From assembly GCA_944320965.1 (NCBI GenBank), contig CALUJO010000004.1, positions 1 to 64,000 on the forward strand: DNA of 64,000 bases. The letters are read 5' to 3'. The stretch comes from an uncultured Bacteroidaceae bacterium (GTDB lineage Bacteria; Bacteroidota; Bacteroidia; Bacteroidales; Bacteroidaceae). The position numbers and the translations under genes are program-made. Below the pieces are notes generated by a model. That model was not told the DNA's origin. It saw only the letters and a program-made list of their open reading frames with translations, and did no database searches. Positions 1 to 64,000 of this stretch are shown piece after piece; the first letter of the stretch is position 1; every line of letters starts with the position of its first letter.

Positions 1-170
1 TGTTGGGCAATGGCTTCTAATTTTGCATTTCTATCTTTTACATCCTTTTTGCGCTTCCAAGCTACTTTACCACATTTGGGGGAACAATAATAACTGTCAA
101 GTGTCTTTGCGACGAAAACCTTGCCGCAGACTTTGCACTTCCTTTTGATTTCAAATCCGATTGTTGGCAT
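1..170 (-). CDS. Zinc-ribbon N-terminus of an integrase-associated HTH protein (partial)
   Basis: An open frame starts with ATG at 170 on the minus strand and runs off the left edge, so only about 56 residues are visible. They contain CX2C (C12, C15) and CX3C (C29, C33), a likely zinc ribbon, followed by a basic helix rich in K and R. The opening MPTIGFEIKRKCKVCGK resembles small Bacteroides proteins that carry a zinc ribbon plus an excisionase/MerR-like helix-turn-helix and sit beside tyrosine integrases. That family link is from memory, and the HTH lies outside the window. If right, a mobile element begins just left of this window. The gene reads away from dnaK and is separated from it by a strong terminator. 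Confidence 0.6.
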   Translation of the reverse strand, partial: MPTIGFEIKRKCKVCGKVFVAKTLDSYYCSPKCGKVAWKRKKDVKDRNAKLEAIAQ

Positions 171-235
171 ATTATCTACTTTTAAGTATGTATTAGTATA
201 GATAAGTAGAATTTAGTTCCACATTATCTACTTTT
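171..235. repeat. 13-bp direct repeat upstream of the left-edge gene
   Basis: The sequence ATTATCTACTTTT occurs at 171-183 and again at 223-235. A partly inverted copy, TAGATAAGTAGA, lies between them at 199-210. The first copy directly abuts the start codon of the left-edge gene. Three related sites in 65 bp next to a putative mobile-element gene could be operator sites, or recombinase or excisionase arm sites. No function is shown. Confidence 0.5.
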
Positions 236-306
236 TTGTCTTGTCGCAAATAAGAGATAAAAAAGCCTATAGAAAACACATAGAAACCATGAACCCTATA
301 AACGCA

Positions 307-339
307 AAAAGCGTGCAACTCGTTGAGCTGCACGCTTTT
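307..339 (-). terminator. dnaK rho-independent terminator
   Basis: Arms AAAAGCGTGCA (307-317) and TGCACGCTTTT (329-339) are perfectly complementary, with CTC/GAG pairing inside. On the minus strand the second arm ends in a T-run. It lies 34 nt past the dnaK stop codon and separates dnaK from the left-edge gene. Confidence 0.9.
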
Positions 340-372
340 GCTTATTGTTTGTTATTTGTTTACTTATCGGAA

Positions 373-2298
373 TCATTTGACTTCCTCAAAGTCAGCATCC
401 TGAACATTGTCACCATTGTTGTTTGATGATGAGCTGTTTGTGTTGCTGCTCTGCTGTCCGGCACCTGCGTTAGGGTTCTGCTGAGCCTGTCCTGCATTTG
501 CGTACATTTCAGCACTTGCAGCCTGGAATGCGTTGTTCAATTCTGCTATTGCAGCATCGATTGCAGCGATATCCTGAGCCTTGTGAGCATCTTTCAGTTT
601 CTGAAGAGCAGCTTCGATAGGAGCTTTCTTGTCAGCTGGAAGTTTATCGCCAAGTTCTTTCAACTGATTTTCAGTCTGGAAAATCATTGAGTCAGCCTGG
701 TTCAACTTGTCAATCTTTTCACGTTCCTTCTTATCTGCATCAGCATTAGCTTCAGCTTCAGCTTTCATACGGTCGATTTCTTCCTTGCTCAAACCAGAAG
801 AAGCTTCGATACGTATTGCCTGTTCCTTACCTGTTGCCTTATCTTTTGCAGAAACCTTCAAGATACCGTTTGCATCGATATCGAATGTCACTTCAATCTG
901 AGGAACACCACGACGTGCAGGAGCAATACCTGTCAGGTTAAACTGGCCGATTGACTTGTTCTGTGCTGCCATTGGACGTTCTCCCTGTAGTACGTGAATT
1001 GTAACTTCAGTCTGGTTATCAGCAGCAGTAGAGAATACTTCACTCTTCTTGTAAGGAATTGTTGTGTTTGCATCAATCAACTTTGTCATTACACCACCAA
1101 GAGTTTCGATACCCATTGACAATGGAGTTACGTCAAGAAGAACGATGTCACCAACTCCGCCTTCCTTGTTAAGGATTGCACCCTGGATTGCTGCACCAAC
1201 TGCAACTACTTCATCCGGGTTAACTCCCTTAGAAGGAACTTTGCCGAAGAAGTCTTCAACAAGTTTCTGAACAGCCGGGATACGTGAAGAACCACCAACA
1301 AGGATTACTTCGTCAATATCAGAATTTTTTAGACCTGCATCTGCCATTGCTTTCTTACATGGTTCAAGACAAGCCTGAATCAAGTTGTGTGCAAGAGCTT
1401 CAAACTTAGCACGAGTCAAAGTCTTTACAAGGTGTTTTGGCACACCGTTAACCGGCATGATGTAAGGCAAGTTGATTTCTGAGCTTGTTGTAGAAGACAA
1501 TTCTATTTTAGCTTTTTCTGCTGCCTCTTTCAAACGCTGCAAAGCCATAGGATCCTGACGTAGGTCTATTCCTTCTTCAGCCTTGAATTCGTCTGCCAAC
1601 CAGTCGATGATTACCTGGTCAAAGTCATCACCGCCAAGGTGTGTATCACCGTTTGTTGAAAGAACTTCGAATACACCGCCACCGAAGTCAAGGATTGATA
1701 TATCGAATGTACCACCACCAAGGTCGAATACTGCGATCTTCATGTCTTTGTCGGACTTGTCAACACCATAAGCAAGAGCTGCTGCTGTAGGCTCGTTTAC
1801 AATACGTTCAACTTTAAGACCTGCGATTTCGCCGGCTTCCTTTGTTGCCTGACGCTGTGAGTCAGAGAAGTATGCAGGAACTGTGATGACAGCCTGTGTA
1901 ACTTCTTCACCAAGGTAGTCTTCTGCAGTCTTTTTCATTTTCTGAAGAATCATTGCAGAGATTTCCTGTGGAGTATATAAACGGCCTTCAATATCAACAC
2001 GTGGAGTATTGTTGTCACCACATTTTACTGAATATGGCACACGTGCGATTTCTTTCTGAACCTGATCCCAAGTTTCACCCATAAATCTCTTGATAGAGAA
2101 GATTGTACGTTTTGGGTTTGTGATAGCCTGACGTTTTGCAGGGTCACCTACCTTACGTTCTCCACCATCAACGAATGCTACTACTGAAGGAGTAGTTCTT
2201 TTACCTTCACTGTTGGCAATAACCACTGGTTCATTGCCTTCAAATACAGAAACACATGAGTTTGTTGTTCCTAAGTCTATACCAATAATCTTTCCCAT
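373..2298 (-). CDS. dnaK: Molecular chaperone DnaK (Hsp70)
   Basis: This 641-residue protein is a full-length bacterial Hsp70, an ATP-driven cytosolic chaperone that binds exposed hydrophobic segments of unfolded clients together with DnaJ and GrpE. The N-terminus reads [10 protein letters not shown] (nucleotide-binding phosphate loop), and the second phosphate motif [14 protein letters not shown] follows near residue 190. The substrate-binding domain starts near residue 385 ([14 protein letters not shown]), followed by the helical lid and a Q/N/S-rich linker. The last residues are EEVK, the usual bacterial end rather than the eukaryotic EEVD. It is monocistronic, with its own terminator downstream and no dnaJ or grpE beside it. 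No CIRCE operator is visible upstream. Confidence 0.98.
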
Positions 2299-2576
2299 AA
2301 TATTTATCTTTTTTATTTATTATCATATTTAGTTGTTTATCTCGTGAGCTTCTTGCGACGCTCACTTATATTTAGGCAAAGCCCGTGCCAAATCTTTTCC
2401 GGTATGCAATATTATGGTATTGATGCCAAATAAAGTGTTATAAGTGTCCTGAATAGTGACAAATCCAGGACATACTGTCAGTTTTTGTGACACGGATGTC
2501 CATTTATTGCTTATAATTCATATCAGAAGCAGGAATGCCGTCATTATGGATACTGACAGCAAAGTAGTTTTTTTAT

Positions 2577-2660
2577 AACCGTAGTCTTCGGTTTTGAAAC
2601 TGGAACTTACGTTTCTGTAACCGAAGGCTTCGTTTTTAGAAATGCAGCTTGTGGTTTGGT
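2577..2660. repeat. 21-nt periodic array 1 (four units)
   Basis: Four consecutive 21-nt units start at 2577, 2598, 2619 and 2640. Each begins with AA and ends with a T-rich stretch. Units 1 and 3 approximate AACCGAAGnCTTCGGTTTT, which is nearly self-complementary; units 2 and 4 are more diverged. The array lies between the metG terminator and the dnaK upstream region and codes for nothing. Five other arrays with the same layout occur in this window. Confidence 0.8.
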
Positions 2661-2783
2661 ATTTTGGCAGGAGTAATGGTGTTGCAGCTTGGATGTATCA
2701 AAAGATTGTGCTTATGACATGTGTGCAGCCTGTTGGTGTTTCGTCCTGTTGCTGTCTGCTATCTTGTTATTTGTATATGGAAT

Positions 2784-2820
2784 AAAAAAAGAATGTGGTG
2801 GAGCAACTTCCACCACATTC
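2784..2820 (-). terminator. metG rho-independent terminator
   Basis: A perfect 12-bp stem pairs GAATGTGGTGGA (2791-2802) with TCCACCACATTC (2809-2820) across a 6-nt loop. On the minus strand it is followed by seven T residues (2784-2790). Confidence 0.95.
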
Positions 2821-2862
2821 CTGTCTTACATATAAAGTATAATGCTTTGGGCCCTTTGTTAT

Positions 2863-4902
2863 TTACTTTACTTCGCTTCCAGGCTTTGCTTCACGCATAG
2901 GAGTTATTACTGACAATCCTCCGTCAAAGTTCTCTGCGCTAAGTATCATTCCCTGGCTTTCAATGCCTTTCAATTTGCGTGGAGGCAGATTGGCAATGAA
3001 GCATACCTGTTTGCCTACAAGTTCTTCTGGCGAATAGTGTTTTGCTATTCCGGAAACTATTGTTCTTGTTTCCAGTCCGTCGTCTATCTTGAACTGAAGA
3101 AGTTTGTCGGCTTTTGGAACTTTCTGGCATTCAAGGATTGTACCTACACGGATATCCAGTTTAAGGAAATCGTCAAATTCGATGTTTTCTCTTATCGGAT
3201 TAGCCTTGTAGTTTGCTTCTTCGTTTGCTTTCTTTGTATCAAGAAGTTTCTGAACCTGTGCTTCAATAACGCTGTCTTCAATCTTTTCAAACAAAAGTTC
3301 CGGTTTGTTAAGCACATGTCCTTCTTCAAGAAGGTCTGTAGAACCCAATCTGCTCCAGTCGCATTCCTGCAGATTAAGCATTTCTCTCAGTTTCTTTGCG
3401 CTGAATGGCAGGAACGGTTCGAATGCGATGGCAAGGTTGGCAACGAGTTGCATACTGATGTTCAATATTGTAGCAACGCGTGTCATGTCCGTTTTGGCAA
3501 GTTTCCAAGGTTCTGTGTCGGCAAGGTATTTGTTTCCGATACGTGCAAGATTCATTGCTTCTTTCTGTGCATCACGGAATTTGAATACGTCAAGCAGCTT
3601 TTCTACATCCTGTTTTACGTCAGAGAATTCCTTCAGAATTTCCTTGTCATAGTCTGTCAGTTCGCCGACTGCAGGAACTTTACCGTCAAAATATTTGTTT
3701 GTAAGAACCATTGCACGGTTAACGAAGTTTCCGAATACGGCAACAAGTTCGTTGTTGTTACGTGCCTGGAAGTCTTTCCAAGTGAAGTCATTGTCTTTTG
3801 TTTCCGGTGCATTTGCAGTAAGCACGTATCTCAGTACATCCTGTTTGCCAGGGAAGTCGGCAAGATATTCATGCAACCATACTGCCCAGTTGCGTGAAGT
3901 TGAGATTTTGTCGCCTTCAAGGTTCAGGAACTCGTTGCTTGGCACGTTGTCAGGAAGGATGTAGCTTCCTTCTGCCTTAAGCATTGCAGGGAATACGATG
4001 CAGTGGAAAACGATATTGTCTTTTCCTATGAAGTGAACAAGACGTGTCTCTGGGTCTTTCCACCACTTTTCCCAAGAGTCAGGAAGAAGTTCTTTTGTGT
4101 TTGAAATATAACCTATAGGTGCGTCAAACCAAACGTAAAGCACTTTTCCTTCGGCTCCTTCAACCGGAACAGGGATACCCCAGTCAAGGTCACGGCTCAC
4201 GGCACGTGGCTGAAGTCCCATATCCAGCCAGCTTTTGCACTGACCGTAAACGTTAGGTCTCCATTCCTTGTGGTTTTCAAGTATCCATTCTCTCAGCCAT
4301 GCTTCGTGCTTGTCAAGAGGCAGATACCAGTGTTTTGTTTCCTTCATAACAGGCTTTGAACCGCTTATTGCCGATTTCGGGTTAATAAGGTCGGTAGGGC
4401 TCAGAGAAGTACCGCATGCCTCGCACTGGTCGCCATAGGCACGTTCGTTATGGCAGTGAGGGCATTCTCCTGTAATATATCTGTCGGCAAGGAACTGTTT
4501 TGCTTCCTCGTCGTAATATTGTTCAGATGTCTTTTCAATGAATTCTCCTTTTTCATACAGTTTTCTGAAAAAGTCGGATGCTGTCTGTCTGTGTATTTCT
4601 GAAGAAGTTCTTGAATAGATGTCAAATGATATACCGAATTCTTCAAAAGATTTCTTTATAAGATTGTGATAACGGTCAACCACATCCTGCGGAGTAATTC
4701 CTTCTTTGCGTGCACGTATAGTAATTGGCACACCATGCTCATCGGAACCTCCAATAAACAGGACATCTTCTTTCTTAAGACGAAGATACCTTACATATAT
4801 ATCTGCCGGGACATATACTCCAGCCAAATGTCCGATATGTACAGGACCGTTGGCATAGGGCAGGGCAGATGTCACAGTTGTTCTTTTAAAATGCTTTTCC
4901 AT
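2863..4902 (-). CDS. metG: Methionyl-tRNA synthetase
   Basis: This protein charges tRNA-Met with methionine for initiation and elongation in the cytosol. The ATG at 4902 ([10 protein letters not shown]) is chosen, giving 679 residues; an ATG eight codons upstream is in frame but adds nothing typical of the family. Class I signatures are present: HIGH as PVHIGHLAG near residue 23, and a KMSKS-equivalent KISTS in [11 protein letters not shown] zinc knuckle carries two CX2C pairs (CPHC and CEAC) near residues 143-160. The last 110 residues form an EMAP/Trbp111-like tRNA-binding domain ([11 protein letters not shown]), usual for the long dimeric form. A minus-strand TATTTTTG box lies 22 nt upstream of the start. 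Confidence 0.98.
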
Positions 4903-4923
4903 AATCAAATTTCCAATTTGATG

Positions 4924-4931
4924 CAAAAATA
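4924..4931 (-). promoter_or_regulatory. -7 box for metG
   Basis: CAAAAATA on the plus strand reads TATTTTTG on the minus strand, matching Bacteroides TAnnTTTG. It implies a leader of roughly 15 nt. No clear -33 TTTG is seen. Confidence 0.55.
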
Positions 4932-5112
4932 CAGCATTTTAATTTTATATTGGTAATAAAGATGATAAAAAGCGGAAAAAAGTGGGTGTTATGCCGGTTT
5001 GTTATATAAATTCTGATTTGCCAATCTTGTAATTGTAGTATCAAAAGTTTGATTTTTTTGTATTAGTCTTACCAAAATAGTTTAAGTACAGCTTATTTAT
5101 TTTATAAATACT

Positions 5113-5142
5113 TTTGTTTTAGAACATAAAAGCATATATTTG
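5113..5142 (+). promoter_or_regulatory. Promoter of the outer-membrane barrel gene
   Basis: TTTG at 5113-5116 and TATATTTG at 5135-5142 are separated by 18 nt, a good match to the Bacteroides -33/-7 promoter. The start codon follows 32 nt later. Confidence 0.7.
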
Positions 5143-5174
5143 TCAGACTATAAACTATTAAATTAGAACAAAGT

Positions 5175-5852
5175 ATGAAAAGAACAATTTTGGGAATATT
5201 AATTATTTCATGTCTGGCATTTGCTTTGCCTGCAAATTCACAGATTAAGTTCGGTTTCAAGTTCGGAACCAATTTTACAAATAACAATTATGATGCTTTG
5301 CTTGAAAATATAAAGACAATTGATTCGAAGAACTTGAAAATAAATGGAACAACTGGTATTTTCTTCGGGCCTATGATGGATGTAAAGCTGCCTATTCTAG
5401 GGTTAGGATTTGATGCCGGTTTCAATTATAACTTCAGAAAATACACAATTGACAATTCAACTGATAACATGAGCACAGTGACAAAGCAGCATTCATTTGT
5501 TATTCCTGTGAATTTGAAATATAATTTCGGTTTGGGGGATGCTCTTGGCCTTTATGTTACTGCCGGTCCAACTTTTGAATTCAATATCAATCCTGATACT
5601 TTCTGGAAAGATGTGACAATTGCTGCTGCAAATGCCATTGACGGATATGAATATGAAAGAAAGAGTACTGATATTTGGTTGAGTGTCGGTGCAGGATTGA
5701 AGATTCTTAATCACATACAATTCGGCTTCAATTATAATTTTGGATTGACTGAAGCTGCAAAAGGTAGTGTAACAAATTTTGTAAATGCAGCTTGGGATGA
5801 TAAGGCTGTCAGAAATAGAGAATGGCAGATTTCTGTTGCATATTTATTCTGA
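5175..5852 (+). CDS. Outer-membrane beta-barrel protein (PorT-like fold)
   Basis: This 225-residue protein has a Sec signal peptide (MKRTILGILIISCLAFALPANSQ) and then alternating amphipathic strands such as IKFGFKFGTNF and FDAGFNYNFRKY, ending in an aromatic residue (WQISVAYLF) as barrel proteins do. The layout fits the small 8-10 strand porin-like outer-membrane family common in Bacteroidales. Its ligand or role cannot be told from sequence. It is a single gene with its own promoter and a strong terminator. Confidence 0.8.
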   Translation: MKRTILGILIISCLAFALPANSQIKFGFKFGTNFTNNNYDALLENIKTIDSKNLKINGTTGIFFGPMMDVKLPILGLGFDAGFNYNFRKYTIDNSTDNMSTVTKQHSFVIPVNLKYNFGLGDALGLYVTAGPTFEFNINPDTFWKDVTIAAANAIDGYEYERKSTDIWLSVGAGLKILNHIQFGFNYNFGLTEAAKGSVTNFVNAAWDDKAVRNREWQISVAYLF

Positions 5853-5868
5853 TAATAAGTATATATGT

Positions 5869-5906
5869 AAAACGGGGCGCAATCATCAAGATTAGCGCCC
5901 CGTTTT
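5869..5906. terminator. Bidirectional terminator
   Basis: Arms AAAACGGGGCGC (5869-5880) and GCGCCCCGTTTT (5895-5906) form a 12-bp stem with a 14-nt loop and T/A tracts on both sides. It sits between convergent genes ending at 5852 (+) and 5921 (-), so it can serve both. Confidence 0.9.
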
Positions 5907-5920
5907 TTGTTTATGCCATT

Positions 5921-6340
5921 TTATTCTTCTTCGCTTTCTTCTTTATACAGAGTGAAATTGAATTCTGTCTTTGGAAGTGTCTTCAGGTTGCGTTTTTCCT
6001 TGTTAACCAGACGGTTGTTTATTTTCTTGTATTTCTTGTTAATGTCTTTCATGTCTGTATCATAGAAAATGGCACATGCATGATTGGCGACATTGTAGTT
6101 CTTTTCAAGGAAACTTTTCAATTGTGCGCTGTATTCCTCTTCCTTGTCTATAAATCCGTCCTTGTTTGTCAGCAGACTGTCAACAGTAATAATCTCTGTT
6201 ATGAATGCAGAAGAATCTGTAAGTGATACGGTTACGCCAAATAAAATGACCTGTTTGTTCTCCTTGTCTTTCTTCTTTTTAGCAAAAGACACTGAAGATA
6301 CTGCGATAAGCAGGATTAAAATTAAGCTGATTCTTTTCAT
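5921..6340 (-). CDS. Secreted hypothetical protein downstream of nadE
   Basis: This 139-residue protein has a signal peptide (MKRISLILILLIAVSSVSFA) and then a lysine-rich stretch, KKKKDKENK. The mature part has mixed alpha/beta character and a very acidic end (EESEEE). No known domain is recognised. It starts 4 nt after the nadE stop codon on the same strand, so it is probably cotranscribed with nadE, but nothing in its sequence suggests a role in NAD synthesis. A periplasmic location is inferred from the signal peptide. Confidence 0.75.
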   Translation of the reverse strand: MKRISLILILLIAVSSVSFAKKKKDKENKQVILFGVTVSLTDSSAFITEIITVDSLLTNKDGFIDKEEEYSAQLKSFLEKNYNVANHACAIFYDTDMKDINKKYKKINNRLVNKEKRNLKTLPKTEFNFTLYKEESEEE

Positions 6341-6344
6341 TTAG

Positions 6345-8261
6345 TTATATTTTGTTTATGTTGTCCAACCATGATTCGAAAGAAGCATCACTCGGCATCT
6401 TCCAGTCACTTCTCGGGCTTAATGATACATCACTGACTTTTGGTCCGTCAGGCAGGCAGGAACGCTTGAACTGCTGAACGAAGAACCTGCGGATGAATGT
6501 GGTAAGCCATTTGTATATTGTTTCCTTGTCATAGATACCTTCAAAGGCTTTCTCGGCAAGGTATTGTATTTTTTCTGGAGTGAATTTGTTCTTAATCATA
6601 TTATACAGGAAGAAATCATGCAGTTCATACGGTCCCACAAGGTCTTCTGTTTTCTGTTTGATATTGCCGTTTTCATCATGAGGCATAAGCTCCGGACTGA
6701 TAGGAGTGTTTACAATATCAATAAGTGTTTCCTTTACAGTGCTGTCACTGTGGTTTTCGGCAATCCATTTGACAAGATGTTGTACCAGAGTCTTAGGTAT
6801 TCCGCTGTTGACACCATACATGGACATGTGGTCACCATTGTATGTTGCCCATCCTAATGCCAGTTCTGACATGTCACCTGTTCCTACAACCATACCGTTA
6901 ACCTGGTTAGCTATATCCATAAGGATCTGGGTTCTTTCCCTTGCCTGTGAATTTTCGTAGGTTACATCATGGCGGTTTATGTCGTGACCTATGTCATTGA
7001 AGTGGTTGATGCATGCTTCCTTGATGCTGATTTCTCTGATTGTTACGCCAAGGGCTTTCATCAACGCCATGGCATTGTTGTATGTTCTGTCTGTAGTCCC
7101 GAATCCCGGCATTGTCACTGCTGTGATGTTTTCTGACGGAATTCCGAGCTGTTTGAATGTTCCTGCGCATACAAGTACTGCAAGAGTTGAGTCAAGTCCG
7201 CCGGAAATACCAACAACAACATTCTTGCATCCGGCATGGTCAAGTCGTTTGGCAAGTCCCATTGTCTGAATTGCAAATATTTCATTGCACTGTTTGTCGG
7301 TCTCTTCGGGTGAAGGGATGAACGGTATTCTGTTGATATGTCTTGTCAGTGTAGCTTCATGTCCTTCGGCATCGATGTTTATTTCTTTGATATCGTTCTC
7401 CTGGGTCATGAATGATGCGAAAGTCATATTGGTTCTTCTTGCGCTTCTTATGTGCTCTATGTCAATTTCGGAGTATATGATTTGCGGCTCGAACCTGAAT
7501 CTTTCGGCTTCGCACAATTTTTCTCCCATTTCATATATAAGGCATTTGCCTCCGAATACGGTATCTGTAGTAGATTCTCCGAATCCGCATGAAGAGAACA
7601 CGTATCCGCAAATGCATTGTGACGAATGAACTTTGACAAGATTCTGTACATAATTGTATTTACCCATTGTGTCATTGTCGGCAGATAAGTTGAATATTAC
7701 TTCAGCTCCCGCCTGAACGAAGTCTGCGCTTTTGGGAACCGGAGCCCAAAGGTCCTCACACAATTCAACAGCGAACGAAAGTTCTTTTGTCCTGAAAGTA
7801 AGGTTGCAGCCGAAGTGTGCTTTCTGGCCGCAAAGAATCATTTTTCTGCTTATGATATCCTTGCCCGAACGGAACCATCTCTGTTCGTAGAATTCGCTGT
7901 AGTTGGGCAGGTATCGCTTAGGAACAATTCCAAGTATTTCGCCTTTGCGTATAACCACACCGACATTATATATAGCCGATTTGAAAAGCAGCGGCATACC
8001 TAGTATTGAAATTATATCATGCTCGGCAGTTTCGTTTATTATTGTTTCAAGCGCTTTTTCCGAACTTTCAAGAAGAAAATCCTGTTGGAACAAGTCGGCA
8101 CAGGTATAGCCTGTTATACAAAGTTCCGGGAACAGGATTACGGAAGCCTTGTTTTCTGCAGCTTCCTTTATCTGGTTTATTATATGTTTTGCGTTGTATG
8201 CCGGATCAGCAACCTTGACACTTGGTATGGCTGCTGCCACTTTTACAAATCCATATTTCAT
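6345..8261 (-). CDS. nadE: Glutamine-dependent NAD+ synthetase
   Basis: This 638-residue two-domain enzyme converts deamido-NAD to NAD using glutamine as ammonia donor, the last step of NAD synthesis. The N-terminal half is a nitrilase-type glutaminase with Glu46 (LFPELCITGYTC), a Lys in VPKRYLPNY and the nucleophile Cys in VELCEDLW. The C-terminal half is the ATP-pyrophosphatase synthetase with the loop GISGGLDST near residue 350. Length matches the glutamine-using class. A secreted hypothetical protein follows after 4 nt. A minus-strand TATGTTTG box lies about 45 nt upstream. Confidence 0.97.
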   Translation of the reverse strand: MKYGFVKVAAAIPSVKVADPAYNAKHIINQIKEAAENKASVILFPELCITGYTCADLFQQDFLLESSEKALETIINETAEHDIISILGMPLLFKSAIYNVGVVIRKGEILGIVPKRYLPNYSEFYEQRWFRSGKDIISRKMILCGQKAHFGCNLTFRTKELSFAVELCEDLWAPVPKSADFVQAGAEVIFNLSADNDTMGKYNYVQNLVKVHSSQCICGYVFSSCGFGESTTDTVFGGKCLIYEMGEKLCEAERFRFEPQIIYSEIDIEHIRSARRTNMTFASFMTQENDIKEINIDAEGHEATLTRHINRIPFIPSPEETDKQCNEIFAIQTMGLAKRLDHAGCKNVVVGISGGLDSTLAVLVCAGTFKQLGIPSENITAVTMPGFGTTDRTYNNAMALMKALGVTIREISIKEACINHFNDIGHDINRHDVTYENSQARERTQILMDIANQVNGMVVGTGDMSELALGWATYNGDHMSMYGVNSGIPKTLVQHLVKWIAENHSDSTVKETLIDIVNTPISPELMPHDENGNIKQKTEDLVGPYELHDFFLYNMIKNKFTPEKIQYLAEKAFEGIYDKETIYKWLTTFIRRFFVQQFKRSCLPDGPKVSDVSLSPRSDWKMPSDASFESWLDNINKI

Positions 8262-8305
8262 AACTGTATAATTAAGTATGAGTAAATATTTGTTTTAAAT
8301 ATCTA

Positions 8306-8313
8306 CAAACATA
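8306..8313 (-). promoter_or_regulatory. -7 box for nadE
   Basis: CAAACATA on the plus strand reads TATGTTTG on the minus strand. An ATTG sits 18 nt further upstream as a weak -33. The predicted leader is about 40 nt. Confidence 0.55.
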
Positions 8314-8385
8314 CATAAAAATATGGTATATCAATATTTATCGGTATGAAAAGTTATAGCTTATTAATATTGTTTTTTAATCAAT

Positions 8386-10842
8386 TTACATTGGATCAAC
8401 GTCATAGTGCAGAATGAATGACTTGTATTTCTTCTCTTCCGTCATTTGTTTGTAAATATCTCTGAGCTGTTGCTTTACATATTTCATGTCCAGGCCGTTT
8501 TCTATTTTCAAAATGATTTTTCTTATATAGAAGGTCTGTATCCTAGAAACTGGCGGTTTGTCCGGACCTAAAATCCTTTCACCGAATATATGTTTCATCC
8601 TTGCCACCATGTCATTTGCAACAGCTTCGGCTACTTCGTTCGACTTGTGTCTGACATAAACGTTTATGAGCCTATAAAACGGTGGGTATCTGAACTGTTT
8701 CCTTTCAGCCATTTCCTGCTCGAACATGCCGTTATAGTCATTGTTTATGACTTTCTGTATTATAGGATTGTCCGGAGAATAGGTTTGCAGAATGACGGTC
8801 CCTCTTGTATTTTTTCTTCCGGCACGCCCGGCAACCTGAGCCATAAGCTGGAATGAACGTTCGTATGAGCGGAAATCAGGGAAGTTGAGCATATTGTCAG
8901 CATTCAGAATTCCCACGACACTTACATTGTCAAAGTCAAGTCCTTTTGAAATCATTTGTGTACCTACGAGTATATCCGTCTTGCCCTCACTGAAATCGCG
9001 GATAATGTTTTCGTATGCAGTCTTTGACTTTGTGGTATCCATATCAAGTCTTGATACCCTTGCTTTTGGGAATATGTCTTTTATACTGTCCTCTACAAGT
9101 TCTGTCCCGAATCCACGGTTACGGAGTTCGGTATCGTTACATGCCGGACAGCAGCGAGGAATGGCAGTTGTATAGCCACAATAGTGGCAGGTCATCTGCT
9201 GTGTTTCCTTATGGTAGGTAAGACTTACGTCGCAATGTATGCACCTTGGTACCCATCCGCACGTTCTGCATTCAATCATGGGGGCATATCCCCGGCGATT
9301 CTGGAACAGTATTATCTGTTCATGATTGTCCAATGCTGCCTTAATCTTGTCCATAAGCAGTGGTGAGAATTGGTTTGTCATCATTTTCCTGCGTCGTGCT
9401 TCCTTTATGTCCACCGGTATAATTTCGGGCAGTTTTATGTCCTTGTATCTTTCCGTTATGCTTACCAGTCCGTATTTCCCCTGTTTTGCATTATAATAAC
9501 TTTCGATTGATGGAGTTGCCGTGCCCAGCAGTACCTTTGCCTTGAACATTGTTGCCAGTACTATTGAAGTGTCGCGTGCGTTATATCTGGGGGCAGGGTC
9601 AAACTGCTTGAAAGTATTTTCGTGTTCCTCGTCCACAACTACAAGACCAAGTTCGCGGAAAGGGAGGAATACTGACGACCTTACACCGAGAATCAGCTTG
9701 TAAGGTTTGTCTCCAAGCTGCTTTTTCCATATTTCAACCCTCTCGGTATCGCTCAGTTTGGAATGATATACAATCAGACTGTCGCCGAAGACTTTCTCAA
9801 GTCTTGACGTTATCTGTGTAGTAAGCGCTATTTCAGGAAGCAGATACAGTACCTGTTTTCCTTCGTTCAGATGCTTTTGTATAAGGCTGATGTATATTTC
9901 TGTTTTTCCTGACGAAGTAACTCCGTGCAGAAGGCATACGTTTTTCTTTTCAAATACATTTTCAATTTCGTTGTAGGCATTCTGCTGTATCGGGTTCAGA
10001 CTGTTGGCTGGTCCGCTTTCACGGTTCTGTCTTAACAGACGTTCGGTTTCAACTTTTTCAATCTGGAATATACCTTTATCAACAAGAGCAGCCAGTACCG
10101 CCGGACTTACTTTTGATGCCTCTATAAGTTCGCTTTTCTTTACTTTGCGTGGAGAGGGGGAGTACATTCCTGACAGCTCAACATATTTCATAAGCACGGC
10201 AAGCTGTTTCTGTGCCCTTGACAGTGAGTTGAAAAGCCCTTCCATTGCAGTCCTGTCGCCGTATTTGCCGGACAGACTGACAAATGTCTCGGTCTTAGGA
10301 CGGAATCGTTTTTTTATTTCCTCCTTGACACATATCAGTCCGGCTTCCATCAGCTTTCTTATTGCCGGAAGTATATTTGGCGTTTTTGTTTCGCTTTCTA
10401 TTTTTGAAACGGAACATTCCTTTTCGTTTGCAATGATGTCAATGATTTGCTGTTCTTTTGGGCTGAGGCTTACGGCGTTGTCAAAATCTTCATTCAGCGT
10501 TACTACCGTTTCACTTTCAGGTTTCAGGCCGGATGGCAGTGCAGCCTTGCATACCTCTCCCATTGTACAGAGGTAGTAGTCTGCAATCCATTGCCAAAGT
10601 TTTATCTGAGTGCCGGTAAGTATCGGACTGTCATCAAGCAATTCTTCAAAATCCTTTACGGTATATCCTTTAGGCTCGTTTGTATGTACTTTTGTGACAA
10701 TTGCCGTATATTTCTTTTTCTGTCCGAACTGTACGACAATTCTACTCCCCGGAAATATCTCCTGACTGATATTTTCGGGAACTGAATAGGTATAGGTATT
10801 TGCTACCGGCAATGGGACTATAACGTCAACAAATCTTTTCAT
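8386..10842 (-). CDS. priA: Primosomal protein N' (replication restart helicase PriA)
   Basis: PriA is a 3'-to-5' DNA helicase that recognises stalled forks and reloads the replisome. The ATG at 10842 (MKRFVDVIVPLPV) fits the family's N-terminal 3'-DNA-binding domain better than an ATG 24 nt upstream; this gives 818 residues. Visible motifs are Walker A (GVTSSGKTE), the DEEH box (VVVDEEHENTFKQ), and a zinc-binding insert with four CX2C pairs (CRTC, CIHC, CHYC, CPAC). The helicase C-terminal half includes GTQMISKGLDF and the arginine-finger region QVAGRAGR. It is a single minus-strand gene; the -7 box TAACTTTG lies 22 nt upstream. Confidence 0.97.
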   Translation of the reverse strand: MKRFVDVIVPLPVANTYTYSVPENISQEIFPGSRIVVQFGQKKKYTAIVTKVHTNEPKGYTVKDFEELLDDSPILTGTQIKLWQWIADYYLCTMGEVCKAALPSGLKPESETVVTLNEDFDNAVSLSPKEQQIIDIIANEKECSVSKIESETKTPNILPAIRKLMEAGLICVKEEIKKRFRPKTETFVSLSGKYGDRTAMEGLFNSLSRAQKQLAVLMKYVELSGMYSPSPRKVKKSELIEASKVSPAVLAALVDKGIFQIEKVETERLLRQNRESGPANSLNPIQQNAYNEIENVFEKKNVCLLHGVTSSGKTEIYISLIQKHLNEGKQVLYLLPEIALTTQITSRLEKVFGDSLIVYHSKLSDTERVEIWKKQLGDKPYKLILGVRSSVFLPFRELGLVVVDEEHENTFKQFDPAPRYNARDTSIVLATMFKAKVLLGTATPSIESYYNAKQGKYGLVSITERYKDIKLPEIIPVDIKEARRRKMMTNQFSPLLMDKIKAALDNHEQIILFQNRRGYAPMIECRTCGWVPRCIHCDVSLTYHKETQQMTCHYCGYTTAIPRCCPACNDTELRNRGFGTELVEDSIKDIFPKARVSRLDMDTTKSKTAYENIIRDFSEGKTDILVGTQMISKGLDFDNVSVVGILNADNMLNFPDFRSYERSFQLMAQVAGRAGRKNTRGTVILQTYSPDNPIIQKVINNDYNGMFEQEMAERKQFRYPPFYRLINVYVRHKSNEVAEAVANDMVARMKHIFGERILGPDKPPVSRIQTFYIRKIILKIENGLDMKYVKQQLRDIYKQMTEEKKYKSFILHYDVDPM

Positions 10843-10863
10843 TTTTACGATTGCATTGGATTG

Positions 10864-10871
10864 CAAAGTTA
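10864..10871 (-). promoter_or_regulatory. -7 box for priA
   Basis: CAAAGTTA on the plus strand reads TAACTTTG on the minus strand, a perfect TAnnTTTG. The expected leader is about 15 nt. Confidence 0.6.
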
Positions 10872-11022
10872 TAAAAAATGCAGTTCCCGATTGTTCAACA
10901 GATGGTTCTTTGTTGAAAAAACAGCAATATCCCTTTGTCCGTCATTCATTTCATTTTTTATCCGGAATTCTGTTTTTATGAACTTTTAATGGGATATGGA
11001 ATATTCAGTATTCATTTTTGTG

Positions 11023-11030
11023 TAATTTTG
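11023..11030 (+). promoter_or_regulatory. -7 box for the coiled-coil membrane protein
   Basis: TAATTTTG matches TAnnTTTG and lies 33 nt before the start codon. The -33 region is weak. Confidence 0.55.
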
Positions 11031-11063
11031 CACTTCATTGGATTTTGACTATTAATACTTTGT

Positions 11064-11942
11064 ATGTCTATGGATAAGAATAAAAAACTTTTTGTATCGG
11101 CATTTGTGCTGTTGGCTGCGGGGCTTATCGTATTTCTCGTATTGTTTTTGCGTGAAAAGAAGGCGGGAAATGAAATGGCACAGCTGTTTGAACTGGAAAA
11201 AGAAGAAATGAGCAATGACTATCTGAGTTATGCCCAGCAGTATGACGAATTGCAGGAAATAATAACAAACGACTCTTTGCGTGTTTTGCTTGACCGTGAA
11301 AAAATGCGTGTCCAAAGGCTTCTTGAAGAACTTCAGGCAGTAAAGCGTTCGGATGCAGCGGAGATAATGCGATTGAAAAAAGAACTGAAGACCGTGCGTG
11401 AGGTGATGCGCAACTATGTGATGCAGATTGACTCGCTTGGCAGACTGAACAAACAGCTTGGCGATGAGAACAAAAAACTGAAACGCAGAAATGAAGAAGT
11501 CGTTTCGCAGGTATCGACACTGAAGGAAGAAAAGGAGGTTTTGACAGAAAAGGTGACTATTGCTTCAAAACTCAATGCCAGCAACATTGTTGTTGAGAAG
11601 AATAACAAACGCGGAAAGACGGCAAGACGTATAAAGGATTTGACACAGCTTGTATTCCATTTCAATATCGACAGAAATCCGAGTGCAGAGAGCGGCGTAA
11701 AGACCGTATACCTCAGAATAATGAAACCGGACAACAGTGTGCTGACAAAGAGCAGTGGCAATACATTTGCCTTTGAAAATACAAGACTTACCTATTCAAT
11801 AAAGCGTGAAATAGAGTATGGCGGCGATGCTGTTCCTGTAACAATGTACTGGAATGTTGAAGAATTCCTCTTTGAAGGAAAGTATCAGGTTGACATCTTT
11901 ATAGACGGAAATGTGGTAGGAACTTCTTATTTTGAGTTGTAA
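11064..11942 (+). CDS. Membrane-anchored coiled-coil protein, function unknown
   Basis: This 292-residue protein starts with a short basic cytosolic tail and one transmembrane segment (about residues 8-29, LFVSAFVLLAAGLIVFLVLF). A long charged heptad-like coiled coil spans roughly residues 35-180 (ELEKEEM, LKKELKTVREVM, LKRRNEEVVSQV). The last 100 residues look like a beta-sandwich (TVYLRIMKPDNSVL to GTSYFEL). A bitopic inner-membrane protein with a periplasmic coiled coil and C-terminal domain is inferred. I do not recognise a named family. It is monocistronic, with its own promoter and terminator. Confidence 0.75.
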   Translation: MSMDKNKKLFVSAFVLLAAGLIVFLVLFLREKKAGNEMAQLFELEKEEMSNDYLSYAQQYDELQEIITNDSLRVLLDREKMRVQRLLEELQAVKRSDAAEIMRLKKELKTVREVMRNYVMQIDSLGRLNKQLGDENKKLKRRNEEVVSQVSTLKEEKEVLTEKVTIASKLNASNIVVEKNNKRGKTARRIKDLTQLVFHFNIDRNPSAESGVKTVYLRIMKPDNSVLTKSSGNTFAFENTRLTYSIKREIEYGGDAVPVTMYWNVEEFLFEGKYQVDIFIDGNVVGTSYFEL

Positions 11943-11975
11943 ATGTAGCGGGTAATATCTGTAAATCATATAATG

Positions 11976-12024
11976 ACCGGATATGGCAAATGGGGAAAGA
12001 TTTGTTTCATATCCGGTTTTTATT
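11976..12024 (+). terminator. Terminator after the coiled-coil protein gene
   Basis: ACCGGATATG (11976-11985) pairs with CATATCCGGT (12008-12017). An inner AAAT/ATTT pairing extends the stem, and TTTTATTT follows. Confidence 0.85.
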
Positions 12025-12067
12025 TTAGTCTGTTGCCATATTCTTTGAAAATGTTCTTTTATTTCTA

Positions 12068-12130
12068 AAACCGTAGCTTCGGTTTTAAAACCAAAGGCTT
12101 TGTTCTTGAAACCGAAGACTTCGGTTTTGG
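12068..12130. repeat. 21-nt periodic array 2 (three units)
   Basis: Three 21-nt units start at 12068, 12089 and 12110. Units 1 and 3 contain near-palindromes of the type ACCGAAGnCTTCGGTTTT; unit 2 is a diverged copy (ACCAAAGGCTTTGTTCTT). The array lies between the preceding terminator and the promoter of the CDF transporter gene, the same kind of position as array 1. Confidence 0.8.
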
Positions 12131-12184
12131 CTTGTCTTTATTGAAAAATATTTTTCTATCCGTAGGTTTGTTGGATTTTTGCAA

Positions 12185-12214
12185 CTTGATTGCAAATAAC
12201 TTTGCCTAACTTTG
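12185..12214 (+). promoter_or_regulatory. Promoter region of the CDF-Fur operon
   Basis: Two -7 boxes overlap here in tandem, TAACTTTG at 12197-12204 and TAACTTTG at 12207-12214. CTTG at 12185-12188 is an 18-nt-spaced -33 for the second. The start codon is at 12268. Confidence 0.55.
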
Positions 12215-12267
12215 TGGTGTGAAATAAAAACAGAATGCTGTAAGGTTCTGTTTATAAAACTATTATT

Positions 12268-13170
12268 ATGGAACATCATCACCATCATCATGATCACAGC
12301 CACAAGATTGAATCTTTGAATTCAGTGTTTATAATATCCATAGTCCTGAACCTTTTGTTTGTAGCGGTTGAGGCTGCGGTAGGACTTTGGGGAAATTCGT
12401 TGGGATTGTTGTCGGATGCCGGTCACAACCTGGGCGACGTGTTCAGTCTTTTGCTTGCTATGTTTGCTTTCAAGCTCGCTGCCGTACATTCAAACAGGAA
12501 ATATACATACGGATATAAGAAGAGTACAATACTCATATCATTGGTAAATGCCCTGATTCTGGTTGCTGCGGTTGTTGCAATATTTGTAGAGAGTATAAGA
12601 AAATTCAGAAATCCGGAGCCGGTCAACGGTGATATGGTTATATGGACTGCAGTTATAGGTATTGCGGTTAACGGCCTGACTGCCTTTCTGCTGATGAAAC
12701 GACAGAAGGGTGACCTGAATGTCAGAGGTGCCTTCATGCACATGGTTGCCGATACGCTTGTATCCTTTGGTGTAGTTGTATCGGGTATTGTAATAAAATA
12801 TACCGGACTTTACTTTATCGACCCGATTGTCGGCATTGTAATTTCTGTCGTGATACTTGTTTCAACATGGAACTTGCTATCAGAGAGTATCCGTCTTTCG
12901 CTTGACGGAGTTCCTGCCAATATTGATATTGAAGACTTGAAGTCGGAAATGGAGAGTGTCCCGAATGTTTCGGGTGTACATCATCTCCATGTCTGGGCAA
13001 TCAGTACAAGTGATTCGGCTCTTACTGCTCATGTAGTCATAAACTCAATGAATGATATGAAGAGAATCAAGGATGAAATCAAGTCAAGAATAGCGGAAAA
13101 GGGAATAACGCATGCAACCCTTGAATTTGAAGAGGTGGGTGAAGTTTGTGTCAATAACGATTGCTGCTGA
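12268..13170 (+). CDS. Cation diffusion facilitator, probable zinc exporter
   Basis: This 300-residue inner-membrane antiporter of the CDF family most likely exports Zn2+ (possibly Co2+ or Cd2+) in exchange for protons. The N-terminus MEHHHHHHDHSH has six consecutive natural histidines, a probable metal-sensing or loading tail. The transport site is seen as LSDAGHNLGDV (D50, H53, D57) in TM2 and HMVADTLVS in TM5. The C-terminal cytosolic ferredoxin-like domain contains HHLHVWAIS. A Fur-family regulator begins 2 nt after its stop codon, so the pair is one operon and probably a zinc-homeostasis unit. Metal specificity is inferred. Confidence 0.92.
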   Translation: MEHHHHHHDHSHKIESLNSVFIISIVLNLLFVAVEAAVGLWGNSLGLLSDAGHNLGDVFSLLLAMFAFKLAAVHSNRKYTYGYKKSTILISLVNALILVAAVVAIFVESIRKFRNPEPVNGDMVIWTAVIGIAVNGLTAFLLMKRQKGDLNVRGAFMHMVADTLVSFGVVVSGIVIKYTGLYFIDPIVGIVISVVILVSTWNLLSESIRLSLDGVPANIDIEDLKSEMESVPNVSGVHHLHVWAISTSDSALTAHVVINSMNDMKRIKDEIKSRIAEKGITHATLEFEEVGEVCVNNDCC

Positions 13171-13172
13171 TT

Positions 13173-13613
13173 ATGGAATCTAATGAAAAAGACTGTTCCG
13201 GCTGTCTGGAAAGAAAAGGGATTCGTCCCACTGCCAACCGTATGCTTGTCTATTGCGCGATGAAAAGGTCGCACAAGGCATTGTCGTTGGGCGAACTTGA
13301 AGAAATACTTGAGACCGTTGACAAATCAAGCATTTCAAGAACGTTGAATCTGTTCCTCGAAAACCATCTTTTGCACTCCATGGAAGACGGTGAAGGTGTG
13401 GTGAAATATGAATTGTGTGAAGGACACGGAACATGTTCGGTGGATGACATGCATCCTCACTTCTATTGTGAAATGTGTCATCGCCTTTTCTGTTTGAAGA
13501 CGGTTCATATTCCTATGGTGGAGATGCCTGACGGATATGTCGTAAATTCGGTGAACTATATGGTCAAGGGGATATGTCCCGACTGTTCATGCAAAACAAA
13601 AAAGCCTATTTGA
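13173..13613 (+). CDS. Fur-family metalloregulator (Zur-like)
   Basis: This 146-residue metal-dependent repressor has an N-terminal winged helix (about residues 10-80, GIRPTANRMLVYCAM, SISRTLNLFLENHLL) and a C-terminal dimerisation half with the structural zinc pairs CEMC and CPDC. An HPHFYCEMC stretch carries the usual metal-binding His/Cys. The ATG at 13173 is chosen over an upstream in-frame TTG that would overlap the transporter gene. Operon context with a CDF exporter suggests zinc sensing, but Fur-family metal type cannot be settled from sequence. Its own operator was not found; autoregulation from the promoter at about 12200 is plausible. Confidence 0.88.
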   Translation: MESNEKDCSGCLERKGIRPTANRMLVYCAMKRSHKALSLGELEEILETVDKSSISRTLNLFLENHLLHSMEDGEGVVKYELCEGHGTCSVDDMHPHFYCEMCHRLFCLKTVHIPMVEMPDGYVVNSVNYMVKGICPDCSCKTKKPI

Positions 13614-13644
13614 TAAATGTTTAGTTAATTTGACTTGCCGCCCT

Positions 13645-13675
13645 TTTGTTCATTGCCTCAAACATAGTAAATTTG
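13645..13675 (+). promoter_or_regulatory. Promoter abutting the DUF454 start codon
   Basis: TTTG (13645-13648) and TAAATTTG (13668-13675) have the ideal 19-nt spacing. The ATG is only 4 nt after the -7 box, so the mRNA should be leaderless or nearly so. Confidence 0.75.
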
Positions 13676-13679
13676 CGCA

Positions 13680-14045
13680 ATGAAAGTTTTATATATAATT
13701 GTAGGGTCACTGGCATTGGCGCTTGGAGTTGTCGGAATGTTTCTTCCGCTTCTTCCTACCACTCCCTTTCTTCTTCTTTCGGCTGCAATGTACTTCCGCA
13801 GTTCGGAAAGGTTGTACAAATGGTTGCTTGACAGGAAAGTGATAGGCGGCTACATACGCCAGTTCCGTGAGACAAAAGCTATTCCTCTGCATGCCAAGAT
13901 AGTATCTGTTTCAATGGTATGGATAACAATTCTTTATTGCATATTTTTCGTACTTGACAAGATTGTGCTGCAGATATTGCTTTTTGCAATAGCACTTGCC
14001 GTTTCCATACATATATTGAGTTACAGGACACTTAAAAAGAAATAA
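13680..14045 (+). CDS. DUF454 (YbaN-like) inner-membrane protein
   Basis: This 121-residue protein has transmembrane segments at about residues 3-25, 70-90 and 92-112. The family signature is GMFLPLLPTTPFLLLSAAMYFRSS, with the conserved PLLPTTPF. DUF454 members such as E. coli YbaN are small inner-membrane proteins of unknown function. The predicted promoter ends 4 nt before the ATG. The radical SAM gene follows after 10 nt and is probably cotranscribed. Confidence 0.9.
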   Translation: MKVLYIIVGSLALALGVVGMFLPLLPTTPFLLLSAAMYFRSSERLYKWLLDRKVIGGYIRQFRETKAIPLHAKIVSVSMVWITILYCIFFVLDKIVLQILLFAIALAVSIHILSYRTLKKK

Positions 14046-14055
14046 TCAGACATAA

Positions 14056-14973
14056 ATGTTTTTATACAACGACTATTCCACATATATAAAGAATCTTTTC
14101 GGCTGCAAGGTCCAGAAAATATCTGTCAATGCGGCATTTACCTGTCCAAACCGTGACGGGAAACTGGGTAGGGGAGGATGCACTTACTGCAATAACCGCA
14201 CTTTCAATCCAGAATATTGCGATACGGGAAAGAGTATAACGCAACAATTGGAGGAGGGAAAGCAGTTTTTCTCCAGAAAATATCCCGAAATGAAATATCT
14301 TGCCTATTTCCAGGCATATACAAATACTTACGGAGAACTGGAAGTACTGAAACGGAAGTATGAGGAAGCGTTGGCTGTTGACGGTATGCTTGGGCTGGTT
14401 ATAGGCACACGCCCCGATTGTATGCCCGATTCTCTTCTTGATTACCTTGAGAATCTGGCAAAATACATTCATGTGACTGTTGAATATGGAATAGAAAGTA
14501 TTGACGACAATATACTGAGACATATTAACCGCGGGCATGATTTTGCAACAGCCCGTGATGCAGTTGAGCGTACTGCCGCACGAGGAATACCTGTTGGGGT
14601 GCATATGATTCTCGGATTGCCAGGCGAAGATAAGGAAGCTGTCCTGAAGCAGCCTTATGTCCTTTCGGAACTCCCTGTTACTACAATAAAGCTTCATCAG
14701 CTGCAGATTATACGCGGAACCGTAATGGGAGAAGAGTATTTGCGGCATCCAGAGAGGTTCTGCCTTTTCGGTGTTGACGATTATATTGAAACGGTTGTCG
14801 GGTACATTGCTAGACTTAGAGGGGACATTGTTATAGAAAGGTTCGTTTCGCAATCGCCTAAAAAACTTCTTCTGGCGCCAGATTGGGGACTTAAAAACCA
14901 TGAGTTTACGGACAAGGTAAAGAAAAGGATGGTAGAATTGTTTGTATATCAGGGAAAACTATATGGTATTTGA
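14056..14973 (+). CDS. Radical SAM protein, TIGR01212 (YhcC-like)
   Basis: This 305-residue protein is a member of the YhcC/TIGR01212 radical SAM family. The [4Fe-4S] ligands are C30, C42 and C45 (CPNRDGKLGRGGCTYC), the spaced variant typical of this family. The SAM-binding glycine motif and a TIM-barrel pattern (GLVIGTRPDC, HVTVEYGIES, GVHMILGLPGE) follow. The substrate of the family is not established. It lies 10 nt after the DUF454 gene. Confidence 0.9.
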   Translation: MFLYNDYSTYIKNLFGCKVQKISVNAAFTCPNRDGKLGRGGCTYCNNRTFNPEYCDTGKSITQQLEEGKQFFSRKYPEMKYLAYFQAYTNTYGELEVLKRKYEEALAVDGMLGLVIGTRPDCMPDSLLDYLENLAKYIHVTVEYGIESIDDNILRHINRGHDFATARDAVERTAARGIPVGVHMILGLPGEDKEAVLKQPYVLSELPVTTIKLHQLQIIRGTVMGEEYLRHPERFCLFGVDDYIETVVGYIARLRGDIVIERFVSQSPKKLLLAPDWGLKNHEFTDKVKKRMVELFVYQGKLYGI

Positions 14974-14984
14974 GAAATAATGAC

Positions 14985-14992
14985 TAATTTTG
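14985..14992 (+). promoter_or_regulatory. -7 box for the flavodiiron gene
   Basis: TAATTTTG is a perfect TAnnTTTG, 30 nt before the ATG at 15022. The -33 region is not well matched. Confidence 0.55.
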
Positions 14993-15021
14993 CATAACGT
15001 TATAAATAAACATTGTTAGCG

Positions 15022-16209
15022 ATGAATATTACAGATAGTATTTTTTATGTCGGTGTAAATGACCGCAACAAACATTTGTTTGAAGGACTGTGGCCTGTTC
15101 CTTACGGCGTTTCCTATAATTCTTATATTATTTCAGACGGTAAGACAGCTCTTGTTGATACTGTTGACGTGAATTTCTTTGACAAGTATATAGGCAAGAT
15201 TCACGAAGTTATCGGTGATAGAAAAATAGATTATCTGATAATCAACCATATGGAACCGGACCATTCAGGTTCAATAAAGCTTATCAGAAAATATTATCCT
15301 GATATTGTTCTTGTAGGTAACAAGCAGACACTGGCTATGGTGAACGGTTATTACGGTGAAACCGGTGCGACTCTTGAAGTAAAGGACGGAGATGTGTTGT
15401 CGTTGGGCAAGCACCAGCTGTCATTCCATCTTATACCTATGGTTCATTGGCCGGAAACAATGGTAACATATGACAGTACAGAGAACGTTCTTTTCTCGGG
15501 TGATGCTTTCGGATGTTTCGGAGCCTTGAACGGTGGCGTTATTGATTGCAAGATAAACACTGATATATATTGGGATGAGATGGAGCGTTACTATTCATGT
15601 ATAGTAGGAAAATACGGAGCTCAGGTTCAGCGTGCTCTTGCAAAGCTTGCCGGAATACCAATAGATACAATCTGTTCTACACACGGACCAGTGTGGAGAG
15701 AGGAAATTCCAAGGGTTATTTCTGTATATGACAGGCTGAGTAAATATGAAGCCGAAGAGGGCGTTGTAATTGCATACGGAACAATGTATGGCAATACAGA
15801 ACAGATGGCTGAGACTATAGCCGAAACATTATCGGAAAACGGAATAAGAAACGTTGTTCTGCATAACCTTTCAAAATCAGACCAGTCATATGTGCTGAAA
15901 GATATATTCAAATATAAAGGGCTGATTCTTGGTGCTCCTACATATAACAACAGCATTTATCCTGAAATGGAATACCTTATGTCAAAACTGGAAATGAGAG
16001 ATTTGAAACACCGTTATTTGGGATGTTTCGGTTCATTTACATGGGCTGGCCAGGCTGTAAGAAGACTTGACGCATTTGCCGACAAGGTTAAATATGAGGT
16101 AGTTGCTTCTTCTGTTGAAATGAAACAGGGATTTTGTAGCGATATTAAAGAAAAATGTATAAATTTGGCTGTTGCTATGGCAGACAGATTGAAATCGGAC
16201 AGAATTTAA
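15022..16209 (+). CDS. Flavodiiron protein (FprA-type A-flavoprotein)
   Basis: This 395-residue cytosolic enzyme reduces O2 to water and/or NO to N2O, protecting anaerobes from oxygen and nitrosative stress. The beta-lactamase-like half carries the diiron ligands H76, E78, D80 and H81 (INHMEPDHSG), then further His/Asp in MVHWPETM, FSGDAFG and STHGPVW. The C-terminal flavodoxin domain starts near residue 250 with the FMN loop YGTMYGNTEQMAE. There is no rubredoxin or flavin-reductase extension. The ATG at 15022 is preferred to a TTG nine nt upstream. nagB follows after 22 nt. Confidence 0.95.
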   Translation: MNITDSIFYVGVNDRNKHLFEGLWPVPYGVSYNSYIISDGKTALVDTVDVNFFDKYIGKIHEVIGDRKIDYLIINHMEPDHSGSIKLIRKYYPDIVLVGNKQTLAMVNGYYGETGATLEVKDGDVLSLGKHQLSFHLIPMVHWPETMVTYDSTENVLFSGDAFGCFGALNGGVIDCKINTDIYWDEMERYYSCIVGKYGAQVQRALAKLAGIPIDTICSTHGPVWREEIPRVISVYDRLSKYEAEEGVVIAYGTMYGNTEQMAETIAETLSENGIRNVVLHNLSKSDQSYVLKDIFKYKGLILGAPTYNNSIYPEMEYLMSKLEMRDLKHRYLGCFGSFTWAGQAVRRLDAFADKVKYEVVASSVEMKQGFCSDIKEKCINLAVAMADRLKSDRI

Positions 16210-16231
16210 CGAATTATTTAAATAAACTACT

Positions 16232-17044
16232 ATGAGATTAATTATTGAACCTGATTATCAGAATGTATCACAGTGGGCAGCAAACTATGTGGCTGCAAAG
16301 ATTAAGGCAGCAAATCCTACCCCTGAAAAACCTTTTGTACTGGGATTGCCAACAGGATCTTCTCCACTTGGAATGTACAAGGCTCTTATCGAACTTAACA
16401 AGAAAGGTGTTGTTTCGTTTGAAAATGTGATTACTTTCAATATGGATGAATATGTAGGTCTTCCTGAAGAACATCCTGAAAGCTATCATTCTTTTATGTG
16501 GAACAATTTCTTCAGCCATATTGATATCAAGCGTGAAAACGTAAACATTCTTAACGGTAACGCTGGTGATTTGAAGGCTGAATGCGAAAGATATGAAGCA
16601 AAAATCAAGGAAGTAGGCGGAATTGACCTGTTTCTTGGCGGTATAGGTCCTGACGGACATATTGCATTCAACGAACCGGGTTCTTCTTTGAACTCACGTA
16701 CAAGAGTAAAAACTCTTACAACTGATACAATCATTGCAAACTCACGTTTCTTTGACAATGATGTAAACAAGGTTCCAAAAACAGCCTTGACTGTTGGTGT
16801 GGGTACAGTACTTTCTGCAAAAGAAGTACTTATTATTGTAAACGGACACAACAAGTCACGTGCCCTTTACCATGCTGTTGAAGGTGCAATTACACAGATG
16901 TGGACTATCAGCGCATTACAGTTGCACGAAAAAGGCATCATTGTTTGTGACGATGCTGCTACTGCAGAACTTAAAGTCGGAACATACAGATATTTTAAAG
17001 ATATTGAATGTCGCAATCTTGACCCACAGTCACTGCTTGCATAA
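16232..17044 (+). CDS. nagB: Glucosamine-6-phosphate deaminase
   Basis: This 270-residue enzyme converts glucosamine-6-phosphate to fructose-6-phosphate and ammonia, feeding amino sugars from peptidoglycan, chitin or mucin into glycolysis. Active-site residues at the E. coli NagB positions are visible: D72 (NMDEY), D141, H143 and E148 ([12 protein letters not shown]). The phosphate loop is [15 protein letters not shown]. Length is the family norm. It follows the flavodiiron gene by 22 nt and ends in a strong terminator. Confidence 0.97.
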
Positions 17045-17054
17045 TGACTATTAT

Positions 17055-17086
17055 AAATAAGGCTGTCTATAAAGGCAGCCTTATTT
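17055..17086 (+). terminator. nagB terminator
   Basis: AAATAAGGCTG (17055-17065) pairs with CAGCCTTATTT (17076-17086) across a 10-nt loop; the T-rich end continues as GTTT. Confidence 0.85.
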
Positions 17087-17170
17087 GTTTAAAGTAGTAT
17101 GTGCAAGTATCTTTTGGATAATGATATGTAGTTTTTTATTTCAAATCTTACATATTAGAAAAATAATTAG

Positions 17171-17178
17171 TAATTTTG
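17171..17178 (+). promoter_or_regulatory. -7 box for fba
   Basis: TAATTTTG is a perfect TAnnTTTG, 40 nt before the ATG. Confidence 0.55.
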
Positions 17179-17217
17179 CAGACAAATAAAATACTAACTT
17201 AAATATAAATAGGTATT

Positions 17218-18222
17218 ATGGTTAATTACAAAGACTTAGGCTTGGTAAATACAAGAGATATGTTTGCCAGAGCTATTAAAGGCGGATATGCAATCCCAGC
17301 TTTCAACTTTAACAATATGGAACAGATGCAGGCTATCATCAAGGCTGCAGTTGAAACAAAATCTCCTGTTATTCTTCAGGTATCTAAGGGTGCTCGCCAG
17401 TATGCTAACGCAACATTGCTTCGTTATATGGCTCAGGGAGCAGTAGAATATGCAAAAGAACTAGGATGCGAACATCCTGAAATCGTTCTTCACCTTGACC
17501 ACGGAGATACTTTCGAAACTTGCAAGAGCTGTATCGATTCAGGTTTCTCTTCTGTAATGATCGACGGTTCTCACCTTCCATACGAAGAAAACGTAGCTTT
17601 GACAAAGAAGGTTGTAGAATATGCACATCAGTTTGATGTTACTGTAGAAGGTGAACTTGGTGTTTTGGCTGGTGTTGAAGATGAAGTTACTGCTGAACAT
17701 CATACTTATACAAATCCTGAAGAAGTAATTGACTTCGCTACTCGTACAGGTTGCGATTCATTGGCTATCTCAATAGGTACTTCTCACGGTGCTTACAAGT
17801 TTACTCCAGAACAGTGCCATGTAGATCCAGCAACTGGTCGTCTTGTTCCTCCTCCATTGGCATTTGACGTTCTTGATGCTGTTATGGAAAAACTTCCAGG
17901 ATTCCCAATCGTACTTCACGGATCTTCTTCAGTTCCACAGGAAGAAGTTGATACTATCAACCAGTATGGTGGTGCTTTGAAAGCTGCTATCGGTATTCCA
18001 GAAGAAGAGTTGCGTAAGGCAGCTAAGTCTGCAGTTTGCAAAATCAATATTGACTCAGACTCTCGTCTTGCAATGACTGCTGCAATCCGTAAGGTATTCG
18101 CTGAAAAACCAGCTGAATTCGACCCACGTAAGTATTTGGGCCCAGCTCGTGACAATATGGAAAAATTGTACAAGCACAAAATTGTTAACGTATTGGGTTC
18201 TGACAACAAGTTGGCTCAATAA
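17218..18222 (+). CDS. fba: Class II fructose-1,6-bisphosphate aldolase
   Basis: This 334-residue zinc-dependent aldolase interconverts fructose-1,6-bisphosphate with glyceraldehyde-3-phosphate and dihydroxyacetone phosphate in glycolysis. Metal and catalytic residues are seen in VLHLDHGDTFETCK (Asp and His), VEGELGVLAGVED (Glu) and IVLHGSSSVPQE (His). The phosphate-binding GTSHGAYKF segment is present. It is a monocistronic unit with its own promoter and hairpin. Codon use is visibly more biased than its neighbours, fitting a highly expressed gene. Confidence 0.96.
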   Translation: MVNYKDLGLVNTRDMFARAIKGGYAIPAFNFNNMEQMQAIIKAAVETKSPVILQVSKGARQYANATLLRYMAQGAVEYAKELGCEHPEIVLHLDHGDTFETCKSCIDSGFSSVMIDGSHLPYEENVALTKKVVEYAHQFDVTVEGELGVLAGVEDEVTAEHHTYTNPEEVIDFATRTGCDSLAISIGTSHGAYKFTPEQCHVDPATGRLVPPPLAFDVLDAVMEKLPGFPIVLHGSSSVPQEEVDTINQYGGALKAAIGIPEEELRKAAKSAVCKINIDSDSRLAMTAAIRKVFAEKPAEFDPRKYLGPARDNMEKLYKHKIVNVLGSDNKLAQ

Positions 18223-18246
18223 GCATAATTCATAGCTTTATTATAG

Positions 18247-18281
18247 ATAAGCGGATATCTGTTATTCAGGTATCCGCTTAT
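18247..18281 (+). terminator. fba terminator-like hairpin
   Basis: ATAAGCGGATA (18247-18257) pairs perfectly with TATCCGCTTAT (18271-18281). The T-tract after it is weak. Confidence 0.7.
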
Positions 18282-18333
18282 TATGTTAAAAGGCAAAGAT
18301 TGACTCTTTTTGTTCAAAAAAAACAGATAACTG

Positions 18334-18364
18334 TTTGTTATATAAATAAAATGGATTAACTTTG
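18334..18364 (+). promoter_or_regulatory. Promoter of rpmE2
   Basis: TTTG (18334-18337) and TAACTTTG (18357-18364) have the ideal 19-nt spacing. The leader would be about 72 nt, long enough for autoregulatory structure. Confidence 0.75.
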
Positions 18365-18442
18365 CACTCCGAAAATAACCATTACACATATTTGTTACCA
18401 GACAAATTAAAATAAGTAGTAACATTAAAAATTAAGCATAAA

Positions 18443-18694
18443 ATGAAAAAAGGTATTCATCCAGAATCTTATCGTCCGGTAGTTTTCAAGGACATGTCAA
18501 ACGGTGATTGTTTCTTGTCTCGTTCAACTTGCGCAACAAAGGAAACAATTGAATTTGAAGGCGAAACTTATCCATTGGTTAAGCTTGAAATCTCTAGCTC
18601 ATCTCACCCATTCTATACAGGTAAGTCTAAATTGGTGGATACAGCTGGTCGTGTGGATAAATTCCTTAGCCGTTACGGTAACCGTAAGAAATAA
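18443..18694 (+). CDS. rpmE2: Ribosomal protein bL31, type B
   Basis: This 83-residue protein of the large ribosomal subunit lies at the bridge to the small subunit. [15 protein letters not shown], the [13 protein letters not shown] segment and the end [15 protein letters not shown] are typical of type B. It lacks the CX2C zinc pairs of type A L31, as the zinc-independent paralogue does. It has a strong promoter and a very strong terminator of its own. Confidence 0.97.
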
Positions 18695-18713
18695 TAAACA
18701 TTTCAAAATACAG

Positions 18714-18754
18714 AAGGCTATACTATGGCTTCGCCAGTGTATAGCCTTTTTTTT
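18714..18754 (+). terminator. rpmE2 terminator
   Basis: AAGGCTATAC (18714-18723) pairs with GTATAGCCTT (18739-18748), with a TGGC/GCCA extension inside, followed by a run of T. It ends only 16 nt before the nuclease start codon. Confidence 0.93.
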
Positions 18755-18770
18755 GCCCTTATTTAAAAAG

Positions 18771-19604
18771 ATGAATAAAAGATTTTTTGTTGCTTGCTTC
18801 GTATTGTCTTTATTTTTGCTTTCATGTGAAAAGGAAGAAATAAGCGTTGTAAAACCGGTAAAAGTTGGAATACCTGCTCTTTCAGGCAATCCTGACGATT
18901 TGTTTATAGAGCATAAAGTTGAGATTGACGGAAAGGAAATTGTGAATTATTCGCTTGAATACAGTTGTAGCAATAAGCATGCTCGCTGGATAGCATTTTC
19001 CTTTTATGATTTGACTGCTGTGAAGAAGGTAAACAGACCGGATGAGGACCCATGGGCTGATGATCCTCAGGTTCCAAGTATTTACCGTAGTGAAAGAAAT
19101 GATTTCAGGGGATTTGACAGAGGGCATCTTTGTGCTTCTAATGATCGTGTCTATTCTTTGGAGGCAAATGCACAGACTTTCTATTATTCTAATGTTTCAC
19201 CACAATATGGTACATTTAACAGAGGCATCTGGCAGAAACTGGAAGCTATGGTTCAGAACTGGGGAAGAAACCCGAATTTGCGCGATACTTTATATGTCGT
19301 AAAAGGAGGAACTATTTCAAGCGACAAAATAAACGGTTATACAGATGGAGGGCGAAATAGAATACCTGTACCAAAGTATTATTATATGGCTTTGTTGAGG
19401 GTGAAGAAAGGGGTTTATACGTCAATATCCTTCTTGTTGGAACATAAAACAAATTACGGTACTTATAAAATGTCTGATTTTGCAATAAGTATTGATTCTC
19501 TTGAGAGTTTTACAGGTATAGATTTTTTCTGTTCTCTTCCTGACCGTGTAGAGGGAGCGGTTGAGCAAAGTTGGGAAAAACTTACGTGGCCTGGTTTGGA
19601 ATAA
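18771..19604 (+). CDS. DNA/RNA non-specific endonuclease, lipoprotein
   Basis: This 277-residue protein has a lipoprotein signal (MNKRFFVACFVLSLFLLSC, Cys19), so the mature enzyme is lipid-anchored in the envelope. The NUC/endonuclease G motif is D116-R117-G118-H119 (GFDRGHLCASNDR), followed by the metal-binding Asn region (YYSNVSPQYGTFNRGIWQKLE). It likely degrades nucleic acids outside or in the periplasm for phosphate and nucleoside salvage. The start at 18771 gives the signal peptide; the frame is open further upstream only because it overlaps rpmE2 in another phase. No promoter is visible between the rpmE2 terminator and the ATG. Confidence 0.92.
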   Translation: MNKRFFVACFVLSLFLLSCEKEEISVVKPVKVGIPALSGNPDDLFIEHKVEIDGKEIVNYSLEYSCSNKHARWIAFSFYDLTAVKKVNRPDEDPWADDPQVPSIYRSERNDFRGFDRGHLCASNDRVYSLEANAQTFYYSNVSPQYGTFNRGIWQKLEAMVQNWGRNPNLRDTLYVVKGGTISSDKINGYTDGGRNRIPVPKYYYMALLRVKKGVYTSISFLLEHKTNYGTYKMSDFAISIDSLESFTGIDFFCSLPDRVEGAVEQSWEKLTWPGLE

Positions 19605-19625
19605 CAATAAAAGTTTCTAATTTTG
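19595..19625 (+). promoter_or_regulatory. Promoter of tRNA-Arg
   Basis: TTTG (19595-19598) and TAATTTTG (19618-19625) are 19 nt apart. The -33 box lies within the last codons of the nuclease gene. The tRNA begins 14 nt after the -7 box. Confidence 0.75.
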
Positions 19626-19638
19626 CATTATAATGCAT

Positions 19639-19710
19639 GCACCCATAGTTTAATGGATAGAATGACGGATTCCGGTTCCGTTGGTTGGAGTTCGAGTCTC
19701 CATGGGTGTA
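19639..19710 (+). tRNA. tRNA-Arg (anticodon CCG)
   Basis: A 72-nt cloverleaf folds by eye. The acceptor GCACCCA pairs with TGGGTGT (first pair G-U), and the discriminator base is A. The anticodon stem is ACGGA/TCCGT with loop TTCCGGT, anticodon CCG at 19672-19674. The T-arm is TGGAG-TTCGAGT-CTCCA. CCA is not encoded. It reads CGG codons. The D stem is weak (G-U, U-A, U-A, U-G). Confidence 0.93.
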
Positions 19711-19737
19711 CAAAGTAAAATGAGTATAGCAATAATG

Positions 19738-19776
19738 TTCCATATATATGTCTTTTGCATATATATGGAATTTTTT
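19738..19776 (+). terminator. tRNA-Arg terminator
   Basis: TTCCATATATATG (19738-19750) pairs with CATATATATGGAA (19758-19770) and is followed by TTTTTT. Confidence 0.9.
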
Positions 19777-19833
19777 ATTGTTTAAAAGAGTATATTTTTG
19801 TTTTGTGTAATCAGTATAATTTAATATAATATT

Positions 19834-19841
19834 TATCTTTG
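19834..19841 (+). promoter_or_regulatory. -7 box for the TlpA-DUF6029-Omp28 operon
   Basis: TATCTTTG matches TAnnTTTG, 71 nt before the TlpA start codon. No -33 at proper spacing is seen; another -7-like TATTTTTG is at 19793-19800. Confidence 0.45.
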
Positions 19842-19912
19842 TGTGTCGTACGTATGTGTTTTTTCAAAATTTGAAGATTTTCTAAAAAAGTAATAACTAA
19901 ATTTTTTATAAC

Positions 19913-20398
19913 ATGAAGAAATTATCTTTCCTTTTGATGTTTATCTTTTCAGCAGTTTTGGTATGTAACGCACAGCTGCCATCAGTACAGTTGAGAACAA
20001 TTGACGGAAAAACTGTTGATACAGCAAAGTTAAGCAATGACGGCAAGCCTTTTGTTATCAGTTTCTTTGCATCATGGTGCAAGCCTTGTCTTCGTGAGTT
20101 GAAGGCCATAAATGAAGTTTATGCTGACTGGCAGGATGAAACAGGTGTAAAACTTTATGCAGTCTCTATTGATGGTGCACAGAATTCTAATAAGGTTAAG
20201 CCGATGGTTGATGCTGAAGGATGGGAATATGAAGTTCTTCTTGACCCGAACAGTGACTTTAAGCGTGCATTGAATATTCAAATGATTCCTGCTGTATTCC
20301 TTCTTGACGGAAATGGCAAGATTGTTTCAAAGCATAATTCTTATAAAGATGGTGATGAAAACAACCTTTATGAGGAAATAAAAGCATTGGTTAAGTAA
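19913..20398 (+). CDS. TlpA-like thioredoxin-fold protein, exported
   Basis: This 161-residue protein has a signal peptide (MKKLSFLLMFIFSAVLVCNAQ) and a thioredoxin domain with the redox pair C56-K-P-C59 (FFASWCKPCLREL), plus the cis-proline region IQMIPAVFLLD. It probably reduces or exchanges disulfides in the periplasm. It is the first gene of an operon with a DUF6029 barrel and an Omp28-like lipoprotein, which itself contains a CX2C. The grouping suggests the thioredoxin serves the maturation or redox state of those outer-membrane partners; this is inference. Confidence 0.92.
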   Translation: MKKLSFLLMFIFSAVLVCNAQLPSVQLRTIDGKTVDTAKLSNDGKPFVISFFASWCKPCLRELKAINEVYADWQDETGVKLYAVSIDGAQNSNKVKPMVDAEGWEYEVLLDPNSDFKRALNIQMIPAVFLLDGNGKIVSKHNSYKDGDENNLYEEIKALVK

Positions 20399-20420
20399 TA
20401 TTCTGTAAATAAAGGAAAAT

Positions 20421-22079
20421 ATGAATTATCGTTTATTAGGAACATCCTTGTTTTTGGTCACTTCTTCATTGTTGATGGCACAAGAAGAGGAGAGAGGCTT
20501 TACGTTGTCAGGTAGTTTGCAGACCGATGTCCTGTTTGGTGAAGAAGATGCGGCAATTGGTGCTACAAAGTCTGAAAATGTAAGTCAAAGCAATACATAT
20601 TTGGATTTGAATCTTTTGAGCAAATATGTTGATGCAGGAGGACGTTTGGAGTATATGCGTGATCCGCTTCCTGGATTTGTTGATAATTTTGCAGGTCAAG
20701 GTTTACCGTATTTTTATGTTACAGGTAAACTTAAGAATGTAGAACTTACTGCAGGTGATTTCTATGAGCAGTTCGGTAGCGGTTTTGTATTAAGAGCATA
20801 TGAGGAGAGAAGTCTTGGAATTGACAATTCCATACGTGGTGGCCGATTAAGATTAAATCCTTATAAGGGAATAAATATAAGAATGCTTGGCGGTAACCAA
20901 AGATATTATTGGGAGCGCAGTGATGGATACTTATTTGGCGGTGATGTTGAATTGAATGTAGACCAGTGGTTCAGACGCATGCAGGATAATATGTGGTATC
21001 TGACTCTTGGAGGTTCTTATGTAGGTAAATATGAAAAGGCTGATGATTTGATTCTGAATCCGAACGATAATAGTCTGAAACTTAATTTGCCTGAGATAGT
21101 AAATGCTTTTGATGTTCGTGCAAATCTGCAGAAGGGAAATTATAGCTTCCTTGCCGAATATGCTCAGAAAAGTTATGATCCGACAGCAGATAACGGATAT
21201 ATATATAAGAAAGGTACCGCCGTTCTGTTGTCTGGCTCTTATTCAAAAAGAGGTATGAGTATACTTTTGCAGGCAAAGAGAAGTGACAATATGAGCTTCC
21301 GTTCTACAAGAAATGTCCCGAAGGAGGATGTCGGTTCTACAATCAATCATCTTCCGGCGTTTGCTTACCAGCACACTTATGCTCTTGCTATCTTGCATCC
21401 ATATGGAACTCAGCCTGATGGCGAGTGGGCTTATCAGGGAGAATTCCGCTATAATTTCAAAAGAAAGACTCCTCTTGGCGGTAAATACGGTACAGATATT
21501 AGATTAAACTTCTCTCATATACGTTCTATTGATCATCAGCTTCTTTATGGCGGAAATGTTCCTATGGTCGGTTCTGATGGTTATAAGTCTGATTTCTTCA
21601 AACAGGGAGAACTGTATTATCAGGACTTGCATGTTGATATCTCAAAGAAACTTAGCCGTTCATTCAAAGGTAACTTCATGTATATGTGGCAGAAGTATAA
21701 TATGCAGGCTATTGAAGGTAAGGAAGGTATGATTGACTCACATATTTTTGTAGCGGAAGGTAAATATACTATAAACAAAAAACTTACTTTAAGAGCAGAA
21801 TTGCAGTATCTGCATACAAAACAGTACGAAGGCGACTGGGCTTTTGCACTGGCTGAGTTGACAGTGTTGCCTAACCTTATGTTTACTGTTTCCGATATGT
21901 ATAATGTTGGAGAGACAAAAGAACACTATTATTTGGGAATGGTAACCTTTAATCATAAGGGACATCGCTTGGCTGCTTCGTATGGTAGAACTCGTGCGGG
22001 ATACAATTGTTCTGGTGGTGTTTGCAGATATGTGCCTGCAAGCAAAGGTTTTCAGATTTCGTATAACTTAATTTTCTGA
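20421..22079 (+). CDS. DUF6029 outer-membrane beta-barrel protein
   Basis: This 552-residue protein has a signal peptide (MNYRLLGTSLFLVTSSLLMAQ) and a long series of amphipathic strands ending in F (YNLIF), as in outer-membrane barrels. The early segment with VELTAGDFYEQFGSGFVLR and RGGRLRLNPYKGINIRMLGG is characteristic of the Bacteroidales DUF6029 family. Substrate and role are unknown. It lies 22 nt after the TlpA gene, and the Omp28-like gene begins 4 nt after its stop. Confidence 0.85.
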   Translation: MNYRLLGTSLFLVTSSLLMAQEEERGFTLSGSLQTDVLFGEEDAAIGATKSENVSQSNTYLDLNLLSKYVDAGGRLEYMRDPLPGFVDNFAGQGLPYFYVTGKLKNVELTAGDFYEQFGSGFVLRAYEERSLGIDNSIRGGRLRLNPYKGINIRMLGGNQRYYWERSDGYLFGGDVELNVDQWFRRMQDNMWYLTLGGSYVGKYEKADDLILNPNDNSLKLNLPEIVNAFDVRANLQKGNYSFLAEYAQKSYDPTADNGYIYKKGTAVLLSGSYSKRGMSILLQAKRSDNMSFRSTRNVPKEDVGSTINHLPAFAYQHTYALAILHPYGTQPDGEWAYQGEFRYNFKRKTPLGGKYGTDIRLNFSHIRSIDHQLLYGGNVPMVGSDGYKSDFFKQGELYYQDLHVDISKKLSRSFKGNFMYMWQKYNMQAIEGKEGMIDSHIFVAEGKYTINKKLTLRAELQYLHTKQYEGDWAFALAELTVLPNLMFTVSDMYNVGETKEHYYLGMVTFNHKGHRLAASYGRTRAGYNCSGGVCRYVPASKGFQISYNLIF

Positions 22080-22083
22080 TAAA

Positions 22084-22944
22084 ATGAAGAAGTTTTTGTT
22101 TTTTATATTTATCACTTTATTGTTTTCATGTGATAAGATAGACGGAGACGAGCGCTTTGTTCCGTCGGGAGTAGAGGTTAAGCAGAGTAATAGAGTTGTG
22201 CTTGTTGAAGATTATACAGGACAGATATGTGTGGGATGTCCTGAAGCTGCCGATTTTCTTCATTCTTTGTCCGAAAATGAGTATAAAGACAAGATGATAA
22301 TTGTATCAATGCATGCAGGAATGTTTGCTATGGGGCAACCTTTATTTAGTAATATTGCTAATGAATATTATAATGCAAAGAAGTTTGCTTCTAATCCTAT
22401 GATATGGATAAACAGGCAGGAAGGGAAGCACAGTACTTCAAGTACTGACTGGGGGCCGTGGATTCTGGAAGAACTAAACGATACTTTGTATTGTGATATA
22501 AAGTCACAGTTTACATACATGGCTGATAACAGGACATTAAACATAATGTCGGATATAGATATTCTTGAAGATGTAAAAGATTGTAAACTGGGAATACAAT
22601 ATTATATTGTAGAGGATAATATTGTCTCTTTTCAGTATATACCAGGAGGAGATTATATTTTAGACTATGTCCATCACAACGTATTCCGTGATGCTGTTAA
22701 TGGGCTTTGGGGGGCTCCTTTGGTAGATGTTTCCGGTGATATTACCAATTTAAATTACCAAAAAGGCTCACATTATAAATATTTTCATGCAAACTATAAG
22801 TTGGATGATGCTTGGAATGCAGACAATATATATGTAGTTTCTTTTGTTTTCAAGTACACAAATGATGAAAGTAATCAGATTGGTGAAGTCCTCCAGGCAA
22901 ATATTGTAAAGCTGGTTGATGGTAATGTTGAAACAGTTGAGTGA
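22084..22944 (+). CDS. Omp28-related outer-membrane lipoprotein
   Basis: This 286-residue protein has a lipobox (LLFSC, Cys16). The Omp28 family segment RVVLVEDYTGQICVGCPEA carries C49-V-G-C52, a thioredoxin-like CX2C, followed by a beta-rich C-terminal half. Omp28 was first described as a Porphyromonas surface protein; its function is not settled. It closes the TlpA/DUF6029 operon and is followed by a perfect terminator. Confidence 0.85.
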   Translation: MKKFLFFIFITLLFSCDKIDGDERFVPSGVEVKQSNRVVLVEDYTGQICVGCPEAADFLHSLSENEYKDKMIIVSMHAGMFAMGQPLFSNIANEYYNAKKFASNPMIWINRQEGKHSTSSTDWGPWILEELNDTLYCDIKSQFTYMADNRTLNIMSDIDILEDVKDCKLGIQYYIVEDNIVSFQYIPGGDYILDYVHHNVFRDAVNGLWGAPLVDVSGDITNLNYQKGSHYKYFHANYKLDDAWNADNIYVVSFVFKYTNDESNQIGEVLQANIVKLVDGNVETVE

Positions 22945-22969
22945 TTGTTATTTAATAATACAGTTTATA

Positions 22970-23002
22970 AAAAATCCCGATGGAAACATCGGGATTTTTT
23001 TA
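22970..23002 (+). terminator. Terminator of the TlpA-DUF6029-Omp28 operon
   Basis: AAAAATCCCGATG (22970-22982) pairs perfectly with CATCGGGATTTTT (22987-22999) around a GAAA tetraloop, followed by more T. Confidence 0.95.
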
Positions 23003-23058
23003 TTTTTATATGTGGACCGTATCTGACTTAAATTCTATAAATGCCAAACATATTTTTA

Positions 23059-23122
23059 AACCGATGCTTTTGGTTATGAAACTGAACGTTTCGGTTGTAC
23101 GAACAAAGTTTACGTTTATATG
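23059..23122. repeat. 21-nt periodic array 3 (three units)
   Basis: Units start at 23059, 23080 and 23102 (21, 22 and 21 nt). They follow the AAC-n-GAA-n-TTCGGTT pattern more loosely than arrays 1 and 2 (for example ACTGAACGTTTCGGTT). The array lies after the Omp28 terminator and upstream of the susC promoter region. Confidence 0.7.
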
Positions 23123-23282
23123 TTTCTTTTTAATAAATATGTCTTTAGGAAAAGAAATCATAAATTATATCAGTTTGTGTAATAGGAATTATTGACCGTA
23201 TAAATATGCAAATATAGCATGTTAAGTGTATTATTTAACTTTTTAATTAATGCAAAAAGTTTCCTGTATGGCCTAAAATATG

Positions 23283-23371
23283 TAATTTTGTAGCGTAATT
23301 TAATGCTTTGGCATGAATACACAAATGAACATTTGGCTGAAATGTTTGTTTTATTATATGCAATATTTTTG
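23283..23371 (+). promoter_or_regulatory. Candidate promoters upstream of susC
   Basis: Two perfect TAnnTTTG boxes are present: TAATTTTG (23283-23290) and TATTTTTG (23364-23371). They predict leaders of about 185 and 105 nt. Neither has a well-spaced TTTG at -33. The second box is itself inside a palindrome (ATATGCAA at 23356-23363, TTGCATAT at 23369-23376). Confidence 0.5.
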
Positions 23372-23423
23372 CATATTCTGCATTTAGATAAAAGAGTGTT
23401 ATGTTTATGCAGAATGCAAAATA
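23364..23423. promoter_or_regulatory. Long inverted repeat upstream of susC
   Basis: A 20-nt arm at 23364-23383 (TATTTTTGCATATTCTGCAT) is nearly the reverse complement of 23407-23423 (ATGCAGAATGCAAAATA), differing by three extra bases. The left arm contains the downstream -7 box. It could be a regulator operator over the promoter, or an mRNA hairpin if transcription starts at the upstream box. No T-run follows, so it is not a standard terminator. Confidence 0.6.
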
Positions 23424-23481
23424 GATAAAAACAGAGAAAACTTGATTTTTTTAATTATAATTTCTATTTAACTGACAAAAG

Positions 23482-26418
23482 ATGAGAAAACTGTTTTTGT
23501 GGTTCTTCTTTTTGTCTATAGTTGGAATCCAGTCTGTACTTGCGCAGAGTTATACTGTCAAGGGTACGGTTCTATCCAAATCGGATAATGAGCCTTTGAT
23601 TGGAGTTTCAATATTGCAAAAAGGAACAATGAATGGTGTGATTACCGATTTTGACGGTAATTATGTGTTTGAAATTCAGGGTAGCGGGGATGCCGTTCTG
23701 GTATTTTCGTATATAGGAATGCAGACACAGGAGTTAAAGGTTACCCCTAAGACCGGAGTCTTGAATGTTGAAATGCAGGACGATTCGCAGTTGGTTGACG
23801 AAGTTGTTGTTGTTGCGTACGGTGTTAGGAAGAAAGGTACAATTGCCGGTTCTGTATCAACCGTGAAGGCTGATAAACTGGAAAATGTTCCTACAGCAAG
23901 CTTTGACCAGGCTTTGCAGGGACAGACTCCGGGCTTGAGTGTTATGGCGGCTTCTGGTGAGCCAAGCCGTGCAGCGACATTTCAGATTCGAGGAACAAAC
24001 TCTATCAATTCAGGAACATCACCTTTGTTCATTTTGGATGGAGTACCGGTTGAATCTTCAAGTTTCAATGCCTTGAATCCTAGTGACATCGAATCAATAT
24101 CAGTATTGAAGGACGCTTCATCTACGTCAATCTATGGTGCGCGTGCTGCTAACGGTGTTGTTGTTATTACCACAAAACGTGGACGTAATGTTGGCAATGC
24201 TGTTGTTTCGCTGAAAGGACAGTGGGGATTCTCACGCCTTGCCGGAAACAATTGGGATATGATGAATACAGAAGAACGTATACAATATGAAAAGGAAATA
24301 GGTCTTGACCTTGGTGATGATTATTATAATAGAGTCCGTGGCATAGATGTAAACTGGCTTGACGAAGTGTTCAACAAGTTTGCTCCAACACAGAGCTATG
24401 AACTATCAGTTAACGGAGCTACTGACAAGACAAACTATTTTGTTTCTGGAGGTTTCTTCGACCAGGACGGTATCACAATAGGTTCTACATTCAAGAGATA
24501 CAATATGAGGGCCAATGTTGAAAACCGTGCTAAAGACTGGCTTAAGCTTGGTACAAACACTTTGCTTGCTTATGAGGAAATAGAACAGGCAGAAGATGGT
24601 GAATATGCTCTTTATGCTCCTATTTCGGCATCTCATTTCATGTTGCCTTACTGGAGTCCTTACAACTCAGACGGTTCTCTTGCTTCAAGCAACGATGGAA
24701 CATGGACAGGTACAGGACAGAATCCTATAGAATGGATGGAGAACAATCCGGTGAAGCATAAGACATATAAGATAATATCTTCAATGTTTGCCGAAGTTAC
24801 TCCGATTGAGCGTCTTGTCATCCGTTCTCAGTTTGGTGTTGACTATTCGCATTCGACAGCTTTCATGCAGTCATTCCCAAGCTATATAATAAACAATAAT
24901 TCGGGAACAGCAGGCCGTTCGTTTACAGATGGGCTTACGCTTACCATTACCAATACAGCAAATTACATGTTTGATATTGACAGAAAGCATAATTTCAATT
25001 TCCTTTTGGGACAGGAAGGCGTAAACTATTATGCTGAGTCTTTCCAGGCTGTTACTGCCGGTCAGACAAACGATGCTTTGACAAATATGGCTTCAGGTTC
25101 ACATGCAACATCTTGGACTGATGCAACTACAGAATATGCATTCCTTTCATTCTTCGGAAGAGGTGAGTATAACTATGATGGTAAGTACTATGCAGACTTC
25201 TCTATACGTACAGATGCTTCTTCCCGTTTCGGTAAAGGTAACCGCTGGGCAGGTTTCTGGTCTGTAGGTTTGATGTGGGATGCGCGTAAGGAGAATTTCC
25301 TTAAAGGATATGACTGGTTGTCAAATGCGCAGCTGACATTCAGTACAGGTACTTCCGGTAACTCTTCAATACCAAACTATGAGCATCTTGCACTTGTTAC
25401 AGGTGATGCTGATTATGTTGGAGAATCTGGCTTGAATCCTTCTCAGCGTGGAAATGAAAATCTTACTTGGGAGAAATTGTGGACAACCAATGTCGGTCTG
25501 CGTCTTGGATTCTTTAACCGTTTGAATTTCAGTGCTGAGTTCTATAACAAGCTTACAACAGACATGCTTATGCAGGTGCCTCAAAGTTATGCTGATGGCG
25601 GATATGGTGCTTATTGGGACAATGTCGGAGCAATGGTGAACCGTGGTATCGAACTTTCTGTTGACGGTGATATTATAAGAACACGCGACTTTGTCTGGAA
25701 CGTATATGCAAATGCTTCTTATAACAAGAACAAATTGACAGAGCTTTACAACGGCGTTTCAGAGTATGTTGCAAGTAATATCAGTATGTATTCCGTAGGC
25801 AATTCGGTTACAGGTTTCTATATGGTAAGATATGCCGGTGTAAATCCTGCAAACGGAGATGCGTTGTGGTACACAAAAGATGGTGAAATAACAAATGTAT
25901 TCAGTGAAGAAGATCGCGTGATTATTGAAGGCAAGAGTTATGAGGCTCCATGGCAGGGCGGTTTCGGCACAACACTTTCATGGAAGGGACTTTCTTTGTC
26001 GGCTCAGTTCAGCTGGATGGCAGACAGATGGTTGTACAACAATGACAGGCTGATGGATGAAAGTAATGGTCTTTACACTTCATATAACCAGTCAAAGAGA
26101 TTGCTTTATGACAGATGGAAGAAGCCGGGAGATATTACAGACATACCGCGTCATGGTGTGACTCCTCAGTTTGATACACATTATCTTGAAGATGCTTCAT
26201 TCCTTCGCTTGAAGAATCTGATGTTGTCTTATTCATTGCCTGAAAAGGTATTGAAACGTACAAAGTTCTTTAACGGTGCGCGTTTCTTCCTGCAGGGACA
26301 GAACTTGCTGACATTTACAAAATTCTCCGGTCTTGACCCTGAAGTTAGCGCAAATATTTACAGAGCTCAGTATCCAATGAGCAAGCAGTTTACATTTGGA
26401 GTTGAAATAAATTTCTAA
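23482..26418 (+). CDS. SusC/RagA-family TonB-linked outer-membrane transporter
   Basis: This 978-residue transporter imports oligomeric nutrients across the outer membrane using TonB. After the signal peptide (to about residue 22, VLAQ) comes a carboxypeptidase-like regulatory domain (VKGTVLSKSDNEPLIGVSILQKGT). Next are the TonB-box region and the plug with SusC signatures (LQGQTPGLSVMAASGEPS, SVLKDASSTSIYGARAANGVVVITTKRG), then the 22-strand barrel ending in F (FGVEINF). There is no N-terminal STN domain, so sigma/anti-sigma signalling is not expected. The SusD partner starts 4 nt later. With no glycosidases in the locus but a protease, peptide import as in RagAB is the favoured role (inference). 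Confidence 0.95.
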   Translation: MRKLFLWFFFLSIVGIQSVLAQSYTVKGTVLSKSDNEPLIGVSILQKGTMNGVITDFDGNYVFEIQGSGDAVLVFSYIGMQTQELKVTPKTGVLNVEMQDDSQLVDEVVVVAYGVRKKGTIAGSVSTVKADKLENVPTASFDQALQGQTPGLSVMAASGEPSRAATFQIRGTNSINSGTSPLFILDGVPVESSSFNALNPSDIESISVLKDASSTSIYGARAANGVVVITTKRGRNVGNAVVSLKGQWGFSRLAGNNWDMMNTEERIQYEKEIGLDLGDDYYNRVRGIDVNWLDEVFNKFAPTQSYELSVNGATDKTNYFVSGGFFDQDGITIGSTFKRYNMRANVENRAKDWLKLGTNTLLAYEEIEQAEDGEYALYAPISASHFMLPYWSPYNSDGSLASSNDGTWTGTGQNPIEWMENNPVKHKTYKIISSMFAEVTPIERLVIRSQFGVDYSHSTAFMQSFPSYIINNNSGTAGRSFTDGLTLTITNTANYMFDIDRKHNFNFLLGQEGVNYYAESFQAVTAGQTNDALTNMASGSHATSWTDATTEYAFLSFFGRGEYNYDGKYYADFSIRTDASSRFGKGNRWAGFWSVGLMWDARKENFLKGYDWLSNAQLTFSTGTSGNSSIPNYEHLALVTGDADYVGESGLNPSQRGNENLTWEKLWTTNVGLRLGFFNRLNFSAEFYNKLTTDMLMQVPQSYADGGYGAYWDNVGAMVNRGIELSVDGDIIRTRDFVWNVYANASYNKNKLTELYNGVSEYVASNISMYSVGNSVTGFYMVRYAGVNPANGDALWYTKDGEITNVFSEEDRVIIEGKSYEAPWQGGFGTTLSWKGLSLSAQFSWMADRWLYNNDRLMDESNGLYTSYNQSKRLLYDRWKKPGDITDIPRHGVTPQFDTHYLEDASFLRLKNLMLSYSLPEKVLKRTKFFNGARFFLQGQNLLTFTKFSGLDPEVSANIYRAQYPMSKQFTFGVEINF

Positions 26419-26421
26419 AAC

Positions 26422-27939
26422 ATGGATAAGATGATAAAAATAAAAACATATATACTTGCCTTGATGTTGGTTTTGTCTGTGACTTCATGTCTGGACAAGG
26501 AGCCTACACATGCGATAAGGGCTGACAGGGCTATCACTAATGTTAATGAGGCTAATCAGGCTGTGATTGGTATATACTCGGATTTCAAGAGCCAGTACCT
26601 TTACAGTGGCAATCTGACATTGCTTCCTGATATCCAGGCCGACCTTGTATATGCGGTTAACGGATATTCTAATGTTTACGGTGATGTTTGGAGATGGAAC
26701 ATATTGGCTACAAATTCAGATATAGAAGCTGTTTATGGTTCTCTTTACAAGATTATAGGTGACTGTAACTTCTTCTTTGAGCAGGTTGCCAAATGGGAAA
26801 ATTCAATAGTTGATGATTCTGAATTTGAAAGACTTCTTCAATATAAGGGTGAAGCGCATTTTGCACGTGCAATTGCATATTCAGAATTGATTAAGTGTTT
26901 CTGCAAGGCATACGATCCTGCAACTGCTGACCAGGAACTTGGTGTTGTGCTTGTTGACAGTTATTCAAATCCTGGAAAGATGGTAAGATCTTCGTTGAAG
27001 GCGTCTTATGAGTTTGTCCTTTCTGACTTGGAAAAGGCTGCCGATTATCTTGCTGTAGACGATGATGTGGACCAGACAGGTTTTATTGATTCAGAGTATT
27101 TTACATATTATACAGTGCAGGCTCTTTATGCAAGAATCTACCTTTATATGCAGGATTGGGATAATGCAATTAAAGCAGCTTCAGAGCTGATTGATGCAAA
27201 GCTTTTCTATCTGTCAGATGTAAACTCTATAATTACGGGCAACTATTCTTATTACGATTATATGTGGCAGTATGATACTGCTTCAGAGATTATCTGGAAG
27301 GTTGGCTTTACAAATACTTCTTACGGTGGACGTCTTGGTCAGGTGTTCCTGAACTATGATTATGTATCTTATCGTCCTGATTATGTTCCGGGCAGTAAAT
27401 CATTGGCTCTTTATACAGATACAGACTTGAGATACAATTCATTTTTTGGAGAAACAACAACCGGTCACAGTCATCATTTAACATGGCCTTTGCTTATAAA
27501 GTATCATGGCAACCAGAACTTTATGAACAATTATAATATTCTTCTTGTAAATATGCCAAAGGTTTTCCGTCTTTCTGAGCAGTATCTGATTCGTGCGGAA
27601 GCTTATTGTCGTAAGGGTGAATATTCAAAGGCTGCCGAAGATTTGACAACATTGCGTAAGGCTCGTCATCAGAATTATGGTTCAGCATTGTTATCTGCCG
27701 ATACTTGGCTGGATGAAATAAGTGATGAACGTGTGAGGGAACTGTATATGGAAGGTTTCCGTCTTCAGGATTTGAAGCGTTGGAACAAAGGATTTGAACG
27801 TAAGCCTCAAACACAAAGTGTTAAAGACGGTAGCAGTCTGAAGATAGAGGCAGGCAATCCGTTGTTTGTATGGCCTATACCTCAGCATGAACTTGATTTG
27901 CCGGGTTCTGAGATTCAGCCAAATGAAAGTAATAAATAA
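26422..27939 (+). CDS. SusD/RagB-family nutrient-binding lipoprotein
   Basis: This 505-residue surface lipoprotein acts as the lid on the SusC barrel. The lipobox is VTSC within MIKIKTYILALMLVLSVTSC; a second in-frame ATG three codons in could be the true start. The SusD N-terminal domain (TNVNEANQAVIGIYSDFKS, ARIYLYMQDWDNAIKAASELID with TPR-like helices) and the conserved C-terminal segment LSEQYLIRAEAYCRKGEYSKAAEDLTTLRKAR, then ERVRELYMEGFRLQDLKRW, are clear. It is translationally linked to SusC. The ligand cannot be read from sequence. Confidence 0.95.
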   Translation: MDKMIKIKTYILALMLVLSVTSCLDKEPTHAIRADRAITNVNEANQAVIGIYSDFKSQYLYSGNLTLLPDIQADLVYAVNGYSNVYGDVWRWNILATNSDIEAVYGSLYKIIGDCNFFFEQVAKWENSIVDDSEFERLLQYKGEAHFARAIAYSELIKCFCKAYDPATADQELGVVLVDSYSNPGKMVRSSLKASYEFVLSDLEKAADYLAVDDDVDQTGFIDSEYFTYYTVQALYARIYLYMQDWDNAIKAASELIDAKLFYLSDVNSIITGNYSYYDYMWQYDTASEIIWKVGFTNTSYGGRLGQVFLNYDYVSYRPDYVPGSKSLALYTDTDLRYNSFFGETTTGHSHHLTWPLLIKYHGNQNFMNNYNILLVNMPKVFRLSEQYLIRAEAYCRKGEYSKAAEDLTTLRKARHQNYGSALLSADTWLDEISDERVRELYMEGFRLQDLKRWNKGFERKPQTQSVKDGSSLKIEAGNPLFVWPIPQHELDLPGSEIQPNESNK

Positions 27940-27958
27940 TAAAACATAGAAAATAATT

Positions 27959-28867
27959 ATGAAATTTAGAATTATAGGATTTTGTGCTTTAGTCTGCGGC
28001 TTGTTTTCTATGCTAAGCTGCAGCCAGGACAATGTATATCACAATAGTTCCAATAATCTGTATGAAGGGGCAGAGTATGTGATGTTTGCCGATTCCATAC
28101 AGCAGATAGCAATACAGGATGATACAACATATCATGACATTATTATTTCTGCAACTACTGCATGTGATTATGACAGAACTTTTGGTGTAGAGGTTGTTGA
28201 TAAGGGAAGCAATGCTATTGAAGGTCTTCACTATGACCTCCAGTCAAATACTGTAGTGATCAAGGCAGGCGAACTTACTTCTTCTGTAAAGATTCGTGGC
28301 CATTTTGATGAGTATGATGACACAGACTCAATTGGAGTGATGCTGCGCCTTGTTGCTGATAAGAATAAAATCTGGGATATTCATGGAACAGATACAAAGG
28401 TTATTTTTGTAAAGGTTTGTCCTTTTGATATAAACAATTTTGTTGGACCGGCAAAGCTGACATCAACATTCTTTAATGATTATATGCAAGATACAGAGAT
28501 ACGTTTGCTTAGAACAGAATTAAGTGAAGATGTAAAGAATGGCATTGTATTGAAAGATTTTATGTATGACGGATATGATATTACAGTATCGTTTGATTCA
28601 AGCAATCCTCTTGCTCCTATATTGAATATGGAGCCTCAGGTAATTTCTTCTACTCATGAGGCTTTTGAAGGCGCTGTTTGGGGTAATTACAAACTTATGG
28701 TAATGCAGCCTTCAAGCGCAACTTCATATTATAATGTATGTCAGAATTTTGCTTTCCAGTATATGACATTCTACGTTGACGGAGTTGGTTCTGTAGGAAC
28801 TTATGTCAATGTTATAGAATGGATTACTGAAGAAGAATACAATTATTTGAAGAAGCAGGGATATTAA
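27959..28867 (+). CDS. Surface-type lipoprotein (DUF4843/DUF4984-like)
   Basis: This 302-residue protein has the lipobox MLSC (Cys20) followed by SQDN. The body is beta-rich, with IQQIAIQDDTTYHDIIISATTACDYDRTFGVEV and YDLQSNTVVIKAGELTSSVKIRG, the Calx-beta-like pattern of the DUF4843/DUF4984 proteins that follow SusD in some Bacteroides loci. In B. thetaiotaomicron two lipoproteins of unknown function follow the peptide-binding SusCD pair BT2263-2264; this may be a counterpart, but that is from memory. It lies 19 nt after susD. Confidence 0.7.
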   Translation: MKFRIIGFCALVCGLFSMLSCSQDNVYHNSSNNLYEGAEYVMFADSIQQIAIQDDTTYHDIIISATTACDYDRTFGVEVVDKGSNAIEGLHYDLQSNTVVIKAGELTSSVKIRGHFDEYDDTDSIGVMLRLVADKNKIWDIHGTDTKVIFVKVCPFDINNFVGPAKLTSTFFNDYMQDTEIRLLRTELSEDVKNGIVLKDFMYDGYDITVSFDSSNPLAPILNMEPQVISSTHEAFEGAVWGNYKLMVMQPSSATSYYNVCQNFAFQYMTFYVDGVGSVGTYVNVIEWITEEEYNYLKKQGY

Positions 28868-28888
28868 CCGATAAAATATTGAGAATAA

Positions 28889-30400
28889 ATGAAATATAGT
28901 CTTATAAATATTCAGATATTGATAATTGCGTTTGCAGCGGTTTTCTTTTCTTCTTGTAAGGAAGATGAAAATGTAGTTTCTCCTGTTTTCCCTTCTGAGG
29001 TCAAGACGTTTAATGTTCTTCCGGGCGAAGAGGTTGAATTGGAGTTCGATGCAAATCTTGATTGGAAACTGTTCTCTTCTGCCATTTGGTGCAGATTCCA
29101 GAATAATCAGTTGGCTATGACCGGAGAGGCCGGAACATGTAAAGTTCTGCTTTCGGTAAGTAATGACATGTGGTCAATAGACGAATCTTCTGCCAATATA
29201 AGCTTGTCAATGGGCGGTGAAGAGAAGGTTATTGCACAGATAACAAGAGGTTCTCAGAATATTGAACTTAAAGATGCTAACGGTAATGTCTATGGCAATG
29301 ACAATTATATCGGTATGTCATATAATGTTACTGGTATAAACGGAAAATTCTCATTTACAGGAAACTTTAATTGGGAACTTACTTCATGCCCTGAATGGTT
29401 GACTGTTGTTGAAGGTTTGCCGGTCAAAGCCAATAAAAACCAGACAGTAGAGTTGAATATGAATGTAATAAAGAAATATTGGTCTTCTTCTGGTGAAGAT
29501 AATATCGTATTCAAAATGCAGGGTTCTGAACAGTCTGTAACAATTCCAGTCAAGTATGATGGAATACCTGAAGGTATAGTTGAATTGGATGGAATTGACA
29601 ATTCATGGAACTGGAACATTTCTAAGGACGGTAAACAGTACTGGAAAGAAGGCAGTGACTTTAATGATGAGATTAAGCCGACAGATTTTCCTTTCACATT
29701 CAATGTTATTGCAAAGGAAAACAAGTATGCTATAGTTCGTATTGAGCAGAACGGTAAATACATGAATGTGGATGATGAAAACGGATTCCTGACTGTTGAA
29801 AATGACGGCTTGGGTACTGTAAGCGTCGCATCTGTTGATGAGAATACAGGAGGTGAAAGAATTGCATATGTTGTAGCAATGCCACAGAATGTATACGATG
29901 AAATGATTGCAAAGGTAGAAGAAGCCGGTTGGGTATATGATGGAATATTGCTGACTTCTGACGGTTCTGATATAGCATCTGAATATGAAAAGTATGTTGC
30001 TCTTGCCTTCACTCAGGAAGGAGAAACAGCTTCATCTGGAGGTTTCAGTATAATGATGAATGCTTCAACCCCTCTTGATGCTGTACAGGGTGACGGAGGT
30101 ACTGGAGCCGGAGATATTATTTCTAGTGAATATGGTGTACCTATGGAACAGATATACTCAGTAAGCGCACCTCTTGAAAGCTATCTTCTCGTTGATCCTT
30201 TACTTTCTCCGGAAGAATGGGCTGGTGATGTTGTTGCGGTAGATTTGGAAGGTTTGCCAGTAGGATCAGAAAACTTCGAACCAGGAATGAATGAAAGCGG
30301 AAGATATACAGTTTCATTCTCATTGTCCAAATCAATGATTATTATATTCAGGGGAACAGATATGGCAAACAGAAAAGTTTTGTTTGTATTGGAACAATAA
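28889..30400 (+). CDS. Lipoprotein with BACON-like and DUF5003-like regions
   Basis: This 503-residue protein has the lipobox FSSC (about Cys23). Residues 35-115 form a BACON-like beta domain (TFNVLPGEEVELEFDANLDWKLF, ending KVIAQITRGSQ), and a second similar unit spans about 130-225 (FNWELTSCPEWLTVVEG). The C-terminal half resembles DUF5003 of Bacteroides. BACON domains are usually spacer or binding modules on surface lipoproteins. It follows the previous gene by 21 nt in the SusCD operon and is probably an accessory binding protein. No enzymatic motif is seen. Confidence 0.7.
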   Translation: MKYSLINIQILIIAFAAVFFSSCKEDENVVSPVFPSEVKTFNVLPGEEVELEFDANLDWKLFSSAIWCRFQNNQLAMTGEAGTCKVLLSVSNDMWSIDESSANISLSMGGEEKVIAQITRGSQNIELKDANGNVYGNDNYIGMSYNVTGINGKFSFTGNFNWELTSCPEWLTVVEGLPVKANKNQTVELNMNVIKKYWSSSGEDNIVFKMQGSEQSVTIPVKYDGIPEGIVELDGIDNSWNWNISKDGKQYWKEGSDFNDEIKPTDFPFTFNVIAKENKYAIVRIEQNGKYMNVDDENGFLTVENDGLGTVSVASVDENTGGERIAYVVAMPQNVYDEMIAKVEEAGWVYDGILLTSDGSDIASEYEKYVALAFTQEGETASSGGFSIMMNASTPLDAVQGDGGTGAGDIISSEYGVPMEQIYSVSAPLESYLLVDPLLSPEEWAGDVVAVDLEGLPVGSENFEPGMNESGRYTVSFSLSKSMIIIFRGTDMANRKVLFVLEQ

Positions 30401-30448
30401 AGCCCTGGTATGGTTTTTATATTAATGAACAAATATAAATATACGATA

Positions 30449-33097
30449 ATGAATATACTAAATAAAATAAGTCGTCTTTTGGCCCTTTCACTGATTCTGG
30501 TAGGAGTCTCTTCGTCTGTTACAAGCTGTAAGGACGAAGCTGAAGTCCTTCAGAGTGGAAACGGTTATGTTCAATTTAAGGTATATAAAAGTGCATCTTA
30601 TGAAAAGACACTTTCTACCCGTTCAGGAGATAATCAGCTTGACTATCTGAATGATGCAAAGAAGATAAAGGTTATGTTGAGAAATACTGATTTCAGTTTC
30701 TCACAGACTTTGCCTCTTAGTGCTTATAATGATGAAACAGCGGAATATGGCCTGCGCAGTGAAAAGCTTAGTCTTACACCGGGAGAATATACCGTTGTTG
30801 GCTATTATCTTTATGGCAAGACAGAGGACCAGCTTTATGTAGGTCAGCCTGCCGAGCCAACAACATTCACTGTAACTGCTGGAGGACTTGTTGTACAGGA
30901 TATCCTTGTTGATGCTGTTGCGCGTGGTTTTGTGAATTTTACTTTGGTAAAGAACATTCTTAAAACTAAGGGTGTCAGTGATTCTGAACCATATCCGTTC
31001 AGTAGCATAAATAAAATTGACTTAAAGATAAGGAATACTGATACAAAGACTGTTCAGGAAGTAAAGGGCATTAAAGCTGAATATGTTGAAGATTTTAACG
31101 GTTCAGGAACCGGATACAGAACTTCTTACAGTACAACAGATTCACTGGTAATGTTTGAGGCTGGTAATTATGAAATTCTTTCTTATACGGCTTATGACAA
31201 AACAACAACTCTCCAGTATTATAATGATGAAGTATTGAAAGAGACAAAGTTTGTTGTAGAAGACAATAAGCAGACAGATGTGGATGTTCCAATTACTTTG
31301 CTTGAAACATCTGCCAATATTAAGGATTACATTGCTTTGAAGAATATTTGGGAAGCAATGGACGGACCAAATTGGAGCTATGTCGGTGAAAGTTATCCTG
31401 CCGGTGCAAACTGGAGCTTTGATGACAAGGATATTGATATGTGGGGAAATCAGCCAGGTGTTGTTTTGAACAATAATGGGCGTGTAACTTCACTTTCTAT
31501 AGGTGACTTTGGTGCTAAAGGTGTTGTTCCTGCTGCCATAGGTGAACTTTCCGAACTTGAGACACTTGCTCTTGGTACTCATAATGATTTGCAGCGCGGT
31601 GAAACAATTGACCCATTGACATCTCTGAAGGGGGAACTTGACGAATCTCATTTGAACGCTATACGTTCTGATTACATGAACCGTTTTGTTGACCATGACC
31701 TGAAATCAAAGTTGTCAAAGGAAATGCAGCTGGCACTGGAAATAAAAGGTATTTATAAACCTTCAATTCAGAAAAAGGCGGTAGCTCCGCGAGATATTGT
31801 ATGGGGAGATTTAACAAACGGAATTACTGGAATACATCCTGCTATAGGTAAACTGAAGAAACTTTCTGTACTTTACGTGGCAAATGCCCCTATTGAAGAA
31901 CTTCCGGTGGCAACTCCTGGAAATGAAACTGAAGAGCCTGGTATGGCAGGCCTTACAGCTTGTACTGACTTGGAAATATATAACTGTCCTAAAATGACAG
32001 CATTTCCAATGATAATTGCTGAAATGCCAGAACTGATACAGGTGAACATGGCAATGAACAAACAGTTATCATCTGATGAATTCAAAAAGGGACTCGAAGC
32101 TATTGCAAATGGTCCTTCAAAGGAGAAAATCCAGATATTATATCTTGGATACAATAATATGGAGGAACTTCCTTCCAACATGTGTAATTTGAAGAAACTT
32201 GGAAAGATTGACTGTGTAAACAACAAGCTTAAGAAACTCCCGGCTTTTGGCAAGGATGTGAATCTTGTGCAGGCTTCATTTGATTACAATGAGATTGCTG
32301 AAATAGAAACAGTAGATAACGGAAAAGGGAAACAGATTTTCTGTGGTATGGAAGATGTGGAATCATTCACTTTCTCACATAACAAACTTGAAAAGCTTCC
32401 TGATATATTTGACGTAAACTCAATATATACAATGGCATCTGTTGACTTCTCATACAATCAGATTGATAATGCAGGACTGGTAGGCTTCAGTGGTATCAAC
32501 ACTTCTGAATTGTCACTTGCAGGAAACCAATTGACAAGTTTCCCTAAAGAACTGTTTAATACAGGTTCTCCATTGACAATACTTAATCTGAGTGCAAACC
32601 AGATAGATACGTTTGAAAAAGGTGACCTTGATGGTAAGAATACATATCTTTTGACTACTTTGGACTTGACATATAACAGATTAAAGGAACTTCCGTCAGA
32701 TTTCAACGGTCGTACTCTTCCATATCTTTATGGTTTGGATTTGAGCGGTAATCAGTTGACAGGTTTCCCATGGGGAGCAGTAAACGTTTCATATCTTACT
32801 GTATTGTCATTGCGTAACCAGCGTGACAATGACGGTAACAGAGTGTATTCGGAATGGCCGACAAATATTGCACAGCATATTGGTCTGAGAGGCTTGTTCC
32901 TTGGCGGAAACAATATAGGTAAGGTTCCTGAAACAGAAACAATTTCTTATCTGATTTATATTTTGGATGTAAGTGACAATCCTAATCTTATATTGAATGT
33001 TTCTGCTGTATGTTCTTATATTAAAGCTGGGGTGTACAATTTGATTTACGATACAACTCAGGATATTCGTGGTTGTGATGCTTTGGTTTTGGAATAA
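30449..33097 (+). CDS. Leucine-rich-repeat lipoprotein (DUF4458-like)
   Basis: The ATG at 30449 gives an 882-residue protein with signal peptide MNILNKISRLLALSLILVG and lipobox SVTSC; ATGs at 30410 and 30425 are alternatives. Two beta-sandwich units at about residues 40-280 each resemble DUF4458 (FKVYKSASYEKTL, KIKVMLRNTDF, then KIDLKIRNTDTKTV). From about residue 290 the protein has leucine-rich repeats (LETLALGTHN, IQILYLGYNNMEELPSNM, LTTLDLTYNRLKELPSDF, LYGLDLSGNQLTGFP). Such repeats bind proteins, so a surface role in catching protein ligands is inferred. No catalytic site is recognised. Confidence 0.8.
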   Translation: MNILNKISRLLALSLILVGVSSSVTSCKDEAEVLQSGNGYVQFKVYKSASYEKTLSTRSGDNQLDYLNDAKKIKVMLRNTDFSFSQTLPLSAYNDETAEYGLRSEKLSLTPGEYTVVGYYLYGKTEDQLYVGQPAEPTTFTVTAGGLVVQDILVDAVARGFVNFTLVKNILKTKGVSDSEPYPFSSINKIDLKIRNTDTKTVQEVKGIKAEYVEDFNGSGTGYRTSYSTTDSLVMFEAGNYEILSYTAYDKTTTLQYYNDEVLKETKFVVEDNKQTDVDVPITLLETSANIKDYIALKNIWEAMDGPNWSYVGESYPAGANWSFDDKDIDMWGNQPGVVLNNNGRVTSLSIGDFGAKGVVPAAIGELSELETLALGTHNDLQRGETIDPLTSLKGELDESHLNAIRSDYMNRFVDHDLKSKLSKEMQLALEIKGIYKPSIQKKAVAPRDIVWGDLTNGITGIHPAIGKLKKLSVLYVANAPIEELPVATPGNETEEPGMAGLTACTDLEIYNCPKMTAFPMIIAEMPELIQVNMAMNKQLSSDEFKKGLEAIANGPSKEKIQILYLGYNNMEELPSNMCNLKKLGKIDCVNNKLKKLPAFGKDVNLVQASFDYNEIAEIETVDNGKGKQIFCGMEDVESFTFSHNKLEKLPDIFDVNSIYTMASVDFSYNQIDNAGLVGFSGINTSELSLAGNQLTSFPKELFNTGSPLTILNLSANQIDTFEKGDLDGKNTYLLTTLDLTYNRLKELPSDFNGRTLPYLYGLDLSGNQLTGFPWGAVNVSYLTVLSLRNQRDNDGNRVYSEWPTNIAQHIGLRGLFLGGNNIGKVPETETISYLIYILDVSDNPNLILNVSAVCSYIKAGVYNLIYDTTQDIRGCDALVLE

Positions 33098-33123
33098 GTA
33101 ATTAGTATAATACGAGAAAAGAT

Positions 33124-34923
33124 ATGAAAAAGATATTTAACAATATATTATTACTGCTGTTTGCTTCAGTTATTGTTTTATCATGTAAGGAAGATGAAAA
33201 AGTTGTTGTTGCATTTTCCTTAAGTGCTGAAGAACTTGCTTTCGGTGAAGATGGCGGAACAGAATTGGTTGAAGTGACCAGCAATTCAAAATGGCAGGCT
33301 ACTACTGATGCTACATGGCTGAAAGTAAGTCCGTCATCAGGTCTTGAGTCTGGAGTATGTGAAATTGCTGTCGATTCTTCTGTTGTTGCTGATTATAGAA
33401 ATGCAGAGATTATGTTTATGGCTGATGGTATGCAGTCTGTTAAAATAATCAAGGTTGTTCAGGCCGGTTATGCCAAAGGGCTTTATATAGAAAACTCAGA
33501 TCAGGAAGTGCTGGTAGAAAATGCAGCAGCACAGGATGACAGGTATTTTGTCTTGAAGGTAACTTCAAACGTAAAGTTCACTGTGAATGTTGAAGCTGAT
33601 GACAATTGGTTGAGATACAGTGATAAGATGCCAGACTTTGACTATGGCGACAGACCACGTAATTTCGAACAGAAGTTTGCATGGGATGTCAATGTTTCCG
33701 AAAGTGAACGTGTTGCTAAAATTACATTCAATCCTGAAGAAGGTGAACCTGTGGTTATAAATGTAAGACAGAAATCTGCTCCAAAGATTACAGATGACCG
33801 TGCTGGTGACTCTCTTGCTATACTTGCAATATATGATTCAATGAATGGTATGCTTGCATGGAACTCCAGTGAAAATATGATGTATTGGGATGGTGTTGAG
33901 CTTTGGCAGGCAACCGACAAGGAAGTGAAGGATAATCCGGAACTTTTGGGGCGTTTGAAATCTGTATTGTTCAGATTGTTCGAAACAAAGGAAACATTGC
34001 CATATCAGGTGAAATATCTGAAAACAGCCCAGTCAATTACATTTACAGGAAATGCAAATACATTTATAAAGAGCATAAGATTGGGTGATGACATTACAGA
34101 ACTTGCTCAGTATGGAAATCTTAAAAAGCTCACAATAAGTTCATACGGTTTGGTTACGCTTCCTGATAACTTCAAGGATTTGGGTACTACGCTTGAGTAT
34201 CTGGATTTGGGTAGTAACAATTTCGAGTATAACAGTCTTGATTGTCTGACACCGGAAAACTTCCCGAACTTGAAAGTGCTTAAACTTAGCAAATTGAATA
34301 GATACGATACTACAAAGGATTTGAGCAATATTGGAGATAAGGACAGTATCGGTTTCAGATGGTACACAGGTTTTGGAAAAGATTTCTCTTTACCGTCCAA
34401 TACAAACAAGGACTTCTTCCTCCGTTTGCTAAAATGGGAAAATCTGCAGGAACTGTCTCTGTCATTGAATCTGCTTGAAGGAAATCTTCCTACAGACCAG
34501 GAATTGCTTGATGCAGGGCTGAAAGCTTATACAGAAGATGATTTCAATAAGGAACTTGTATCAACAGATGCCGAAAAGAATTTTATTGATACAATTTCTA
34601 CTGCAAAATCTTATCTTCTTGGCGCTCCGAAAGTATGGCCGAAAATGAGATTCCTTTCATTGAACCTGTCATTCCTTACCGGAGAAATTCCTGACTGGAT
34701 TCTTTATCATCCTTATCTTGATTTCTGGAATCCGTTCTCAATGATATTCCAGCAGGAGATTGGAGCAAAGAACAGCAAAGGCGAAAATGCAGGTTTTACG
34801 AACGAGCCTACAAATTTGAGCAACTATACTTCAATTGGTAAGGAAAAGAGCTATTATGAAATGTATCCGATGAGGAGGCCTAACTATACAGACGAGGATG
34901 GCTCAGAATCCGGAGAGAATTAA
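33124..34923 (+). CDS. BACON plus leucine-rich-repeat lipoprotein
   Basis: This 599-residue protein has the lipobox VLSC (about Cys21). A BACON domain occupies about residues 30-115 (FSLSAEELAFGEDGGTELVEVTSNSKWQ, ATWLKVSPSSG, ending KIIKVVQAG). A second beta unit follows to about 220. The C-terminal half carries irregular leucine-rich repeats (LKKLTISSYGLVTLPDNF, LEYLDLGSNNFEYNSL, LKVLKLSKLN, LQELSLSLNLLEGNLP). It is the second LRR lipoprotein in tandem and is likely paralogous in design to the preceding gene though not in sequence. A protein-binding surface role is inferred. Confidence 0.8.
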   Translation: MKKIFNNILLLLFASVIVLSCKEDEKVVVAFSLSAEELAFGEDGGTELVEVTSNSKWQATTDATWLKVSPSSGLESGVCEIAVDSSVVADYRNAEIMFMADGMQSVKIIKVVQAGYAKGLYIENSDQEVLVENAAAQDDRYFVLKVTSNVKFTVNVEADDNWLRYSDKMPDFDYGDRPRNFEQKFAWDVNVSESERVAKITFNPEEGEPVVINVRQKSAPKITDDRAGDSLAILAIYDSMNGMLAWNSSENMMYWDGVELWQATDKEVKDNPELLGRLKSVLFRLFETKETLPYQVKYLKTAQSITFTGNANTFIKSIRLGDDITELAQYGNLKKLTISSYGLVTLPDNFKDLGTTLEYLDLGSNNFEYNSLDCLTPENFPNLKVLKLSKLNRYDTTKDLSNIGDKDSIGFRWYTGFGKDFSLPSNTNKDFFLRLLKWENLQELSLSLNLLEGNLPTDQELLDAGLKAYTEDDFNKELVSTDAEKNFIDTISTAKSYLLGAPKVWPKMRFLSLNLSFLTGEIPDWILYHPYLDFWNPFSMIFQQEIGAKNSKGENAGFTNEPTNLSNYTSIGKEKSYYEMYPMRRPNYTDEDGSESGEN

Positions 34924-34954
34924 AAATCAACTGTAAATAACGAATAGAAATATT

Positions 34955-37027
34955 ATGAATAAAAGATATTTATTTTCGGCTTTGGCCGTAACAGCATTCT
35001 TCTTCTCATGTTCCGATACAGACAATTTTGTGTCGGAATCTGCAGGAGGGGACTCCGGCAGCAAGGTAATTGTAAATATTCCTGATGGAGCAGTTAAGGG
35101 TGAACTCTTTGTAAAGTTCAAACCGGAGGTAGAGGAGATACTTGACAATGCAGGAAAGCTTACGAAGAGCGGAGTAATGACACGTTCGTCAATACCTTCG
35201 GTTGACGAGGTTCTTGATATTGCTGATGCTTATTCTTTCGAGCGTGTTTTCCCAGTTGATACGCGCCGTGAGGAGTTGACAAGAAAGAACGGCCTTCATT
35301 TATGGTATCTTGTACGCTTTGACGAGAACATGGATTTGAAGAAGGTTGCCGAAGACTTGTCAAACCTTGCCGAAGTTGCTGTTGTTGAGTCAAACCGTGA
35401 AATCAAGCGTGCTTACAGTACTTCAGTTCGTGCCAAGGCACCTTCAAGTGAGGTTTCAAAAAGTACTGTGCTGACAAAGGATGGTGCCATTTTCAATGAT
35501 ACACGTCTTGCTGACCAGTGGGGATATATTAATGACGGTTCAATCCAGGGTACCGGTGGAGGAGCAAATGCAATTGCCGGTTATGATGTGAACTGTGCCG
35601 AAGCATGGCAGAAATGTAAAGGAGATCCATCAATTATAGTTGCTGTAATGGACGAAGGTGTAATGTACAACCATAAGGACCTTGCAGCAAATATGTGGAG
35701 AAATCCGGGAGAGGAATTTGGCAGTGATGTTGATGCCGACGGTAACGGATATGCAGGTGACCTTTACGGATACAACTTTGTAAAGAACAACGGTTTGATA
35801 ACATATTCGGACATAAACGATATGGGACACGGTACTCATGTTGCAGGTACTATTGCTGCCGTAAACAATAATGGTATAGGTGTTTGCGGTATTGCCGGCG
35901 GTTCCGGAAACGATGACGGCGTTAAGATAATGTCTTTGCAGATATTTGCCGGAAACGCTTCTTCAACAATGCTGCTTGAGGCTCAGGCAATAAAATATGC
36001 TGCAGACAACGGAGCTGTTATTCTTCAGTGCAGTTGGGGATATAATTCAGGTCGTGCTAATCCTAACAATTACACTCCGGGATTCGTTTCTGATGAAGAA
36101 TGGGCTGAAAACTGTGTTCTTGAAAAGGAAGTTATGGAATATTTTCTACACAATGCCGGTGACCCTAACGGTGTGATAGAAGGCGGTCTGATAATATTTG
36201 CTGCAGGTAACGAATATGCCCCTATGGCTGCATATCCGGGAGCGTATAAGGACTTTGTATGTGTTGCTTCTATCGGTCCGGACGGAACACCTGCGCCTTA
36301 TTCAAACTATAGTACTCCAAGCGGAAGCGCAAATATGATTACTGCTCCTGGCGGTGATGGCGAGGGAACAAAGAACCAGAAAGCGCTGATACTTTCAACA
36401 ATGCCTACATCTGCAATAGAGGGCGGTGATGTTATTGCCGACGGTTTAAGCGGATACGGTTATATGGAAGGAACTTCAATGGCATGTCCTCATATTTCAG
36501 GAGTAGCAGCTCTTGGATTGTCTTATGCTGCACAGTTACGCAAGCATTATCGTGCAGAAGATTTTCGTCAGATGCTTCTTGAATCTGTCCGTCCTATAGA
36601 TCAGAACTTCAAGAACAGCAAGTCTTATTGGTATGGATGGTCATCATTCGGACCTTCAGCTGTTCATATGACATTGAATTTGTCTGATTATATAGGAAAA
36701 ATGGGTGGATTGACCGATGCTTCAATTCTTTTGCAGAATATAGAAGGTAATGGTTATGGTAGCCAGCCTATGCGTGTCCCGAATGTATCTGTATCTGTTG
36801 GTCAGGAGACTGTTGTTGATCTTGGCAGAATCTTTGCAGATGGTGTGACAGTTAAGGATTTTGATATTGCAGATAGTAATGTTGCCGCTGTTTCTGTAGA
36901 CGGTAACCTGTTGAAGGTCAAGGGAACACGTGCCGGTATAACAAATGCGACTGTAACTTCAAGTGACGATAAGGTTCATTCATATGTTATCACTGTAAGG
37001 GATAGTGCCGGTGAAAACTGGATGTAA
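34955..37027 (+). CDS. Subtilisin-family (S8) serine protease, lipoprotein
   Basis: This 690-residue secreted endopeptidase has the lipobox FFSC (Cys19). A propeptide-like region spans about residues 35-165. The S8 catalytic domain has D233 (VAVMDEGV, where most homologues have DTG or DSG), H292 (GHGTHVAGT), oxyanion N419 (FAAGNE) and S508 (GTSMACPHISG), so it should be active. A C-terminal beta domain (residues 600-690, VSVSVGQETVVDLG) follows. Being lipid-anchored and encoded inside the SusCD operon, it likely cuts proteins to peptides at the cell surface for import. It lies 31 nt after the LRR gene. Confidence 0.93.
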   Translation: MNKRYLFSALAVTAFFFSCSDTDNFVSESAGGDSGSKVIVNIPDGAVKGELFVKFKPEVEEILDNAGKLTKSGVMTRSSIPSVDEVLDIADAYSFERVFPVDTRREELTRKNGLHLWYLVRFDENMDLKKVAEDLSNLAEVAVVESNREIKRAYSTSVRAKAPSSEVSKSTVLTKDGAIFNDTRLADQWGYINDGSIQGTGGGANAIAGYDVNCAEAWQKCKGDPSIIVAVMDEGVMYNHKDLAANMWRNPGEEFGSDVDADGNGYAGDLYGYNFVKNNGLITYSDINDMGHGTHVAGTIAAVNNNGIGVCGIAGGSGNDDGVKIMSLQIFAGNASSTMLLEAQAIKYAADNGAVILQCSWGYNSGRANPNNYTPGFVSDEEWAENCVLEKEVMEYFLHNAGDPNGVIEGGLIIFAAGNEYAPMAAYPGAYKDFVCVASIGPDGTPAPYSNYSTPSGSANMITAPGGDGEGTKNQKALILSTMPTSAIEGGDVIADGLSGYGYMEGTSMACPHISGVAALGLSYAAQLRKHYRAEDFRQMLLESVRPIDQNFKNSKSYWYGWSSFGPSAVHMTLNLSDYIGKMGGLTDASILLQNIEGNGYGSQPMRVPNVSVSVGQETVVDLGRIFADGVTVKDFDIADSNVAAVSVDGNLLKVKGTRAGITNATVTSSDDKVHSYVITVRDSAGENWM

Positions 37028-37040
37028 TTGACTTCGCGTT

Positions 37041-37844
37041 ATGAAACATTTGGCGGTAATGATAATGATTTTGGTATTTTCTGCGGAGCATTTAGCTTCG
37101 CAGGAAATATTGACGGTCAAGCAGCTTGAATCTGTCATGAACCCCGATATGTTTGGTGATGGAGAAAGTATATTCAAGTTTGATGTCAAGGAACTTAATG
37201 TTGGTCAGCTTTCGGAAGATGATGAGCCTTCAGATTATACTTTTTCCTTTACAAACGTAAGTGACAGGACAGTAACTGTAACAAGAATACAGACTGCATG
37301 TGACTGTACGGATGCAATGATAGAAAAGAATGTAATCAAACCGCAGGAAAAAGGTGTGATACATGTAAGGTACAATCCGGAGAATCAGGCAGGAAAATTG
37401 TTTTCACGCATATTTGTCTATACTGATTTGTCTGATACCAAACCTGTTTCAGCATTGGCTCTTACAGGTGTTGTAAAGCCATCATCCGACAAGTGGAAAG
37501 ATTACCGATATGCCATGGGACAATTGCGTGTCCGTCGTAAAGCTGTAAATTTCACAAATGTTTCTGCTGGTCAGAAAAGAACAGAGAGAATCCCTTGTGC
37601 AAATGCCGGGAACAAACCTTACAGACTTCAGATTGCAGACGGATTCCTTCCTGATTGTCTGAAGGTCTATACAGAGCCCGAATTGCTTCAACCTTCCGAA
37701 GAGGGCGAAATTGTAATAGTTCTTGATGCATCCAAGGTAGCTGCTAAAAATGACAATAAGGCAATAAAATACAATCTTTTGCTTGATGGATTGTCTTCTG
37801 CACCGTCCGAAAGGATGATAAAGGTAAATATTGAAATGAAATAA
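37041..37844 (+). CDS. DUF1573 domain protein, exported
   Basis: This 267-residue protein has a weak signal peptide (MKHLAVMIMILVFSAEHLASQ). Residues 45-145 hold a DUF1573 domain, with FSFTNVSDRTVTVTRIQTACDCTDA and the conserved CDC, followed by HVRYNPENQAGKLFSRIFVYTD. A second Ig-like unit follows (VNFTNVSAGQKRTERIPCANAG). DUF1573 is an ASPM/HYDIN-like Ig fold, frequent in Bacteroidales envelope proteins with no defined activity. It lies 13 nt after the protease gene and is part of the same run. Confidence 0.82.
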   Translation: MKHLAVMIMILVFSAEHLASQEILTVKQLESVMNPDMFGDGESIFKFDVKELNVGQLSEDDEPSDYTFSFTNVSDRTVTVTRIQTACDCTDAMIEKNVIKPQEKGVIHVRYNPENQAGKLFSRIFVYTDLSDTKPVSALALTGVVKPSSDKWKDYRYAMGQLRVRRKAVNFTNVSAGQKRTERIPCANAGNKPYRLQIADGFLPDCLKVYTEPELLQPSEEGEIVIVLDASKVAAKNDNKAIKYNLLLDGLSSAPSERMIKVNIEMK

Positions 37845-37870
37845 TTAGTAACATTGAAATACAACATAAC

Positions 37871-38350
37871 ATGACAAAAAGTTTATTTAATCTGCTTATA
37901 ATATGCATGGTTTCCTTTTTAGCTGTTTCATGCAGCAAGGATGATGAGGCTCCTGCAAATGTTTACGAAGAAGTCAACTATGCAACAATAAACGGCTGCT
38001 GGCAACTTACGGAATTCAATGGCAGTCCGTTGCAGGAAGGACAGTATGTTTATATTACATTCAACCGCAAAGAGCATACTTTTGAAATGTACGACAATAT
38101 GAATTCTATGTATTCTCATAAGTCTACAGGTTCATTTACTATAGAAGAAGATTATGATTACGGAACAATAATAACAGGAGAATATGATTTCTCTGATGAA
38201 ATTTGGGACGAATACATCGTGTCTGAAATGACTGCAACAACAATGAAGTGGACCAAGAAGGAAAACAAGAATGATGTTTCAGTTTATACAAGATGCGCTG
38301 AAGTTCCTGAAGAAGTTGTTATAGGTTCAAAATCAGTGTCAGCTTTTTAA
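37871..38350 (+). CDS. Small lipocalin-like lipoprotein
   Basis: This 159-residue protein has the lipobox AVSC (Cys21). The mature part has the lipocalin-like pattern GCWQLTEFNG, YITFNRKEHTFEMYDN, GSFTIEEDYDYGTIITGEY, MTATTMKWTKK of small Bacteroidales lipoproteins (DUF4923/lipocalin_4-like). It probably forms a small beta-barrel that binds a ligand or inhibits an enzyme; neither is shown. It is the last gene of the SusCD-protease run and is followed by a hairpin terminator. Confidence 0.72.
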   Translation: MTKSLFNLLIICMVSFLAVSCSKDDEAPANVYEEVNYATINGCWQLTEFNGSPLQEGQYVYITFNRKEHTFEMYDNMNSMYSHKSTGSFTIEEDYDYGTIITGEYDFSDEIWDEYIVSEMTATTMKWTKKENKNDVSVYTRCAEVPEEVVIGSKSVSAF

Positions 38351-38375
38351 AAGTCTTGCATTTTGTTTATAACAG

Positions 38376-38417
38376 TCCGGCTTGTCTGTCATCTTTGGCA
38401 GATATGCCGGATTTTTT
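38376..38417 (+). terminator. Terminator of the SusCD-protease locus
   Basis: TCCGGC (38376-38381) pairs with GCCGGA (38406-38411), with further GTCTG/CAGAT pairing inside, followed by TTTTTT. Confidence 0.75.
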
Positions 38418-38454
38418 ATGCCTTTTGCTGTCTGAATCATTGTATGTTTTTGCC

Positions 38455-38541
38455 TGAAGAGGTTGAATGTTTTGACTGAAAACATTCAATATATTTGCCT
38501 GAAACCTTCAACCATTTTGGTAAATATGCCCAATGTTTTTT
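38455..38541. repeat. 22-nt periodic array 5 (four units, different sequence family)
   Basis: Units start at 38455, 38477, 38500 and 38521. They share the layout TGAA-n-TTCAA-n-TTTTG rather than the ACCGAAG sequence of arrays 1-4. Units 1 and 2 form a perfect 11-bp inverted repeat (TTGAATGTTTT with AAAACATTCAA), and GGTTGAA of unit 1 is the inverse of TTCAACC in unit 3. It lies between the locus terminator and the trmB promoter. Confidence 0.7.
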
Positions 38542-38614
38542 TGTTGGAGTATGTAGCCTATACCTGATTTACTACTTTATTCTATTTAAAGCATGATAAT
38601 TCGCCAGTTCTCAC

Positions 38615-38622
38615 TATCTTTG
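38615..38622 (+). promoter_or_regulatory. -7 box for trmB
   Basis: TATCTTTG matches TAnnTTTG and lies 27 nt before the ATG. No good -33 is seen. Confidence 0.5.
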
Positions 38623-38649
38623 TATTTTAGTTTAAAAACAAGAATATAA

Positions 38650-39405
38650 ATGAGCAAGAACAAGCTGGCAAAGTTTGCGGACATGGCAAGTTATCCGCAC
38701 GTATTTGAGTATCCTTATTCAGTGGCTGATGAAGTTCCGTTTGAAATGAAGGGAAAATGGAACGAATTCTTCGGGAATGACAATCCGATAGTCATTGAAC
38801 TTGGCTGCGGTAGGGGAGAATATACCGTAGGACTTGGCGAGAAGTTTCCTGATATGAATTTTATCGGTGTGGATATCAAGGGTGCAAGAATGTGGAGCGG
38901 TGCAACGGAATCACTTCAGAAAGGAATGAAGAACGTTGCGTTTCTTCGTACAAACATTGAAATAATTGACCGTTTTTTCAGTGAAGGTGAAGTATCTGAA
39001 ATTTGGCTTACTTTCTCTGACCCGCAGATGAAGAAGGCTACAAAGCGTCTGACATCAACATATTTCATGGAGCGTTACCGCCGTTTTCTGAAGGATAACG
39101 GACTGGTTCACTTGAAGACTGACAGTAATTTCATGTTTACATATACCAAATATATGGTTGAGACAAATCATCTTCCGGTTGAAGTCATGACTGATGATTT
39201 GTACCATTCAGGTATGGCCGACGATATTCTGTCAATAAAGACATATTATGAACAGCAATGGCTTGAACGCGGACTCAGTATTAAATACATAAAGTTCCGT
39301 CTTCCGCACGAAGGTCAGCTGACAGAACCGGACATTGAAATAGAACTTGACGATTACCGCAGCTATAACCGCAGCAAGCGAAGCGGAAAGGACACGTCAA
39401 AGTAA
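38650..39405 (+). CDS. trmB: tRNA (guanine46-N7)-methyltransferase
   Basis: This 251-residue enzyme uses S-adenosylmethionine to make m7G46 in the variable loop of tRNAs. The SAM motif is [20 protein letters not shown], then [12 protein letters not shown], and the family catalytic segment is [20 protein letters not shown] followed by LKTDSNFMF. Length is normal for the Bacteroidetes form, which carries a short basic tail ([11 protein letters not shown]). mrp follows after 36 nt. Confidence 0.96.
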
Positions 39406-39441
39406 GGAAATAACAGAGGCAAACAATAAAAACTTAAAGAT

Positions 39442-40551
39442 ATGACTATTTATCCAAAACTGATTCTTGATGCATTGCAGACAGTGCGTTATCCCGGTAC
39501 AGGGAAAAACATTGTCGAGATGGATATGGTTGAAGACGATATCCGTATTGAAGGCAACAAGGTATCATTCTCGCTTATATTCGAGAAACCGACAGATCCC
39601 TTTATCAAGTCAATTGTCAAGGCTTGTGAAACAGCCATAAATACTTATGTTGGCGAAGAGGTTGAAATAAAGGGTAACATCAATATACTTTCAAGACAGA
39701 AGGCACGTCCTGAAGTTGGCAAGCTTCTTCCACAAGTCAAGAATATAATTGCTGTATCATCAGGCAAAGGTGGTGTGGGCAAATCAACCGTTGCTGCAAA
39801 TCTTGCTGTTGCACTTGCAAATCTTGGTTACAAAGTTGGATTGCTTGATGCCGATATATTCGGTCCGTCAGTGCCGAAAATGTTTGATGTGGAGAACGAA
39901 AGAGCCTATGCTGATGAAATTGACGGCCGTACGGTTATAATCCCTATCGAGAAATACGGTTTGAAACTTCTTTCAATAGGTTTCTTTGTTGACCCGACAC
40001 AGGCAACGTTGTGGCGAGGAGGTATGGCAAGCAATGCCCTGAAGCAGCTTATCGGTGATGCCGACTGGGGCGAACTTGACTATTTCCTTATTGACCTTCC
40101 GCCGGGAACAAGTGATATCCATCTGACAACAGTCCAAACTCTTGCCGTTACAGGCGTAGTGGTTGTTACAACCCCTCAGGAAGTCGCGCTTGCTGATGCA
40201 CGCAAAGGTATAGACATGTTTACAAACGATAAGGTCAATGTGCCTATTCTTGGTCTTGTTGAGAATATGGCTTGGTTTACTCCTGCCGAACTTCCTGAAA
40301 ACAAGTATTATATTTTCGGACGTGAAGGCGGAAAGCGTCTTGCAGAAGAGGCAAATGTACCTCTGTTAGGCCAGATTCCTATTGTTCAGGGCATTTGCGA
40401 GAGCGGTGACAAGGGTGCCCCGGCTGCTTTGAACCAGGATACAATTACTGGTCAGGCATTTATGGAACTTGCCCGCAATGTGGTTGAGCAGACTGAAAAA
40501 CGCAATGCTGAGCTTGACCCTACGCAGATTGTGAAAGTAAAGAAACATTGA
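39442..40551 (+). CDS. mrp: Mrp/NBP35-type iron-sulfur carrier ATPase
   Basis: This 369-residue P-loop protein carries [4Fe-4S] clusters to apo-enzymes. Residues 1-85 are an MIP18/DUF59-like domain. The deviant Walker A is SSGKGGVGKSTVAAN (residues 106-120), followed by LLDADIFGPSVP and the switch region DYFLIDLPPGTSDIHLT. The usual C-terminal CX2C cluster ligands of eukaryotic NBP35 are not obvious here, as in many bacterial Mrp proteins. It is likely in an operon with trmB and ends in a shared terminator. Confidence 0.94.
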   Translation: MTIYPKLILDALQTVRYPGTGKNIVEMDMVEDDIRIEGNKVSFSLIFEKPTDPFIKSIVKACETAINTYVGEEVEIKGNINILSRQKARPEVGKLLPQVKNIIAVSSGKGGVGKSTVAANLAVALANLGYKVGLLDADIFGPSVPKMFDVENERAYADEIDGRTVIIPIEKYGLKLLSIGFFVDPTQATLWRGGMASNALKQLIGDADWGELDYFLIDLPPGTSDIHLTTVQTLAVTGVVVVTTPQEVALADARKGIDMFTNDKVNVPILGLVENMAWFTPAELPENKYYIFGREGGKRLAEEANVPLLGQIPIVQGICESGDKGAPAALNQDTITGQAFMELARNVVEQTEKRNAELDPTQIVKVKKH

Positions 40552-40571
40552 TATTGTCAATGCTGATATAA

Positions 40572-40608
40572 AAAAGCCGGAAAGAACGAATTTTTCTTTC
40601 CGGCTTTT
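40572..40608. terminator. Bidirectional terminator between mrp and the anSME gene
   Basis: AAAAGCCGGAAAG (40572-40584) pairs with CTTTCCGGCTTTT (40596-40608), A- and T-tracts on both sides. It serves the convergent genes ending at 40551 and 40612. Confidence 0.93.
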
Positions 40609-40611
40609 ATT

Positions 40612-41844
40612 TTAGATATCTATTTCACCTCTTTTTATTGCTTCCATAATGTTTGCAGGTGGCCTTTGTGCAAGAAGTTCCTTTTTCATGAAGTCCATGT
40701 ATGGAGCTACATGCTTGAAGAATTTGTAGTATCCGCTGCAAAGGTAGTTAAGTCCCGGTTCTCCGTCTTTGGTCTTTGCAAATCTGTTTTTAGGACAGTC
40801 GCCGTTGCATGCAAAAAGGAATTCACAATCTTTGCATTGCTGTGGGAGCGATTTCTTTTTCATGAGTCCGAATTCCTGCTGTCTTTCGCTGTACATCATT
40901 TCTATCAGGCTGTTCTTGTAGATGTTTCCAAGCTTGTATTCCGGAAAGACATAGTGGTCGCATGAGTATACGTCGCCATTGAACTCCATAACTCCGGCAT
41001 GTCCGCAAGTTTCTGCCATTGAACATACTCCGGGTTGTACTCCCATCCAGTTTGCAAGCGTCGAATCAAATATCTGAACGAATATTTCTCCCACGTCCTT
41101 TTTTACCCATTCGTCAAATATTGCGCAAAGGAAGTTTCCCCACTGTTCTGGCGAAACCGAGAAATCGGCAAGCTTTTCTTCCTTGTCCATAGGCGAAGCA
41201 AGGTGTCTTCCGTCTGTGTGGGGTACAATACGTTCTACAATCGGTGCAAACTGTATGTATTTGCATCCTATTTCCTTGAAGAAATTGTAGAAGTCTAGAG
41301 GATAATCTGCATTGTAGTCGTTGACAACAGCCATTGCGTTCCATTCCACACCATGCTTTTTCAGAAGTTCTATGCCGTGCATTACCTTTACAAATGAAGG
41401 CCGTCCCTGACGGTTCTTGCGGTATTCGTCGTGAAACTCCTGAGGTCCGTCAATGGATATCCCTACAAGCCAGTTGTTTTCCTTGAAGAAACGGCACCAT
41501 TCGTCGTTCAGAAGTGTTCCGTTTGTCTGTATGCAGTTGTCTATATGCTTTCCGTTCGCATATTGTTTTTGCAATTCTACGGCACGTTTGTAGAAACTCA
41601 GAGGGCGCATCAAGGTTTCTCCTCCGTGCCATGTAAATAGCACATCGTTCATTGTCTGCGAGCCTATGTATTCCTTTATGAACTTTTCAAGGAGTTCATC
41701 GCTCATAACGTGTTTTGATATGTCTTTGTAAAGATTGGTCTTTTCAAGATAGTAGCAGTAGTCGCATGCAAGATTACATACCGCACCTACCGCTTTTGTC
41801 ATTATGTATAAAGGTTTTGCAAATGGCGCTATTGTCTGTTTCAT
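40612..41844 (-). CDS. Anaerobic sulfatase-maturase-type radical SAM/SPASM protein
   Basis: The ATG at 41844 (MKQTIAPFAKPLYIM) gives 410 residues. The radical SAM cluster is C23-X3-C27-X2-C30 (CNLACDYC). The SPASM half has cysteines in CSMAETCGHAG, CDHYVFPE, CKDCEFLFACNGDCPKNRF and a late Cys, for two auxiliary [4Fe-4S] clusters. AnSMEs oxidise an active-site Cys or Ser of sulfatases to formylglycine in the cytosol, and the match to Bacteroides anSME (chuR) is close by eye. No sulfatase lies in this window, so the target is elsewhere or differs. A minus-strand TAACTTTG box lies upstream. Confidence 0.9.
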   Translation of the reverse strand: MKQTIAPFAKPLYIMTKAVGAVCNLACDYCYYLEKTNLYKDISKHVMSDELLEKFIKEYIGSQTMNDVLFTWHGGETLMRPLSFYKRAVELQKQYANGKHIDNCIQTNGTLLNDEWCRFFKENNWLVGISIDGPQEFHDEYRKNRQGRPSFVKVMHGIELLKKHGVEWNAMAVVNDYNADYPLDFYNFFKEIGCKYIQFAPIVERIVPHTDGRHLASPMDKEEKLADFSVSPEQWGNFLCAIFDEWVKKDVGEIFVQIFDSTLANWMGVQPGVCSMAETCGHAGVMEFNGDVYSCDHYVFPEYKLGNIYKNSLIEMMYSERQQEFGLMKKKSLPQQCKDCEFLFACNGDCPKNRFAKTKDGEPGLNYLCSGYYKFFKHVAPYMDFMKKELLAQRPPANIMEAIKRGEIDI

Positions 41845-41874
41845 TCTATGTCGGATAAAAATGTTTATGTAATG

Positions 41875-41882
41875 CAAAGTTA
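41875..41882 (-). promoter_or_regulatory. -7 box for the anSME gene
   Basis: CAAAGTTA on the plus strand reads TAACTTTG on the minus strand, 31 nt upstream of the ATG at 41844. It is divergent from the malic enzyme promoter. Confidence 0.55.
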
Positions 41883-41927
41883 TATTTTTTTTGTATTCAT
41901 AAAAATCTTCTGTATGTCACTTTTTTG

Positions 41928-41935
41928 TAACTTTG
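41928..41935 (+). promoter_or_regulatory. -7 box for maeB
   Basis: TAACTTTG matches TAnnTTTG, 30 nt before the ATG at 41965. Confidence 0.55.
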
Positions 41936-41964
41936 CCTTTCATAAAAACAAACGCAAATTATTT

Positions 41965-44265
41965 ATGAGTAAGATTACTAAGGAAGAAGCCCTGTTGTAT
42001 CACTCACAGGGTAAACCCGGAAAAATTGAGGTTATACCTACAAAACCTCACAGTACGCAGAGAGACCTGTCACTTGCTTATTCACCAGGAGTGGCAGAAC
42101 CTTGTCTTGAAATAGAAAAAGACCAGAATAAAGCATACGACTATACAGCCAAAGGTAACCTTGTTGCCGTTATTTCAAACGGTACTGCTGTACTTGGTCT
42201 TGGCGATATAGGCGCATTGAGCGGCAAACCGGTAATGGAAGGCAAGGGACTTCTGTTCAAGATTTATGCAGGCATTGATGTGTTTGACATTGAAGTTGAT
42301 GAAAAGGATCCTGAAAAGTTTATCCAGGCTGTAAAGGCTATCGCTCCTACATTCGGAGGTATAAATCTTGAGGATATCAAGGCTCCTGAATGTTTTGAAA
42401 TAGAACGCCGTCTGAAAGAGGAACTTGATATACCTGTCATGCACGATGACCAGCACGGTACTGCAATCATTTCAAGTGCCGGACTTATAAATGCACTTGA
42501 AGTGGCAGGAAAGAAGATTGAAGATGTCCGTATTGTTGTAAACGGTGCCGGCGCTTCAGCTATATCATGTACAAAACTTTATGTCGCTCTTGGTGCAAGG
42601 ATAGAGAATATCCTGATGCTGGATAGTAAGGGAGTAATTACTTCCGACAGGGAAAATCTGACAGAACAGAAGCGAATGTTTGCTACTGACCGCCGTGATG
42701 TTCATACGCTTGCCGAAGCAATCAAGGGAGCAGACGTATTCCTTGGACTTTCAAAGGGTAACGTACTTACACAGGATATGGTCCGCAGCATGGCTGACCA
42801 TCCTATTGTATTTGCTCTTGCAAATCCGGTTCCTGAAATCAGTTATGAGGATGCTGTGGCTTCACGCAGTGATATCCTTATTTCGACCGGACGTTCCGAC
42901 TATCCAAATCAGATTAATAACGTAATTGGTTTCCCATATATATTCCGTGGTGCGCTTGACACTCAAGCAAAAGCTATTAATGAGGAAATGAAGCTTGCAG
43001 CAGTGCATGCAATTGCAGACCTTGCAAAGAAACCTGTTCCGGATGTTGTAAACGAGGCATATAAAGTAAACAATCTTACATTCGGTCCAGACTACTTTAT
43101 TCCGAAACCTGTTGACCCGAGACTTATTACTGAAGTTTCAATAGCGGTTGCAAAGGCTGCAATGGAATCCGGCGTAGCAAGAAAGCACATTACAGACTGG
43201 GATGCTTACCGTGAACAGTTGAAGGAACTGATGGGCTATGAATCAGAACTTATCCGTCAGCTTTACGCAACTGCAAGATGCAGACCGCAGAGAGTAGTAT
43301 TTGCCGAAGGAAACCATCCAAATATGATTAAGGCTGCTGTTGAAGCACGTTCGGAAGGTATTTGTTATCCTATCCTTCTTGGTAATGACGAACGTATAGC
43401 CAAGATTGCAAAGGAACTTGAACTGAGCCTTGAAGGAATAGACATTATCAATCTTCGTCATGATAAGGAAGCTGAACGTCGCGAGCGCTATGCAAGAATA
43501 CTTTCGGAAATGCGTGCACGTGAAGGTGCTACCTTTGATGAGGCTTGCGACAAGATGTTTGAACCTAACTACTTCGGTATGATGATGGTTGAAACAGGGG
43601 ATGCTGATGCTTTCATAACTGGAACATATACAAAATACAGCAATACCATAAAGGTTGCTAAAGAAGTTATCGGAATCCGTCCGGGCTATTCACATTTTGC
43701 GACAATGCATATCCTTAATTCAAAGAAGGGTACATATTTCATTGCTGATACTCTGATAAACCGTCATCCGGATGCAGAGACACTGATTGATGTTGCACGT
43801 CTTGCAAGTGAAACTGTACGTTTCTTCAACCATGAACCGGTTGTGGCAATGCTTTCATATTCTAATTTCGGTGCAGATTCTGAAGGCAGTCCTAAGACAG
43901 TGCATACTGCTGTTGAATATATGCAGCGTGAATATCCGGAATTGCCAATTGATGGTGAAATGCAGGTTAATTTTGCCCTTGACCGTGAACTGCGTGACAG
44001 GAAGTTCCCATTTACCCGTCTGAAAGGAAAAGATGTGAATACTCTTGTATTCCCTAACTTGAGTTCGGCAAATTCTGCTTATAAGATGATGCAGGCAATG
44101 GGCGATGTTGAGCTTATAGGTCCTATACAGATGGGATTGAACAAGCCTATCCACTTTACGGACATTGAAAGTTCTGTACGTGACATTGTCAATACAACAG
44201 CTATTGCCGTTATTGACGCTCTTGTAGCAAAGAAGGTTAATGAATGTGTTTGTAAAAACAAATAA
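41965..44265 (+). CDS. maeB: NADP-dependent malic enzyme fused to a phosphotransacetylase domain
   Basis: The ATG at 41965 ([13 protein letters not shown]) gives 766 residues; the longer upstream frame covers the promoter. Residues 1-430 form the malic enzyme ([14 protein letters not shown], metal site [17 protein letters not shown], nucleotide fold [16 protein letters not shown]), making pyruvate and NADPH from malate. Residues 430-766 resemble phosphotransacetylase ([47 protein letters not shown]). In MaeB enzymes this part is regulatory, responding to acetyl-CoA, rather than catalytic. It is monocistronic with a good terminator. Confidence 0.95.
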
Positions 44266-44281
44266 TTGAATTGAATATTAT

Positions 44282-44320
44282 CGGCAGCGTACTTGTTTTA
44301 TGGTATTGCTGCCGTTTTTT
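44282..44320 (+). terminator. maeB terminator
   Basis: CGGCAGC (44282-44288) pairs with GCTGCCG (44308-44314), followed by TTTTTT. It ends 15 nt before the next start codon. Confidence 0.88.
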
Positions 44321-44335
44321 ATATTATATAAATGT

Positions 44336-44932
44336 ATGGAATCTGTATCTGTGACTGAAATACCTGTAGAAAAGCATCCGCTTGAACCTTTTCTTCCTGA
44401 AAATGCCCGATTACTGATGCTTGGAAGTTTTCCTCCGCAGCAAAAGCGTTGGTCAATGCACTTTTTCTATCCTAATTTCACAAATGACATGTGGCGTATT
44501 TTCGGCCATATATTTTTCAATGACAAAAATCATTTTGTAGTTGAAGGTAAAAAGGTCTTTGACAAGGAAAAGCTCGTGTCATTCTTAAAGGAGAAAGGTG
44601 TGGCGCTCTTTGATACTGCAGTTGAGGTAAAGCGTTTGAAAGACAATGCAAGTGACAAGTTCCTTGAAGTTGTCCGTCATACAGATATAGAAGGATTGGT
44701 AAGACAGTTGCCGCTGTGCCATGCGATAGTAACTACAGGACAGAAAGCAACCGATACGATATGTGCAGCAACAGGTGCTGCTGAACCTCCTGTCGGCGGC
44801 TATACCGAGTTTGATATGTGCGGACGAAGGATGAGGCTATACCGTATGCCTTCTTCATCGCGCGCTTATCCTATGTCGGTAGAGAAGAAGGCAGAATTCT
44901 ATTCGGCAATGTTTTCGGAAGTATTCATTTGA
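44336..44932 (+). CDS. Uracil-DNA glycosylase-family protein
   Basis: The ATG at 44336 (MESVSVTEIPVEK) gives 198 residues; an in-frame upstream ATG at 44300 lies inside the maeB terminator and is rejected. The fold pattern of the UDG superfamily is seen: LLMLGSFPPQQKRWSMHFFYPNFTNDMWRIFG near the N-terminus, VALFDTAVEVKR in the middle, and RLYRMPSSSRAYPMSVEKK near the end, equivalent to the His/Ser-rich UDG motif B. The exact family and damaged-base specificity are unknown. It overlaps the convergent SDR gene by 8 bp. Confidence 0.78.
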   Translation: MESVSVTEIPVEKHPLEPFLPENARLLMLGSFPPQQKRWSMHFFYPNFTNDMWRIFGHIFFNDKNHFVVEGKKVFDKEKLVSFLKEKGVALFDTAVEVKRLKDNASDKFLEVVRHTDIEGLVRQLPLCHAIVTTGQKATDTICAATGAAEPPVGGYTEFDMCGRRMRLYRMPSSSRAYPMSVEKKAEFYSAMFSEVFI

Positions 44933-45653
44933 CGTTAATAGCCCATCTTTCCCATATACATCTTGGAATAAGCCTCCAGAAGAATACCAGTATTGCATAT
45001 TTCCAGTCAATATATGCAATGCGCTTGCCGTTTTCCACAGCATTGTAGATTTCTCTCGCTGCATATTTCACATCCATTTGCATAGGATAGTTGGCTCCTG
45101 CAATGAGGTCGGTAGTTACAAATCCCGGTCTTATGTCGGTAATCCTGATATCTGCCTTTCTCATTTTGCTTTGCTGTTTCAGCGCACTGAGGTATGTGTT
45201 CTGGAAACGCTTTGTTGCCGAGTATGCCGGTGCCGCTCCTAATCCCTTTGTTCCTGCAATTGATGATATTGCCGCAATGTGTCCTTTTCCTTTTTCTGCA
45301 AAATAGTTGAAAGCATGGTTTATCATCCTTGCCCAGCCCTCGCAGTTTGTAGCTACTGTTTTCAGTTCAAGTTCTTCGTCAAGTCTGGCATTGTTGTAGC
45401 CGATACCTGAAGAATGAAAGTAGAGGTCCATACCGCCGCATTCTTCTATTAGTTCATCAAGCAGTTTTTTGGCTCCTTTTTCCGTAATGTCTATCTTCTT
45501 TATGAATATTCTTTCCGGGGCAAGAATCTTTATTTTCTCAAGGATTTCAATTCTGCGTCCTGCAATTCCTACAGTACATCCTGCTGCTATATAGTGTTTC
45601 GCAACTTCCATTCCTATGCCTGATGTTGCGCCTGTTATTATTACATGCTTCAT
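44925..45653 (-). CDS. Short-chain dehydrogenase/reductase
   Basis: The ATG at 45653 (MKHVIITGATSGIG) gives 242 residues, the classical SDR size; the longer open frame upstream is A/T-rich and not conserved-looking. The Rossmann motif is TGATSGIGMEVAKHY, the NNAR-like segment GYNNARLDEE, the catalytic Ser in AAISSIAGTKGLG and the YX3K motif AYSATKRFQ. A C-terminal hydrophobic stretch (YAILVFFWRLIPRCIW) could sit at the membrane. Substrate is unknown. It is convergent with, and overlaps, the UDG-family gene. Confidence 0.9.
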   Translation of the reverse strand: MKHVIITGATSGIGMEVAKHYIAAGCTVGIAGRRIEILEKIKILAPERIFIKKIDITEKGAKKLLDELIEECGGMDLYFHSSGIGYNNARLDEELELKTVATNCEGWARMINHAFNYFAEKGKGHIAAISSIAGTKGLGAAPAYSATKRFQNTYLSALKQQSKMRKADIRITDIRPGFVTTDLIAGANYPMQMDVKYAAREIYNAVENGKRIAYIDWKYAILVFFWRLIPRCIWERWAINVK

Positions 45654-45972
45654 TTCCTTTACATTGATTTTTATATGGTAAAGATATATCAAATAGGGAG
45701 TAATACAAAGTGTATATGTCATATTTATTGATAAAAGCATTATTGGGGTTATTACCTGAATATTGCTATTGTTGGTGTCGTTTATTTTATTTGTCAAAGT
45801 TGTAGATGTATTGAACTGTAATACTGTTTATCTATGGTGCAAATAACAAATTATAGTTATGCAGACAATATTTTCTTCTCTTAATATACCTGAAATTTGC
45901 GATTGTTGCTTTTTTTCTTTGTCGGTAATTTTGCATTACGAAAAAAAACGTAGAAAAATAGAAGTCTGACCG
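45654..45972. other. Intergenic region between the SDR and xusA-like genes
   Basis: This 319-bp divergent gap holds the xusA-like -7 box (45926-45933). No gene, repeat array or hairpin of note is seen. A possible minus-strand -7 box for the SDR gene (CAAAGTTG at about 45798, one mismatch) would imply a leader of about 140 nt. No iron-box (Fur) palindrome was recognised by eye. Confidence 0.45.
45926..45933 (+). promoter_or_regulatory. -7 box for the xusABC-like operon
   Basis: TAATTTTG matches TAnnTTTG, 39 nt before the ATG at 45973. Only GTTG/ATTG-like bases are near -33. Confidence 0.55.
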
Positions 45973-48372
45973 ATGGTTAATGTATTAGGGAAATTATTTT
46001 ATTGTGTATTATTTTGTGTTTTAAATGTCTGTCTCGTTTATGCTGATGGCAGGTCTTTTCTGACCGGACGTGTGTTGAACTCAGATAAGCAGGCAGTGGA
46101 TTATGCGACAGTATATCTTAAAGGGACAACGTATGGCTGTACAAGTGATTCGGAAGGATTGTACAACTTGTCTGCTCCGGCAGGAGAATATCTGCTTGTC
46201 GTTTCGGCTATAGGGTATGATACTTTTGAGAAAAAAGTGTTTCTTGTCGGTGGTGAACAGACAGAGCAACCGGTTGTACTGAAGTCATCAAATATTGTTC
46301 TTGATGAAGTTACTGTAGTTTCAAACGGAGTTTCCCGTCTGAAACGTTCGGCATTTAATGCTGTTGCCATAGATGCGGGCAAACTGCAGAATTCGACTCA
46401 GAATCTTGGTGAAGCATTGATACAGGCACCCGGCATGAAACTTCGTGAATCCGGAGGTGTAGGTTCGGACATGCAACTGATGATGGACGGCTTCAGCGGA
46501 AAGCATATAAAGGTGTTTATAGACGGTGTTCCGCAGGAAGGTGTTGGCAGTTCTTTCAGTCTTAATAATATCCCCGTAAACTTTGCCGAGCGCATAGAAA
46601 TTTATAAAGGTGTTGTTCCTGTCGGATTCGGAACGGATGCTCTTGGAGGTGTCATAAATATTGTGACAAAAAAGAATGAAAGAAAATGGTTTCTTGATGC
46701 TTCCTATTCGTACGGATCATTCAATACTCACAAATCATATATTAATTTCGGTCAGACATTTAAACGTGGCTTTACCTATGAGATAAATGTTTTTCAGAAC
46801 TATTCGGATAATAATTTCTATATAGACACCCCTGTAAAGAACTTTGAGACAGGAGCCATTAACAAGAAGAATGTTGAACACGTACAGCGTTTCCATGACA
46901 ATTACCACAATGAAGCGGTTGTAGGGAAGTTTGGAGTAGTGAACAAGTCATGGGCAGACAGACTTATGTTTGGTCTGACATATTCACAGTTTTACAAGGA
47001 AATACAGAACGGCGTATTGCAGGAAATTGTATTTGGAGGGAAATTCCGCAAAGGTTATTCTCTGATGCCCTCAATGGAGTACCGTAAACGCAATCTTGTC
47101 TTTAGAGGACTTGACGTCGTTCTAACGGCAAACTATAATCGCAACATGACAAACAATGTAGATACTGCCACATGGGAATATAACTGGCGTGGCGAGAAGC
47201 GCCCGAGAAAGAGTCCTGGCGAGCAGTCTTATCAGAATACACGTTCCAACAATGACAACTGGAACGGTACGTTGACTGTAAATTACAGGCTTAACCGTAT
47301 TCATCAGTTTACATTCAATCATGTGTTAAGCAGTTCATTGAGGAATAATACCAACCTGTTGGGAACAGATGGCGGCAATGCCGAAGCAAATGCCATACCC
47401 AAGAGTAGTGTGAAGAATATAAGCGGTCTGTCATACAGGGTAATGCCTTCTGACAAATGGAATCTTTCGGCTTTCGGAAAATATTATAACCAGGTAAATT
47501 CTGGTCCGCTTGCGACTACGGTGAATGCCGAGGATTATACTAAAGTAACTAATCGTGTAAGTGCGTTTGGTTATGGGGCGGCTGGAACATATTTCATATT
47601 AAGTTCGCTGCAGGCAAAACTTTCATATGAGAAGGCATATCGTTTGCCGACTAATGAAGAAATGTTTGGTGACGAAGACCTTGAACAGGGAAAAGTTACT
47701 TTGCGCCCAGAGAACAGTCATAACATTAATTTCAGTATGAGCTATAATAACAGGTTTGGAAAACATACGGTCTATGCTGAAGGAGGATTGGTGTATAGAA
47801 ACACAAGTGACTATATTCAACGCAAGATAGTGAGTCTGAGCGGAGGGCTTTCAGGCGCATCATATGAAAATCATGGAAAGGTCTTGACAAAGGGATACAA
47901 CCTGTCTGTCCGTTATGGCTTTGGAGGATGGATAAGTGTGGGAGGAAACTTTACACAAATGGATGTCCGTGATAATGTAAAGACTATAGGAAGCGAGACA
48001 TTGCAGGAAAATCCTACTTACGGGGCACGTATGCCTAACCTTCCATACAGGTTTGCCAATTCGGATATTTCATTTCATTGGAGAAATCTGTTTGCAAAAG
48101 GAAATACTTTGACTTTAACGTACGACAATCTTTATATGCATGGCTTTCCTCTTTATTCCGAGAAACTTGGAGACAGTTCAAGCAGTGAATTCTTTGTACC
48201 GACACAGTTCTCGCACAATCTGAGCCTGGCATATTCTGTTAGCGGTGGAAAGTATAATATTTCATTTGAATGCCGCAATTTCACAAATGAGAAGTTGTAT
48301 GACAATTTCAGCCTGCAAAAGGCAGGACGCGCCTTTTATGGTAAGGTTAGGGTATACTTCAATGGAAAATGA
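45973..48372 (+). CDS. xusA: TonB-dependent receptor, XusA-like (xenosiderophore uptake)
   Basis: This 799-residue outer-membrane receptor has a signal peptide (to about residue 25) and a carboxypeptidase-like regulatory domain (FLTGRVLNSDKQAVDYATVYLKG). The TonB box region (DEVTVVSNG), plug (LGEALIQAPGMKLRES, IEIYKGVVPVGFGTDALGGVINIVTKK) and barrel ending in YFNGK follow. It is a classical siderophore-type TonB receptor, not SusC. The next two genes encode a DUF4374 lipoprotein and a PepSY membrane protein, the order of B. thetaiotaomicron XusABC, which scavenges iron-loaded enterobactin and salmochelin from other bacteria. The symbol rests on that synteny. Confidence 0.85.
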   Translation: MVNVLGKLFYCVLFCVLNVCLVYADGRSFLTGRVLNSDKQAVDYATVYLKGTTYGCTSDSEGLYNLSAPAGEYLLVVSAIGYDTFEKKVFLVGGEQTEQPVVLKSSNIVLDEVTVVSNGVSRLKRSAFNAVAIDAGKLQNSTQNLGEALIQAPGMKLRESGGVGSDMQLMMDGFSGKHIKVFIDGVPQEGVGSSFSLNNIPVNFAERIEIYKGVVPVGFGTDALGGVINIVTKKNERKWFLDASYSYGSFNTHKSYINFGQTFKRGFTYEINVFQNYSDNNFYIDTPVKNFETGAINKKNVEHVQRFHDNYHNEAVVGKFGVVNKSWADRLMFGLTYSQFYKEIQNGVLQEIVFGGKFRKGYSLMPSMEYRKRNLVFRGLDVVLTANYNRNMTNNVDTATWEYNWRGEKRPRKSPGEQSYQNTRSNNDNWNGTLTVNYRLNRIHQFTFNHVLSSSLRNNTNLLGTDGGNAEANAIPKSSVKNISGLSYRVMPSDKWNLSAFGKYYNQVNSGPLATTVNAEDYTKVTNRVSAFGYGAAGTYFILSSLQAKLSYEKAYRLPTNEEMFGDEDLEQGKVTLRPENSHNINFSMSYNNRFGKHTVYAEGGLVYRNTSDYIQRKIVSLSGGLSGASYENHGKVLTKGYNLSVRYGFGGWISVGGNFTQMDVRDNVKTIGSETLQENPTYGARMPNLPYRFANSDISFHWRNLFAKGNTLTLTYDNLYMHGFPLYSEKLGDSSSSEFFVPTQFSHNLSLAYSVSGGKYNISFECRNFTNEKLYDNFSLQKAGRAFYGKVRVYFNGK

Positions 48373-48405
48373 TTTTATAAAGTTCAATAAGTAAAAATGT
48401 TATAT

Positions 48406-49785
48406 ATGAAAAGATTTAATTTGTCATTTATGGCTATCTCTGCGTTGGTTTCAGGGACAGTTTTCACTTCGTGTGAGGAAAATGTAGCTGGAGGAAGTGT
48501 AAATACCGGTTTGAAAGACGGATATGTCGTTATTGCTCAGGCACAGGATGCCAATTATCTTTTGCAAACAGATAATCTTGATGGCGGAGCTGTTACAACA
48601 GTTAATAATGGAAAAACTACTCAAAGCGGAACTCAGTGGGTGTTCTTTAATAATAAGTATCTTTACAGACTGGCTTATAACCAGGGAAATGGTGGCGTAA
48701 CTTCTTCTTATATAATAGATTCAAACGGTAATATTGCGGAACGTGACAATACTTATGAAATAAAGCGTTTTACTACTTACGGTACATATGGGAATTATTT
48801 GATAACGTCTTCCGCAGGTGATATGGCAAGCCAGTATGCCGACAGCAACGGATATTTGCCAAAAGGTTTTCTTTTTTCATATCTTGATGTTGAAAAGGAA
48901 ACTCATACTACAAACAATGATGTAATATTTTCTGAGAATTATCTTGGTAACGGCGAATATGTAACTCTTGCCGGTATCCTTCAGGTTGGAAATAAAATAT
49001 ATTCTTCTGCAATTCCTATGGGATTGAGCAAATATGGTGTAGCTGCCGAAGGTGGCAAGTATGTTAAATATCCAGAGTTGGTTAAGCAGGAAAGTGGCGG
49101 CAGCGGCAGCAGTTCGTATGAAAAAGGCGAATTGCAGTGGACCCAGTATCCTGATGAGGCTTGGGTAGCCATATACGACAACAGCGAATTCAAGAATCCG
49201 AAACTTATAAAGACTGACAAGATTAGTTATGCCTGTGGCAGATACAAGTCACAGTATTACCAGACCATATGGACTGCAGGTAATGGTGATGTCTATGTGT
49301 TTTCGCCAAGTTACGCGAAGACTATGACTGCAGACGTTCAGAAAACAACTTTGGATGCCGGTGTTGTACGTATAAAAGCAGGAACAGAAGAGTTTGACTC
49401 TGATTATTATTTCAATATAGAAGAGGCTTCTGGTGGAAAGTCTTTCCTTCGCTGTTGGCCGATTTCGGATGACTATTTCCTTTTGCTTATGTATGACAGA
49501 CCGTTGACTGAGAGCGGTTTTGCCGCAAAGACATTTGCTGTATTCAAGGCAGAAGACAAGAAATTTGAATATGTAAAGGGTCTGCCGTCAGAAAATGTTG
49601 TGTCCGGTTTTGGAAATACTCCATATGTTGAAAACGGAAAAGTCTATGTTTCGGTCACTACAACTGATGGGCCATCTCCGGCATTGTATGTGATTAATCC
49701 AGAAACTGCTGAAGCCGTGCGTGGACTGGAGATAAACGGCTCGGAGCAGGTTAGTGGAGTAGGACGCCTTGCATATATAGATTAG
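48406..49785 (+). CDS. xusB: DUF4374 lipoprotein, XusB-like siderophore-binding protein
   Basis: The ATG at 48406 ([15 protein letters not shown]) gives 459 residues with the lipobox FTSC; an ATG three codons upstream is possible. The mature part is a beta-propeller-like DUF4374 protein ([67 protein letters not shown]). In XusABC, XusB is the surface lipoprotein that binds ferric enterobactin and passes it to XusA. A Gly/Ser-rich loop ([14 protein letters not shown]) sits mid-protein. It lies 33 nt after the receptor gene. Confidence 0.83.
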
Positions 49786-49825
49786 ATACAGTAATAACCG
49801 GATAACGGATAAAGATGAAATATAA

Positions 49826-50956
49826 ATGAGAAAGTTTTTTTCAAAAATACATTTGTGGCTTTCAGTGCCTTTCGGAATTATAATTAGCCTTGTTGCTTTG
49901 TCGGGGGCTTCACTGGTATTTGAAAGCGAAGTGACTGAGGCTATGAATCCGCATCTTTATAGAATTGAAGTTGCGGAAAATGCAGAGAGGCTTGCTCCTT
50001 CTGTGATAATAGAAAAGTTATCCGGACAGATACCCGACAGTTTGCAAGTTTCGTCAATACAATTCTCTTCGGAAAAGGATGCTGCCTGCATTGTTAGCTT
50101 TAAGAATGCGGGACGCAAAACTCTCAGTGTGAATCCTTACACAGGAGAAGTTAACGGATGGATTGAAGGCAACCGTTTTTTTCAGACAATGAGGAGTCTT
50201 CACCGCTGGCTTCTTGATGCACCTGCCGCAAAGGGCGAAATGTCGGTCGGGAAAATGATTGTTGGCGTTTCTACAATAGTAATGATTGTGATTTTGGTTA
50301 GCGGGCTTTTCATATGGATACCCCGTAGTCGCAAGGCTTTGAAGAACCGTTTGTCTGTTTCATGCACTAAGGGATGGAGAAGATTTTGGTATGACAGCCA
50401 TGTTGCGCTTGGTTTTTATTCAACATTGTTTCTGCTTGTTATGGCATTAACCGGATTGACATGGTCTTTCGGGTGGTACAGGACAGCTGCATATTCTCTG
50501 TTTGGCGGAGGGGTAAAAACAGAACAGTCACATAACACCGGCTCATTACAGAAAGAAACCCAACAGGAAAGACCTCGAAAAAATATAAAGCCTGATTATA
50601 AAGTATGGGACAATGTCATGCAGGAACTGGAAGAGCGTTATTCCTCTTATGGGTATATTAAGGTAGAAAATGGAACTGTTCAGATAAACAAAACAAAGGG
50701 ACATGGCATGAGGAAGTCGGACAAGGTCGTTTTTGATACATTGACCGGTAAAATAAATAATATTGTTCTTTATGAGGAAGTTCCTGTTTCCCAGAAATTG
50801 AAAGGATTCTTTTATTCATTCCATACAGGCTCTTGGGGTGGAGTATGGACAAAAATACTATACTTCATTGCTGCTTTAATTGGAGGTGTTTTACCGCTTA
50901 GCGGATATTATCTTTGGATAAAGCGTACTGCAAATAAGAGGTCTTGCGGTAATTGA
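49826..50956 (+). CDS. xusC: PepSY transmembrane protein, XusC-like
   Basis: This 376-residue inner-membrane protein of the PepSY_TM family has helices at about residues 10-32 (LWLSVPFGIIISLVALSG), 145-168, 195-215 and 340-362. Conserved His residues near helix ends (IHLWLS, SLHRWLLD, SHVALGFY, FHTGSWGG) fit heme or ferric-siderophore reduction chemistry as in related FhuF/PiuB-like proteins. In XusABC it is the inner-membrane partner needed for xenosiderophore use, though its reaction is not firmly defined. It lies 40 nt after the DUF4374 gene. Confidence 0.85.
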   Translation: MRKFFSKIHLWLSVPFGIIISLVALSGASLVFESEVTEAMNPHLYRIEVAENAERLAPSVIIEKLSGQIPDSLQVSSIQFSSEKDAACIVSFKNAGRKTLSVNPYTGEVNGWIEGNRFFQTMRSLHRWLLDAPAAKGEMSVGKMIVGVSTIVMIVILVSGLFIWIPRSRKALKNRLSVSCTKGWRRFWYDSHVALGFYSTLFLLVMALTGLTWSFGWYRTAAYSLFGGGVKTEQSHNTGSLQKETQQERPRKNIKPDYKVWDNVMQELEERYSSYGYIKVENGTVQINKTKGHGMRKSDKVVFDTLTGKINNIVLYEEVPVSQKLKGFFYSFHTGSWGGVWTKILYFIAALIGGVLPLSGYYLWIKRTANKRSCGN

Positions 50957-51010
50957 CCGGTATATTGCATTACGGGAACATATTGTTCCGTTATATCATA
51001 TACCGCAAGA
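50942..51010. other. Nested inverted repeats at the end of the xus-like operon
   Basis: TCTTGCGGTA (50942-50951), which overlaps the last codons of the PepSY gene, pairs perfectly with TACCGCAAGA (51001-51010). Inside is a second palindrome, GGAACA-TAT-TGTTCC (50975-50989). There is no strong T-run after either. It may be a rho-independent terminator variant, an mRNA 3'-end stabiliser, or a protein-binding site upstream of dacB. Confidence 0.6.
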
Positions 51011-51052
51011 GTATTATTTGTTTGCAGCATTGGTGTAATCAACTATATTGTA

Positions 51053-51060
51053 TAATTTTG
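51053..51060 (+). promoter_or_regulatory. -7 box for dacB
   Basis: TAATTTTG matches TAnnTTTG, with ATTG 20 nt upstream as a weak -33. It lies 24 nt before the ATG at 51084. Confidence 0.55.
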
Positions 51061-51083
51061 CAGTCGCTAAAATTATAGTTATT

Positions 51084-52505
51084 ATGAAAAGATTTTTTGC
51101 TGCAAACATATTATTCTTCGTATTGTCTGTTCTTTGTGTATCAGCACAGAGTCTAAACGAGAGGATAGATTCACTGCTTGATTCCGAAGCGATGAGGAAG
51201 GCAACTACCGGTATTGTTGTATATGACTTGACAGACAGTGTCGAGCTTTATTCAAACGGAGCGGACAAACTTCTCCGTCCGGCTTCAATATTGAAACTGT
51301 TAACGTCAATAACTGCTGCCGATTACATAGGGGGTGATTCAGATTGTTTTGTAACCGGCGCATATATGACCGGGAATTTGAAGAACGGTACCATTACCGG
51401 AGATATTTACATTAAGGGAGGATTCGACCCTGAATTTATGGATAAGGATATGAATGCTCTTGTTGACGGAATTGTCGCTTCGGGAATTAAAAAGGTCAAA
51501 GGCTCTCTTATTGGAGATGTTTCAATGGCTGATACAACAGTATGGGGCGAAGGATGGTGCTGGGATGATGCACCTTCGTCATTTCAGCCTTACATGTCTG
51601 CACTGACGTATGAAAAGGGAAGGGTAAAGGTAAATGTTCCGCCCAAAGGTTCAGGAAAGAATATATCTGTATTCCCAGAATCAACTTTCTATACATTAAA
51701 GGATATGCGAAGTGTTGCACCTTATAACAATAAACGTCCTGGAGCTACACGTAACTGGATGGAGAATGACAACACTATTATTGTCCAGGGAAATGTCAAA
51801 TACACCTATACAAAGGAGTTGAGTATGTATCGCTCTCAGGACTTTTTTATGCATACATTGAAAGACCGACTTGCTGCGAATGGCATAGAATTCTCAACTT
51901 ATAGTTTCGGAGAACTTCCTTCCGATGCGGTTGAAATCTGTTCTGTTACCCATAAACTGCAGGATGCTTTGAAGGAGGCAATGAAGGAAAGCGACAATCT
52001 TTCTGCTGATGCCATACTGTTTCAATTGGGCAAGGAATATAATACAAAGTATGTTGACAGAGATGATTGCCTGAAGATTGTGAAAAGGAAAATGAGGGAA
52101 CTTGGTGTTAATCCTGCCGGATTCAAACTTGTTGACGGATGCGGTATTTCATTATACAATTATGTTTCGGCAAATCTGATGATGGAGTTCCTGAAATATT
52201 CGTATTATAACAAAGAGGTGAACAAATATATTTATCCTTATCTGCCTGTGTGTAGTCATGACGGAACTTTGAAACACCGTATGTACAGGACACCAGCACA
52301 GGGACGAGTTCATGCAAAGACTGGAACCGTAACAGGAGTTTCTTCACTTGCCGGATATGTAGAGTCTAAAAAAGGCAAAACCATAGCTTTTGTTATTATA
52401 AGTAATGGTATAGTACCGATTAGACGCGGACACCAGTTCCAGGATGAAGTTTGCAGTCTTCTTGCGGAATACCCTTTTGACGAAAGTTGTATAAACGGAA
52501 AGTAA
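51084..52505 (+). CDS. dacB: D-alanyl-D-alanine carboxypeptidase/endopeptidase (PBP4 class C)
   Basis: The ATG at 51084 gives 473 residues with a signal peptide (MKRFFAANILFFVLSVLCVSAQ). The penicillin-binding motifs are S68-I-L-K71 (PASILKLL), SDN in ESDNLSADAI and KTG in HAKTGTVTGVSSLAG. A long insert lies between the first two motifs, as in PBP4. It trims D-Ala from, or cuts crosslinks in, periplasmic peptidoglycan. It is a single gene with its own promoter and terminator. Confidence 0.95.
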   Translation: MKRFFAANILFFVLSVLCVSAQSLNERIDSLLDSEAMRKATTGIVVYDLTDSVELYSNGADKLLRPASILKLLTSITAADYIGGDSDCFVTGAYMTGNLKNGTITGDIYIKGGFDPEFMDKDMNALVDGIVASGIKKVKGSLIGDVSMADTTVWGEGWCWDDAPSSFQPYMSALTYEKGRVKVNVPPKGSGKNISVFPESTFYTLKDMRSVAPYNNKRPGATRNWMENDNTIIVQGNVKYTYTKELSMYRSQDFFMHTLKDRLAANGIEFSTYSFGELPSDAVEICSVTHKLQDALKEAMKESDNLSADAILFQLGKEYNTKYVDRDDCLKIVKRKMRELGVNPAGFKLVDGCGISLYNYVSANLMMEFLKYSYYNKEVNKYIYPYLPVCSHDGTLKHRMYRTPAQGRVHAKTGTVTGVSSLAGYVESKKGKTIAFVIISNGIVPIRRGHQFQDEVCSLLAEYPFDESCINGK

Positions 52506-52554
52506 TCTTAAATGACTGTTTTCTTGTTTTAATAGCAAACACGAAGATATTAAG

Positions 52555-52597
52555 AAAGGAATGTAACGTCTACATGTGTGTTACATTCCTTTTTTAT
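52555..52597 (+). terminator. dacB terminator
   Basis: AAAGGAATGTAAC (52555-52567) pairs with GTTACATTCCTTT (52580-52592), then more T. Confidence 0.92.
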
Positions 52598-52689
52598 TTC
52601 TTTTCTTCTCTGAAATATTAATATTGGTTAAATGTAATAGGCAAATAGTATGAAAATATTGCATATATGGAAAAATATCCATTGTTTTG

Positions 52690-52715
52690 TAGTGTACTAT
52701 TAAACTATTACACTA
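52690..52715. promoter_or_regulatory. Palindromic operator over the ABC operon start codon
   Basis: TAGTGTA (52690-52696) and TACACTA (52709-52715) are perfect inverted arms with a 12-nt centre that is partly symmetric (CTATTA/AACTAT). The last A is the first base of the ATG at 52715. YtrA-type GntR regulators bind sites of this form in front of the operon they belong to, and such a regulator is the third gene here. A -7-like TTGTTTTG (52682-52689) directly precedes it. Confidence 0.7.
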
Positions 52716-53548
52716 TGATAGATATAAGAAGCTTATCATTCGGTTACGGAAAAAAGAAAAAGATATTTTCCGATTTTAATCTTAATCTTGCCGGGGGCAT
52801 GGTTTGTGGCCTGCTTGGCAAGAACGGTGTAGGCAAGTCAACTTTGCTGCATCTTATGTCAGGACTACTTTTGCCTGACTCAGGTTCGGTTCTTTATAAA
52901 GGAATGTCCGTATCATATCGTTCCCCTGAAACTCTTTCGGATATGTTTCTTGTTCCTGAAGAATTTGTATTTCCAGCCATGAAACTTGAGCGTTATCTGA
53001 AGATAATGGCACCGTTTTATCCCAAATTCAGTTATGAGGATATGAACCGTTATCTTGAAATGTTTGAAGTTGAACACGACTGTGATCTTGCAAAGCTGTC
53101 AATGGGACAGAAAAAGAAAGTATTTCTTTCGTTTGCGCTTGCAACTAATGTTACGACTCTTCTGATGGATGAACCGACAAACGGTCTTGATATTCCGTCA
53201 AAGAGCCAGTTCCGTAAGGTATTGTCTATGTTCATGAATGAGGAACGTACCGTTATTATTTCAACACATCAGATTGCGGATGTGGAGAATTTGCTTGACT
53301 ATGTTATTGTTCTTGACAATAACCGTGTGCTGCTTAATGATGCATTATTTGAAGTCAGCCGTAAACTTTCGTTTGTTCATACTTCGTCCGCTCCGGAAAA
53401 TTCCTATTATGTGCAACCTTCGGTTAATGGAGTTGTGGCAGTTGTTCCTGCTGAGGACGGAAATGAAACGGATGTAAATCTTGAATTGTTGTTTAACAGT
53501 ATAATATCAGTTCCGGCAGTTGCGGAACTTTTCAGAAAGGAGGCATAA
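52715..53548 (+). CDS. ABC transporter ATP-binding protein
   Basis: The ATG at 52715 (MIDIRSLSFGYGKKKK) is the standard start for this family and gives 277 residues; an ATG at 52667 is in frame but would put the operator inside the gene. Walker A is GKNGVGKST (35-43), the signature is LSMGQKKK and Walker B is TTLLMDEPTNGLD, followed by the H-loop IISTHQ. It powers the membrane partner encoded next. YtrB/BcrA-like exporters controlled by GntR regulators often respond to cell-wall antibiotics or peptides; the substrate here is unknown. Confidence 0.92.
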   Translation: MIDIRSLSFGYGKKKKIFSDFNLNLAGGMVCGLLGKNGVGKSTLLHLMSGLLLPDSGSVLYKGMSVSYRSPETLSDMFLVPEEFVFPAMKLERYLKIMAPFYPKFSYEDMNRYLEMFEVEHDCDLAKLSMGQKKKVFLSFALATNVTTLLMDEPTNGLDIPSKSQFRKVLSMFMNEERTVIISTHQIADVENLLDYVIVLDNNRVLLNDALFEVSRKLSFVHTSSAPENSYYVQPSVNGVVAVVPAEDGNETDVNLELLFNSIISVPAVAELFRKEA

Positions 53549-53549
53549 T

Positions 53550-54371
53550 ATGATTAAGAGCTTGTCATTTGTACGCATGTGGAATGTAATAAAAAGAGAA
53601 CTGTTTCTTGGTCAATTATTAAATCCGGTCAAACTGCTTGGATTGGGCGTTTTGGTTGGAGTAATTTCCATATTGCTTAGTGTAGGGGTTTATTCTGATG
53701 GAGATATTGCTGAAATAAATAATTCCTCTATCAGGCATGGGATAAATATATTTTATAATATGGCTATGTTTTTTGGAATGTGTGGTATGATTGGCAATAT
53801 CAATAACCGATATTCAAATAAAGGGGAAATGATAGGCTGGCTGACATTGCCTGCAACAAACCTTGAAAAATATCTGTCAAAACTTATTACGGCATTTATT
53901 TTCATTCCAGTTTATCTGTATATAATGTTATGGATATCCGAAATTATCAGAGTTCTGTATTTCAATATCTTTTATAGTGAATATACAACAGAGTTTATAT
54001 ATCCATTAACTTCGTTTATAGATTTTGGAGCCGATTACAGGACAAGATTCCCGTTTATGATTATAGTTGTTTCATATTTTTTCTTTGCTTCATTCATTTT
54101 CAGAAAAAATACTCTTTTCAAGGTTCTTCTGTCCGGGTTTGTCCTTGCAGTATTGAGTGTAATAACAGTTTCCGGAATGTTTGTTGCCAGACTGAAATCG
54201 TTGATTGGAGATTGGGCTAGGGGAGAACTTTATGATAATGTTTATATAGAATCAATAAGTTCCAATTCAACAATTGTGCTGTTACAGATGTTTGCTTGGC
54301 TATGCATATTGTTTTTGTTGGTATGGCCATATTTCAGAATGAAGGAGACAGAACTGATACAAAGATTTTAG
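53550..54371 (+). CDS. ABC transporter membrane protein
   Basis: The ATG at 53550 (MIKSLSFVRMWNVIKREL) gives 273 residues. About six hydrophobic helices are seen (for example LLGLGVLVGVISILLSVG, FNMAMFFGMCGMIG-like, FIFIPVYLYIMLWI, MIIVVSYFFFASFIF, LLSGFVLAVLSVITVSG, FAWLCILFLLVWPYF). It starts 2 nt after the ATPase stop codon. An uncommonly good ribosome-binding sequence, GAAAGGAGG, lies at 53535-53543, though it is also part of the ATPase coding end. No family name beyond ABC-2-like permease can be given. Confidence 0.85.
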   Translation: MIKSLSFVRMWNVIKRELFLGQLLNPVKLLGLGVLVGVISILLSVGVYSDGDIAEINNSSIRHGINIFYNMAMFFGMCGMIGNINNRYSNKGEMIGWLTLPATNLEKYLSKLITAFIFIPVYLYIMLWISEIIRVLYFNIFYSEYTTEFIYPLTSFIDFGADYRTRFPFMIIVVSYFFFASFIFRKNTLFKVLLSGFVLAVLSVITVSGMFVARLKSLIGDWARGELYDNVYIESISSNSTIVLLQMFAWLCILFLLVWPYFRMKETELIQRF

Positions 54372-54374
54372 ATT

Positions 54375-54737
54375 ATGAATTTTAATGATAATAAAGCAAT
54401 ATACATTCAGATTGCCGACCGTATCTGTGAGGGGATTCTGACCGGAGCATATAAAGAGGAAGAACGTATTCCGTCCGTCCGGGAATATGCTGTCAAGGTG
54501 GAAGTCAATGTAAATACGGTGATGCGTTCATACGATCAGCTCCAAAGTGACGGGATAATATATAACTGTCGCGGACTGGGATACTTTGTAGCACCTGGAG
54601 CATCGGAACGTATCATAAGTCTGAAAAAGGAAAAATTTATAAAGGAAGAGCTTCCGTATTTTTTCCGTCAGGCATCCATGATTGGAATGAAGCCTGAGGA
54701 ATTGTCGGAGATGTACAACAAATATTTAAGTAAATAG
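54375..54737 (+). CDS. GntR-family regulator, YtrA subfamily
   Basis: This 120-residue regulator has a winged helix-turn-helix at about residues 10-75 (IYIQIADRICEGILTGAYKEEERIPSVREYAVKVEVNVNTVMRSYDQLQSDGII) and only a short helical tail, the size of YtrA-type GntR proteins with no effector-binding domain. It starts 4 nt after the ABC permease gene. It probably represses its own operon from the palindrome at 52690-52715; the inducer is unknown. Confidence 0.93.
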   Translation: MNFNDNKAIYIQIADRICEGILTGAYKEEERIPSVREYAVKVEVNVNTVMRSYDQLQSDGIIYNCRGLGYFVAPGASERIISLKKEKFIKEELPYFFRQASMIGMKPEELSEMYNKYLSK

Positions 54738-54741
54738 AATT

Positions 54742-54951
54742 ATGAAAAAATCAACAATAGCATTGATTGCAGCATTTATTATATTCTTTGTTTTTCAGAT
54801 AGTTATTGTTTGGCATTTTACCGGTAAGATAGCCGATGGCATGCGTTTCTCTGTTGAAAAGCAGAAGAATATAGTGGATACTGTTAATATTCAACATGAA
54901 AGTAATGACAGTATAGCAAGCAGTGATTCTATATTGTTCGAAAAAAAATAG
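54742..54951 (+). CDS. Small membrane protein in the ABC-GntR operon
   Basis: This 69-residue protein has one transmembrane helix near the N-terminus (about residues 5-27, TIALIAAFIIFFVFQIVIVWHF) and a charged, serine-rich tail. It starts 5 nt after the GntR stop codon and sits between the regulator and the large outer-membrane protein, so it is probably translated. No family is recognised. It could be a subunit or regulator of the ABC transporter. Confidence 0.7.
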   Translation: MKKSTIALIAAFIIFFVFQIVIVWHFTGKIADGMRFSVEKQKNIVDTVNIQHESNDSIASSDSILFEKK

Positions 54952-54981
54952 TATGTTTGAAATATAATTTGGATTGATACT

Positions 54982-57498
54982 ATGAGAAAGTTTTTGCCTG
55001 TGTTTCTGATTTTGATGATACTTGGCGGTATTGTCAATGCTTTTGCCGGTGAGCCGGATGCAAAATATAAGGTTGTCGGTATTGTTGCCGATTCTTTGTC
55101 AATGGAACCTGAACCTTATGCAACGATACGTATTTACAGGTCCGGTGACAGCAGCAATGCTGTTGCAATGCTAATCTCGGATGATTCCGGGCACTTCTCC
55201 GCTAAGGTTCCTGCTTTAGGTGATTATACAATATTAATAACCTCAGTAGGTAAAAGCACAATAAACAAACCGTTTACCGTAACATCTTCCGTTACCGACC
55301 TTGGTACCCTGCTTATGTCCGAAGATGTAAATGCTTTGGGTGAAGTATCGGTCGTTGCCAAAAAGCCGCTGGTAAAGGTTGATATGGACAAGATTGCCTA
55401 TGATGTAGCAGAAGACCCTGAGTCAGAATCCAAAACTGTATTGGATATGTTGCGTAAGGTGCCCATGGTGTCTGTAGATGGGGAAGGAAACATTTCGCTT
55501 GTTGGCAAGAGCAGTTTCAAGATTTATCTGAACGGCAAACCCAGCAATATGATAACCAACAACCCGAAGGAAGTGCTGAGAGGTATGCCGGCAACGTCGG
55601 TAAAGAATATTGAAGTCATAACAAATCCAGGAGTAAAGTATGATGCCGAAGGTGTAGGAGGTATTATAAATATTGTAACTACCGGTGGAGGCAGTATTGA
55701 GGGATATAGTCTTGATATGTCGGCTTCCTACATGAAGAACAACGGTTACAGCGGTTCTTTGTATGGAACTACTAAAATAGGAAAGTTTTCTGTTTCTGGA
55801 AATTACGGATATACACAGTATAACAATAATCCCATGAGTACGTATGCTGATTTTGAATATTTCAATAATCTGGATATTTCGAGGATAAATACTGTTTATG
55901 ACAATGTGATTTATAACTCAGGAATGCATAATTTCTCAATAGATACAAGTTATGAACTTGATTCGCTTAATCTGTTTTCAATGTCAGGCTCTATGTTCAG
56001 GGTTAACCCTCATAACAGTTATTCTGGTTTTAATGAGACATATAATAAGAATAATGTGCTTGACAGCAAGTATGACATAGATGTTAATGGAGAATATATG
56101 TATGGTGGCGGAAATTTTTCTTTCGATTACCAGCACATGTCTCCCAAAAGAGCAGGGGAAATGTTTGTCTTTTCTTATAGGATGGACCGTAATCCTACGA
56201 TGACTGAGCAATTTACAAACATATTTAATGGAGTAAATTATCCGAATTACGAGCAGCACCTGAAGAGCCACGGCAAATCGCTTGAAAATACTTTCCAGGC
56301 AGATTATACTTTCCCGTTTAAAAAGATTCATACCTTGAACTTTGGTGCCAAGTACATTTACAGAATAAATGACAGCAGGAATGAGGAGTTCAGACGCAAT
56401 TCTTCAAATGAAAAATGGGAGGCCGTTGACCGTACCGGAGCGGGTGACAATATACACCGCCAGCATGTATTTGGGGCATATACGGAATATAACTTGCGTT
56501 ACAAGAAATTTGGTCTGAAAGGAGGGTTGAGATATGAATTTACATCACAGAATGTGAAGTTTGACAATTATAATGAACCGCCGGTAAATGCCACTTTCTC
56601 TGATGTTGTTCCTTCTCTTTTGCTTTCATATACGTTGGGCGAGAGCCAGAATCTGACATTAGGATACAATATGAGAATAAACCGTCCGGGAATATATTAC
56701 CTTAATCCTTTCCGTGATTCCAGTCAGTCGCCTTATGTACTGCAATACGGTAATCCGGATCTTGAGACAGAACGTTACAATTCGTTGACATTCGGCTATG
56801 GAATGTTTACACCTAACTTTTCTGTGAGTCTGAACTTTGATTACAGTATGACAAACAATGCCATATCATCAGTAAGCTTTGTGAAGGATAACAAGATAAA
56901 TTATACTTATGCAAACATAGGCAGAAACCATACACCGACGCTTAATCTGTATACAAACTGGAATCCTTCGGGCAGTACAAGACTTACTTTGAGTGGTACG
57001 ACAGGTTACCAGTCTATAAAGACAGTAGGCAATTTGCGTGATTTTGGAGTTGATATAAAGGAAAGGTCAAACAACGGAATTTTCTATAATGTATATTGTG
57101 GCGTTCAGCAGAATCTTCCGTGGAAACTTAATCTCAATGTTTACGGAGGCGGAGGTTGCGGTGGTATAGACCTTTACATTGTCGAGCAATTCAAATATTA
57201 TTTTTACGGTATCCAGCTGCAGCGTTCCTTCCTGAAGGATGACAAACTTTCTGTAAGTCTTAGCGCCAATAGTTTTGCACCAAAATATTTTGACTTTAAG
57301 ACAATAACCCAAACAGACGATTACAGACGGTGCAGGACTCAAAGAACAGAACAGTTCAATTACTCTTTGTCCATATCATATAAGATAGGTAATTTCAGGT
57401 CATCTGTTAAGAAAGCTGCCAAAACAATAAGAAATACGGATGTGGTTGGCGGTAGCAGCGGTGCAAATGGAGGTATGTCATCTTCGGGTAAGAAATAG
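54982..57498 (+). CDS. Outer-membrane beta-barrel receptor with carboxypeptidase-like domain
   Basis: This 838-residue protein has a signal peptide (to about residue 22, VNAFAG) and a carboxypeptidase regulatory-like domain (about 28-112, YKVVGIVADSLSMEPEPYATIRIYR). A TonB-type plug follows (TVLDMLRKVPMVSVDGEGNISLVGK, IEVITNPGVKYDAEGVGGIINIVTT), then a large barrel of the OMP_b-brl_3 type. The C-terminus is a Gly/Ser-rich tail (NGGMSSSGKK) rather than the usual aromatic end. It is 30 nt after the small membrane gene and probably in the GntR-controlled operon. It could import or export the same compound as the ABC transporter; this is inference. Confidence 0.88.
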   Translation: MRKFLPVFLILMILGGIVNAFAGEPDAKYKVVGIVADSLSMEPEPYATIRIYRSGDSSNAVAMLISDDSGHFSAKVPALGDYTILITSVGKSTINKPFTVTSSVTDLGTLLMSEDVNALGEVSVVAKKPLVKVDMDKIAYDVAEDPESESKTVLDMLRKVPMVSVDGEGNISLVGKSSFKIYLNGKPSNMITNNPKEVLRGMPATSVKNIEVITNPGVKYDAEGVGGIINIVTTGGGSIEGYSLDMSASYMKNNGYSGSLYGTTKIGKFSVSGNYGYTQYNNNPMSTYADFEYFNNLDISRINTVYDNVIYNSGMHNFSIDTSYELDSLNLFSMSGSMFRVNPHNSYSGFNETYNKNNVLDSKYDIDVNGEYMYGGGNFSFDYQHMSPKRAGEMFVFSYRMDRNPTMTEQFTNIFNGVNYPNYEQHLKSHGKSLENTFQADYTFPFKKIHTLNFGAKYIYRINDSRNEEFRRNSSNEKWEAVDRTGAGDNIHRQHVFGAYTEYNLRYKKFGLKGGLRYEFTSQNVKFDNYNEPPVNATFSDVVPSLLLSYTLGESQNLTLGYNMRINRPGIYYLNPFRDSSQSPYVLQYGNPDLETERYNSLTFGYGMFTPNFSVSLNFDYSMTNNAISSVSFVKDNKINYTYANIGRNHTPTLNLYTNWNPSGSTRLTLSGTTGYQSIKTVGNLRDFGVDIKERSNNGIFYNVYCGVQQNLPWKLNLNVYGGGGCGGIDLYIVEQFKYYFYGIQLQRSFLKDDKLSVSLSANSFAPKYFDFKTITQTDDYRRCRTQRTEQFNYSLSISYKIGNFRSSVKKAAKTIRNTDVVGGSSGANGGMSSSGKK

Positions 57499-57516
57499 AA
57501 TAATAAATGTAAACAG

Positions 57517-57547
57517 AATCCGGGCTGTTATAGTCCGGATTTTTTTA
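57517..57547 (+). terminator. Terminator of the ABC-GntR-receptor operon
   Basis: AATCCGG (57517-57523) pairs with CCGGATT (57535-57541), followed by more T. Confidence 0.85.
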
Positions 57548-57552
57548 TAATT

Positions 57553-57633
57553 AAAGACTGTGGTTTTGAAACTGAAGACTTTGGTTTTAAGAATGGAGCC
57601 TTCGGTTATATGAACTAAAGTTGCGGTTTGAGA
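57553..57633. repeat. 21-nt periodic array 4 (three full units and one partial)
   Basis: A short first unit (57553-57569) is followed by units starting at 57570, 57592 and 57613 (22, 21 and 21 nt). The pattern AACTGAAGACTTTGGTTTT and related forms matches arrays 1-3. It lies directly after the receptor terminator and before the phoH promoter. Confidence 0.75.
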
Positions 57634-57720
57634 TATTGTTTGTGCTTTTGTATCTAACATACGGTTATCGTATAAATTAAATAAATTGCAAATAGTTTAC
57701 GTTTATTGGATTGGTTTGAT

Positions 57721-57728
57721 TAATTTTG
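57721..57728 (+). promoter_or_regulatory. -7 box for phoH
   Basis: TAATTTTG matches TAnnTTTG, 35 nt before the ATG. Confidence 0.5.
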
Positions 57729-57763
57729 TAACCGAATTATAGAAGAAAGGATACAATATATTT

Positions 57764-58762
57764 ATGATAGAAAAGACAATCATTCTGGATGAGATTGACC
57801 CAGTGGTTTTTTATGGTGCCAACAACAGCAATATGCAAGTGCTGAAAGGTCTTTATCCGAAGTTGAGAATTGTTGCAAGAGGCAGTATTATTAAAGTTTT
57901 GGGAGACGAAGAAGAGATTTGCGGCTTTGAGGAAAACGTTCTTGCAATGCAGAAATATTGTATCACTTACAATACACTGAATGAGGAGACAATAATTGAT
58001 ATAGTAAAAGGCAACACTCCAGGCAAAGGTGACGCTAATTCCAATGCCGTTGTTTATAGCATTACCGGAAAACCGATTATCGCACGAAGCGAAAATCAGG
58101 AGAAGCTGGTAAAGCTATTTGAAAAGAATGACATGCTTTTTGCTATCGGCCCTGCCGGTTCCGGTAAGACATATCTGTCAATCGCTCTTGCTGTGCGAGC
58201 ATTGAAGAACAAGGAGATAAAGAGAATAATCCTTAGCCGTCCTGCTGTTGAGGCAGGCGAGAAGCTTGGATTCCTTCCGGGTGACATGAAGGATAAGATA
58301 GACCCTTATCTGCAGCCACTTTATGACGCCTTGCAGGATATGATTCCGGCAGCAAAGCTGAAGGAGTACATGGAAATGAATGTAATACAGATTGCTCCGT
58401 TGGCATTTATGCGAGGAAGAACCTTGAATGACGCAGTTATCATACTTGATGAGGCTCAGAATACCACACGCGAACAGATTAAGATGTTCCTTACACGTAT
58501 GGGAATGAATGCCAAGATGATTATAACTGGCGATATGACACAGATTGACTTGCCGTCGTCACAGAAATCCGGTCTTCTTCATGCTTTAGGAATATTGAAA
58601 GGTGTTCCCGGAATAGGTTTTGTTGAACTTGACAGAAAAGATATTGTACGTCATAAGTTGGTTCAGCGTATAGTTGATGCTTATGAGAAGTATGAAAAGG
58701 ACGAAAAAGAGGAAAACAAGGCATCAAGAAAAAGAAAAAAGGAAGCTGAAGAACAGCAATGA
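57764..58762 (+). CDS. phoH: PhoH-family ATPase
   Basis: This 332-residue cytosolic P-loop protein is related to helicases. The N-terminal part (1-100) is the KH-like region of the PhoH-L family. Walker A is GPAGSGKT (129-136), then RPAVEAGEKLGFLPGDMKDKIDPYLQP, Walker B VIILDEAQN and the sensor GDMTQIDLP. The C-terminal tail is highly charged (KDEKEENKASRKRKKEAEEQQ). PhoH proteins are linked to RNA metabolism, often with YbeY, but no ybeY is present here. Confidence 0.95.
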   Translation: MIEKTIILDEIDPVVFYGANNSNMQVLKGLYPKLRIVARGSIIKVLGDEEEICGFEENVLAMQKYCITYNTLNEETIIDIVKGNTPGKGDANSNAVVYSITGKPIIARSENQEKLVKLFEKNDMLFAIGPAGSGKTYLSIALAVRALKNKEIKRIILSRPAVEAGEKLGFLPGDMKDKIDPYLQPLYDALQDMIPAAKLKEYMEMNVIQIAPLAFMRGRTLNDAVIILDEAQNTTREQIKMFLTRMGMNAKMIITGDMTQIDLPSSQKSGLLHALGILKGVPGIGFVELDRKDIVRHKLVQRIVDAYEKYEKDEKEENKASRKRKKEAEEQQ

Positions 58763-58865
58763 ACTTTTTAATGGGATGGACATTAATTTGTGCCCCATGT
58801 GATTATTTCGTGTTTTTCAGTTTATTATATAAATAAAGACACATAACCCAATAAAATAAAAAGAT

Positions 58866-59813
58866 ATGAGCAAGGCTTTAGTTAAAACAGATTTTAATTT
58901 TCCAGGACAGAAAAGTGTTTATCATGGAAAAGTTCGTGATGTATATAACATCAATGATGATTTGCTTGTAATGGTTGCATCTGACCGTATTTCTGCATTT
59001 GACGTTGTTCTTCCAAAGGGAATACCTTTCAAAGGTCAGGTTCTTAACCAGATTGCTGCAAAATTCCTTGATGCAACATCTGATATCGTTCCAAACTGGA
59101 AGATTGCTACTCCGGATCCAATGGTTACAGTTGGTGTTAAGTGCGAAGGTTTCAAGGTGGAAATGATTATCCGTGGTTATCTGACAGGTAGCGCTTGGCG
59201 TGAATACAAGGCTGGTGCCCGCTCTCTTTGTGGCGTTGCTCTTCCTGAAGGTATGCGGGAAAACCAGAAATTTGAAACTCCTATTATCACTCCAACAACA
59301 AAGGCTGATGCAGGACATGACGAAAATATTTCGAAGGAAGAAATCATAGCTCAGGGACTTATGTCACGCGAAGACTATGAAACAATCGAACGTTATACTC
59401 AGGCATTGTTCAAGCGCGGTTCTGAAATAGCAGCTTCAAAGGGACTTATCCTTGTTGATACAAAATATGAATTCGGTAAGAAAGACGGTAAGATTTATCT
59501 GATTGATGAAATCCATACTCCGGACTCTTCACGTTATTTCTATGCTGAAGGCTTTGAAGAAAGATTTGAAAAGGGCGAACCTCAGAAACAGCTTTCAAAG
59601 GAATTTGTACGTCAGTGGCTTATTGACCACAACTTTATGGGCAAGGAAGGACAGCAGGTTCCTGAAATGACTGACGAATATGTTGAAAGCGTATCTGAAC
59701 GTTATATCGAACTTTATGAACATATCGTAGGTGAAAAGTTTGTAAAGAATGAATCAGAAGATATTGCTGCACGTATTGAAAAGAACGTAAACGAATTCTT
59801 GAAGAACAGATAA
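58866..59813 (+). CDS. purC: SAICAR synthase (purine biosynthesis)
   Basis: This 315-residue enzyme joins aspartate to CAIR with ATP, giving SAICAR in de novo purine synthesis. Family signatures are [29 protein letters not shown], the substrate-binding [17 protein letters not shown], and LVDTKYEFG with [14 protein letters not shown]. It is the long form usual in Bacteroidetes. The 103-bp upstream gap shows no clear TAnnTTTG box. A terminator follows. Confidence 0.97.
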
Positions 59814-59836
59814 TTATTATCTTATAATATAAATTG

Positions 59837-59869
59837 ATGGCGGTACAGTTATCTGTATCGCCATTTTTA
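59837..59869 (+). terminator. purC terminator
   Basis: ATGGCGGTACAG (59837-59848) pairs with CTGTATCGCCAT (59853-59864), one G-U pair, tetraloop TTAT, then T-rich. Confidence 0.9.
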
Positions 59870-59944
59870 TTTGTGCTTATCTGATACTATTTATGGCTTT
59901 TGTAAATATTGCACTATAATTTTTCGCTGTCAGCAATAATATTG

Positions 59945-59952
59945 TATTTTTG
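59945..59952 (+). promoter_or_regulatory. -7 box for the ubiE-aroE run
   Basis: TATTTTTG matches TAnnTTTG, 23 nt before the ATG at 59976. Confidence 0.5.
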
Positions 59953-59975
59953 TGTAAAGAATATAATGTAGAAAG

Positions 59976-60713
59976 ATGAATTACCCTCAGGAAGAAATAA
60001 AACCTTATGAAGACAGGCGCAATAAGGCGAGCCAGGTTGAAGAGATGTTTGACAATATTGCTCCGGCATATGACAAGTTGAATCATACAATGTCATTCGG
60101 CATAGACCGTGCATGGCGCAGGCGTGCAATCAACTATATTGCAAAGTTTGCTCCGGCTACTATTCTTGACATTGCGACGGGAACCGGAGATTTTGCCATA
60201 CAGGCATATAAAAGAATACTTCCTGAAAAGGTTATTGCAACAGATATTTCCGAAGGAATGATGAATGTAGGCAGGGAGAAAGTCAGAAACCTTGGACTTG
60301 ACGGCAAGATTGTTTTTTCAAGGGAGGATTCAACCAGGCTTTCATTTGCCGATAACAGTTTTGATGCCATAACGGTAGCTTTCGGAGTACGCAATTTTGA
60401 AGATCTTGATAAGGGGCTGCATGAAATGTTACGTGTCTTGAGACCCGGAGGACATCTTGTGATTCTGGAACTGAGCGTACCGGAACATTTTCCGTTCCGT
60501 CAGATTTACAGATTCCATTCATCAGTAATCATTCCGTGGCTCGGACGCAGAATGTCCGATGACGGCAGGGCTTATCAGTATCTTCCTGATTCTATAAAGG
60601 CATTCCCTCAGGGAAGGGTTATGAAAGGAATAATGGAAAAGGCCGGTTTCAAGGATGTATGCTACAGGCATCTTACCTTTGGAACATGCACAATGTACAC
60701 AGCAACAAAATAA
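59976..60713 (+). CDS. ubiE: Demethylmenaquinone (ubiquinone/menaquinone) C-methyltransferase
   Basis: This 245-residue SAM-dependent enzyme makes the last C-methylation of menaquinone, the respiratory quinone of Bacteroides. Family signatures are [26 protein letters not shown], the SAM loop [14 protein letters not shown], and [26 protein letters not shown]. The gene could equally be called menG; ubiquinone is not expected in this group. aroE starts 6 nt downstream. Confidence 0.95.
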
Positions 60714-60719
60714 CAGCCT

Positions 60720-61544
60720 ATGAAAAAGTTTGGTTTGGTTGGTTATCCGCTTGAGCATTCTTTCTCTGCCGATTACTTCAACAGAAAGTTTGCAGATGAA
60801 GGAATAGATGCCAAATATATAAATTTTGAAGTACGTTCGGCCGAAGAGATATACGACCTGATTTGCTCGGACGAGGAGATTGTGGGGCTTAATGTCACAT
60901 CTCCCTACAAGGAAGATGTCATGTCAATAGTAAGCGATACCGACTATATTGCAGATATGGTTGGAGCTGTCAATGTACTCAAGATATTCCGTGAGGACGG
61001 AGCTGTATATATAAAGGGCTATAATACCGATTCTCCAGCTTTCGGAAAATCAATAATCCCGCTTATGCGTGCCTATCATGTATCAGCACTGATACTTGGT
61101 ACCGGAGGAGCCGCTCATGCTGTTGCCTATGCCCTTACGCAGCTTGGAGTGGAATGTGTATTTGTTTCCCGCAGCGAGTGCGCCGAAGGCATTTTCTATC
61201 GCGAAATAACCGAGAAGGTAATGCGCAAGTTCCGTATCATAGTAAACTGCACTCCAGTAGGAATGTTTCCTGAAGTGAATGCAATGCCTAAGATTCCATA
61301 CAAATATCTGACTCCCGAACATCTTCTTTACGACCTTATATACAATCCCGAAGAGACAAGGTTCCTTGCAATGGGACGCAGGTATGGAGCACAGACAAAG
61401 AACGGTCTTGAAATGCTCCACCTTCAGGCTGAGGCTTCATGGGAAATATGGAACAGGGAAGAAACATTCACTTTCTGTGATTCCGACGATATTGACTTGC
61501 CGCCTTTTGATGGTGATGAGAAATATGACGAATACTTTTTTTAA
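60720..61544 (+). CDS. aroE: Shikimate dehydrogenase
   Basis: This 274-residue enzyme reduces 3-dehydroshikimate to shikimate with NADPH in aromatic amino-acid synthesis. Visible are the substrate loop GYPLEHSFS, catalytic K64 (NVTSPYKEDV) and D104 (GYNTDSPAF), and the nucleotide loop LGTGGAAHAVAYAL. NCTPVGMFPE and the late DLIYNPEETRFL with the NGLEMLHLQAEASWEIW helix complete the fold. It follows ubiE by 6 nt, and an alpha/beta hydrolase gene follows by 6 nt. Confidence 0.96.
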   Translation: MKKFGLVGYPLEHSFSADYFNRKFADEGIDAKYINFEVRSAEEIYDLICSDEEIVGLNVTSPYKEDVMSIVSDTDYIADMVGAVNVLKIFREDGAVYIKGYNTDSPAFGKSIIPLMRAYHVSALILGTGGAAHAVAYALTQLGVECVFVSRSECAEGIFYREITEKVMRKFRIIVNCTPVGMFPEVNAMPKIPYKYLTPEHLLYDLIYNPEETRFLAMGRRYGAQTKNGLEMLHLQAEASWEIWNREETFTFCDSDDIDLPPFDGDEKYDEYFF

Positions 61545-61550
61545 TTAGAT

Positions 61551-62498
61551 ATGAAGAAAATTGTTTATACCCTGATTGCCGTTGTCGTATTGGCAATAGC
61601 TGGAATATTCGGCATTTCACTTTATATGCTTGACTATTCGTTGAAACCCGAGAACAGAGGCAAGGACATTGATTCGTCCTACTTGTTCATGTTTGAACGC
61701 TACCCTTATCTTGAATCGTGGGTTGACAGTCTTGAACAGGGAAAATTCCTGAAAGATACATTTATGACAGGACATGACGGTACACGCCTTCATGCCTATT
61801 ACATTTATGCGCCTGACACTACAGACGCAACTGCTGTCATCGTGCATGGTTATACGGACAATGCGGTGCGAATGTTTATGATAGGTCATCTCTACAATAA
61901 AGAACTTGGCTATAATGTGCTGTTGCCCGATTTGCATTACAGCGGACTGAGCGGTGGCGACCATTTCCAGATGGGATGGAATGACCGTCTGGATGTGCTT
62001 GACTGGATGGATGTGGCAAACAGTATATTTGGTGATTCAACGCAGATGGTTGTTCATGGTATTTCAATGGGAGCGGCTACGACAATGATGGTTTCGGGCG
62101 AGGAACAGAAACCGTTTGTCAGATGCTTTGTCGAGGACTGTGGTTACACAAGTGTGTGGGATGAGTTTGCCCATGAACTTAAAGGCCGTTTCGGATTACC
62201 TGAATTTCCTTTGCTTCATGTTGCCAACTGGCTTTGCCGCGTCAAGTATGGTTGGGACTTTAAGGAAGCATCTGCCGAAAAGCAGGTAGCCAAGTGTAAT
62301 TATCCTATGCTGTTCATTCATGGCGATAAGGATGATTTTGTTCCTACGTGGATGGTATATGATGTTTATGATTCAAAACCTATGCCTAAGGAACTTTGGG
62401 TTGTTCCGGGGTCGGAACATGCGCTTTCCTATATGGATAATATTGATGCGTATGTTGAGCGTGTAAGAACGTTTACTGATAAATATATTGAAAGATGA
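61551..62498 (+). CDS. Alpha/beta hydrolase, membrane- or envelope-anchored
   Basis: This 315-residue protein begins with a hydrophobic helix (about residues 5-25, VYTLIAVVVLAIAGIFGISLY) that is either a signal anchor or an uncleaved signal. The hydrolase domain has the oxyanion HGY motif (VIVHGYTDNA), the nucleophile S172 in HGISMG, an Asp in HGDKDDFVP and a His in GSEHALSY. It resembles the YqkD/BAAT-like family. Substrate is unknown. It overlaps the nucleosidase gene by 4 bp (ATGA). Confidence 0.88.
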   Translation: MKKIVYTLIAVVVLAIAGIFGISLYMLDYSLKPENRGKDIDSSYLFMFERYPYLESWVDSLEQGKFLKDTFMTGHDGTRLHAYYIYAPDTTDATAVIVHGYTDNAVRMFMIGHLYNKELGYNVLLPDLHYSGLSGGDHFQMGWNDRLDVLDWMDVANSIFGDSTQMVVHGISMGAATTMMVSGEEQKPFVRCFVEDCGYTSVWDEFAHELKGRFGLPEFPLLHVANWLCRVKYGWDFKEASAEKQVAKCNYPMLFIHGDKDDFVPTWMVYDVYDSKPMPKELWVVPGSEHALSYMDNIDAYVERVRTFTDKYIER

Positions 62499-63061
62499 AA
62501 ATACTTGTTGTCTTTGCGGTCAGAGGTGAATTGGACGAGAAACACTTTGGCGGAAACGGACGTAATGAAATAGTATATTGCAAGACTGGAATAGGGAAGG
62601 CGAGAGCGGCTTATGCGCTTACAGATGCTCTTTCTCAATATTGTCCCGACCTTGTTGTAAATATGGGTACTGTCGGAACATTGAACCATCAGGTAGGTGA
62701 TATCTTTATATGCCGCCGTTTCGTTGACCGTGATATGCAGAAGATAAATGCCCTTGGGGTTGAATGTGAGATAGATTCTTCGGCATTGCTTGAAGAAAGA
62801 ACATTGTGCCGTGATTGGGGATGTGATGGAGTATGCAACACCGGTGATTCATTCCTTACAGAAGGTGTGAATGTGACGGGCGATGTTGTTGATATGGAGG
62901 CTTATGCCGAGGCTCTTGTATGTCGTGAAAAGAAAATACCGTTTGTATCTGTAAAGTATGTGACAGATATTATCGGTCAGAATTCAGTGAAACATTGGGA
63001 GGACAAACTTGCCGATGCACGTGAAGCATTGGGAAAGTTTATTGAAGACAACATGCTCTAA
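62495..63061 (+). CDS. Nucleosidase of the MTAN/purine nucleoside phosphorylase superfamily
   Basis: This 188-residue protein has the phosphorylase fold MGTVGTLNHQVGD, the base-binding segment NTGDSFLTEG and the ribose/catalytic motif VDMEAYAEALV (DMEA), then KYVTDII. It is shorter than MTAN (about 230 residues). It probably cleaves a purine nucleoside such as methylthioadenosine or S-adenosylhomocysteine, the by-product of methyltransferases such as UbiE upstream; that link is inference. Its ATG overlaps the stop of the hydrolase. Confidence 0.82.
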   Translation: MKILVVFAVRGELDEKHFGGNGRNEIVYCKTGIGKARAAYALTDALSQYCPDLVVNMGTVGTLNHQVGDIFICRRFVDRDMQKINALGVECEIDSSALLEERTLCRDWGCDGVCNTGDSFLTEGVNVTGDVVDMEAYAEALVCREKKIPFVSVKYVTDIIGQNSVKHWEDKLADAREALGKFIEDNML

Positions 63062-63152
63062 ATATATAGTCTTTTATTGTTTGCCGGATATTGTTTGTTG
63101 CAAGTTTGTGCAATAATGTATCCGTCTTTCAGAAAGATTTAAGCTTATAAGA

Positions 63153-63240
63153 AAAACCTCCTGCCTTTTAGACGAAAACCTTTAATATTTTCGGTCAAAA
63201 GGCAGGAGGTTTTCTGTTAAAAGGCAGGAGGCTTTTGCGG
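63153..63240. repeat. 22-nt periodic array 6 (four units, third sequence family)
   Basis: Four exact 22-nt units start at 63153, 63175, 63197 and 63219, each beginning AAAA. Unit 1 carries AAAACCTCCTGCCTTTT; units 3 and 4 carry its reverse complement, AAAAGGCAGGAGGTTTT, giving a 17-bp perfect inverted repeat between units 1 and 3. Unit 2 differs. Sequence is unrelated to arrays 1-5 but the period and layout are the same. It lies between the nucleosidase gene and the copper ATPase promoter. Confidence 0.85.
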
Positions 63241-63370
63241 TTTTATATGCGGTAGTCTTTGTGATAAAAAGATTGTTAGTTTTCGGACATTTTGATATCC
63301 TTATTGTTGATTTCGATTTCATTTTTCAAACTTTTAAACAAATAAATTTCATTGATTGTTTTTGTGGCAG

Positions 63371-63378
63371 TAATTTTG
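63371..63378 (+). promoter_or_regulatory. -7 box for the P-type ATPase gene
   Basis: TAATTTTG matches TAnnTTTG, 29 nt before the ATG at 63408. The -33 region is weak. Confidence 0.5.
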
Positions 63379-63407
63379 CAGAATAATTGATAACGTAAAA
63401 CAAGACT

Positions 63408-64000
63408 ATGAGTAAATGTACCGTACCGGTTGACGGAGTTCGCTGTGCCGGATGTGCTGCCAAGATAGAGAAGAAGGTAAACACCATTGAGGGAGTTAAT
63501 GTTGCATCAGTAAATTTTGCCGCAAACAATATAACCATTGATTATGATGCCAAACAGGTAACGCTTGACTTTATCCGTTCGGAAGTCAAGGCTCTCGGCT
63601 ATGACATATTGATTGACATGCGCGAGGAAGAGGTAGAGGAGAAGGAAAGGAACCGGTTTGCCCGAATGAAGCGCAGGCTTGTGCTGACAATATTGCTTGC
63701 GGTGTTGACGGCATTCTTTTCAATGAGTTCGTTTGTTCCCGGCTCTCCGTATATTGCCTGGGGACTTGCCACTTTGCTCATTGTCTATTCGGGCAGGGGA
63801 TTTTACGTGCGTGCATTCAAACTGTTGCGTCAGGGCAGTGCCAATATGGATACGCTTGTAACTCTCAGTACACTGATAGCATATATATTCAGCGTGTTCA
63901 ATACCCTTGTTCCTCATTTCTGGAGCAGATACGGACTGGAAACACATCTGTATTATGATGCTGTAGGTATGGTCATAGCCTTTGTCATGATAGGCAAGTA
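63408..64000 (+). CDS. copA: Copper-type heavy-metal P-type ATPase (partial)
   Basis: This frame starts with ATG at 63408 and runs off the right edge; 197 residues are visible of a protein usually near 740. Residues 1-70 form one heavy-metal-associated domain with the copper-binding CX2C (RCAGCAAKIEKKV). A first transmembrane pair follows (LTILLAVLTAFFSM, YIAWGLATLLIVYSGRGFYVRAF), then NMDTLVTLSTLIAYIFSVFN and the start of the next helix (YYDAVGMVIAFVMIGK). The MDTLV segment is typical of P1B ATPases. Metal specificity (Cu+ export most likely) needs the CPC and C-terminal motifs beyond the window. Confidence 0.93.
   Translation, partial: MSKCTVPVDGVRCAGCAAKIEKKVNTIEGVNVASVNFAANNITIDYDAKQVTLDFIRSEVKALGYDILIDMREEEVEEKERNRFARMKRRLVLTILLAVLTAFFSMSSFVPGSPYIAWGLATLLIVYSGRGFYVRAFKLLRQGSANMDTLVTLSTLIAYIFSVFNTLVPHFWSRYGLETHLYYDAVGMVIAFVMIGK

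Follow-up and report, generated by a model that had tools for sequence, protein, structure and literature searches.

Two-turn-phased intergenic arrays on a chromosome-wide lattice in Bacteroidales, candidate platforms for a chromosome-organising protein

Within the 64,000-nucleotide stretch of an uncultured Bacteroidaceae genome analysed here (the window), short arrays of tandem units recur between genes, and the locus raises the question of what keeps their period while their sequence diverges. A preliminary description, which had noted six arrays with a 21-22-nt period, offered curved DNA, a nucleoid-protein platform or a diverging mobile repeat family as candidate explanations. All six were recovered to within 20 bp of the positions then given, their intergenic placement was borne out, and scanning the window with the models of families A and B (below) revealed no further array; the sole Rfam match in the window was one tRNA. 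The 2.57-Mb assembly (G000) gave no match to bacterial 16S rRNA, and its MetG shares 89% identity with records from Bacteroides and Phocaeicola.

Two families of phased arrays between genes

The six arrays represent two unrelated families, A (starting at 2577, 12068, 23059 and 57553) and B (38435 and 63153). The first four had originally been united by a shared ACCGAAG core and set apart from the last two; this grouping was wrong, as the fourth (38455) lacks ACCGAAG and joins the sixth in family B, and the fifth (57553) does carry it, in the diverged form AAACTGAAGACTTTGGTTTT, and belongs to family A. Units of family A are near-palindromes of 17 bp, AACCGAAG-N-CTTCGGTT, joined by 4-bp linkers, and those of family B read AAAA-N9-TTTT, joined by 5-bp linkers. 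With genes called as longest ORFs rather than by a trained caller, named by Pfam, and no strand assigned to the arrays, the first A array (2577..2656) lies between dnaK and metG and consists of four 17-bp near-palindromes 21 bp apart (2577-2593, 2598-2614, 2619-2635 and 2640-2656). The second (12068..12128), flanked by one unassigned gene and one for cation efflux, has three units (AACCGTAGCTTCGGTT, AACCAAAGGCTTTGTTC and AACCGAAGACTTCGGTT); the third (23059..23117), flanked by genes for an Omp28-family protein and a TonB-dependent receptor, has three diverged units; and the fourth (57550..57629), which separates phoH from a gene for an outer-membrane beta-barrel protein, has four. One B array (38435..38541) holds five A4-N9-T4-type units at a step of 22 bp, with units 2 and 3 complementary at 7 of 9 core positions, units 2 and 4 at 8 of 9, and an RNA fold z of −3.05. 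The other (63153..63235) has four units, also at a step of 22 bp, and includes on the + strand a terminator-like stem (63153..63213) in which units 1 and 3 (AAAACCTCCTGCCTTTT and AAAAGGCAGGAGGTTTT) pair around unit 2 as the loop; the RNA fold of its region (63150-63216) is −32.9 kcal mol−1 (z −7.5).

The phenomenon is much larger than the six arrays first noted. Across 464 kb of this genome, intergenic autocorrelation was in excess at lags 21 (z 7.2) and 22 (z 7.1) only, with harmonics near 42-44 and 63-65 and no peak at lag 10-11, and coding DNA showed the codon period and nothing else. The period is thus genuine, a lack of intergenic excess having been named beforehand as the result that would speak against it. 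Local arrays scoring at least 26/40 numbered eight at lag 21 and eight at lag 22 (0 and 0.1 in shuffles), with few at other lags. Profile scans returned 69 pair matches for A and 136 for B, against 1 and 2 in the reversed-sequence control, both profiles being built from and applied to one genome; the pattern searches with reversed-pattern controls used below are independent of them. The family models placed 64 A loci and 78 B loci genome-wide. Among 44 A arrays (149 units), 102 of 105 dyad steps measured 21 bp, and in family B 72 of 73 unit steps measured 22 bp, so that two-turn helical phasing was upheld; the single common period first proposed needs correction, the families differing slightly, A at 21 and B at 22 bp. 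Three units were found in 21 and four in 17 of the A arrays (38 of 44 together), two or five being rare, and units are hardly ever separated by indels.

The AT-rich unit edges would agree with neutral tandem duplication in which phased A/T tracts make the DNA curve. Bending predicted by a wedge model was clear against shuffles in family B (z 1.40), as this reading would have it, but slight in the arrays of the genus-mate G002 (0.46; below) and not above shuffles in family A (−0.32). Duplication also predicts raised identity between neighbours, yet adjacent units were no more alike than units from different arrays (z 0.6 in family A, −1.8 in family B); the narrow copy number and the near absence of indels likewise tell against it, and the placement of arrays along the chromosome is left unexplained. 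The spacing and identity tests already contradict tandem duplication, which we consider very improbable, and curvature, first put forward as a property common to the arrays, found no support as their shared cause, since family A is not predicted to bend and no 10-11 bp periodicity was seen.

The two halves of the family A dyad vary independently (half-site correlation 0.07), and no hairpin covariation was found across the dyads of the 44 arrays; positions 8 and 10, with one base between them, tend to match, though hairpin pairing is impossible there. Adjacent A units are furthermore less complementary than units from different arrays (z −2.7). Low neighbour complementarity, independent halves and identity not raised within arrays show that family A arose neither as hairpins nor by recent tandem duplication. 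A CRISPR array was rejected, the units being only ~65% alike and the linkers 4-5 bp; a requirement for one good half-site in each dyad was rejected too, the correlation of 0.07 giving it no support in A.

Family B differs in that complementarity between units k and k+2 exceeds chance (z 5.1). In ten aligned B arrays, 7 of 17 stem pairs were changed on both sides and 97.6% of cells were paired, which 0 of 500 shuffles reached; as these arrays were selected for the stem, the paired percentage is biased towards it, but the compensatory changes are not due to selection alone. A terminator-type stem, with compensatory changes and then a T run, was found in about half of the sampled B arrays, and 6 of 17 B arrays, compared with 27 of 165 intergenic regions, are flanked by convergent genes. 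The stems are probably two-way terminators made of units in 22-bp register, and some family B platforms probably terminate transcription. A broader reading would take all arrays as RNA elements working on transcript ends, with hairpins or terminators placed at the 3′ ends of genes. The pairing and paired changes in B, the strong fold at 63150-63216 and the convergent placement agree with it, and an RNA-level feature in about half of the sampled B arrays might alone explain those arrays. It is opposed by family A, with no covariation and with complementarity between neighbours avoided, it offers no reason for exact 21-bp steps, and it must also be weighed against the arrays of related genomes.

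Arrays of other sequence in related genomes

Family A is confined to this genome, with 0 matches in four genus-mates, and family B is common to two of them (24 and 13 forward matches) and elsewhere falls to background. Related Bacteroidales proved to carry arrays of other sequence at the same spacing (G002, G018 and Bacteroides pyogenes), so that the early suggestion of spacing kept under sequence divergence was confirmed: the cores differ and the period is kept. Among named loci of the order, array periods, simple repeats excluded, peaked at 22 (17 arrays), 21 (6) and 23 (5) and echoed at 42 and 44. In contrast to these, no arrays at lags 20-23 were seen in 27 kb of intergenic DNA sampled outside the order or in 26 kb of E. 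coli K-12 once 7-bp simple repeats were excluded. Such repeats, for example TAATCAT (L128, L149, L185, L218 and L223), occur in intergenic DNA and create spurious peaks (lags 14, 21 and 28); any test of a 21-bp period requires their prior removal. One weak array only was seen in the 20 kb sampled of G009.

In the genus-mate G002 (family C), WWWCARAASTTYTGWWW has 428 exact matches (control 0). In 460 kb, 28 elements were located, of which 23 have exactly four units 21 bp apart; the core step was 21 bp in all 65 adjacent pairs, and the four-unit layout is consistent in both orientations. On either side of the core lie about four inward-pointing 22-bp blocks, over which conservation drops outward from the centre in 22-bp steps (1.61, 1.06, 0.84, 0.63, 0.38 and 0.09 bits), and no sharp edge was found across these four blocks. 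Four half-site variants occur (AAACAAAA, AAACAGAA, ATTCAAAA and ATTCAGAA; L084, L254-L273), yet identical halves face each other in 1% of units, compared with 26% expected, and in 0% across a linker; near-palindromes are thus kept and perfect ones avoided. Short ORFs were called within 4 of the 28 elements, a caution for annotation.

These arrays weigh further against the reading as RNA elements, for they lack covariation, disfavour complementary neighbours as family A does (z about −2.7), avoid perfect palindromes and often lie between divergent genes (8 of 28). Together with the 14-kb lattice described below, for which it gives no reason, we regard that reading as quite unlikely for the arrays as a whole.

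In G018, the half-site CAATAAGG is used in either orientation, at spacings of 21 (++ or −−), 22 (+−) and mostly 20 bp (−+), which therefore amount to one reference point per 21 bp; the paired pattern matched 209 times (control 2 per strand). The type strain B. pyogenes DSM 20611 has a unit of its own (140 matches, control 3), spaced by 22-23 bp in 51 pairs among the matches listed. In G003 (L089-L093), C-type units were seen along with further 22-bp families (AACAAACCTTGTTATAGGCACT; TACCATTGTATGCTGTCGCCAC; AAATGGGTTACCCATTTTGCCC), so that this one genome has several. In G015 (L112-L114), the intergenic autocorrelation peaked at 43 and at neither 21 nor 22, which would suit a unit made of two half-units; the repeats of MITE464 in Porphyromonas gingivalis are 41 nt long. 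As to position, the dnaK-metG gap holds an array in G000 and none in G002 (C1:98815-103500; L257, L258), where an array of another family stands 281 bp beyond the opposite end of dnaK. Two gene ends bear arrays in both genomes (odds ratio 4.8, P=0.15), which is suggestive but not significant.

The chromosomal lattice and what it may serve

The larger pattern, overlooked in the preliminary description, is a near-regular spacing of arrays along the chromosome. Intervals between A and B arrays taken together within contigs had a median of 13.9 kb, with 67 of 88 between 8 and 18 kb. Their coefficient of variation (CV) was 0.50, compared with 0.90 for uniform placement (88 intervals; 0 of 5000 simulations as low), in a genome-wide test on match positions with the extents of some contigs interpolated, and 0.43 compared with 0.84 in the sequenced sample when draws were limited to intergenic slots. 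No interval shorter than 5 kb was found within A, within B or within the C family of G002. The two families also avoid each other: B arrays lay within 4 kb of 5 of 52 A loci, against 13.7 expected when B was rotated (P=0.0004).

Similar spacing was found in the relatives. In G002 the interval CV was 0.57, compared with 0.88 (P=0.002), and 0.57 compared with 0.90 with B-like arrays added. In G018 no interval fell below 5 kb (5.6 and 6.0 expected), and the CV was low on contig C2 (0.52, P=0.0009) and not low on contig C1 (0.96), where only exact matches were counted and arrays were thus missed. In B. pyogenes, among the matches listed and with some contig extents assumed, the median interval was 30 kb and the CV 0.40, compared with 0.88. 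As this lattice is common to unrelated sequences, it points to a constraint on platform position rather than one repeat's own behaviour.

Selfish dispersed repeats of the MITE kind, resembling BrickBuilt, with a transposase that binds their internal phased sites and with target immunity, as in Tn7 or Mu, that spaces the copies, would fit the many copies, the lineage-specific sequence, the symmetric ends of the A element (ATATTTTCTG-TAACCG), the consistent four-unit layout of G002 in both orientations, and the under-dispersion and avoidance within each family; a strict transposition-immunity rule acting across several families could also produce the lattice. However, the mutual exclusion of unrelated A and B is not predicted by family-specific immunity, conservation in G002 peaks at the centre and then fades with no sharp ends, and unit spacing is exact despite unit sequences that differ strongly both between and within arrays. 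In addition, the REP-type Y1 transposase (PF01797) gave no match in G000 or the four genus-mates. A mobile repeat family, as first suggested, is for these reasons not the best reading, and we hold it unlikely; target immunity is the main rival to an architectural platform, but would have to act between unrelated families.

Of the options first offered, the nucleoid-protein platform is the one that we favour. We propose, at a probability of roughly 0.55, that a sequence-specific, oligomeric DNA-binding protein attaches cooperatively to the arrays, which would serve as its platforms. Adjacent units are set at near-integral helical turns, by 21 or 22 bp in nearly all pairs in four genomes, and exact two-turn steps between half-sites that vary independently would be expected of proteins that bind cooperatively; this phased geometry, with a lattice shared by unrelated sequences, leads us to favour an architectural protein platform. 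What the data show is the phased geometry, the intergenic lattice with its mutual exclusion, sequence specific to each lineage, freedom from hairpin constraint in A and covarying stems in B; protein binding, the oligomeric state and the architectural role are what we infer. Each unit would comprise two half-sites flanking a dyad, or a single half-site that may point either way; with exactly two turns of B-DNA from one dyad to the next, the bound subunits would come to lie on one helix face. The centre-out fading in G002 would correspond to a strong nucleation core with weaker flanking sites. The platforms stand in intergenic DNA at near-regular steps of ~12-15 kb in this family, different families occupying one lattice, and their likeliest role would be to organise the chromosome, for instance as anchors or boundaries of supercoil or loop domains. 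From lineage to lineage the sequence changes fast, with geometry and density persisting, which would be expected were site and protein to co-evolve.

In a Hi-C study, neither Bacteroides caecimuris nor Muribaculum intestinale was found to have a known condensin, although B. caecimuris still aligns its chromosome arms, and some other organiser is thus needed there (PMC10197239). The arrays bear on chromosome organisation in such Bacteroidetes. A wider proposal, advanced tentatively and at slightly less than even odds, is that a lattice of nucleoprotein platforms sets the domain size of Bacteroidales chromosomes, one spacing rule being served by fast-evolving protein(s) on two-turn-phased sites every ~12-15 kb between genes, in an order where at least some members have no known condensins. 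If the arrays do organise the chromosome, the sites listed for the cultured type strain B. pyogenes DSM 20611 should make the protein obtainable with array DNA; if they prove mobile, they would be an unusual case of spacing common to different families.

Relation to described repeats and chromosomal sites

REP/BIME elements are intergenic palindromic repeats associated with RAYT transposases (PMC2817692, PMC3733652). They resemble the present arrays in being lineage-specific, intergenic, palindromic and of many copies, with regular spacing inside a BIME, but differ in that here the genus has no Y1 transposase, family A is under no hairpin constraint, phasing is at two turns and a chromosome lattice exists. 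A REP/RAYT origin was rejected: with the Y1 transposase missing from G000 (89% complete) and the four genus-mates, it is excluded for the genus, and the dyads of family A do not covary.

Several protein-site systems share single features. The iterons of plasmid RK2 and the ArgR boxes present ~17-bp sites every 21-22 bp, with proteins on the same helix face; site size and step are alike, but those are single control loci and here there are dozens to hundreds of platforms. The matS/MatP and parS/ParB systems use dispersed palindromic sites that organise the chromosome; those sites are conserved, occur singly and are confined to Ter or ori, unlike the genome-wide arrays with fast sequence turnover found here. 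Tn7 and Mu ends carry several ~22-bp transposase sites in a row, and their target immunity spaces copies. Rows of ~22-bp sites coupled to copy spacing are thus common to both, but here no element or transposase was seen beside the arrays, G002 has no ends, and unrelated families exclude each other.

Tandem intergenic repeats have been described in one member of the order, as BrickBuilt of P. gingivalis, a MITE/minisatellite of 23-nt units that is always intergenic and has 19 copies, with up to 22.8 units, a sequence-specific leader and tail, and IS5-like inverted ends (PMC4596501). It is the nearest described repeat: it too is from Bacteroidales, with tandem 23-nt units lacking spacers, dispersed and intergenic. 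It is unlike the present arrays, which have 3-5 units, fading flanks (G002), 64-209 places per genome and family, several families per genome and a lattice. A MITE of this type is not supported, for sharp ends with terminal inverted repeats were not found, G002 being edgeless and A having a short symmetric edge motif only; BrickBuilt may belong, distantly, to the phenomenon seen here, although the ends differ. In the open-access literature searched, we found neither a chromosome-wide lattice of two-turn-phased arrays nor unrelated repeat families that share one spacing and avoid each other. The arrays of gut-type Bacteroidales look like the DNA half of a chromosome-organising system not described before.
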